From Pseudomonadaceae bacterium (GTDB lineage Bacteria; Pseudomonadota; Gammaproteobacteria; Pseudomonadales; Pseudomonadaceae), in assembly GCA_019747155.1 (NCBI GenBank), contig JAIERD010000345.1, positions 1 to 38,953 of the forward strand: DNA of 38,953 bases. Direction: 5' to 3'. How positions within the stretch are numbered: the first letter of the stretch is position 1; every line of letters begins with the position of its first letter. Under the pieces are notes generated by a model. That model worked only from the letters and a program-made list of their open reading frames with translations. It was not told the DNA's origin and did no database searches. Both the position numbers and the translations under genes were made by a program. Below are positions 1-38,953 of the stretch, piece by piece.

Positions 1-713
1 GGAACAAATTTGTTCAACAAGATCAAAGCGTTATGTACTTCTGGATAACGCTTCTGGACCACCGGCTGACAGTCATTACGACTGCCCCCCTCAAGAAGGC
101 TGCGAAGTTTATTGGCCGGGGTGTCGCGTGTCAACTGCGGGTCGGCGAAAACTTCCGCAGTGCTAACGCTAACCTGCGGAATTGCAACCAAAAACCACGG
201 CTCACTGAGCTCGACGGGGGTGAGAATCTCGCCAACCCCTTCGGCAAATGCCGCGTGGCCACGGACGAATACCGGCACGTCGGCGCCCAGGTTCAGGCCC
301 AGGCTGGCGAGTTGGTCTTCGCTCCAGTTCAACTGCCAAAGGTGGTTGAGGCCGAGCAGGGTGGTGGCCGCATCGGAGCTGCCGCCGCCCAGGCCGCCGC
401 CCATGGGCAGGCGCTTGGTCAGCCAGATATCGGCGCCTTGGCTGCAATGGCTAGCCTGCTGTAACTGGCGGGCGGCGCGCACGATCAGGTTGCTGTCGTG
501 GGCAACCTCGGTCAGCTCACTGTGCAGCTGGATAACGCCATCGGTGCGGGGGGCGAAAGTTAGCTCGTCGGCGTAGTCGAGAAACTGAAACAGGGTTTGT
601 AACTGGTGATAGCCGTCGCTACGTCGGCCAATGATGTGCAACATCAGATTCAGCTTGGCCGGGGCGGGCAGCGTCAGGCCGTGCGCCGGTGGCGTTAGTG
701 AGCTGGCCTGCAT
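1..713 (-). CDS. ispE: 4-diphosphocytidyl-2-C-methyl-D-erythritol kinase IspE (3' end runs off window)
   Basis: Reverse-strand frame from ATG at 713..711 reads [49 protein letters not shown]..., with the GHMP-type [14 protein letters not shown] motif; absent from the ORF track because the stop lies outside the window; sits directly after lolB as in Pseudomonas. Confidence 0.95.
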
Positions 714-714
714 A

Positions 715-1347
715 TCACTGGCCGAGCTGGCGTGGCTGCCAGTCCTTGATCACCAGAGTGATGTCAAGCTTGGCGCCGTGCAGTTTGATCCGCTCGGGCA
801 GCCAGTAGCCGTTTTGTTCAACGTAGCTCAGGTATTCGACTTTCCAGTCATCTTGCTCAAGCGTCGCCAGTCGGCTTTCGCTGCCCAGGGTCAGGCGGCT
901 TTTGCTGTCCTCGGCGGGTACGCCGCGCACCCACCAAAACAGGTGGGAGATGGGCAGGTTCCAGCCCAGCTGTTGCTGCAATAAAGCCTCGGCGGACTCG
1001 GCTTGGAAGCTGCCTTGGTTGGCGGCCTCCAGGCTGACTTTCCCGGGGCGGCCGGTCAGCCGTGCGGCGCCGCCACCCATGGGGCCGGCGAGACGAATAT
1101 CGAAGTAGTCTTGGCGCTGCAGCCAGAATAATGTCGCGCTGGCGCTTTCGATTTTCCCGTCGCGCTTTTCCGCGCGCAGGCCCATTTTGCCGCTGATCTC
1201 CCAACCATTGAGCTGGCTGACCTGCTCTTTATGTTTCTGCCAGAGGGCGGAGTCGCCCTGGCCACTGAGAGTTTCGTGGGAGGTCAGGCCGGCGCAACCG
1301 CTCAGTAGGGCTAAGCAGCAGGCGGCAAGTAACAGGCGAAAAGGCAT
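715..1347 (-). CDS. lolB: outer-membrane lipoprotein localization protein LolB
   Basis: 210 aa, lipobox LLSGC, LolB-type [12 protein letters not shown]...[25 protein letters not shown]; adjacent to ispE. Confidence 0.95.
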
Positions 1348-1350
1348 AAT

Positions 1351-3075
1351 TTAAAGCGTCTCTGAGCCCGTTAAGCGCAGCACTGTGCTGCGGATGGCGG
1401 GGCTGTCGGGGGTATTTTCCAGTGCTTGCGCCCACACCTCGCGGGCCTCGCGTTGCTTGCCATTGGCCCACAGGACCTCACCCAGGTGAGCGGCCACTTC
1501 GGCGTCGGGAAAACGCTCCAGGGCTTGGCGCAATAGCGCTTCGGCCGCATCCAGCTGACCTTGGCGATAATTGACCCAGCCAAGGCTGTCGAGCACGGCG
1601 GCATCTTCAGGATTGATCTGATGGGCTTGCTCGATCAGCTCGCGGGCTTCGGCAAAGCGCGTGGTGCGGTCGGCCAGGGTGTAGCCGAGGGCATTCAGGG
1701 CCATGGCGTTGTTCGGTTCGCGCTTGAGGATAAAGCGTAGATCGGTTTCCAGCTGCGTCAGGTCGTTGCGTTTTTCCGCCAGCATGGCGCGGGTATAGAG
1801 CAGGTTCAGGTCATCCGGAAACAGCAGCAAGGCTTGCTGGATGGTCTGCCAGGCTCGGGGGCTCTGGGCATGATTGGTCAGCGCCTCAGTTTCGATCAGG
1901 TACAGCTGAATGGCGTAATCGGGTTGGCGCTCGCGGGCCTTGGCCAGGCGATTGCTCGCCTCCTCAACGCGCTTGCCGCTGAGCAGAATCTCGGTTTGCC
2001 GCAGCTGGGCACCGAGGAAGTCATTGCCTGGGCCAACCAAGTCGTATTCGATCAGGGCGCTTTCCGGGTCGTGGCGCTCTTCATAGACGCGGCCCAGATT
2101 AAAGTGCGCCGCATCAACGTGACTGCCACGGGCGATCAGCTCTTCCAGATAAACCTGCGCCTCTTGCCAGTCTTGTCCTTCGAGGCAGACCAGCGCCAGG
2201 GAGAAGCGCAGATCGTCATCATCCGGGAACTGTTGCACCAGGCTGGCAAACTCAACCCGCGCATCGTCCAGGCGTTCTTGCTCGACCAGCAGCCGTGCAT
2301 AGGTCAGACGCAGGCGTTTGTCATCGGGGTGCAGCTCGATGCCGTCTTCAAGCAATGGCAGCGCTTCGTCGCTGCGCTGCAAAACTTGCAGAAAACGCAC
2401 GCGCAGCAGCAGGGGCGGCACGTCCTCACTGCTGCTCGGATGATCTTCGAGCAGCGTCAGGGCTGCCTCGGTTTTACCGTCCTGTTGCAATAACAGAGCT
2501 TTGCCGAACAGTAGTTGACTGTTCTCCGGGTGTTTGAGCAATAAACGATCAAAGCTTTGCAGTAGGCCGGTGCGGGTTTCTTGATCGGTTTCCGCAGCCG
2601 ACAGGGCGAGGAAGTCGAAATTGGTATCGCCCTGGGCCTGCAGGACTTTTTCCATGTGCTGCATCGACTGTTCGTAGCGCCCGGCATGGGCCAGTTGAAT
2701 GGCCGCAGCGCGTTGAGCGTCGAGATTGTTCGGGGCGTTTTTGGCCCAGATTAGCGCGCTCTCTTGCGCGGCTTGATCGGCGCCGAGGTATTCGGCAATC
2801 CGAAAGGCGCGCTCGGCAACGCCGGCGTCTTGGGTGATTTTGGCTTGCGCCAGGTAACCGTCCAGCGCCAGGTCATAGCGATTGCGCTGCCCGGCCAGCT
2901 CGGCGGTCAGCAAGGCAAGCAGGCTCTGCTGGCTAAATGAGCCATACACCAGTGGCGCGCTCGGCGGCACTGGGGCCTCGGCGACAGGCGGACTGCTTGG
3001 GCTGTTTTGCGGCTTAAATGTTTGGCAACCGCCAATAAAGGCCAGGGCGATTAACCAGGTAAAAGTTTTTTTCAT
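1351..3075 (-). CDS. TPR-repeat lipoprotein (start refined to MKKTFTWLIALAFIGGC)
   Basis: Signal peptide with lipobox IGGC followed by many TPR-like repeats; between lolB and divergent hemA, as in Pseudomonas. Confidence 0.88.
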   Translation of the reverse strand: MKKTFTWLIALAFIGGCQTFKPQNSPSSPPVAEAPVPPSAPLVYGSFSQQSLLALLTAELAGQRNRYDLALDGYLAQAKITQDAGVAERAFRIAEYLGADQAAQESALIWAKNAPNNLDAQRAAAIQLAHAGRYEQSMQHMEKVLQAQGDTNFDFLALSAAETDQETRTGLLQSFDRLLLKHPENSQLLFGKALLLQQDGKTEAALTLLEDHPSSSEDVPPLLLRVRFLQVLQRSDEALPLLEDGIELHPDDKRLRLTYARLLVEQERLDDARVEFASLVQQFPDDDDLRFSLALVCLEGQDWQEAQVYLEELIARGSHVDAAHFNLGRVYEERHDPESALIEYDLVGPGNDFLGAQLRQTEILLSGKRVEEASNRLAKARERQPDYAIQLYLIETEALTNHAQSPRAWQTIQQALLLFPDDLNLLYTRAMLAEKRNDLTQLETDLRFILKREPNNAMALNALGYTLADRTTRFAEARELIEQAHQINPEDAAVLDSLGWVNYRQGQLDAAEALLRQALERFPDAEVAAHLGEVLWANGKQREAREVWAQALENTPDSPAIRSTVLRLTGSETL

Positions 3076-3246
3076 GTGCGCAAGGTTCGACTTGTCGGCT
3101 GTCTGGGCATCATGACACAAGCCGCCGGGCAAGCCCAAGGGCTCGGCGGCTATCTATAGCAGGGCGCGCTTAACTCGCGGGGAGGTTGTTCTATGGTCAG
3201 TGAAGTAGGACAATCGGCCGTTTTCCGACACTGTCAGCGACTCTGC

Positions 3247-4521
3247 ATGGCCTTCCTTGCTCTGGGTATCAACCATAAAACCGCCTCGGTGGCTGTCCGC
3301 GAGCGCGTGGCGTTTAGCCCTGAGCGCTTGGTTGGGGCGCTGCAACAACTCTGTCAGCACACCTGCAGCCGCGAGGCAGCGATTCTCTCGACCTGCAATC
3401 GCAGCGAGCTGTACCTTGAACAAGACGACCTAGATATCGAGCAGATTCTGCTCTGGCTGGCCGATTACCACGGGCTAGACGTGGCCGAGCTGCGCGCCTG
3501 CGCCTATGTGCATGCCGATGAGCAGGCCGTGCGGCACATGATGCGGGTCGCCAGCGGGCTGGACTCGATGGTGCTCGGCGAGCCGCAAATATTTGGCCAG
3601 TTAAAGTCCGCCTACGCCGTGGCGCGTGAGGCCGGTACCGTCGGGCCGCTGCTCGGTCGGCTGTTTCAGGCCACTTTCAGCACCGCCAAACAGGTGCGCA
3701 CCGATACCGCGATTGGCGAAAACCCGGTGTCGGTGGCCTTTGCCGCCGTCAGCCTGGCCAAACAGATTTTTAGCGACTTGCACCGCAGTCAGGCCCTATT
3801 AATTGGCGCCGGCGAGACCATCAGTCTGGTCGCCCGCCATCTGCACGACCAAGGCATCAAGCGCATCGTGGTCGCCAACCGCACCCTGGAACGCGCCAGC
3901 CAATTGGCCGAGCAGTTCGGCGCCCATGCGGTGCTGCTGTCAGAAATCCCCAATGAGCTGGTTAACAGCGACATCGTCATCAGCTCCACCGCCAGCCAGT
4001 TGCCGATTCTCGGTAAGGGCGCGGTCGAGCGGGCACTCAAATTACGCAAGCACAAACCGATCTTCATGGTCGACATCGCCGTGCCGCGCGATATCGAGCC
4101 GGAAGTCGGTGAACTCGACGACATCTACCTGTACAGCGTCGATGACCTGCACGAGGTAATCGCCGAAAACTTAAAAAGCCGTCAGGGCGCCGCGCAAGCC
4201 GCCGAAGAGTTGGTGGCGCTTGGCGCCGAAGACTTTATGCAGCGCCTGCGCGCGCTGGCGGCGGTGGATGTGCTCAAGGCTTATCGCCAGCAAGCCGAAC
4301 GCCTGCGCGACGAAGAATTGACCAAGGCCCTGCGCCTACTCGCCAACGGTTGCGCCGCCGATGAAGCCTTGGCACAACTGGCCCGTGGCCTGACCAACAA
4401 ATTGCTGCATGCGCCCAGCGTGCAACTGAAAAAACTCTCCGCCGCCGGCCGCTTCGATGCCCTGGCCATGGCTCAAGAACTTTTTGCTCTCGATGAGAGT
4501 CCGGACAAGCAAAGCCAATGA
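3247..4521 (+). CDS. hemA: glutamyl-tRNA reductase
   Basis: [23 protein letters not shown]..., [33 protein letters not shown]; start refined to ATG 3247. Confidence 0.97.
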
Positions 4522-5600
4522 AAGCTTCACTGCTAAACAAACTCGACGCCCTGCAGGATCGCTTCGAGGAGCTTACCGCCCAGCTTGGCGATGCCGAGGT
4601 AATCAGCAATCAGCCGCAGTTTCGCGCCTATTCCAAGGAATACGCCGAAGTCGAGCCGGTCATTCAGGCCTACCGTCAGGTGCTAAAGGTGCAGGGCGAT
4701 CTGGAAGGCGCTCAGGCGCTGCTCAAAGACAGCGACCCGGACATGCGCGAGATGGCCGTTGAAGAAGTCGCTTCGGCCAAAGAGCAGTTGGTCGAGCTGG
4801 AAGCCAACTTGCAGCGCATGTTGCTGCCGCGCGACCCGAATGACGGCCGCAACGTGTTTCTCGAAGTGCGCGCCGGTACCGGCGGCGACGAGGCGGCGAT
4901 TTTCTCCGGCGACCTGTTTCGCATGTATTCGCGCTACGCCGAGAAGCAGGGCTGGCGAGTCGAGATTTTGTCGGAAAACACCGGCGAGCATGGCGGCTAT
5001 AAAGAGGTGATTGCCCGCGTTGAGGGCGACAACGTCTACGGCAAGCTTAAGTTCGAATCCGGCGCGCACCGCGTACAGCGCGTGCCCGAGACCGAATCCC
5101 AAGGTCGCATTCACACCTCGGCCTGCACGGTGGCGGTGTTACCAGAACCCGATGAACAGCTGGCGATCGAGATCAATCCGGCCGACTTGCGCGTTGATAC
5201 CTATCGCTCCTCCGGTGCCGGCGGTCAGCACGTAAACACCACCGATTCGGCGATTCGCATCACCCACATTCCCACCGGCACCGTGGTCGAATGCCAGGAA
5301 GAGCGCTCGCAACACAAGAACCGCGCCCGCGCCATGTCCTGGTTGTCGGCCAAGCTGCAAGACCAGCAAGACGCCGCCGCCCACAAAGAGATATCCGACA
5401 GCCGCAAATTGCTGGTCGGCTCAGGCGATAGATCCGAGCGGATTCGCACCTACAACTTCGCCCAAGGGCGGGTCACCGATCACCGCATTAACCTGACGTT
5501 GTACTGCCTGGCCGATGTGTTGGCCGGCGGCGTCGAGGCGGTGATTACCCCGCTGCTGGCTGAGTACCAGGCCGATCAATTAGCCGCCTTGGGTGACTAA
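4518..5600 (+). CDS. prfA: peptide chain release factor 1
   Basis: 360 aa with [20 protein letters not shown] motif; overlaps hemA stop. Confidence 0.98.
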
Positions 5601-5602
5601 TC

Positions 5603-5664
5603 TGTAGGAGCGAGCTTGCTCGCGATGTTCTAGTCCTTTGATCGCCAGCAAGCTGGCTCCTACG
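5603..5664. repeat. REP doublet (REPIN-like), inverted pair TGTAGGAGCGAGCTTGCTCGCGAT ... ATCGCCAGCAAGCTGGCTCCTACG
   Basis: Two inverted REP-like units typical of Pseudomonas (TGTAGGAGCGAGC...), filling most of the prfA-prmC gap. Confidence 0.9.
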
Positions 5665-5677
5665 AAAGCTGTCGCCC

Positions 5678-6508
5678 ATGGCCACTATTGATTTTTTGCT
5701 GCAGCACGCCGAACTGGCCGACTCGCCCAGCGCCCAGCTGGACGCCGAGTTGTTGTTGGCCGCAGCGCTGGGCAAACCGCGCAGCTACCTGCGCACCTGG
5801 CCCGAGCGTGAAGTTGAATCGGATTGCGCCGAGCTGTTTGCCGCCAATCTGACGCGCCGCCGCAGTGGCGAGCCGATTGCCTATATCCTCGGCCGCCAAG
5901 GATTCTGGAGTCTGGATCTGGACGTCGCCAGCCACACCCTGATCCCGCGCCCGGACACCGAACTGTTGGTAGAGACCGCGCTGGCCTTGTTGCCGGCAGG
6001 CCCTGCGGCCGTGCTGGATCTGGGCACTGGTACCGGTGCCATCGCCCTGGCGTTGGCCTGCGAGCGACCGGTCTGGCAAGTCACCGGGGTTGACCGGGTC
6101 AGTGAGGCGGTGGCGCTGGCTGAAGCCAATCGCGCGCGACTGCAACTGGGCAATGCCGGCTTTCTGGCCAGCCATTGGTTTGCGGAGCTGGCTGGTCAGC
6201 GCTATCAGTTAATTGTCAGCAATCCGCCCTATATCGCCGCCGGCGATCCGCACCTGAGTCAGGGCGACGTGCGTTTTGAGCCGAGCAGTGCACTGGTGGC
6301 CGGGGTCGATGGGTTGGACGATATTCGGCTGATCATCCAGCAAGCGCCACAGCACCTGAATGCCGGTGGTTGGCTGCTGTTGGAGCACGGTTTCGATCAG
6401 GCTGAGGCGGTGCGTGAACTGCTCAGTGCCCAAGGCTTTCTGGCGGTGGAAAGCCGTCTTGATCTGGGCGGTCATCAACGAATTTCCCTCGGGCAGTGGC
6501 CACTATGA
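5678..6508 (+). CDS. prmC: peptide chain release factor N5-glutamine methyltransferase
   Basis: VLDLGTGTGAIALALA SAM motif and NPPY motif (IVSNPPYIA); follows prfA. Confidence 0.96.
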   Translation: MATIDFLLQHAELADSPSAQLDAELLLAAALGKPRSYLRTWPEREVESDCAELFAANLTRRRSGEPIAYILGRQGFWSLDLDVASHTLIPRPDTELLVETALALLPAGPAAVLDLGTGTGAIALALACERPVWQVTGVDRVSEAVALAEANRARLQLGNAGFLASHWFAELAGQRYQLIVSNPPYIAAGDPHLSQGDVRFEPSSALVAGVDGLDDIRLIIQQAPQHLNAGGWLLLEHGFDQAEAVRELLSAQGFLAVESRLDLGGHQRISLGQWPL

Positions 6509-7272
6509 ATGTGCAACTCAACGACGAAGAACTGCTGCGCTACAGCCGGCAGATTCTGTTGGCCCAGGTGGATATCGCCGGCCAGCTGAAACTGAAAAAC
6601 AGCCGGGTGTTGATCGTCGGCCTCGGTGGCCTCGGTTCGCCGGTGGCGCTGTATCTGGCCGCTGCAGGCGTTGGTGAATTGCATCTGGCCGATTTCGATA
6701 CGGTCGATCTGACTAACCTGCAACGGCAAATCGCCCACGACAGCCAGAGCATCGGCCAGCTGAAAGTCGAGTCGGCGGCCACGCGTTTGCGGGCGATCAA
6801 TCCGGGTATCAATCTCAAGTTATATCCGGCAGGTTTAGATGCTGATTCGCTGGATGCCGCCGTGGCTGGTGTCGACCTAGTGCTCGATTGCTCGGACAAT
6901 TTCAGCACCCGCGAGGCGGTGAATGCCGCCTGCGTGGCAGCGGTTAAACCCTTGGTCAGTGGCGCAGCGATTCGCCTGGAAGGCCAGCTGGCGGTGTTCG
7001 ACCCGCGCCGCGCAGACAGCCCGTGTTACCACTGCTTGTATGGGCATGGCAGCGAGGCCGAACTGACCTGCAGCGAAGCCGGCGTGCTCGGCCCGCTGGT
7101 GGGTTTGGTCGGCAGCCTGCAGGCCTTGGAGGCGCTGAAGTTACTGGCCGAGTTTGGCGAGCCGCTGGTTGGGCGTTTGCTGCTGATCGATGCGTTCTCC
7201 ACTCGCTTTCGCGAACTCAAGGTTAAGCGTGATCCGGCCTGTAGCGTTTGTGGCGTGACTGATGGCCAGTGA
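6505..7272 (+). CDS. moeB: molybdopterin-synthase adenylyltransferase (MoeB/ThiF family)
   Basis: [40 protein letters not shown], CxxC pairs CYHC and CSVC. Confidence 0.93.
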
Positions 7273-8083
7273 TGGGCCGATTGCAAAGCAGAGTCGCGAA
7301 GCCCCAGTCGGTGTTTTCGATTCAGGCGTCGGCGGTCTATCGGTACTCGGTGAAATTCGCGCGCTGCTGCCCCAGGAATCCTTGCTCTATGTGGCCGACA
7401 GCGGTCATGTGCCCTACGGCGAAAAGAGCCCGGAATTTATCCGTGAGCGCAGCCAGCGGATTGCCGAATTTCTGCTCGGGCAGGGCGCCAAGGCCTTGGT
7501 GCTGGCCTGTAACACCGCCACCGCGGCGGCCATCAGCGAACTGCGCGGGCGCTACCCGCAATTGCCAATTATCGGCATGGAACCAGCGGTCAAACCGGCT
7601 GCCGCCGCCACCCAGAGCGGCGTGGTCGGCGTGCTGGCCACCACAGGCACGCTGAAAAGCGCCAAGTTCGCCGCCTTGCTCGATCGCTTCGCCAATGACG
7701 TGCGGGTTATCACCCAGCCCTGTCCGGGCTTGGTCGAGCAGATCGAAGCCGGCGAGTTGGACAGCGACGCCACCCGTGCGTTGCTGCAGGGCTTGGTTCA
7801 GCCACTGCTGGCCGAGGGTTGCGACACGCTGATTCTCGGCTGCACCCATTACCCCTTTATCAAGCCGTTACTGCGGCAACTGCTGCCGGCCTCGGTCAGC
7901 CTGATCGACACCGGCGCCGCCGTGGCGCGGCAGTTGCAGCGGGTTTTGGCCGAGCAACAGTTGCTCGCAGTCGGCCCGGTGCGACCAACGCAGTTTTGGT
8001 CGAGTGCTAATTGTCAGCAACTGGAGCAGGTATTGCCGTTACTCTGGGGTCCGGCAGCGGTGGTTAAGCCGCTGAGTGATTGA
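7262..8083 (+). CDS. murI: glutamate racemase
   Basis: [29 protein letters not shown] motifs. Confidence 0.97.
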
Positions 8084-8180
8084 GTAGACATTTACATTGC
8101 TGGCTTTCGTTGGCGAATACATTTCTATACTCCAGGCATCTGCCATCGTTGAATCTAAAAAAACCTAAAAGGACGTTGCC

Positions 8181-8696
8181 ATGCACAAACTTTTCACCCT
8201 GCTCGCGATTGCGGGCCTTTCGTTGGGCGCGACTGCTGGTGCACAAGCCGCTGAAGTGGCGCTTTCGGTGGGCTCCACCAACGACTCGACCATGACCTAT
8301 CGTCTGGGGTTGCAGTGCGATTTTGGCCGTAACTTCACCGAGAGCAGCAGCGGTCGCCTGACCGGTTATTGGGACACGGCCTACACCTATTGGCAGGGCG
8401 ATAAAACCGCCAGCAACAATAGCCTGTCGCTGAGCCCGGTGTTCGTTTATGAGTTCGCCGGCGAGACGCTCAAGCCCTATGTCGAAGCCGGCATTGGCGT
8501 GGCGCTGTTCTCGGATACCGAGCTGGAAGACCAGGACCTCGGCTCATCCTTTCAGTTTGAAGACCGCTTGGGGGTTGGCCTGCGCTTCAATGGTCAGGAG
8601 ATCGGCCTGCGGGCTATGCACTATTCGAATGCCGGCCTGAGCAGCCCTAATGACGGCGTAGAAAGCTACAGTCTGCACTACGCCATGGCGTTTTGA
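8181..8696 (+). CDS. pagL: lipid A 3-O-deacylase, PagL family
   Basis: 171 aa with signal peptide; C-terminal MHYSNAGLSSPNDGVE has H, S(+2), N(+3), E(+14) spacing matching the known PagL H126/S128/N129/E140; downstream of murI as in Pseudomonas. Confidence 0.88.
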   Translation: MHKLFTLLAIAGLSLGATAGAQAAEVALSVGSTNDSTMTYRLGLQCDFGRNFTESSSGRLTGYWDTAYTYWQGDKTASNNSLSLSPVFVYEFAGETLKPYVEAGIGVALFSDTELEDQDLGSSFQFEDRLGVGLRFNGQEIGLRAMHYSNAGLSSPNDGVESYSLHYAMAF

Positions 8697-8710
8697 AGCC
8701 GTAGTAGCAA

Positions 8711-8747
8711 CAACAAAAAGCCGGGTTTTGTTCCCGGTTTTTTGTTG
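8711..8747. terminator. bidirectional intrinsic terminator between pagL and the convergent operon
   Basis: Inverted repeat CAACAAAAAGCCGGG / CCCGGTTTTTTGTTG with A- and T-tracts. Confidence 0.85.
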
Positions 8748-8769
8748 CCTGCGATTTAACCTGCGCGCC

Positions 8770-9333
8770 TTAATCCAACAGCCTTAGCTGCTCAACCCAG
8801 ACCAGCTCGCAGGCGCCGGCGCCGGTGTCGTCGCGGCTCAGGGAGCTGCTCCAGCTAAAACCATTCTGGCCATCGACGCGCACCAACTGGCCGCTGAGTT
8901 GAATGCGCTGACCGTTTTTTACCCGCGCCAGGGTCTCTGCCACCAGCGAATTAGCCGGGATCATATGCATATTGGCGCTGTGGGTTTCGATCTCGCGGCG
9001 CGGGATTGGGAACTCATCGACCTGCCAGCGATACCAGCGGTTGCTTTGGCTGATGCGGATTTTATCCAGCACCTGCGGCTCGGCCATCGGCCCCCAGCCC
9101 AGGGCCAAGTCGGTTGGCGAAATCGCGGCGCCACGGTCGAAGTGATAATCCTCGCGGCCCAGCACCCGCGCCTCCAGGCTAAATGCCTCAAGCGGGGTGA
9201 TGCGGTAGTCGGCCAGTTGCAGGCTGCCATCGCTGCCAGTCAGCGGCAGCGGCGCGGGGTCCTGCACAATGGCGCGGCCGAGCCACAGCACAGCAATCAG
9301 CGCCAGGGCGTAAATCAGGCGTTGCCAGGTCAT
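8770..9333 (-). CDS. conserved hypothetical protein with N-terminal TM/signal segment
   Basis: 187 aa ORF, MTWQRLIYALALIAVLWLGRAIV; no family recognised with certainty. Confidence 0.75.
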   Translation of the reverse strand: MTWQRLIYALALIAVLWLGRAIVQDPAPLPLTGSDGSLQLADYRITPLEAFSLEARVLGREDYHFDRGAAISPTDLALGWGPMAEPQVLDKIRISQSNRWYRWQVDEFPIPRREIETHSANMHMIPANSLVAETLARVKNGQRIQLSGQLVRVDGQNGFSWSSSLSRDDTGAGACELVWVEQLRLLD

Positions 9334-9371
9334 ACGAGGTTACTGGGCGATGGGCTGTGCATGCAGGTGAC

Positions 9372-9692
9372 TCAGCGATAAATAGTTGCCAGCCCTTGGC
9401 GCTCTTCCAGGCACTCGGGGGAGGCCATCTCGAACTCGCGGCAGACCCAGGGACGGTTTTCGTAGATGGTGCAGAGCATGCTGTCGCGGTCCAGCGCCAC
9501 GCACCAGCCATCGTCGAGGCGCAGCATGACTTCGCCGCCCCATTCGTCGATATCGATGTAGCGCTTGGGCACGCCGGTGTCGCTCAGCAGTATTACTTCT
9601 AGCTGGCAGCAGCAGGCCGCGCAGTTCGAGCAGGTCACGGCTGGCGTTGGCTCAAGGCTGGCGAGGGGGATAAGTTCGGGGGCATTTTTCAT
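9372..9692 (-). CDS. YkgJ-family cysteine cluster protein
   Basis: CSNCAACCCQ cysteine cluster, C..IYENRPWVCREF pattern. Confidence 0.85.
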   Translation of the reverse strand: MKNAPELIPLASLEPTPAVTCSNCAACCCQLEVILLSDTGVPKRYIDIDEWGGEVMLRLDDGWCVALDRDSMLCTIYENRPWVCREFEMASPECLEERQGLATIYR

Positions 9693-9749
9693 TGCCGCAG
9701 TTTAAGCCAGCCGGGTGTTTTGGTGGGCAGCAACCGACCAGTGCGCCGG

Positions 9750-10259
9750 TTAAATCGTGCGATTGTTTCGTTGCGTTGGCTGCCAGGCGAAGTGTTGCAG
9801 CAGCGGCAGCAGCACGGCCCAGAGCAGCGTTAGGCCCAGTAACGTCGGCGCTGTGCCGTACGGCAGGCGCACCCCGGCAAGTTGGGCTCCGGCGTAGTAG
9901 GACAGTGGCGCAGTTATTGCGCCGAGTAAACTGGCGCGCCACCAAGGGCGCGTCCAGGCCAGGCTGTGCTTGAGGGTGCTGGCCAGTAGCGGCCAGAGCA
10001 GCGCCAGCCACAGCGGAATCACCCAGCGCGGTTGGCCAAAATCGAATACCCCCAGATTCAGCAGCAGGCTGTCGAGTAGGGTGCCCAGCAGCAGAGCGCC
10101 GAGCAATAATTTGCCTTCCTGCGCCCAGCTGCTTAGCCAGCTTAAATGCACGCCCAGTACTATCAGGGGCACCAGCAGTAACCACGGCTGAGCGGGGCTA
10201 AACACGCAGGCGAACCAACCGAGCTGAAACAGCACGGCATTGGCCAGCTGCTTAGGCAT
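9750..10259 (-). CDS. DUF2878-family integral membrane protein
   Basis: Multi-TM 169 aa protein with DUF2878-like sequence; start overlaps the end of the Cfa-like gene. Confidence 0.8.
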   Translation of the reverse strand: MPKQLANAVLFQLGWFACVFSPAQPWLLLVPLIVLGVHLSWLSSWAQEGKLLLGALLLGTLLDSLLLNLGVFDFGQPRWVIPLWLALLWPLLASTLKHSLAWTRPWWRASLLGAITAPLSYYAGAQLAGVRLPYGTAPTLLGLTLLWAVLLPLLQHFAWQPTQRNNRTI

Positions 10260-11526
10260 TGAAACGGCCTAACAGCGGGGCGTTTTGCGCCGCAGGTTTG
10301 GCCAGCAGCAGTTGCGCGGTACCGATGCTGCGCTCAAGAAAACCACCCTCGCAGTAGCACAGGTAAAACTCCCAGAGGCGGAAGAAATAGGCGTCATAGC
10401 CGAGGCCTTCGAGGCGCTGTTTGGCGGCGCTAAAATTGTCGTGCCAGAGCCGCAAGGTGCGGGCGTAGTGCTGGCCGAAGTCTTCCATGTGCTGCAAGCT
10501 CAGGTCGGTTTCGCGGGTTACCACGTCGAGCATTTTGCTCACCGAGGGCAGGGCGCCGCCGGGGAAAATATAGCGCTGGATAAAGTCCACCGTGCGCCGT
10601 GCTTGCTCGTAGCGCTGGTCGCGAATGGTGATGGCTTGCAGCAACATCAGGCCATCCGGCTTGAGCAGCTGCGCGCAGCATTTGAAGTAGGTTGGTAAAA
10701 AGTTATGCCCCACCGCTTCGATCATCTCAATCGACACCAGTTTGTCGTACTGCCCGGTTAGGTCGCGGTAATCCATCAGCAGCACGCTGATGCGCTCTTG
10801 CAGGCCTTGAGCTTCGATGCGCTGCTGGGTGTAGGCGAACTGTTCTTTTGAAAGCGTGCAGGTGGTCACTCGACAGCCATAGTGGGTCGCGGCATACAGC
10901 GCCATGCTGCCCCAGCCACTGCCGATTTCCAGCAAGTGGTCGCCCGGCTTAAGGTCGAGCTTTTGGCAGATGCGTTCGAGTTTATTCAGCTGCGCCTGCT
11001 CAAGGCTGTCGGTAGGCTGCATAAACTGCGCGGCGGAATACATCATGGTCGGGTCAAGAAACTGCTCGAACAACTGATTGCCGAGGTCGTAATGGGCCTC
11101 GATATTCTTGCGCGAGCCTTGTCGGGTGTTGCGATTGAGCCAGTGCAAGGCGCTGATTAACGGCCGGCCCAGCTGCGCCAAGCCGCGCTCCATGGCGTCG
11201 AGCACGGCGATGTTGCTGACGAACAAACGCACCACGGCGGTCAGGTCCGGGCTGCTCCAATAACCGTGGATATACGCCTCGCCGGCGCCAATGGAACCGT
11301 TGCCCGCCACCAGCCCCCAGAATGCCGGGTTATGCAGGTTGATTTCGGCGTGCAGGGCGGCGCCCTCCTGGCCGAAGCTGAGGCGTTGCTCGCCGTCGTG
11401 AATTACCAGTAGGCCGTGGCGCAACTGCTGCAGTTGGCGCAATACCGCTCGCTTAAGCAAACTGGCAGCAATGCCGTTGGTGCTGCGCCATTGGCTTTTG
11501 GCACTGAGCAAATTAGTGCTTTTCAT
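10252..11526 (-). CDS. cyclopropane-fatty-acyl-phospholipid synthase family SAM-dependent methyltransferase
   Basis: EAHYDLGNQLFEQFLDPTMMYSAA, LEIGSGWGSMALYAA, YIFPGGALPS; start refined to MKSTNLLSAK. Confidence 0.93.
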   Translation of the reverse strand: MKSTNLLSAKSQWRSTNGIAASLLKRAVLRQLQQLRHGLLVIHDGEQRLSFGQEGAALHAEINLHNPAFWGLVAGNGSIGAGEAYIHGYWSSPDLTAVVRLFVSNIAVLDAMERGLAQLGRPLISALHWLNRNTRQGSRKNIEAHYDLGNQLFEQFLDPTMMYSAAQFMQPTDSLEQAQLNKLERICQKLDLKPGDHLLEIGSGWGSMALYAATHYGCRVTTCTLSKEQFAYTQQRIEAQGLQERISVLLMDYRDLTGQYDKLVSIEMIEAVGHNFLPTYFKCCAQLLKPDGLMLLQAITIRDQRYEQARRTVDFIQRYIFPGGALPSVSKMLDVVTRETDLSLQHMEDFGQHYARTLRLWHDNFSAAKQRLEGLGYDAYFFRLWEFYLCYCEGGFLERSIGTAQLLLAKPAAQNAPLLGRFNA

Positions 11527-12313
11527 CGGTTGCCTCCTCGGTAGTCGAACGGGCCACACTGAAACTGTCGACGGCGGCTTGATGGGTAAAAATCGGCACA
11601 CGCTTGAGCAGCAAACGCAGGGCTTGCCAGTAAATGGCCAAGACGGTTTTGCCGGTCATCCAGGGGAAACTCAGCAGGTGTCGGTGCAGGCTCTGGCGTC
11701 TGAGTGGCTGGCGTTGCAGGTTGAGGGTGGCGACAAACAGGCGTTGCTCGCCTTGCCAGTCGGCCATTTGAATATTCAGGCGCTCGCCGGGCTGACTAAA
11801 ACGCATGCGGTATTCCAACTCGCGCGGTAGAAACGGCGAAACGTGCAGCGCCTTGGCCACCGCCACGTGTTGGTCGCCATTGGCGCCGGCGGGCAGTACG
11901 TAGTGATAGCGCTCCCGCCACGGGGTATTGCTGACTTCGCAGAGAATCGCCGCCAGTTCGCCGCTTTGCCGGTAGCAGTAAAAAAAGCTCGCCGGATTAA
12001 ACGCCAAGCCCCAGCTGCGCGGTTGTGCCAACAGGTAAATGGCGCCGTCTGGGGTTTGCCCCAAGGCCTCGCCAACGCGCTGGCGCACGGCGTCGATCAG
12101 GCGGACTCCCGCGCGGGTAAATTGCGGCAAAAAATCCGTTTCACGAAAGCCAAAGGGTGCCCAGCGGCTGCGTCCGGCCAGTGGCGACAAGGCCAATACG
12201 GCGTCTTGCTCGCTCAGGTCGAGCAGCAGCAAACCGATCCGGTAGCGAAAACTGTGGGCCTTGGGCGCTAAGCGCTGGTGTGCCACCCAGCCGCTGTACA
12301 GGGCGCTGTTCAT
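11513..12313 (-). CDS. DUF1365 domain-containing protein
   Basis: SALYSGWVAHQRLAPKAHSFRYRIGLLLLDL... NPASFFYCY motif typical of DUF1365. Confidence 0.92.
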   Translation of the reverse strand: MNSALYSGWVAHQRLAPKAHSFRYRIGLLLLDLSEQDAVLALSPLAGRSRWAPFGFRETDFLPQFTRAGVRLIDAVRQRVGEALGQTPDGAIYLLAQPRSWGLAFNPASFFYCYRQSGELAAILCEVSNTPWRERYHYVLPAGANGDQHVAVAKALHVSPFLPRELEYRMRFSQPGERLNIQMADWQGEQRLFVATLNLQRQPLRRQSLHRHLLSFPWMTGKTVLAIYWQALRLLLKRVPIFTHQAAVDSFSVARSTTEEATDEKH

Positions 12314-13572
12314 GCTGTGGCTGACTCAAGATGGGCGCCGAACGCCGCCGCCACGCGCAGGCCACTGACCACCCCATCTTCATGAAAACCATTGGCCCAG
12401 TAAGCACCACAAAAGTAGCTGTGATTGGCGCCGTGCAGTTCTTCCCAGCGCGCCTGCGCGGCCACTCCGGCCAGGCTGTATTGCGGATGGGCGTAGGTAT
12501 AGCGGGCGAGAATTTTGTCCGGGTCGATGGCCGCAGTTTGGTTGAGGCTGACGCAAAAGGTGCTGGCGCTGTCGATGCCCTGGAGGATGTTCATGTTGTA
12601 GGTCAGCGCCGCTGGTTGGCTTGCCGCACCGCCGAGCCGGTAGTTCCAGCTAGCCCAGGCCAGGCGGCGCTTGGGCAGCAAACGGGTGTCGGTGTGCAGC
12701 ACCACCTCGTTGTCGGCGTAGGGCAGATCGCCGAGGATTTGCTTCTCGCTAGCGGTCGGGGCAGCGAGCATTTGCAGGGCTTGATCGCTGTGACAGGCAA
12801 ACACCACTTTGTCGAAGCGTTCGCTGCCCTCGTTGCTGTGCAGGGTCACGCCTTCGGCATCGCGTTCGACCCGCAGCACTTGGCAGTTGAGCCGAATGCG
12901 GCTGGCGAACGAGGCGCTCAGTGGTGCTACATAACTGCTGGAGCCGCCCTGGATAACCTGCCATTGCGGGCGATCGGTGATCGACAACAAACCGTGATTT
13001 TTGCAGAAGCGTAAAAAGAACTGCAGCGGAAAATGCAGCATCTCGGCCCGCGACATCGACCAGATCGCCGCGCCCATCGGCACTATGTACTGCTCGATAA
13101 ACCGCTGGCCGTAGCCGCGTTCCACTAGGTACGCGCCGAGGCTTAAATCGGCCGCAATATTGTGCTGGTCGAGGTCGTCGAGGGTCTCGCGGTTGAAGCG
13201 CAAAATATCGCGCAACATGCCCCAAAACGTCGGTGACAACAGGTTGCGCCGCTGGGCAAACAAGCTGTTGAGGGTGTTGCCGTTGTACTCCACTCCACTG
13301 ACCGGATCGCACACGGAAAAACTCATTTCGGTGGGCTGATAGGCGACGCCGAGTTGCTTGAGTAGCTGGATAAAGTTCGGGTAGGTCCAATCGTTGAACA
13401 CGATAAAACCGGTGTCGATGGCGTAGTCGCGGCCCGCCAGCTGCACGTCCACGGTGTGGGTGTGGCCGCCGACCCAGGCACTGGCTTCGAACAGGCTGAT
13501 CTCATGCTCGCGGTTCAGTAAGTAAGCGGCGGTGAGACCGCTGATACCGCTGCCGATGATGGCGATTTTCAT
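12310..13572 (-). CDS. FAD-dependent oxidoreductase / amine oxidase-like protein
   Basis: MKIAIIGSGISGLTAAYLLNREHEISLFEA Rossmann FAD site, VGGHTHTVDV; start refined to 13572. Confidence 0.92.
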   Translation of the reverse strand: MKIAIIGSGISGLTAAYLLNREHEISLFEASAWVGGHTHTVDVQLAGRDYAIDTGFIVFNDWTYPNFIQLLKQLGVAYQPTEMSFSVCDPVSGVEYNGNTLNSLFAQRRNLLSPTFWGMLRDILRFNRETLDDLDQHNIAADLSLGAYLVERGYGQRFIEQYIVPMGAAIWSMSRAEMLHFPLQFFLRFCKNHGLLSITDRPQWQVIQGGSSSYVAPLSASFASRIRLNCQVLRVERDAEGVTLHSNEGSERFDKVVFACHSDQALQMLAAPTASEKQILGDLPYADNEVVLHTDTRLLPKRRLAWASWNYRLGGAASQPAALTYNMNILQGIDSASTFCVSLNQTAAIDPDKILARYTYAHPQYSLAGVAAQARWEELHGANHSYFCGAYWANGFHEDGVVSGLRVAAAFGAHLESATA

Positions 13573-14333
13573 AGCGGCTCCTTGGCACTGCTGCGCGCCA
13601 TGCGCTTGCCGATGCTCAGTTGCAGGCGTTTGGGCAGGTGGGCGAGTAGCCATAAGATGGCAATAAAGACGCCGGGAAAGGCGATCTCCAGCGGCCGTTG
13701 TTCCAAGCGTTTGGCGATATGGGCGGCGGCTTTGGCGGCCGACCAGCGCAGTGGCATGGGGAAGTCGTTTTTTTGCGTCAGCGGTGTGTCAACAAAGCCT
13801 GGGCTGATCACCGTAACGTCGATGCCTTCGGCGGCCAGGTCGATGCGCAGCGCTTCGAGCAAGTAACGCAGGGCCGCTTTCGATGCGCCATAGGCTTGCG
13901 CGCGCGGCAGCGGCAAATAGGTGACTGAGCTGCTCACGCCAGCCAGATGAGGTTTTATTCCGGCGCGCAGCAGCGGCAAGGCGGCTTCGATGCAGTAGCT
14001 GGCCGAGAATAGATTGGCGCGCATCACCCGCTCGATCATGGCCGCCTGAAAATCGCGCACTTCCAGGTACTCACAGGTGCCGGCGTTGACGATCAGGGTG
14101 TCCAGCGCGCCCCACTGCGCGTGGATGGCTGCGCCAATGGCGCGTACTTGGGCGGCATCACTCAGGTCGCCGGCTAACACCAGAACTTGCCCTGGATAGC
14201 GCGCCGCCAATACCTGCAATGGCGCCTCGCTGCGAGCGCTAACGGCCAAGCGATGGCCGGCTTGCAGCAGTTGCTCGGCCAGTGCGGCACCGATACCGCT
14301 GCTGGCGCCGGTCAGCCAAATACGCCGGCTCAT
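13569..14333 (-). CDS. short-chain dehydrogenase/reductase
   Basis: TGASSGIG, NAGT, YGASK motifs. Confidence 0.92.
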   Translation of the reverse strand: MSRRIWLTGASSGIGAALAEQLLQAGHRLAVSARSEAPLQVLAARYPGQVLVLAGDLSDAAQVRAIGAAIHAQWGALDTLIVNAGTCEYLEVRDFQAAMIERVMRANLFSASYCIEAALPLLRAGIKPHLAGVSSSVTYLPLPRAQAYGASKAALRYLLEALRIDLAAEGIDVTVISPGFVDTPLTQKNDFPMPLRWSAAKAAAHIAKRLEQRPLEIAFPGVFIAILWLLAHLPKRLQLSIGKRMARSSAKEPL

Positions 14334-14755
14334 GACAGCCGCCGTTTCAGCCAGCGAATCGCCGTGCCGAGTAACGGCAGCTGCTCATACAGCAGGGCGC
14401 CGGCGTCGAAGTAATCGCGATGGCGATACACCTTGGCGTCGCTCCACAATAGGTACGAGCAACCTTCAACACGGATCAACTGACCGCCAGCCAGACGTGG
14501 ATGACGATAGCTCATGGTCCAGCGCAGGTAGCCTTGGCCTTCGCTGACTTGATCGAAACCATAAAAGTCGAAAGCTAACTCGCTGACGTTGCTATACAGC
14601 TGGGCAAAGTACGCCTGCAGATTGTTCAGCCCACGCACCTCATGCAGCGGGTCGCAAAACACCGCGTCAATGCTGTACAGCTCACCGAGGGTGGCTAGGT
14701 TGTGTTTATTTAACCGAGCAAAGGCGTGGGCAAAGCCGTGTAGAAAGTCGCTCAT
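14330..14755 (-). CDS. nuclear transport factor 2 (SnoaL-like) family protein
   Basis: 141 aa, LGELYSIDAVFCDPLHEVRGLNNLQAYFAQLYSNV, typical NTF2-like fold sequence. Confidence 0.85.
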   Translation of the reverse strand: MSDFLHGFAHAFARLNKHNLATLGELYSIDAVFCDPLHEVRGLNNLQAYFAQLYSNVSELAFDFYGFDQVSEGQGYLRWTMSYRHPRLAGGQLIRVEGCSYLLWSDAKVYRHRDYFDAGALLYEQLPLLGTAIRWLKRRLS

Positions 14756-16203
14756 AGCTCCTCCTCTAGGGCAAATTGCGGCAACTGCTTAAAGGCCGCC
14801 AAGGCTCGTGCCCGGCTCTTGCTCAGGTCGACTATCGGTAGCGGATAGTCGAGCCGGCCGAATAGCCCGCCGTGTTGGCTCACTGCGCTGGGGTTATGAA
14901 TGTCTTTCTTGCCGACTTCGGCAAGCTGGGGCAACCAATGGCGAATAAAACGCCCCTCGGCATCGAAACGCTCTGATTGGCGCTGCGGATTGAAAATTCG
15001 AAAGTACGGTGCCGAATCGGTGCCGGTGGATGAACTCCACTGCCAACCGCCGTTGTTGGCGGCCAGGTCGCCGTCGATCAGGTGGCGCATAAAAAACCGC
15101 TCACCCTCGCGCCAGTCGATCAGCAGATTCTTGGTCAAGAACATCGCCACAATCATCCGCAAACGGTTGTGCATCCAGCCGGTGGTCAGCAATTGCTGCA
15201 TGGCCGCATCAACTATCGGGATGCCGGTACGGCCTTCTTGCCACGCGGCCAATTCATCCGGTGCATGGCGCCAAGCCACGGCTTCGGTGTTGGGGCGAAA
15301 GGCCCGGTGCATTGAGACGCGCGGATAACCGACCAAAATATGCTTATAAAACTCACGCCACAGCAGCTCGTTAATCCAGCACACCGCGCCCGGATTGCCA
15401 GTGTCGAACTCGCCACGGTTATTGCTCAGCGCTGCATGCAGGCACTGGCGCGGCGAGATCACGCCGGCGGCCAAATAGGCCGAGAGCTGGCTGGTGCCGG
15501 GCCGGGCGGGCAGGTCGCGTTGTTGGTCGTAGTATTCGAGCTGCTCGTCGCTAAACGCCGACAAGCGCCGGCGGGCCTCGGCTTCACCGGCCGGCCAGAG
15601 TTGTTGCAGGCTGGTTGGGGTGGCGGCAAAACCGGCCACGCCGCTCGGCAGTAGATCGTGCGCAATGGCCAGCGGCGCTTGTGGCGCCGGCACGGGCAAG
15701 CAGGCGGGCAGGGCGATTTGTAAACGCCGATAGCAGGCCTTGCGGAACTGGCTGAACACTTGGAAATATTTGCCGGTTTGGGTCAGTAAGCTGCCCGGCT
15801 GAAACAATAACTGGTCCAGATGCCGGCGAAAAGCGATGCCGTGTTGCGCCAGCAGGTTGGCGCAGGCAGAGTCGCGGCGGCTCTCATGCACACCGTATTC
15901 GTCGTTGATTTGCACTGTGTCGATTGCCAGTTCTTGGCACAGGCTCAGCAAGGCAGCCGGTACTTGACTCCAGTCCGGCGCGTGGCGAATCAACAGCGGC
16001 ACATTCAATGCGCCCAACTCGCGCTGCAGTTCAATCAAGTTACGCAGCCAAAAGTCGACCTTGCACGGCGCGTCGTCATGGGCCAGCCATTGCGCGGGGG
16101 TGATGAAATACACCGCCACGGTCGAGCCGTTGCTCATGGCCGCGCTCAGGGCGCTGTTGTCGCTTACGCGCAGATCGCTGCGCAGCCAGAGAAGTTGGTT
16201 CAT
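14752..16203 (-). CDS. phrB: deoxyribodipyrimidine photolyase
   Basis: LLWLRSDLRVSDNSAL, CWINELLWREFYKHIL, GWMHNRLRMIVAMFLTKNLLIDWREGERFFMRHLIDGDLAANNGGWQWSSSTGTD. Confidence 0.97.
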   Translation of the reverse strand: MNQLLWLRSDLRVSDNSALSAAMSNGSTVAVYFITPAQWLAHDDAPCKVDFWLRNLIELQRELGALNVPLLIRHAPDWSQVPAALLSLCQELAIDTVQINDEYGVHESRRDSACANLLAQHGIAFRRHLDQLLFQPGSLLTQTGKYFQVFSQFRKACYRRLQIALPACLPVPAPQAPLAIAHDLLPSGVAGFAATPTSLQQLWPAGEAEARRRLSAFSDEQLEYYDQQRDLPARPGTSQLSAYLAAGVISPRQCLHAALSNNRGEFDTGNPGAVCWINELLWREFYKHILVGYPRVSMHRAFRPNTEAVAWRHAPDELAAWQEGRTGIPIVDAAMQQLLTTGWMHNRLRMIVAMFLTKNLLIDWREGERFFMRHLIDGDLAANNGGWQWSSSTGTDSAPYFRIFNPQRQSERFDAEGRFIRHWLPQLAEVGKKDIHNPSAVSQHGGLFGRLDYPLPIVDLSKSRARALAAFKQLPQFALEEEL

Positions 16204-17147
16204 TGCAGGCTATCTCCCAGCAGGTGCAAAAACTGTAGCTGCTGTAGGGCATTAATCGGTGTGGTGGCCAGGCTGAGGCCAGGTATGTCGCTGAGTTCAG
16301 CGTCGTGAATACTGGCCGCCGCACCCGCCAGCAGCAGCGGTATCTGGCAGGTGCTGGCCAGCTGAGGCAGGTGCTTGCGCAGCACCGTGCTGTCCAGGCT
16401 CTGGCTGGAGAAAAACAACAGCGCCCGTGGGCTCAGTCGCTCCAGCGCCAGGCTCAGTTGATTGAGTGGTACCGGCCAATCGAACACTTCCACCGGACAG
16501 TTGGCACTGCTTGCCAGCCAGGCGCTGAGCCACATCTGCGGCTCCAGTGGCAGGCTGGACAGGTTGATCAGCAACAAGGGGGCGCCACTTTGCTGGCGGT
16601 TGTTGTGGTAAATCCGCGCACCCAGTTTGCTGCGCAGCCAGCTGTGGAAAAACACCCGTTCCAACTCGCTGCCAAATTGCCCCTGCCAACGCAGCGCCAG
16701 CTCCGCCAGTAACGGTAGGAGTAACTGCTCACAGAGAGTGCGCGGCGGATACAGGGCCAGGTTGGCGTTGAAAGCTTCATCCAACTGGCGCTCGTTGAGC
16801 AGGCTGATAGCCTGGGCTAACCGTTGGCGCTCGATCAGCCACTGATTGCCTGGCTTGGCGGCTGGTGGCTCGCAGGCCTTGAGCAGGTCGCCGACCTGAC
16901 TGACCGCTACACCGCGATCGAGCCAGGCCAGAATCGCCTGAATCTTCAGCACCTGTTCGTCGCTGTACAGCCGGTGGCCCTTGGGCGTGCGCTGCGGCAC
17001 GATCAAGCCATAGCGGCGCTCCCAGGCCCGCAAGGTGACTGGGTTGACGCCGGTTTGCCGCGCCACTTCACGAATCGGCAGCCAACCTTCGGGCACCTCC
17101 TGAGGGCTGTTTTGCTCTGCGGCCAGATCCAGTTCTTGCTCGGCCAT
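16200..17147 (-). CDS. MerR-family regulator with C-terminal degenerate cobalamin-binding-like domain (LitR/MlrA-like)
   Basis: WLPIREVARQTGVNPVTLRAWERRYGLIVPQRTPKGHRLYSDEQV MerR HTH; roughly 200 aa C-terminal region laid out like the LitR/CarH B12 domain but with no recognisable DxHxxG-type His motif. Confidence 0.87.
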   Translation of the reverse strand: MAEQELDLAAEQNSPQEVPEGWLPIREVARQTGVNPVTLRAWERRYGLIVPQRTPKGHRLYSDEQVLKIQAILAWLDRGVAVSQVGDLLKACEPPAAKPGNQWLIERQRLAQAISLLNERQLDEAFNANLALYPPRTLCEQLLLPLLAELALRWQGQFGSELERVFFHSWLRSKLGARIYHNNRQQSGAPLLLINLSSLPLEPQMWLSAWLASSANCPVEVFDWPVPLNQLSLALERLSPRALLFFSSQSLDSTVLRKHLPQLASTCQIPLLLAGAAASIHDAELSDIPGLSLATTPINALQQLQFLHLLGDSLQ

Positions 17148-17149
17148 GG

Positions 17150-18118
17150 TCAGAGCGCATTACGTAGGCTGAGGTTTTCCGGGTGCGGCTGCATATATAC
17201 CTGGCGGGCAATGTAAGCATCTGGGTGATGACGGAAGTGATGCTTGAGCAAGGTCAGCGGCACCACCAGCGGCACGATGCCGTTGCGGTATTGGTGAATC
17301 AGCTGACTGACTTCCTGCTTGTCTTCACCGCTGAGGGTTTTTTTCAGGTAACCACATAGGTGCTGCAGCACATTGCTGTGGGTGCGGCGGGTGGCGCACT
17401 TTTTCAGCGCTTGCATCAACTGGCTGAAATAACGCGGCGCCAACTCGGCTAAGTCGTATTGATGCAAATTGCCCAGCAGTTGCCCCAGTGCCTTGTACTG
17501 CACCGGATCGGTAGCCATCAGTTGGTATTTGTAGCGCGAGTGAAAATCCAGAATGCTCTGCCGGGTCAGGCCGCTGAGCAGCAATTGCTGCCAGCGCGCA
17601 TAGGCATACACGCGGGTGAGAAAATTCTCGCGCAGCACTGCATCGTTGAGGCGACCGTCTTCCTCAACCGGTAAATCCGGATGGCGCGCGCAAAAGGCCT
17701 GGGCATAAATGCCGCGCCCGCCGCCAGTGACCGGCATGCCGTTGTCTTGATACACCTTGACCCGCTCAAGCCCGCAGGACGGTGACTGCTGCATAAAGAT
17801 ATAGCCGCAGATGCCCTGCAGTTCACTGGCCATGCGCTCGCCATAAGCTGCCAGGGCTTCGGTGACGTCCATTTCGCGCTTGACCGTACCGATCGCCCGC
17901 GGGGCTTGCGGCTCGCCAACCAAGCGGATCGGCTCGCGAGGCGTACTCATGCCAATCCCGACTTCCGGGCATACCGGCACAAACTGAAAATGCTCACTCA
18001 GCACCCGACTGCACAGGTGCGACTGCTTGTGTCCGCCGTTAAAACGCACCTCCGCGCCCAACAGGCAGGCACTGATGCCGAGCTTGAGTGGTTCGGTTGC
18101 TGAGCTGGATACAGTCAT
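17150..18118 (-). CDS. DUF523 + DUF1722 (YbgA-like) protein
   Basis: LGISACLLGAEVRFNGGHKQSH (DUF523) then YbgA-like C-terminal half (YARWQQLL..FHSRYKYQLMA); start refined to ATG 18118. Confidence 0.9.
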   Translation of the reverse strand: MTVSSSATEPLKLGISACLLGAEVRFNGGHKQSHLCSRVLSEHFQFVPVCPEVGIGMSTPREPIRLVGEPQAPRAIGTVKREMDVTEALAAYGERMASELQGICGYIFMQQSPSCGLERVKVYQDNGMPVTGGGRGIYAQAFCARHPDLPVEEDGRLNDAVLRENFLTRVYAYARWQQLLLSGLTRQSILDFHSRYKYQLMATDPVQYKALGQLLGNLHQYDLAELAPRYFSQLMQALKKCATRRTHSNVLQHLCGYLKKTLSGEDKQEVSQLIHQYRNGIVPLVVPLTLLKHHFRHHPDAYIARQVYMQPHPENLSLRNAL

Positions 18119-18188
18119 GGCACACCTCTGGTCAGGATGACGAGCGAAGGGATATTCGCTGCGACCTTGAACAGATAATAGGCATATA

Positions 18189-18226
18189 GCTGTACAGCCG
18201 CAAGTGCTCTGTATAGGTATTGTATG
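18189..18226. promoter_or_regulatory. putative operator upstream of the phrB operon: GCTGTACAGC palindrome plus TGTATA and TGTATG half-site-like repeats
   Basis: GCTGTACAGC at 18189-18198, TGTATA at 18210-18215, TGTATG at 18221-18226; MlrA-type MerR regulators recognise TGTACA half-sites. Confidence 0.4.
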
Positions 18227-18305
18227 ATTAAACTTGCGATGACTCGTCACGCGATGTGCGGCTGTGACGCCGCTTCGACCGGTGTGCGACAGCCGGCGCA
18301 GGTAT

Positions 18306-19523
18306 TTATGCAGCTTCCGCAGCTTCTCTAGGTAGCTTGATGGTCAGCGCAATCAGAACCACCGCTACCATGCCAATGGCGGCATAAATCCCGGAGAAGC
18401 TTGCGCTCTGGCTGGCTAAGAGTCCTGCGCCGTAGTTGCCGAGCATCCCGCCGGTGCCTTGCATCACGTTGGCAATGGCAAAGATGGCCACGGCCGTGGC
18501 GGTTGAGGATGCCAGCTTGGAAACGTAGGCAGGAATCAGTCCGAAGATGGGATAAAAAGCAGTAGAGAACAGCACGGCGGCTATCACCGGCCAATATCCC
18601 GATGGCTGCACCACGAGGATCAGGGCGGCTAGCGCCACACAGGCATACACCAGCAGCATCGCGGGGCGCAGTCCGATCCGGTCCGACAGCCAGCCGACAG
18701 CCAGCCCGGCGAACATGCCCACGAAGCCGATGGTCGCCCAGATTTGCGCGGTGTAAGCCACCCCAAAACCGAGCTCGATACGCAGGTAGGATGAGAGGTA
18801 GTTTTGAAACGGGAAGGTTGCGAAACCGATCAAGAAGTTCATGGACCAGACCATGAGCACCCAGGGTTTCATCAGCTCAGCCTTCAGGTCTGTTTGGCGT
18901 AACTGAGGCGTGGATTCCTCGACTGTTGCGGGCTCAGCGGCTGCAGCCGGCGCCTTGCTGAGCAAACCGCCACGCTTGAATACCCAGAGGACTACGGCGG
19001 CTAAAACTAGCGCGATAATTCCCACCAGCCACCATACGGTCCGCCACTCCCCCTGAGGTGCGTAGATGGGAACCAGCAGGCTGTTAATGAACACCCCGTA
19101 GCTTGTCCCGCTCGATACCAGTCCCATCGCCATTCCACGGTAGCGGTACGCGACCACCCTCGATATGACGTCGACCATAGGCACAAAGACAGTCGCGGCA
19201 GTGCCTGCCAGCACGGTCAATAACGCTCCTATCACGAGGATATTGTTCGACAGTGGCATGAGCAGCAGCGCTATTGCGCAGACAATTCCCGAAGCCAATA
19301 TCACCCAGCCGCCGCCCACCTTCGGGGTCAGCCAGGCCGCCAGGAGCGCGCATAGCAGAAAGCCCAATTGCCCCGCAGCGGTGATGGCGCCGACATAGGT
19401 AAAGCTGAAGCCAAGGGCGGCCTGCATATCGGGTACGAGCTGAGCGAAGAGGTAAATCCCGAAGCCGTAAGTCGCCCCGACAAGACTGGTTAACAACACT
19501 ACAACCACAGCGTTCAAGCGCAT
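18306..19523 (-). CDS. MFS transporter
   Basis: 12-TM MFS sequence, MRLNAVVVVLLTSLVGATYGFGIYLFAQLVPDMQAALGFSFTYVGAI...; start refined to ATG 19523. Confidence 0.9.
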   Translation of the reverse strand: MRLNAVVVVLLTSLVGATYGFGIYLFAQLVPDMQAALGFSFTYVGAITAAGQLGFLLCALLAAWLTPKVGGGWVILASGIVCAIALLLMPLSNNILVIGALLTVLAGTAATVFVPMVDVISRVVAYRYRGMAMGLVSSGTSYGVFINSLLVPIYAPQGEWRTVWWLVGIIALVLAAVVLWVFKRGGLLSKAPAAAAEPATVEESTPQLRQTDLKAELMKPWVLMVWSMNFLIGFATFPFQNYLSSYLRIELGFGVAYTAQIWATIGFVGMFAGLAVGWLSDRIGLRPAMLLVYACVALAALILVVQPSGYWPVIAAVLFSTAFYPIFGLIPAYVSKLASSTATAVAIFAIANVMQGTGGMLGNYGAGLLASQSASFSGIYAAIGMVAVVLIALTIKLPREAAEAA

Positions 19524-20045
19524 GGCAGGCACTCTATTGAAGGTTGAAATTCGCCGTCGCAGGTCAAGCTGGAAGTCAGGCATACCAGGGTTTCAGCTGG
19601 TATTAGGCGTCTCAAGATGGGCGTTGAACGGTTTATCTTTGGCGATAAAGTCCGCGGCCGGCTCAACCGAACAACACCGCCTGCATCTGTTGTTGATGGC
19701 TATCCCTGCGGGATTGATTAATCACCCTAGCGCCGCGTTTGGTCGTGGCGAAAGCCTGCTGACATAAGCTCAGTTGCGCGCTAACTATACTTACCGAGAC
19801 TTTTTGCCCATCAATAAAAACATCCCTTACATACCTGAACACGACATGGGACCAATTAGCTCTGCTGCGTCGCCCCTGGTTTTGCCGGTGCGAATGACTG
19901 CCTGTCATTGGGCTGCTGCCCTTTTGCGCGATAGCCTAAATAGCCGCTAGAAAGCGCTTCGCGGTTTTCCACCCGGCATACCGTCAACGCCAACCCAGGT
20001 TAGATCCTTCGGCGCTCAGCGCTGGCCAAGTATCCGTATAAATAG

Positions 20046-20073
20046 TGCTAACGATTCTCATTTTAAATATAAT
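20046..20073 (+). promoter_or_regulatory. Fur-box-like sequence adjoining a TATAAT -10 element
   Basis: Reverse complement AAAATGAGAATCGTTAGC matches about 14 of 19 positions of GATAATGATAATCATTATC by hand alignment; TATAAT at 20068-20073. Confidence 0.55.
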
Positions 20074-20098
20074 CCCGGCCCTTTGACGGAGGTCGACC

Positions 20099-21190
20099 GT
20101 GGATGTTTTTTCGTTTATCTATGCCTTCCTGGTCGAGCCGGTCGCCAACCAGTTTGCTGGCACTTTCGATTTTAACGGCCGCTTTGGCCTGTTGTTTCTT
20201 GGCGTTTCATGCACCGTCGCCTATGGCCTTTTTCTCTGGCGCAAGCAGCGTGGGCTGACCGATGCCGGCTCGTTCTGGCAGTTTATCGGTGGCCGCCGGG
20301 TCAATTTCCATCCCTCGGCGCTGCTGGATTATCGCTACTACTTCGTGCGCGCCATCCTCAAGGTCGCTCTGGTGTTGCCCTTGGCCGGTTTGCTGGCCCC
20401 GTATATCTTCAACTCCGCCGATTACATCGCCTTTTTCACCGGTCTGTGGGGCGCCCGCCCGCCACTTGGGGAGAGCCTCGGGCTGGCTCTGCTGTACGGG
20501 TTGGGGCTGTTTTTGGTGCGTGATTTCAGCCATTACTGGATTCACCGGGCCTTTCATTGCCGCTGGTTGTGGGAGTTTCACAAGGTCCATCACTCGGCGC
20601 CCGTGCTGGTGCCGGCGACCGCCAGCCGGATTCACTTTGTCGAAAACCTGGCCGACAAGCTGGCGGCCAGCATTTGCGTCGGTGCCTACGCCGGGGTCTT
20701 CTGGTACGCCTGTGGCGGGCAGATCGGTGCTTACACGCTGTTTGGCGTGACCTATCTGGTGTTTATCTTCAACGCGCTGGCGGCGAACCTGCGCCACAGC
20801 CATGTCTGGCTGTCGTTCGGCGCGGTCACCGAGCATGTGCTGAACAGCCCGGCCCAGCACCAGATTCACCACAGTGATGCGCCCCGGCATTTCAATAAGA
20901 ATTTTGCGACCAACCTGTCCGTGTGGGACTGGATGTTCGGCACGCTCTACGTCACCAACGCAACACCGGAGCCGCTGCGCTTCGGCACCGGGGAGCGCGA
21001 TAGCGACAGTTACCTGACGCTCTATGGCCTGATCGTCAGGCCTTTTGTGCGCATCGCCGGCAAGATATCCCTGGCCAGACGCCGGCGGCAGGTGGCGCAT
21101 GGCCCACGTTTTGATTTGTCTCGAATTCGCCAGCAGCCGCAATTAAATGCCGGCGAAGAACAATCCCAGGCAACCCATTTGCGCACTTAA
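20099..21190 (+). CDS. sterol desaturase / fatty acid hydroxylase superfamily protein
   Basis: His-box motifs HYWIHRAFHCRWLWEFHKVHHS, HSHVW, HQIHHSD; GTG start with ACGGAGG upstream. Confidence 0.92.
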   Translation: MDVFSFIYAFLVEPVANQFAGTFDFNGRFGLLFLGVSCTVAYGLFLWRKQRGLTDAGSFWQFIGGRRVNFHPSALLDYRYYFVRAILKVALVLPLAGLLAPYIFNSADYIAFFTGLWGARPPLGESLGLALLYGLGLFLVRDFSHYWIHRAFHCRWLWEFHKVHHSAPVLVPATASRIHFVENLADKLAASICVGAYAGVFWYACGGQIGAYTLFGVTYLVFIFNALAANLRHSHVWLSFGAVTEHVLNSPAQHQIHHSDAPRHFNKNFATNLSVWDWMFGTLYVTNATPEPLRFGTGERDSDSYLTLYGLIVRPFVRIAGKISLARRRRQVAHGPRFDLSRIRQQPQLNAGEEQSQATHLRT

Positions 21191-21268
21191 CAGCCGGTGG
21201 GAAATGCTTCGCAGTTTCCCACCCTACGCCATCACGCGGTTCGCCAAGCCTTAACGCCAATCCCTTCT

Positions 21269-23956
21269 TTACTCAGCGCCTAAGGGTGCAAACAGCGCGC
21301 GCAGTTCATCTTCGCCGAGTTGCAGTTGACCCAATTCGGCGCTGTCAAGCAGGCCGCTGGCGAGGCGGGCTTTGCTCTGTTGCAGTTGCTGGATTTTCTC
21401 TTCCAGGCTGCCGCGAGCGATGAGTTTGTAGACGAACACTGGTTTGTCCTGACCGATGCGGTAGGCGCGGTCGCTGGCCTGGGCTTCGGTGGCGGGGTTC
21501 CACCAGGGGTCGAAGTGGATCACGGTGTCGGCGGCGGTGAGATTCAGGCCCGAGCCGCCGGCTTTCAGACTGATCAAGAACACCGAGGCGGCACCGGCCT
21601 GAAACTGCTGCACCGGGGTGCGCCGGTCGGTGGTGCTGCCAGTCAGTTTCAGATAGCTGATCTGCCGGGCCTTGAGCTCGGTCTCGATCAGGTTGAGCAT
21701 CGAGGTGAACTGCGAGAACAGCAGTACGCGGCGGCCTTCGGCGACCAGCTCGTCGAGCATTTCCAGCAGGGCGCTGAGTTTGCCCGAATCATGGCTGCTG
21801 AACGTGGCCGCCTCATCACCCAGCAGGCGCAGGTCGCAGCAGCATTGGCGCAACCGTAACAGCGCTTCGAGTATCACGATCTGGCTGCGGGCCAGGCCTT
21901 GGCGGGCGATTTCGGCGCGGACTTTCTGGTCCATGGCCAGGCGCAGGGTTTCGTAGCGATCGCGTTGTGCCGGGCTCAGTTCGACCCAGTGGGTGATCTC
22001 GGTTTTTGGCGGTAACTCTGGGGCGACTTGCTCCTTGGTGCGGCGCAGCAGGAAGGGTTTGATCCGCCCTTGCAAATGCACCAGGCGTTGCTGATTACCG
22101 AGTTTCTCGATCGGCGTGCGGTAGTGGCGGCTAAAGCTTTTGCTGTCGCCGAGCCAGCCGGGCATCAGCAGGTTAAACAGCGACCAGAGTTCGCCCAGGT
22201 GATTCTCCAGCGGCGTGCCGCTCAGGCACAGGCGTTGCCCGGCCTGCAGTTGGCCGGCGGCCAGCGCCGCTTTGCTGCGTGGGTTCTTGATGTTTTGCGC
22301 CTCATCCAGCACCAGCAGGCTAAAGGCTTGCGGGGCCAGCAGCGGCAGGTCGCGCGGCAGCAGGGCGTAAGTGCTGAGGATGATGTCGTGCTCGGCCATC
22401 TGCGCAAACAGTGCCCGGCGTTTGCTGCCGTACAGCGCCAAGACCTTGAGCTGCGGGGTGAAGCGCGCGGCTTCGTCCTGCCAGTTGGGGATCAGGCTGG
22501 TGGGCATGATGATCAGCGCCGGCTGGGTCAGGCGCCCGGCGTTTTTCTCGGTGAGGATATGCGCCAGGGTTTGCAATGTTTTGCCCAGGCCCATGTCGTC
22601 GGCTAGCACGCCACCGACCTGCAGCTCGCGCAGGCTTTGCATCCAGGCCAGGCCTTGCAACTGGTAGGGGCGCAGCTGGGCGAGCAAGCCATCGGGAGCT
22701 TGCTGGGTGTGGCTGGGCAGCTGTTGCAGGCGCTGGGCAAAACCGCGCAGGCGCTCGCCGCCTTGCCAGCTGAGCGCCGGGCCTTGGGCCAAGTCGTGCA
22801 GGCGGGCGGCGTCGGCGCGGGCCAGGCGCAGGTGTTTGTGGTCTTCGCCGGGGACGCTGGCGTGCTCCAGAAACAGTTCGCCGAGGTTGGCTAGTAGCGG
22901 CTTTAAACGGGCCAGCGGCAGCGCCACCCGTTGCTGGCGATGCGGCAGTTTGACCAGCAGCAGTTCTTCATCCGGGCGTTGCGTCAGGGCGCTGCCGTTG
23001 AGCAGCCAGGGCGTATGGCGGATGGCTTGCAAGAGAATCGGCAGCAGGCTGATGCGCTCACCTTCGACCTCGATGCCCAGCTCCAGGTCGAACCAGTCGA
23101 GGGTCGGTGCTTCCTCGACCTCGGCGTACCAGTCGTCAATCGTCAGCAAATTGAACTGAAATTCAGGCTGCATCTCGACCTGCCAGCCCTCGGCGCGCAG
23201 TTGCGGCAATTGTTGCTCGACAAAGCGCAGCCAGGCGGCGTCGCTGCCCAGCTCAAAGTGCTCGCCGGCATCGGCGGGAAGCGCTTCGCTTTGGCGCAGG
23301 GCGATCTGCAGGCCAGTCTGCTCCAAGCGTTGGCGCAGACGGCTCTCGGCACTGCCGTCGCGGATGATCCGCAGGTTGCTGCTCGGGCCTTGCCGCAGCA
23401 GCAGGTCTTTGGCCGGTTTGCCGAACGTGCGCACGCCTTGATAGTCGAAGGCCAGGGCGGCGCGGTGCAGGGTTTGCTCGTGCATGCGGCCTTTGCGCCC
23501 GTCAAAGTGCATGCGCACCTGGCTGCCGAGTACCAGCAGCGGCTGCGGTTGCAGGCCTTCCAGGCGTTGTTCGGTGATGGCCGGCCCGCTGTGGGCAGTG
23601 GCGCCGCCGGGGTTGGCGGCCAGCGTGCTGTTGAGGGTCGAGCGGGGCGCGGGCAGCCCGGCCTGTTGCTGCGCCTCAAGGGTCAGCAGGGCGGCGACCA
23701 CATGCTTGCAGTTGAACCTCACCGGGCAGCTGCAGCGGCCATCGACGCGCCAGCTGTCGGCTTGCGGATGCAGTTGAATATGCTGGCGATAAACCCGTCC
23801 AGCCGAGCCATCGCAGCAGGCCGCGAGGGTGCAGTTGTCCAGGCTCAGCAAGCGGCTGCGGGCTTGTTTGGCATAGCTCAAACCGCGCTGCAGATCGCCA
23901 CTGCCGATGGTCGCGCACCAGTCCGCCTGGCGCAGCTGGAGAATATCCAGGGCCAT
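21269..23956 (-). CDS. SNF2-family DEAD/DEAH-box helicase with N-terminal SWIM zinc finger
   Basis: CSCPVRFNCKHVVAALL SWIM motif; DDMGLGKTLQTLA, DEAQNIKNP, RAYRIGQDKPVFVYKLI. Confidence 0.95.
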   Translation of the reverse strand: MALDILQLRQADWCATIGSGDLQRGLSYAKQARSRLLSLDNCTLAACCDGSAGRVYRQHIQLHPQADSWRVDGRCSCPVRFNCKHVVAALLTLEAQQQAGLPAPRSTLNSTLAANPGGATAHSGPAITEQRLEGLQPQPLLVLGSQVRMHFDGRKGRMHEQTLHRAALAFDYQGVRTFGKPAKDLLLRQGPSSNLRIIRDGSAESRLRQRLEQTGLQIALRQSEALPADAGEHFELGSDAAWLRFVEQQLPQLRAEGWQVEMQPEFQFNLLTIDDWYAEVEEAPTLDWFDLELGIEVEGERISLLPILLQAIRHTPWLLNGSALTQRPDEELLLVKLPHRQQRVALPLARLKPLLANLGELFLEHASVPGEDHKHLRLARADAARLHDLAQGPALSWQGGERLRGFAQRLQQLPSHTQQAPDGLLAQLRPYQLQGLAWMQSLRELQVGGVLADDMGLGKTLQTLAHILTEKNAGRLTQPALIIMPTSLIPNWQDEAARFTPQLKVLALYGSKRRALFAQMAEHDIILSTYALLPRDLPLLAPQAFSLLVLDEAQNIKNPRSKAALAAGQLQAGQRLCLSGTPLENHLGELWSLFNLLMPGWLGDSKSFSRHYRTPIEKLGNQQRLVHLQGRIKPFLLRRTKEQVAPELPPKTEITHWVELSPAQRDRYETLRLAMDQKVRAEIARQGLARSQIVILEALLRLRQCCCDLRLLGDEAATFSSHDSGKLSALLEMLDELVAEGRRVLLFSQFTSMLNLIETELKARQISYLKLTGSTTDRRTPVQQFQAGAASVFLISLKAGGSGLNLTAADTVIHFDPWWNPATEAQASDRAYRIGQDKPVFVYKLIARGSLEEKIQQLQQSKARLASGLLDSAELGQLQLGEDELRALFAPLGAE

Positions 23957-24053
23957 CAGGGCTGCCTCATGGGAGCGTGCGAGAGTTTGCTCATGACACT
24001 GCTGGCTGGCTGCAAAGCCGTCAATATTGCCACAGCCACGGGGCGCGTGCGGT

Positions 24054-24926
24054 TTAACTGCCCAGCGTTAAACGATACTGCCCTGGCGTTGCCTGAAAGC
24101 TGGCGCGAAAGCGGTTGCTGAAGTGGCTGGCGCTGGCGAAGCCGCAGGCCAGGGCGATTTCGCCAACCGCCAGGCGGCTGTGTTGAAGTAGCTGGGCGCC
24201 GCGCTGCAGGCGGCGGCTGAGCACATAACGGTGCGGTGGCAGGCCGAAGCTGGCACTGAACATGCGGGCGAAGTGGTAGGGCGACAAGGCCACCGATTGC
24301 GCCAGCTGCTCGATGCTCAGCGGCTGCTCAAGGTGCTGCTCGATGTAGTCGATCAGGCCCTTGCGCTGGTGCGCCGCCAGGCCGCCTTTCACCTGCAGGT
24401 CAAAGCGCCGGCCGCTGTGGCTGAGCAGGCTGTGGTCGAGTATGGCGTTGGCCAGGCTGGAGCACAGCAGGCGCTCGGCCGGTTCGTTCCAGTCCAGCTG
24501 GGTGAGCGCACGAAACCGCGCGCTTTGCAGCGGCTCGTCGATAAAAGTGCGCTCGCGCAGCTGCAATTCGCGGGGCTCTTTGTCGAGCAAGCGCAGCGCG
24601 CTGAGGGCGAACTGCTCAACATCAAAATACAGGTGCATAAAGCGCAGCTCGCCGTTCACCACCCAGGCCGATTGGTGTTCGGCGGGCAGGATGCAGAGCT
24701 TGTCGGGAGCGCCTTTAAGGCTCGGTTGATCACGCCTGAAAGTGCCCAAGCCGCCACCCAGATAACAGCCGATGGTGTGATGGCCGGGGGTGCTGTAGCC
24801 GGTGGCGTCGTGGGCGTTGGACCAGATGGCTGCGGCAATTCCATCACCCATGGCCGCGCTGCGCTCGAGCTGGGCGCGCGAACGGCTGAGGGTTTGGAAC
24901 ACTTGGTAGTCGGCAAGCTCGGGCAT
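24054..24926 (-). CDS. AraC-family transcriptional regulator
   Basis: C-terminal double HTH: LAQSVALSPYHFARMFSASFGLPPHRYVLSRRLQRG...IALACGFASASHFSNRFRASFQATPGQYR; start refined to MPELADYQ. Confidence 0.93.
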   Translation of the reverse strand: MPELADYQVFQTLSRSRAQLERSAAMGDGIAAAIWSNAHDATGYSTPGHHTIGCYLGGGLGTFRRDQPSLKGAPDKLCILPAEHQSAWVVNGELRFMHLYFDVEQFALSALRLLDKEPRELQLRERTFIDEPLQSARFRALTQLDWNEPAERLLCSSLANAILDHSLLSHSGRRFDLQVKGGLAAHQRKGLIDYIEQHLEQPLSIEQLAQSVALSPYHFARMFSASFGLPPHRYVLSRRLQRGAQLLQHSRLAVGEIALACGFASASHFSNRFRASFQATPGQYRLTLGS

Positions 24927-25061
24927 GCGGGCTCCTCTTGCTGTCCATGCTACCCCGTCAATCCACAGCTGCCAGCCCAGGGCGCTAAATAAGCGCAAGT
25001 TTATGCAAGTGCCCGGCAAGCGGCCGGGCCAGACTGGCTTCCTGTGTTAGGGAGCCTGAGC

Positions 25062-25958
25062 ATGAACTTGTTTTTGTATGTGCTGACCGTACTGATCTGG
25101 GGCACCACCTGGATCGCCATCAAACTGCAAATTGGCCAGGTAGCCCTGGCCGCGTCCATCACCTATCGCTTTGCTCTGGCGGCGTTGGTGTTGTTTGTCG
25201 TGCTGTTGCTGAGCCGGCGTTTGCAGCGCCTCGACCGCCGCGCGCAACTGCTGTGCATGGCCCAGGGTTTGTGCCTGTTCAGCTTGAATTTTTTGTGTTT
25301 CTACACCGCCAGCCAGTGGATTCCCAGCGGTCTGATCGCCGTGGTGTTTTCCACCGCGACCCTGTGGAATGCCCTGAGTGCGCGCCTGGTGTTTCGCCGA
25401 CAGTTGGCGGCCAATGTGCTGGCCGGCGGCGGCTTGGGGCTGCTGGGGTTGGCCCTGTTGTTTTGGCCGGAGCTGGCGGGTCACAGCGCCAGCCCTGAAA
25501 CCTGGCTGGGCTTGGCCCTGGCGCTGCTCGGCACCCTGTGTTTTGCCGCCGGTAATCTGCTCTCCAGCCTGCAGCAACAGGCCGGTTTTCGACCGCTGAG
25601 CACCAACGCCTGGGGCATGTTCTACGGCGCATTGCTACTCGGCGGTTATTGCCTGGTCAGTGGCACGCCGCTGAACTTTGAGTGGAATCAGCGCTACGTC
25701 GGCTCGCTGTTGTACCTGGCAATTCCCGGTTCGGTGATTGGCTTTACCGCCTACCTGACCCTGGTCGGTCGCCTCGGCCAGGAACGCGCCGCCTATTGCA
25801 CCGTGCTGTTCCCGCTGGTGGCGCTGAATATCTCGGCAGTGCTGGAAGGCTATCAATGGACGCCGCTGGCGTTGGGCGGGCTGGTGCTGGTGATGCTGGG
25901 GAATCTGCTGGTGTTTCGTAAGCCCAAGAATCTGTCCAAGGTCTACTACGCTCGGTGA
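25062..25958 (+). CDS. EamA/DMT-family transporter
   Basis: Two EamA repeats, MNLFLYVLTVLIWGTTWIAIK; divergent from the AraC gene. Confidence 0.93.
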   Translation: MNLFLYVLTVLIWGTTWIAIKLQIGQVALAASITYRFALAALVLFVVLLLSRRLQRLDRRAQLLCMAQGLCLFSLNFLCFYTASQWIPSGLIAVVFSTATLWNALSARLVFRRQLAANVLAGGGLGLLGLALLFWPELAGHSASPETWLGLALALLGTLCFAAGNLLSSLQQQAGFRPLSTNAWGMFYGALLLGGYCLVSGTPLNFEWNQRYVGSLLYLAIPGSVIGFTAYLTLVGRLGQERAAYCTVLFPLVALNISAVLEGYQWTPLALGGLVLVMLGNLLVFRKPKNLSKVYYAR

Positions 25959-26048
25959 TGCTGGGTTCAAGGTGGCTCTATCCGGCGCGTGTTGCAAAGG
26001 ACGTAACTTCTCGAGAAAGGGTTAGCCTTGACACGAGTGTTCTCTGCA

Positions 26049-26147
26049 CTGGCCAATCGCGGATAAATCCGCTCCTACAGGGTTGGCCAGCCGATGATAT
26101 TTCTCCTGGCGCCGGGTTTGTGTAGGAGCGGATTTATCCGCGAAGCA
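26049..26147. repeat. REPIN copy 1 (inverted REP doublet; units 26058-26079 and 26121-26142)
   Basis: CGCGGATAAATCCGCTCCTACA ... TGTAGGAGCGGATTTATCCGCG. Confidence 0.95.
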
Positions 26148-26221
26148 AGCGTCAGTACACGGACAGTCGTGCAGGGACACAACCGTTGTTTTTCCCATAT
26201 ACATCCGAGAGCGGTGCGGAC

Positions 26222-26247
26222 GTAGGGTGGGCTTTAGCCCACCCTAC
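26222..26247. repeat. perfect palindrome GTAGGGTGGGCTTTAGCCCACCCTAC
   Basis: 12-bp arms; recurs in variant forms at 29692, 36050 and 37771. Confidence 0.9.
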
Positions 26248-26292
26248 AAAAACGCAGCACAAACTGTTTGCGGCACCCGTCCGACCGGGTAT

Positions 26293-29200
26293 TCAAGCTG
26301 TTTGTGCCAACAGCTGGTTGGCGTAGTCCTGCGCCGGTAGCGGTCGGGAGAAGTAGTAGCCCTGCAGCTCATCGCACGCCAGGCGGTGCAGCAGTTCGGC
26401 CTGTTCGCAGGTTTCCACCCCTTCGGCGATGACCGATAAGTTCAGGCTGTGGCCGATGCCGATGATGGCGCTGACCAGCGGTGCGTCGTGGTCGGCGGCG
26501 CTGAGTTTGCTGATAAAGGAGCGGTCAATCTTCAGCTGATCGACCGGGAAACGGTGCAGATAAGACAGCGACGAGTAGCCGGTGCCAAAGTCGTCCAGGC
26601 TGATTTTAATGCCCAGCTGGCGCAGACCAATCAGGTTCAGGTAGACGGTTTCGCTCTCTTGCAGCAGCAGGCCTTCGGTGACCTCCAGTTGCAGTAACTG
26701 GGCCGGCAGCGCGAACTCTTCGAGCAGGGCTTGGACTTCTTGCAGCAGCAGCTCCCGGCCAAAATGCCCGGACGACAAATTGACCGCCACCGGCAGCGCC
26801 GGCACCTCGGCGTCCAGCCACTGGCGCAGTTGGCCGCAGGCTTGGCGCAGCACGTATTGGTCGATGCCCAGCATCAGGTTGCGCTGCTCGGCAAAGGGGA
26901 TGAATTTATCCGGCGGCACCTGCCCCTGGCCTTCGCGGTTCCAGCGGATCAACGCTTCGGCGCCGATAATGCGTTGGCTGGTGGCGCACACCTTGGGTTG
27001 GTAATACAGCTCGAACTCCTGTTGTTCGATGGCGTGGCGCAGCGCCACTTCCAGGCGCATGACCTCGGCGGCAATCTCGCCCATGTCGGCGGTGTAGCAC
27101 TGATAGTTGTTACGCCCGCGCGCCTTGGCGCGGTACATGGCGATATCGGCATTGCGCAGCAGGGTCTCGGCGTCGAGACCGTCGTCGGGGTACAGGCTGA
27201 TGCCGATGCTCGGGCTGATGGTGAAGCTGGCGTCCTGAATGTGCAGGGTGTCGGCCAGGGCCTGGATGATCTTGTCGGCGACCAGAATGGCCGATTCGCA
27301 GCCCTCAACGTGCGGCAGCAGCAAGACAAACTCATCACCGCCCAGGCGCGCCACGGTGTCGGATTTACGCACCAGGCTTTGCAGGGTACTGCCGACAAAC
27401 TGCAACAGCTCATCGCCGACGCTGTGGCCGAGGGTGTCGTTGATTTGCTTGAAGTGGTCGAGGTCAATAAACAGCAGCGCGCTCATCTGCGACTTACGCG
27501 CATTGCTCAACAGCGCCTGTTGCAAACGGTCGGTCAACAGCATGCGGTTGGCCAGCCCGGTGAGCGAGTCGTGGGTGGCCATGTGTAAAATCCGTTGTTC
27601 GGCCAGTTTGCGTTCGGTGATGTCGACCTGTACCCCCGTCAGGCGTGTCGGCTGGCCATTTTTATCCGCAGCAATATGGCAAATGCACGACAGGTAATGC
27701 ACCTCGCCATTGTCCCAGGTCAGGCCGTATTCAATTTCATAGCGCGCCTCGGGGCCGTAAATGCCTTCGCGAAACGCACGCATCATCCGCTCGCGATCGT
27801 CGCTGATGACCATGCTTAACCAGGTTTGCTCCGAGGCTTTGATGCTGAAAGGGGCCAGGCCATAGAGGCGAAAAGTCTGCGCGTCCCAGTAGGCTTTTTG
27901 GGTGTTCAGGTCGTACTCCCAAACCCCTAAGCCGGCGACCTCGGTAGCAATCGAGAGGCGATCGGATAAACGCAAACGCGCGGCCTCGGCGGCTTGGCGG
28001 TGTTGGATCTCCAGCTCCAGTTCATCGGCGCGGGCGGTGAGGGCTAAATCGCGGGCGCGGAGTTTTGCCACCATGTGGGCAAAGCTGTTGGCTAATTCGC
28101 CCAGCTCATCTTGACGCTTGCGGGGTAATTTAACGTTTAGTTCGCCGGCGGCAATTGACTGCACGGCGCTCTGTAACAAGCCCAATGGCTTGGCCACTTG
28201 GCGGCGAATAATCCAGGCCAGCAGCAACAGTTCAATGGCCAGCCCGACCAGCCCTGCGAGTAAAATTGCCCCGGCCGAAGCAAAGGCTTTTTTGGCCAGT
28301 TCGGCCTTGGGGTAAACGCTGATCGAGTACCAGTTTGGGCCCTGGATGCGGCCGATGCCTAAGTAGTAATCACCGTCGCTGGACTCCGCCACGGAGGGCC
28401 AGCTGGTGCTGGCGTAGGCCAGTTTTGCCGCGTCGTGCAGCAGTGGGTCGGCGAGCTTTTCAAGTTGCAGGCTGCCTTCGGAACTGTGGATTTTCTCCAT
28501 CAGCTGCGGGTGCACCAGCAGGCGATTTTTCTCGTCGATGATCAGGTTGTAACTGCCGTTGCTCTGCTGCTCGCTGGTGCGCTTTACCAGCGCTTCAATC
28601 GAGATGTCTTGCGAGACAGTGCCGACCCACTGACCGTCCTGATCGGCTGGGGTGATGGTGGAAAGCATCCAGATCGCGGCTTTATCGTCGAAATACACCT
28701 CGGTCCAGCTATTTAAGCGTTGCGGATTATTCTCTGGGGAGGAGTTGCGCACCGGTGGGTAATCAAAGTTATTGGTGTTGCTGTTGGACTCCTGGCCCCA
28801 ATTGACCGAGGGCGAGTACATGATCAGAGCGATGCCCGGCAGGTCGATATAGGCAGAGTAATAGCGCAGGGTCATCGGCGCGCCCCATTCGCGCAGCAGC
28901 TTGAAGGCCACCAGCACCTGGCGGCGAATCTCGGTGGTCAGCGTCACTTGGCTGCGGATGTAAATCGAGGGCAGATGCTGGTAGTCGTCGAGTTCCGGGC
29001 GGACCCGAATCAGCCCGTCGGGGTAGCGCACAAACCAATGCTCAAACTCGGCTTGTGGGTCTTGCTCGGCGGTTTGCTTGAGGCGCAACAGGTATTCGTC
29101 GCGCAATAAATAGGTGTTTTGCTGGGCTTGTACGAAGGTCTCGGAGTCCAGCGCGGTGCGCGCCGAGACTTGATTGCTCAGCGCCTCCAGGGCCTGTTTG

Positions 29201-29331
29201 CGCATACTGCTGATGCTGTACTCGTAGCTCAGCAAGGTGACCGCAATGATCGCCAGGGCAATCACCAGGCCGATCTGCACCTGAATGCGACGGGCCAGGC
29301 TCATGGAGCTGCGGTTAAGAAACTTCGGCAT
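26293..29331 (-). CDS. membrane-bound sensor with HAMP, PAS, GGDEF and EAL domains (c-di-GMP turnover)
   Basis: Start refined to MPKFLNRSSMS; TM helices, RKSDTVARLGGDEF (RxxD I-site and GGDEF), EALIRW, DDFGTGYSSLSYLHRFPVDQLKIDRSFI, AEGVET. Confidence 0.95.
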   Translation of the reverse strand: MPKFLNRSSMSLARRIQVQIGLVIALAIIAVTLLSYEYSISSMRKQALEALSNQVSARTALDSETFVQAQQNTYLLRDEYLLRLKQTAEQDPQAEFEHWFVRYPDGLIRVRPELDDYQHLPSIYIRSQVTLTTEIRRQVLVAFKLLREWGAPMTLRYYSAYIDLPGIALIMYSPSVNWGQESNSNTNNFDYPPVRNSSPENNPQRLNSWTEVYFDDKAAIWMLSTITPADQDGQWVGTVSQDISIEALVKRTSEQQSNGSYNLIIDEKNRLLVHPQLMEKIHSSEGSLQLEKLADPLLHDAAKLAYASTSWPSVAESSDGDYYLGIGRIQGPNWYSISVYPKAELAKKAFASAGAILLAGLVGLAIELLLLAWIIRRQVAKPLGLLQSAVQSIAAGELNVKLPRKRQDELGELANSFAHMVAKLRARDLALTARADELELEIQHRQAAEAARLRLSDRLSIATEVAGLGVWEYDLNTQKAYWDAQTFRLYGLAPFSIKASEQTWLSMVISDDRERMMRAFREGIYGPEARYEIEYGLTWDNGEVHYLSCICHIAADKNGQPTRLTGVQVDITERKLAEQRILHMATHDSLTGLANRMLLTDRLQQALLSNARKSQMSALLFIDLDHFKQINDTLGHSVGDELLQFVGSTLQSLVRKSDTVARLGGDEFVLLLPHVEGCESAILVADKIIQALADTLHIQDASFTISPSIGISLYPDDGLDAETLLRNADIAMYRAKARGRNNYQCYTADMGEIAAEVMRLEVALRHAIEQQEFELYYQPKVCATSQRIIGAEALIRWNREGQGQVPPDKFIPFAEQRNLMLGIDQYVLRQACGQLRQWLDAEVPALPVAVNLSSGHFGRELLLQEVQALLEEFALPAQLLQLEVTEGLLLQESETVYLNLIGLRQLGIKISLDDFGTGYSSLSYLHRFPVDQLKIDRSFISKLSAADHDAPLVSAIIGIGHSLNLSVIAEGVETCEQAELLHRLACDELQGYYFSRPLPAQDYANQLLAQTA

Positions 29332-29591
29332 GCAAGGCGTCTCAGAGCGGTCAGTAATGAGCGGGCAAGTTGCTTGCCGCTGTCGGTAACTTAGCAGAGA
29401 TCGGGCCAATCTGTGTATGGGCCCAGGGTTGGTGCGTACTGCGCCTCGGTTATGACGATGGGAAATCAGAATAGGCCATGCGCTCGTTAACTGTTGCAAA
29501 AGGCTGGTTCCAAAGCCTTTGGTTTCTGAGCCAGATGAGTATGGGAAAAGCACCGGTTGTGGCCCGGCAGGATTATCAGCGTGCTCGCGCG

Positions 29592-29690
29592 TGCTTCGCG
29601 GATAAATCCGCTCCTACACAAGCCCAGCGTCTGTAACAATTTCATCGGCTGGCCAACCCTGTAGGAGCGGATTTATCCGCGATTGGCCAG
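29592..29690. repeat. REPIN copy 2 (inverted relative to copy 1; units 29597-29618 and 29660-29681)
   Basis: Reverse complement is the same length as copy 1 and identical over both outer segments, differing in about 20 central bp. Confidence 0.95.
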
Positions 29691-29691
29691 C

Positions 29692-29761
29692 TTGTAGGGT
29701 GGGCTTCAGCCCACCAAAATTCTTACGTTTTAATGCGGTGGGTTGAAGTCCACCCTACAAG
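29692..29761. repeat. inverted repeat pair TTGTAGGGTGGGCTTCAGCCCACC ... GGTGGGTTGAAGTCCACCCTACAA
   Basis: Same repeat family as 26222, 36050 and 37771. Confidence 0.9.
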
Positions 29762-29790
29762 CGCTTTCAACCCATAACGGGTAGATGACT

Positions 29791-32157
29791 TCAAAACAAT
29801 CCCAATTGCCCGCCGATTAAGGTGGCGAAGTCGTCGCCCACGAACGGCAATATAGCGTCTGCCACTGGCTGCAGTTGGCGCGTCAGATAATGGTCGTAGT
29901 CGACGGCGGCCGTGCGTACCTCCAAAGGCTCCGGGCCGGCGAGGGTGATTACATAGCTGATCCAGCCGCCGTTCTGATACTGACGCGGTCGGCCGTGGCG
30001 GTCGTTGTAGTCGTCGGCCAGGCGCGCGGCCCGCACATGGGGTGGCACGTTACGCTGGTAGTCGGCGAGCGTGCGGCGTAGACGCTTGCGGTAGATCAGC
30101 AAGTCGTCCAGCTCGCCGGCCAGGGTGCGGCTGACAAACTCGCGGATATAGGCCTGGTAAGGCTGGCGTTGGAAAATCAGCAAATACAGCTCGCGCTGAA
30201 ATTGCTGGGCCAGCGGCGACCAGTCGCTGCGCACCGTCTCTAGGCCCTTGTAGACCATCTCCTGACTGCCGTTGGGGCGGTTGACCAAGCCGGCGTAGCG
30301 CTTTTTGCTGCCTTGCTCGGCGCCGCGAATGGTCGGCATCAAAAAACGGCAGTAGTGGGTTTCAAATTGCAGTTCCAGGGCACTGTCCAGACCGAACTCA
30401 GCCTGCAAATGCTCGCGCCACCATTGGTTGACCTTGGCTACCAGCGCCCGGCCGATGCGCGCCGCGTCGTCCTCGCCATGGGCGTGTTTGAGCCAGACGA
30501 AGGTCGAGTCGGTATCGCCATAGATCACTCCATAGCCCTCGGCCTCGATCAGCTGGCGAGTGCGGTGCATGATTTCGTGGCCGCGCAGGGTGATGGAGGA
30601 GGCCAGGCGAGTGTCGAAAAAGCGGCAACCGCTGGAGCCGAGCACGCCGTAGAAGGCATTCATAATGATCTTCAGCGCCTGCGAGAGCGGCGCGTTGCGC
30701 TCGCGTTTGGCGGTCTCGCGGCCCTGCCAGACCCGCTCGATAATCGCCGGCAAACAATGCTGGCTACGGGAAAACCGCGCGCCGCGAAAACCTGGCACCG
30801 AGTGCTCGTCGTCCGGCTGGCGCAGGCCCTCGACGAGCCCCACCGGGTCGATCAGAAAGGTGCGGATAATCGAGGGGTAGAGGCTCTTGTAGTCGAGCAC
30901 CAAGACCGATTCGTACAGGCCGGGTTGGGAGTCCATCACAAAGCCGCCGGGGCTGTTCTGCGGTGGTTTCTCGCCGAGGTTCGGCGCGACGAAGCCCTGG
31001 CGGTGCATCAGCGGTATATACAGGTGGGTAAAGGCCGCCACCGAACCGCCGCTGCGGTCGGCCGGCAGCCCGGTGACGGTGGCGCGCTCCAGCAGGAAGG
31101 TAAGGATTTCGGTCTTGGCGAAAACCCGTGTGACCAGCTCGCAGTCCTTGAGGTTGTAACGGGCAAGGGCCGGTTTATCCTCGACGAACATGCGGTCGAT
31201 TTCGTCCATGCGCTGGTAGGGCGTGGCGATGTCCTTGCCCTCGCCGAGCAGGGTCTGGGCGACGTTTTCTAGGCTGAACGAGGGGAAACTCCAAGTCGCC
31301 TCGCGCAGCGCCTCGATGCCATCGATCAGCAAACGCCCGGCGGCAGACGCGAAGTAATGCTGCTTGCGGGTGCCGTGCTCGCGCCACTGCATCTCCTCGC
31401 CGTCACGGCCCAGGCGCAACGGGATGGCCAGCCGCCGGGCATGTTCGTGCAGCACGCGCAGATCGAACTGCACCAGATTCCAGCCGATGATCGCATCCGG
31501 GTCATGCTCGGCTAGCCACTGGTTGAGTTTGAGCAAGAGTTCTTGGCGACTGTCGCAATACTCCAACTGAAAGTTCTCGGCCGCCTCCTGGCCGTTGCTA
31601 CGCCCAAGCATATACACCTGACGCTGGCCGCAGCCTTCGATTGCGATGGAATACAGCTCGCCAAAGGCGTTGGTTTCGATGTCCAGCGAGGCCAGCTTGA
31701 GCTTTGGGCGGTAGTCCGGCGCCGGCTTGATCTGCGCCTCCAGCAGCAGGCCGTTGGCGTCTGGTGTGCCGGTAAAGCTCACCGGCGCGGTAATAAAACG
31801 CTCCATCAGGTAGCGCTCGGGCGGGCGGATATCGGCCTCATAAACATCGACGCCGGCGCGGCGTAGGCGCTTGTCGAGGTCGATTAACTGCCGATGTTGC
31901 TGGCAATACAGGCCCAGCACCGGCCGCTGTTGAAAGTCGCGCAGCCCCAATGCGCGCAGCTCAATGCCCGGCTCAGCGACCAGCAGCGCCTCGGCCTCGG
32001 CCCGCTGCGCAGCCGGAATAAAGGCCACCGAGGGTTGCACGGGCAGGCGGATATGCCGCGGTCCATCATCGGTCGCTAGCCAAAACTCGATCTGCGTCCC
32101 CGCCGGCGTATCCCGCCAATGCCGGGTCAGGACAAAACCCTGCTGTAACTCCACCAC
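29791..32157 (-). CDS. polB: DNA polymerase II (family B)
   Basis: [12 protein letters not shown] exonuclease motif, [28 protein letters not shown]. Confidence 0.97.
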
Positions 32158-32289
32158 TGCAACCCCAAGGCTTACATCAGGGTGCGATTGTACGTGGCAT
32201 TGGTTGGGGATGATTGGTCGTGCTTACGCATCAATGCTGCGGTGTCATTGCATGGTTGTAATCTGTCTCCAGTTGGATACACTGCAGGC

Positions 32290-32583
32290 ATGAATGTAAT
32301 TCAGCAAACCGACACCTTTAGCCGTTGGCTCAGGGCGCTGCGTGACCTGCAAGCCAAGGCGGGCATTCTGCGGCGGCTTAGTCGCGCCCATGCGGGAAAT
32401 TTGGGTGATGTGAAGTCTGTCGGCGATGGCGTGTCGGAAATGCGCGTCGATATTGGACCGGGCTATCGACTGTATTTCACCCGACGCGGCGATGCGCTGA
32501 TTTTACTCTTGTGTGGCGGCGACAAGTCGTCCCAGGCACGCGACATTACGCTGGCCAAGCAGCTGGCAGGAGAGCTTGAATGA
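32290..32583 (+). CDS. RelE/HigB-type addiction module toxin
   Basis: MNVIQQTDTFSRWLRALRDLQAKAGILRRLSRAHAGNLGDVKSVGDGVSEMRVDIGPGYRLYFTRRGDALILLLCGGDKSSQARDI. Confidence 0.93.
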   Translation: MNVIQQTDTFSRWLRALRDLQAKAGILRRLSRAHAGNLGDVKSVGDGVSEMRVDIGPGYRLYFTRRGDALILLLCGGDKSSQARDITLAKQLAGELE

Positions 32584-32870
32584 AACCCGTGATCACTGAG
32601 TTTGATCCGTCCGATTACCTCGACAGCGACGCAATGATTGCCGAGTACCTGTCTCAGGTGCTGGCTGCAGGTGACAGCGATGAACTGATTCGCGCCGTGG
32701 GCCATGTCGCCAAGGCGCGTGGCATGGCACAGATAGCCAAGGATTCGGGGCTGGGCCGGGCCAGCCTCTACAAAGCCTTCGCCCCCGGCGCTAAGCCGCG
32801 CTTTGACACCGTGGTCAAGGTGCTGCACGCGCTGGGTGTTGAACTGCATGCCCAGCCGGTGCATGGCTGA
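32580..32870 (+). CDS. HigA-like addiction module antidote (HTH)
   Basis: 96 aa, AQIAKDSGLGRASLYKAFAPGAKPRFDTVVKVLHALGVEL; ATGA overlap with the toxin gene. Confidence 0.93.
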   Translation: MKPVITEFDPSDYLDSDAMIAEYLSQVLAAGDSDELIRAVGHVAKARGMAQIAKDSGLGRASLYKAFAPGAKPRFDTVVKVLHALGVELHAQPVHG

Positions 32871-32940
32871 GATGATGTTTTGCTTTTGCGAAGACAATAA
32901 GCAAAGAGCAAGACCAGCTCCATCTCAGGAAATACCCGTG

Positions 32941-33807
32941 CTACCTTGCTTTTTGCGGCATGCCCCTTGAATTGTTAGCGTGTGTTAATTGGAGAACAGA
33001 AATGTCTGCTCCAATTTCGTTGATGAGTGCAGGGATTGTCACGAGTTGACTGTGATGTAATTTGTCAGTCGTTTTGACCTCAACAAACCGCAGGCGGTCA
33101 TCTTTAATTAGTGTCAAGTCAGGCCATCCATTACGATGCGAATGGTCAGTAGATATCCAGTGGGCTAGCTTTTCAAAGTGCTCTTTTGGAACTGCATCGA
33201 ACAAGGCCTCCGCGAAATCTAGACTTAGTCCGGGATACCACTCTTGAGTCATGTTGTAAGAGATTATCTCTGAGAAGGCCGCCAGATACTCAGTTTTGGT
33301 CGTTTTTACAATTCGCTTGAAGACCCCTTCTAGGCGTGATTTTTCTATGTGCGATAGAACAACCACACCCTTGAGGCAGGCGTCTTCGCGTGCATCAATG
33401 CAGGTATTGTAAAAAATGCTGTTCCTTTCTAGCTCATCAAGACATAGAGCCTTTATCGCCGCGCCGAATCCACCTCCCTCGCAGTAGCTACCGATGTACC
33501 CTTGTTGGGCAAACCAGAAATGGGCATATTTCTCCGGGTGTGACGTTGACTCCCAAAGTAGGGTGCTGTGGGTGATCGCTATGGAGTTGCATTGTTTCTT
33601 CAGCGGTAGACTCTGTATCGCCGTAATCCTTCCAAGTGTCGTGAGGCGAGCGTCTTCGTCTACGAGCCCTCGCGCAGCTAATGCCTTAACCATAGCCGTG
33701 CTCACCTTTGATAGTGCGTGGGCTTCGTGCAAACCCCGTAAGGCTTTGAGCATATTTATGGATAATTGTTTGCTCATCTTTAGTGTGTTGCCCTTAGTGT
33801 TAACCAT
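32941..33807 (-). CDS. putative nuclease: N-terminal winged-helix-like region plus C-terminal VRR-NUC-like PD-(D/E)xK domain
   Basis: NGWPDLTLIKDDRLRFVEVKTTDKLHHSQLVTIPAL (D230, E243, K245) fits G-x-PDL...(E)VK...Q; alternative start MSKQL at 33777. Confidence 0.7.
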   Translation of the reverse strand: MVNTKGNTLKMSKQLSINMLKALRGLHEAHALSKVSTAMVKALAARGLVDEDARLTTLGRITAIQSLPLKKQCNSIAITHSTLLWESTSHPEKYAHFWFAQQGYIGSYCEGGGFGAAIKALCLDELERNSIFYNTCIDAREDACLKGVVVLSHIEKSRLEGVFKRIVKTTKTEYLAAFSEIISYNMTQEWYPGLSLDFAEALFDAVPKEHFEKLAHWISTDHSHRNGWPDLTLIKDDRLRFVEVKTTDKLHHSQLVTIPALINEIGADISVLQLTHANNSRGMPQKAR

Positions 33808-33870
33808 TAAGTTAACGCTTGAGTAAAGGGGTCGGGAAAAAGTGTGTGTGTTTGCCGATTTTTTACTAGA

Positions 33871-34542
33871 TCAATTAATAGATATTTTAATTTGCTGTGA
33901 AATATATTCTATTCCGATAGCGTGCAGTGCTACAAACTCATCGTGCACTGAGTCGCACATGGATGAAACCGAGTCAGATACGTCTTTAATTTTTGCTTCT
34001 GAAGCTCCGGTTTTGCATTCTTTTATCTTCTCATGCATGATATTAATTTTATCGATTACAGCGCTTTTTATTTTGTTGGGGCTAAATTCTGGTTTGGTCT
34101 CTTCCTTTGAATCTAAAAATAATGCAGAGGACGCCCAAATAAATTTATATCGTGCAAATAAAATAATTATCTTTGATTCAAGCTCATTTTTGTATTTTTC
34201 TAGATCTTTAAAGTCTTCTTTGTTGTTTGAGTCGGCCCACAAGCGGCAGTAATCTTTTAAGCATATCAAATAAGAGCGGCACACATCCATGTCGCTAAAC
34301 CCCTCAAGCAGTCGCTCAAGAGACTCATATCGTTTGGTGTTGGAGAATTGAATTTTCCATGTGATAACGGCCCAAGAGGCAGTAATTGCCGCAATAACAG
34401 TGGCAATGTTGGCTGTGGCGGAAATTATTTCTTTTCCGTCAAAAATTGCTGATATAAATATAGGGCTCCATATGACTCCGCATGCAAATAACATGAGGCA
34501 TACAATCCAGGTAAAAAATACTCCGGTTCCATTCATGATCAA
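33871..34542 (-). CDS. hypothetical two-TM membrane protein with hydrophilic/coiled-coil-like C-terminus
   Basis: Two hydrophobic segments (VFFTWIVCLMLFACGVIWSPIF; IISATANIATVIAAITASWAVITW) then charged region; AT-rich DNA. Confidence 0.7.
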   Translation of the reverse strand: MIMNGTGVFFTWIVCLMLFACGVIWSPIFISAIFDGKEIISATANIATVIAAITASWAVITWKIQFSNTKRYESLERLLEGFSDMDVCRSYLICLKDYCRLWADSNNKEDFKDLEKYKNELESKIIILFARYKFIWASSALFLDSKEETKPEFSPNKIKSAVIDKINIMHEKIKECKTGASEAKIKDVSDSVSSMCDSVHDEFVALHAIGIEYISQQIKISIN

Positions 34543-34654
34543 AGCTCTCCATTTTTTTTATATTGTAAGGTTGGGGGTTTGCATCATCTAGTGCAATTAT
34601 TTATGCAGCAGGCACGCATCCAATCAAGGCTTCGCGGGTTGCCCCGCCCTACGA

Positions 34655-35041
34655 TCAGCGCCCGCCAAAGCGCCCCGCCAACGCCAGCCAGGCCAGCAGC
34701 GGATAGCAAAAATAATGCAGGCCGAAGATCACCAAGCCCATGGGGCTGGGGTCGTCTTTAAACGCCATCAGCGCCAGCAAGCCCAGGTAGAGCAAGGCCA
34801 GCACGCCGCCGTAGACGCCGAGCAGGCGTAGCCGTTCGCCGGGCATTGGGGCGCGGCGTTGTTGCGCGAAAAACCACAGGGCCATGCCGCCGGCGACTGT
34901 GGCGGCTATTACCAGAGTGGTCAGTACGCCGCCGAGCTTGCTGAAGGTGCGCAGCAGCAGGTTGAGCACGATGACGGCGGCGACGCCGCTTAGGGCCAGG
35001 CGGCTAACGGGGACGCGGTTTGCTGTGGCTGGCTCGTTCAT
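34655..35041 (-). CDS. hypothetical multi-TM membrane protein
   Basis: 128 aa with hydrophobic helices (LALSGVAAVIVLNLLLRTF; LGVYGGVLALLYLGLLALMAF). Confidence 0.7.
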   Translation of the reverse strand: MNEPATANRVPVSRLALSGVAAVIVLNLLLRTFSKLGGVLTTLVIAATVAGGMALWFFAQQRRAPMPGERLRLLGVYGGVLALLYLGLLALMAFKDDPSPMGLVIFGLHYFCYPLLAWLALAGRFGGR

Positions 35042-35052
35042 CGGTTGTGCTC

Positions 35053-35883
35053 CTATAGGCTGCGATTGAGGCCAAAGCGTTTTTTCAGTACGGCTTGCAG
35101 CAGGCGCTTGGGGATCAGGGCGGCCATTAGCGGCAGGGCGCGGCTGCCGTTGCCGATGCGCAGCAGGCCGGGGCGTTGTTTACTTTGTACTGCGGCCAGT
35201 ACCTGGCGGGCAAAGTGCTCGGCGGGGGTTGGGTGGTCTTGCGAGGCGTTGGCACGGGCGCGGATGCCGTCGCGGATCGGCCACCAGGGCGAGGCTTCAT
35301 CGATTAGTTGTTCGGCTTGCTGGCTGGCGTTGGCGCCAAAGCTTGAGGCAATCGCACCGGGTTGGACTTCCATGACCTCGATGGCAAAAGGCGCCAGCTC
35401 CATGCGCAAAGCATCGGACAGTGCATGCACGGCGGCCTTGGAGGCGCACTAAGCGCCGGCGAACGGGGTGACCAGCACGCCGGAGACGCTACCGATATTG
35501 ATCAGCAAACCACGGCTGCTGCGCAGCAGCGGGAACAGTGCGCGGGTGACGTCGACAATGGCGAACACGTTGGTGTCGAACTGGCGGCGCAAGGCCTCGA
35601 CGCCGCCATCGAGCAGCGGCCCCATGGCACCGTAGCCGGCGTTGTTGATCAGCACATCGAGGCGCCCGGCTTCGAGCTGCAGACGCATGGCCAATTGGCT
35701 GACGGCCAGGCTGTCGTTGACATCCAACTCCACGCCGACAAAGCCGGCGGCGTTCAGCGCTTCAATATCCTCGGCTTTGCGCGCGGTGGCCCAGACCTGA
35801 TAACCGGCCGCCTTGAAGGCATCGGCAAGGGCGCGGCCGATGCCGCTGGAACAACCGGTAATCAGGGCGGTGGGCTGGGTCAT
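35053..35883 (-). pseudogene. short-chain dehydrogenase interrupted by an in-frame TAG at the catalytic Tyr codon
   Basis: ORFs 35449..35883 and 35053..35430 share one frame; junction reads P-F-A-G-A-[TAG 35451..35449]-C-A-S-K-A-A-V-H-A-L-S-D-A-L-R-M-E-L, i.e. Y-C-A-S-K with Y replaced by amber. Confidence 0.88.
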
Positions 35884-36049
35884 AAGAAGTCCTGGTGGGG
35901 TGATTGGGCTCGGCTCGGCGCTGATTGTTGCAGAAACCCCCGGTCAGTAGCGCAATGCCTGCATAAAATGGGCTGCGCGGACGTTGGCGTGATGGGTATC
36001 GCTGCGCTCAACCCATCCTACGGTTGTTACCTGTGAGCGCCACAAACCT

Positions 36050-36116
36050 CGTAGGGTGGGCTTTAGCCCACCAATATTGAGCTGTTCAGTGACGGTGGGC
36101 TGAAGCCCACCCTACG
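36050..36116. repeat. inverted repeat pair CGTAGGGTGGGCTTTAGCCCACC ... GGTGGGCTGAAGCCCACCCTACG
   Basis: Same family as 26222, 29692 and 37771. Confidence 0.9.
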
Positions 36117-36151
36117 GAGTCGGTCTTCAATATCTAAAGCGGGCCCAACGC

Positions 36152-36186
36152 AAAAAACGCCCGGCCCTCAGCGAGGGGCGGGCGTT
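36152..36186 (-). terminator. intrinsic terminator downstream of algA
   Basis: Stem ACGCCCGGCCCTC/GAGGGGCGGGCGT (one mismatch), 3-nt loop, followed on the minus strand by T6. Confidence 0.85.
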
Positions 36187-36201
36187 GGGTATTGCTTGGC
36201 T

Positions 36202-37647
36202 TTAACTGACCAGGCTGAGGCTGGTTTGCAGCGGTTCGACGCTGCGGCCGTAGACGTCTTCCAGCCGTTCTATGTCGTCTTCGCCCAGGTAGCTACCCGA
36301 TTGCACCTCGATGATTTCCAGTGGGATCTTGCCCGGATTGGCCAGGCGATGCACCGCAGTAATCGGGATGTAGGTGGACTGGTTTTCCGTCAGCAGGAAG
36401 GTCTTGTCGTTGCAGGTCACCTGCGCGGTGCCCGACACCACAATCCAGTGTTCGGCGCGGTGGTGGTGCATTTGCAGCGACAGCTGGGCGCCGGGTTTGA
36501 CTGTGATGTGTTTGACCTGGAAGCGGCCGCCCATGTCCACCGAGTCGTAGGAGCCCCACGGGCGATAGACCTCGCAGTGGGTCTGGGTTTCAGTGCGGCC
36601 TTGCTCGTTGAGGGTGTTGACCAGCTGTTTGACCTCCTGCACGCGGTCTTTGTGGGCAATCATCATGGCGTCTTTGGTTTCCACCACCACTATGTCTTGC
36701 AGACCGATTACCGAGACCAGCTTGCCGTTGCCGTGCACCAGGCAGTTGAAACTGTCGCGCACCACCACGTCGCCCTCGGTGACGTTGCCGTTGCTGTCTT
36801 TCTCTTTTACATCCCACAGCGATGACCAGCAGCCGACATCGCTCCAGCCGGCGTCGAGGGGCACCACGCAGGCGCGTTGGGTTTTTTCCATCACCGCGCA
36901 GTCGATCGAATCATTCGGGCAGCACTCGAAAGTGGCCGCGTCGATGCTGATCTGTTCGCCATCGTATTTGCTGCGTTCCAGCGCCAGTAGGCAGGTGTCG
37001 TAGATGTCCGGTTCGTGTTTCTTCAGCTCATCGAGAAAGCGGCTGGCGCGAAACAAAAACATCCCGCTGTTCCAGAAGTAATCGCCGGACTTAACAAACT
37101 CGGCGGCCTTTTGCGCATCGGGTTTCTCGACGAATTTGGCGACCCGGCTGATGCCTTCCGGCAGCAACGCATCGGCGGCGGACTTGATATAGCCATAACC
37201 GGTTTCCGGCTTGTTGGCCGGCACGCCGAACAGTACCAGCTCACCATTTTCGGCGGCGATGGTGGCCAGCGCCAGGGCGCGCTGGAAAGCTTTATGGTCT
37301 TCCAGCACATGGTCGGCCGGCAGCACCAGCAGCAGTTCGTCGCGGTCTTCGTTGAGCAGCTTCATCGCCGCAATGGCCACTGCCGGTGCGGTGTTGCGAC
37401 CAAAGGGCTCAAGCAGTATGGCCTGGGTCTCAAGCTTGAGGGCGCCGAGCTGTTCCTCAACGATAAAGCGGTGCTCGATGTTGCAGACAATCACCGGTGG
37501 TTGCACGCCATCGAAGTTCAGCCGTTCGATGGTTTGCTGGAACAAGGTGTGATCGCCGGTCAGGGCGAGGAACTGCTTAGGGAACTGTTTACGCGACAGG
37601 GGCCAAAGCCGTGAGCCGCTACCGCCTGACAAAATAATCGGAATCAT
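36202..37647 (-). CDS. algA: mannose-1-phosphate guanylyltransferase / mannose-6-phosphate isomerase
   Basis: IILSGGSGSRLWPLSRKQFPKQFLAL N-terminus, RPWGSYDSVDMGGRFQVKHITVKPGAQLSLQMHHHRAEHWIVVSGTA C-terminal cupin; next to algF. Confidence 0.95.
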   Translation of the reverse strand: MIPIILSGGSGSRLWPLSRKQFPKQFLALTGDHTLFQQTIERLNFDGVQPPVIVCNIEHRFIVEEQLGALKLETQAILLEPFGRNTAPAVAIAAMKLLNEDRDELLLVLPADHVLEDHKAFQRALALATIAAENGELVLFGVPANKPETGYGYIKSAADALLPEGISRVAKFVEKPDAQKAAEFVKSGDYFWNSGMFLFRASRFLDELKKHEPDIYDTCLLALERSKYDGEQISIDAATFECCPNDSIDCAVMEKTQRACVVPLDAGWSDVGCWSSLWDVKEKDSNGNVTEGDVVVRDSFNCLVHGNGKLVSVIGLQDIVVVETKDAMMIAHKDRVQEVKQLVNTLNEQGRTETQTHCEVYRPWGSYDSVDMGGRFQVKHITVKPGAQLSLQMHHHRAEHWIVVSGTAQVTCNDKTFLLTENQSTYIPITAVHRLANPGKIPLEIIEVQSGSYLGEDDIERLEDVYGRSVEPLQTSLSLVS

Positions 37648-37770
37648 GTTGTATCTCCTGGGTAGTGCGTAAGGTCGAGGTTACGTGCTACTGCTGCTGC
37701 TCGAAGGTTCGGCGCAGCTTGGTTGTCTGTGCCAGCGCTCGCGCTGGTTATGTGTCGCAGGCCCTGCTTC

Positions 37771-37833
37771 GTAGGGTGGGCTTTAGCCCACCAGTACTGG
37801 ATAAGAGCCTTGGTGGGCTGAAGCCCACCCTAC
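37771..37833. repeat. inverted repeat pair GTAGGGTGGGCTTTAGCCCACC ... GGTGGGCTGAAGCCCACCCTAC inside the alginate operon
   Basis: Same family as 26222, 29692 and 36050; lies between algF and algA. Confidence 0.9.
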
Positions 37834-37843
37834 CGATCAGCCG

Positions 37844-38506
37844 TTATTGAGTGGCGGCTGGGCGCTTGACCCACACCGGGGAAAACTTGCCAGCGCTGCC
37901 TGTGACGTACAAACACACCGCCTCACCGCGCGCCAGGCTGACGGGTTTTAAGTCGGCGACTTTTTCGGTGCCGCTAAACAAGGCCAATTTGACATTCAAC
38001 GGGTTGATCTCCCGCTCGCCACGGCCTAGGGCTTTCACGTTGTCGACCACCGGAGTCTTGCCATCGGCGGTCTTCAAGCTCAGCTCGCTGTCGGTGAGGT
38101 TTTGCACCCGCAACAGGGCTTTTTGCTTGTTCTTGAAGGGCGGCTCTTCCACCAACTTGGGGGCGCTGCCGGGCAGGTTGACCAGGGTGTAGTACTGATC
38201 GGCGTTGAGTTTGACGGTCAGACTTTGCGTGCCGAGTTTGGCGCTGTAGTCGCCACCAGGCAGGAAGCTGAAATCGCTGCTGCCCAACGGGCCGACATCG
38301 CTGAGCTGGGTGTTGCCGACACTGGCGCTGACTTCCTGATTACCGGCGTTATACAGCCGCACGAAGGCCGAGCCTTTGGGTGCGCTGGGGCCGTAGAGGG
38401 CGGCTTCATCGGCCTGGACGTGCGTGGCCAGTAAACCAATCACTAAGAAGGCGCAGGTTTTGCGGATTGTGCGGCTGCCGCTGGCAGGGGCTAAGGATTG
38501 CTTCAT
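37844..38506 (-). CDS. algF: alginate O-acetyltransferase component AlgF
   Basis: DEAALYGPSAPKGSAFVRLYNAGNQEVSASVG...; between algJ and algA; start refined to MKQSLAPASG. Confidence 0.93.
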   Translation of the reverse strand: MKQSLAPASGSRTIRKTCAFLVIGLLATHVQADEAALYGPSAPKGSAFVRLYNAGNQEVSASVGNTQLSDVGPLGSSDFSFLPGGDYSAKLGTQSLTVKLNADQYYTLVNLPGSAPKLVEEPPFKNKQKALLRVQNLTDSELSLKTADGKTPVVDNVKALGRGEREINPLNVKLALFSGTEKVADLKPVSLARGEAVCLYVTGSAGKFSPVWVKRPAATQ

Positions 38507-38530
38507 CTTGATGTACTCCATGTAATGGAA

Positions 38531-38953
38531 CTAAGGCGTCGCCTGGATCGGCGTATGGGTTTTAGGGTTGGCGCTGGCGAGGCTTTCACCAGTGTCGCTT
38601 GAGGTTTTCAGTTGGCTGAGCCACTGCTGATCGAATTCGCTGAGGTCGCTGCTCATCGGCAGATAGCGCTCCGGAAACTCCCAGATCACCAGCTGCGGCG
38701 GTGAGTCTTTGAGGCCGGCGCTTTGCAGGTACTTGAGCATCGGCAACAGCGGCCCGTGGCCGTCTTCGGCGTAGTTGAGAACGTCGCTACCCAGGGCCTG
38801 GCGCAACGCACCGAGAAAGTTCCAGCGCGGGTTGGCGCTGTAGCTGGTGCCGACCAGCGCCACCGGCACTTGGCTGTCGCTGAACAGATCGCCGGCGCCC
38901 GCCGCAGGCTCGGCCTGTTGCACTGCGGTGCTGCGCTGTTGCAACTGGTCGGG
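38531..38953 (-). CDS. algJ: alginate O-acetyltransferase AlgJ (5' end outside window)
   Basis: LVGTSYSANPRWNFLGALRQALG...VIWEFPERYLP, SGNH/DHHW-type motif; upstream of algF. Confidence 0.9.
   Translation of the reverse strand, partial: PDQLQQRSTAVQQAEPAAGAGDLFSDSQVPVALVGTSYSANPRWNFLGALRQALGSDVLNYAEDGHGPLLPMLKYLQSAGLKDSPPQLVIWEFPERYLPMSSDLSEFDQQWLSQLKTSSDTGESLASANPKTHTPIQATP

Follow-up and report, generated by a model that had tools for sequence, protein, structure and literature searches.

The window analysed here, a stretch of 38,953 nucleotides, is contig C618 of a Pseudomonas draft genome (79% complete, 621 contigs). Between polB and the genes for a small membrane protein and an SDR-family protein it contains a variable slot, in which a toxin-antitoxin pair is followed by a short AT-rich islet with two genes. 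The features discussed below are as follows.

32156..34683, no strand assigned: variable slot between polB (29791-32157) and the small membrane protein/SDR genes (34655-35883), delimited by blastn and the ORFs of locus L090
32293..32583, plus strand: toxin of the RelE/ParE superfamily, HI1419 type (TIGR02683, 1.1e-38); 58% G+C; outside the islet
32580..32870, plus strand: antitoxin, HI1420 type (TIGR02684, 9.6e-34; Pfam dnstrm_HI1420, 8.5e-43); 62% G+C; outside the islet
32941..33807, minus strand: predicted VRR-NUC/FAN1-type nuclease, here called mini-FAN1, 288 aa from the first ATG (Pfam VRR_NUC, 7.5e-5)
33613..33774, minus strand: optional N-terminal winged helix-turn-helix, residues 12-65 (AF2 helices 17-27, 37-45 and 57-65; alignment)
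32983..33540, minus strand: FAN1-type nuclease domain, residues 90-275 (invariant residues; hhalign to full-length Pseudomonas FAN1)
33478-33480 (E110), 33118-33120 (D230), 33079-33081 (E243) and 33073-33075 (K245), minus strand: predicted catalytic residues
33871..34542, minus strand: two-TM protein with a long helical C-terminal part, 223 aa (AF2; putative prophage accessory-gene family)

An AT-rich islet in a variable slot

The islet (32941-34542) consists of two co-directional ORFs on the minus strand with 63-93 bp between them. Its G+C content is 42.9%, compared with 60.8 +/- 2.0% (minimum 55.7%) in 678 sliding windows of the same size covering the remainder of the 39-kb contig. Positions 34141-34200 contain 12 G/C per 60 bp, whereas no 60-bp stretch outside the islet has fewer than 21. 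The same contrast is seen at third codon positions, where GC3 is 51% in the nuclease gene and 38% in the membrane-protein gene, against 77-81% in three flanking genes (polB, a mannose-1-phosphate guanylyltransferase-like gene and the small membrane protein gene). An earlier reading of this DNA, made from the sequence only, had described two same-strand genes 63 bp apart, an abrupt drop in composition with 12 G/C at 34141-34200, and DNA of foreign appearance; each of these points was reproduced. Convincing repeats, an attC-like site, a tRNA and Rfam elements were searched for at the islet ends and none was found, nor are there recognisable prophage genes around the membrane-protein gene in the window.

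A blastn search with the window identified a syntenic relative, G014 (L090), in which polB and the SDR/small membrane protein genes are kept and different genes lie between them: a 698-aa gene resembling a U32/YegQ-type peptidase and a solute-binding-protein-like gene (names assigned by eye). The slot is therefore regarded as variable. The SDR-family gene that borders it (35053-35883, minus strand) has an in-frame amber codon (TAG) in place of the catalytic Tyr of its YxxxK motif (FAGA*CASK), where its counterpart in G014 (L090:5462-6292) is intact; the TAG may reflect a pseudogene, an assembly error or a recent mutation.

The toxin-antitoxin pair (32293-32870) is arranged with the toxin first and is convergent with the nuclease gene. 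The sequence-only reading had named it HigBA and had used it as context for a defence cassette. A toxin-first module is indeed present, but its best models (TIGR02683 and TIGR02684) are of the HI1419/HI1420 type, with a match of the toxin to Gp49 falling just under the Pfam cut-off. With a G+C content of 58-62%, the pair is not linked to the islet by composition, and the convergent orientation together with the host-like composition rules it out as a member of the islet unit and removes it as context for a cassette. A toxin-antitoxin pair of the same type is also found 0.7 kb downstream of a nuclease homologue in a Nitrosomonadaceae bin (L032:11498-12082), which we take to be chance.

A predicted FAN1-type nuclease without SAP or TPR

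The first ATG of the nuclease gene gives a protein of 288 aa. Homologues begin at the second Met, so that the true start is more likely at 33777, giving 278 aa. Only VRR_NUC and NOV_C were matched in a Pfam scan of the 288-aa product, the former with a score of 23.2 bits (cut-off, 23.8), and SAP, TPR and FAN1_HTH were not detected in it. Within the nuclease family alignment, VRR_NUC is matched at E<=0.1 by 34 of the 38 sequences.

FAN1 is a human DNA-repair nuclease and a modifier of Huntington's disease. The profile of the nuclease family matches FAN1 chains in the PDB (E=4e-7) over the whole nuclease domain and, within the order, ORFs of about 400-560 residues (E down to 5e-13), which are presumably FAN1 orthologues. 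Alignment with full-length Pseudomonas FAN1 by hhalign covers residues 90-273 (probability 92%, E=6e-7). Eight residues are invariant in all 38 family sequences (E92, E110, R225, G227, W228, D230, E243 and K245), and four of them, E110, D230, E243 and K245, align with the catalytic positions of full-length FAN1.

A PD-(D/E)xK or VRR-NUC-like nuclease with a winged-helix-like N-terminus had been proposed in the sequence-only reading, which suggested AlphaFold modelling of both islet proteins. For the nuclease, the AF2 model (pLDDT 92.4, pTM 0.88) predicts a PD-(D/E)xK fold. When compared with the PDB by Foldseek, all 23 matches at E<1e-3 are FAN1, either human or from P. aeruginosa, and the next match has E=0.19; with the invariance of D230, E243 and K245 this upholds the nuclease assignment. 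The TM-scores of the FAN1 matches are 0.49-0.55 on the query and the rmsd is high, and therefore either the domain arrangement differs or only parts of the structures superpose. The winged helix is likewise modelled with confidence (pLDDT about 89-96 over residues 11-60), and by alignment it is carried by 16 of the 38 family members. Its derivation from FAN1_HTH as a relict was considered and rejected, as it has no sequence support (hhalign to the N-terminal part of FAN1, probability 0.2%).

Before the PD motif the model contains two helices, 196-205 and 208-220, and the profile alignment pairs this segment with the VRR-Nuc segment of FAN1. The dipeptide between the helices is [ILVM]-[GPD] in 28/38 sequences and strictly I/L/V-G/P in 16/38. 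We propose that these helices correspond to the FAN1-type two-helix insertion with an I/L-G/P dipeptide, to which Pennell et al. ascribed the flap specificity of FAN1 as a monomer (PMC4103454). Because the PDB fold matches are all FAN1, the catalytic positions are kept in 38 homologues and the helices before the PD motif align, the window protein is classed, from sequence and model, as a nuclease-domain-only "mini-FAN1" (a name coined here) that lacks SAP and TPR and has an optional N-terminal winged helix. No published description of such a family was found in a literature search that lay mostly outside subscription journals.

Mini-FAN1 is, judging from its genomic distribution, a rare and horizontally moving family. 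Besides the window copy it occurs in 4 of 299 other Pseudomonas genomes, while full-length FAN1, scored by a FAN1_HTH match, occurs in 98 of 100. Scanning genomes yielded 41 loci spread over many phyla. The phyla are intermixed in the mini-FAN1 tree, in which metagenome bins, especially the "Crenarchaeota" row, may carry a wrong assignment. The loci are in AT-rich neighbourhoods: G+C is lower than in the flanks for the gene itself at 29 of 38 loci (Wilcoxon p=3e-5) and for its 1-kb surroundings at 32 of 38 (p=1.7e-6). Amongst 5,426 E. coli genomes there are three copies, each on a 3.7-kb MOBP plasmid (L007), where mini-FAN1 is the sole evident cargo beside genes for relaxase, mobilization and replication-like functions. 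In P. hygromyciniae the gene is carried by a conjugative plasmid of 249,868 bases (G052:C2). Decayed copies are found in Halomonas and in Glaciimonas, the latter with 82% identity at the DNA level across 338 bp. In IMG/VR a single distant relative was found, on viral contig L055 next to a portal-like gene, and 50,697 phage records contained no mini-FAN1 match.

Two local arrangements are worth noting. In Pseudomonas G191 (L002/L010) mini-FAN1 lies beside an interrupted ComM/YifB-like gene (recognised by eye); genes of this type are a known target of genomic islands. In Erythrobacter (L046-L048) the protein carries a long extension at its N-terminus (555 aa in total), and its gene directly follows an AbiEi/AbiEii-type pair.

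The nuclease might instead serve the window strain as a back-up in crosslink repair, replacing a missing full-length FAN1. The genome in question has neither a FAN1_HTH match above cut-off nor a VRR_NUC family match, unlike the 98 of 100 Pseudomonas genomes with FAN1_HTH. It is, however, a 79% complete assembly in 621 contigs, so that the absence of full-length FAN1 is unproven; furthermore, the carriers G030 and G052 possess both full-length FAN1 and mini-FAN1, and the low G+C content and patchy distribution of the family are unlike those of a housekeeping gene. We consider this minor rival explanation very improbable.

A prophage-type membrane protein and its relation to the nuclease

The upstream gene of the islet may start at the ATG at 34536. 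Its product had been read as a membrane protein with a long charged tail, and the AF2 model of this two-TM protein is all-helical (pLDDT 83), with no Foldseek match in the PDB below 1e-3. Weak relatives were found in 9 of 299 other Pseudomonas genomes and, when a relative was used as the query, in phage Atpa001; two IMG/VR contigs also carry them. Identity in the alignment is 17-23% over the full length. The genes around the relatives, inspected by eye, include integrases, cytosine methyltransferases, YqaJ-type exonucleases, recombinases and reverse transcriptases, and the loci L106-L114, L122 and L124 are in early regions of prophage type. In all ten clear cases (L106-L110, L112-L114, Atpa001 and L124) the gene is opposite in strand to the flanking early genes, and at 12 of 12 loci it is AT-richer than its surroundings. 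Since inversion relative to early genes and elevated AT content are the signature of prophage accessory genes, the family is assigned by sequence and context to this class (putative "morons").

The sequence-only reading had interpreted the two islet genes as a small defence or abortive-infection cassette. In tblastn and profile searches, about 44 nuclease loci yielded no membrane-protein relative, and 12 membrane-protein loci yielded no nuclease relative. A conserved two-gene defence cassette is not supported by this result. Because the relatives never co-occur, the islet is better explained by two independent acquisitions, and a local functional pair may exist in the window, as adjacency and shared strand leave room for it.

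In a genuine cassette, the membrane protein would sense infection or hold the nuclease at the membrane, and the nuclease would destroy incoming or host DNA in a manner resembling RexAB. The shared strand, the short spacing and the AT-richness of both window genes are consistent with such a unit, and pairs of membrane and cytosolic proteins are known from prophage defence (CarolAnn gp43/gp44, PMC6426606). Several nuclease homologues adjoin genes matching ThsB, FRG/PDC-S15, PDC-S14, AbiEii or Dsr1. In Crenothrix an unrelated two-TM protein (L045:9376-9951) is encoded 32 bp upstream of mini-FAN1, which resembles the layout of the window genes and is best treated as a lead only; the membrane-family HMM did not detect this protein. 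Against the cassette stand this failure of detection, the lack of co-occurrence on either side, and the absence of any recurrent partner gene family around the nuclease. On this evidence a genuine cassette is unlikely.

The genomic neighbourhood was also examined for defence genes. Neither the window nuclease nor the membrane protein matched PADLOC-DB 2.0.0 at E<=1, and relatives of the islet proteins gave stray matches only (E>=0.017). Amongst 28 hand-picked genes adjacent to nuclease homologues, matches of defence type comprised the five named above and SAVED-HNH, and these neighbours look like defence-rich mobile DNA. Local enrichment of defence islands at the nuclease was rejected. PADLOC families/ORFs, a crude measure inflated by helicases, were 240/143 near the nuclease and 227/135 at 5.5-10 kb away, thus of equal density, and only moderately above a housekeeping sample (106/94). 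The neighbourhood analysis suggested by the sequence-only reading therefore does find defence-type genes near nuclease homologues, yet not more densely than farther away, and a defence role of the nuclease is for this reason plausible but unproven.

Proposed roles and comparison with known systems

Taken together, we favour as the probable explanation that the islet comprises two independently acquired accessory genes of mobile elements, a mini-FAN1 and a prophage-type membrane protein, which came to lie in a variable slot and do not constitute one cassette. Mini-FAN1 appears to retain the nuclease core of FAN1 with all catalytic positions and, by alignment, also the segment proposed for the monomeric state. 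We infer from sequence and model that it cleaves DNA and what it prefers as substrate: acting as a metal-dependent monomer, as FAN1 does, it would cut DNA with flaps or branches, for instance intermediates of replication or recombination. In those family members that have it, the winged helix would contribute to DNA binding or to regulation. The two-TM protein would most likely be expressed from a lysogen and work in the inner membrane, with superinfection exclusion as one example of a role. That either gene acts against viruses is plausible but speculative.

As to why mini-FAN1 travels as cargo, we propose that it is kept because its cutting would harm competing mobile DNA, by attack on the replication intermediates of phages or plasmids. 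This role seems most likely, with the processing of branched DNA of its own element as the main alternative. The wider idea, that mini-FAN1s are mobile single-gene anti-phage or anti-plasmid nucleases in which the FAN1 core has been reused across phyla against branched intermediates of invading DNA, including as the sole cargo of small plasmids, is put forward tentatively.

The main alternative is that the nuclease is a selfish or helper enzyme of repair and recombination, which resolves the branched intermediates or flaps of the plasmids and phages that carry it and has no defence role. Its position as sole evident cargo of a mobilizable 3.7-kb E. coli plasmid would suit such an enzyme; the copy beside a portal-like gene in L055 fits phage replication or packaging equally well, and those VRR-NUC proteins that are known from phages cut junctions (PMC4103454). 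On the other hand, there is no conserved link to replication genes, many mini-FAN1 copies sit in AT-rich patches of chromosomes, and the phage records searched contained no match. We regard a pure helper role as rather doubtful, and retain attack on competing mobile DNA as the preferred reading.

If the assignment is correct, the mini-FAN1 family would reveal which parts of FAN1 suffice for flap cutting, and it could be used to test the idea that flap specificity in the monomer is set by the helical insertion and not by the SAP/TPR platform. With the copy on the 3.7-kb E. coli plasmid, these questions can be addressed in laboratory strains. Mini-FAN1 may also add a single-gene defence factor. 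The membrane-protein family, with its inverted position in prophages of Pseudomonas, offers a concrete candidate for superinfection exclusion.

Amongst known nucleases, the closest comparison is with FAN1 and PaFAN1 (the KIAA1018 subfamily of VRR-NUC). The predicted nuclease fold, the catalytic Glu, the PD-(D/E)xK and Gln positions and the helices before the PD motif can all be aligned. Mini-FAN1 differs in being half as long, with no detected SAP, TPR or FAN1_HTH, and in having a winged helix of its own in part of the family; it is also rare and mobile, whereas FAN1 is core. The standalone VRR-NUC proteins of phages and bacteria (psNUC, stNUC and saNUC) are dimeric junction-cutting enzymes (PMC4103454) and have the PD-(D/E)xK core in common with mini-FAN1. 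They are single-domain proteins of roughly 90 residues (about 90-120 aa for the type) without the FAN1 insertion, whereas mini-FAN1 has about 210-290 aa, an upstream catalytic helix and a FAN1-like N-terminal part; the match between a psNUC-type chain (4qbn) and mini-FAN1 is marginal (E=0.095 by profile, E=0.92 by Foldseek).

The TseV effectors of the T6SS are VRR-Nuc antibacterial toxins and provide a precedent for the use of VRR-Nuc catalysis in conflict (PMC9635880). The window nuclease differs from them in that Pfam finds no PAAR-like N-terminus, this part being a winged helix in the AF2 model, and a Pfam scan of the adjacent products identified no T6SS or DUF3396 immunity gene. RexAB-like prophage exclusion, as in CarolAnn gp43/gp44 (PMC6426606), resembles the islet in that a membrane protein is encoded beside a cytosolic protein and in that the membrane-protein family is prophage-borne. 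It differs in that the window genes are not co-conserved and that the CarolAnn system includes no nuclease (PMC6426606).
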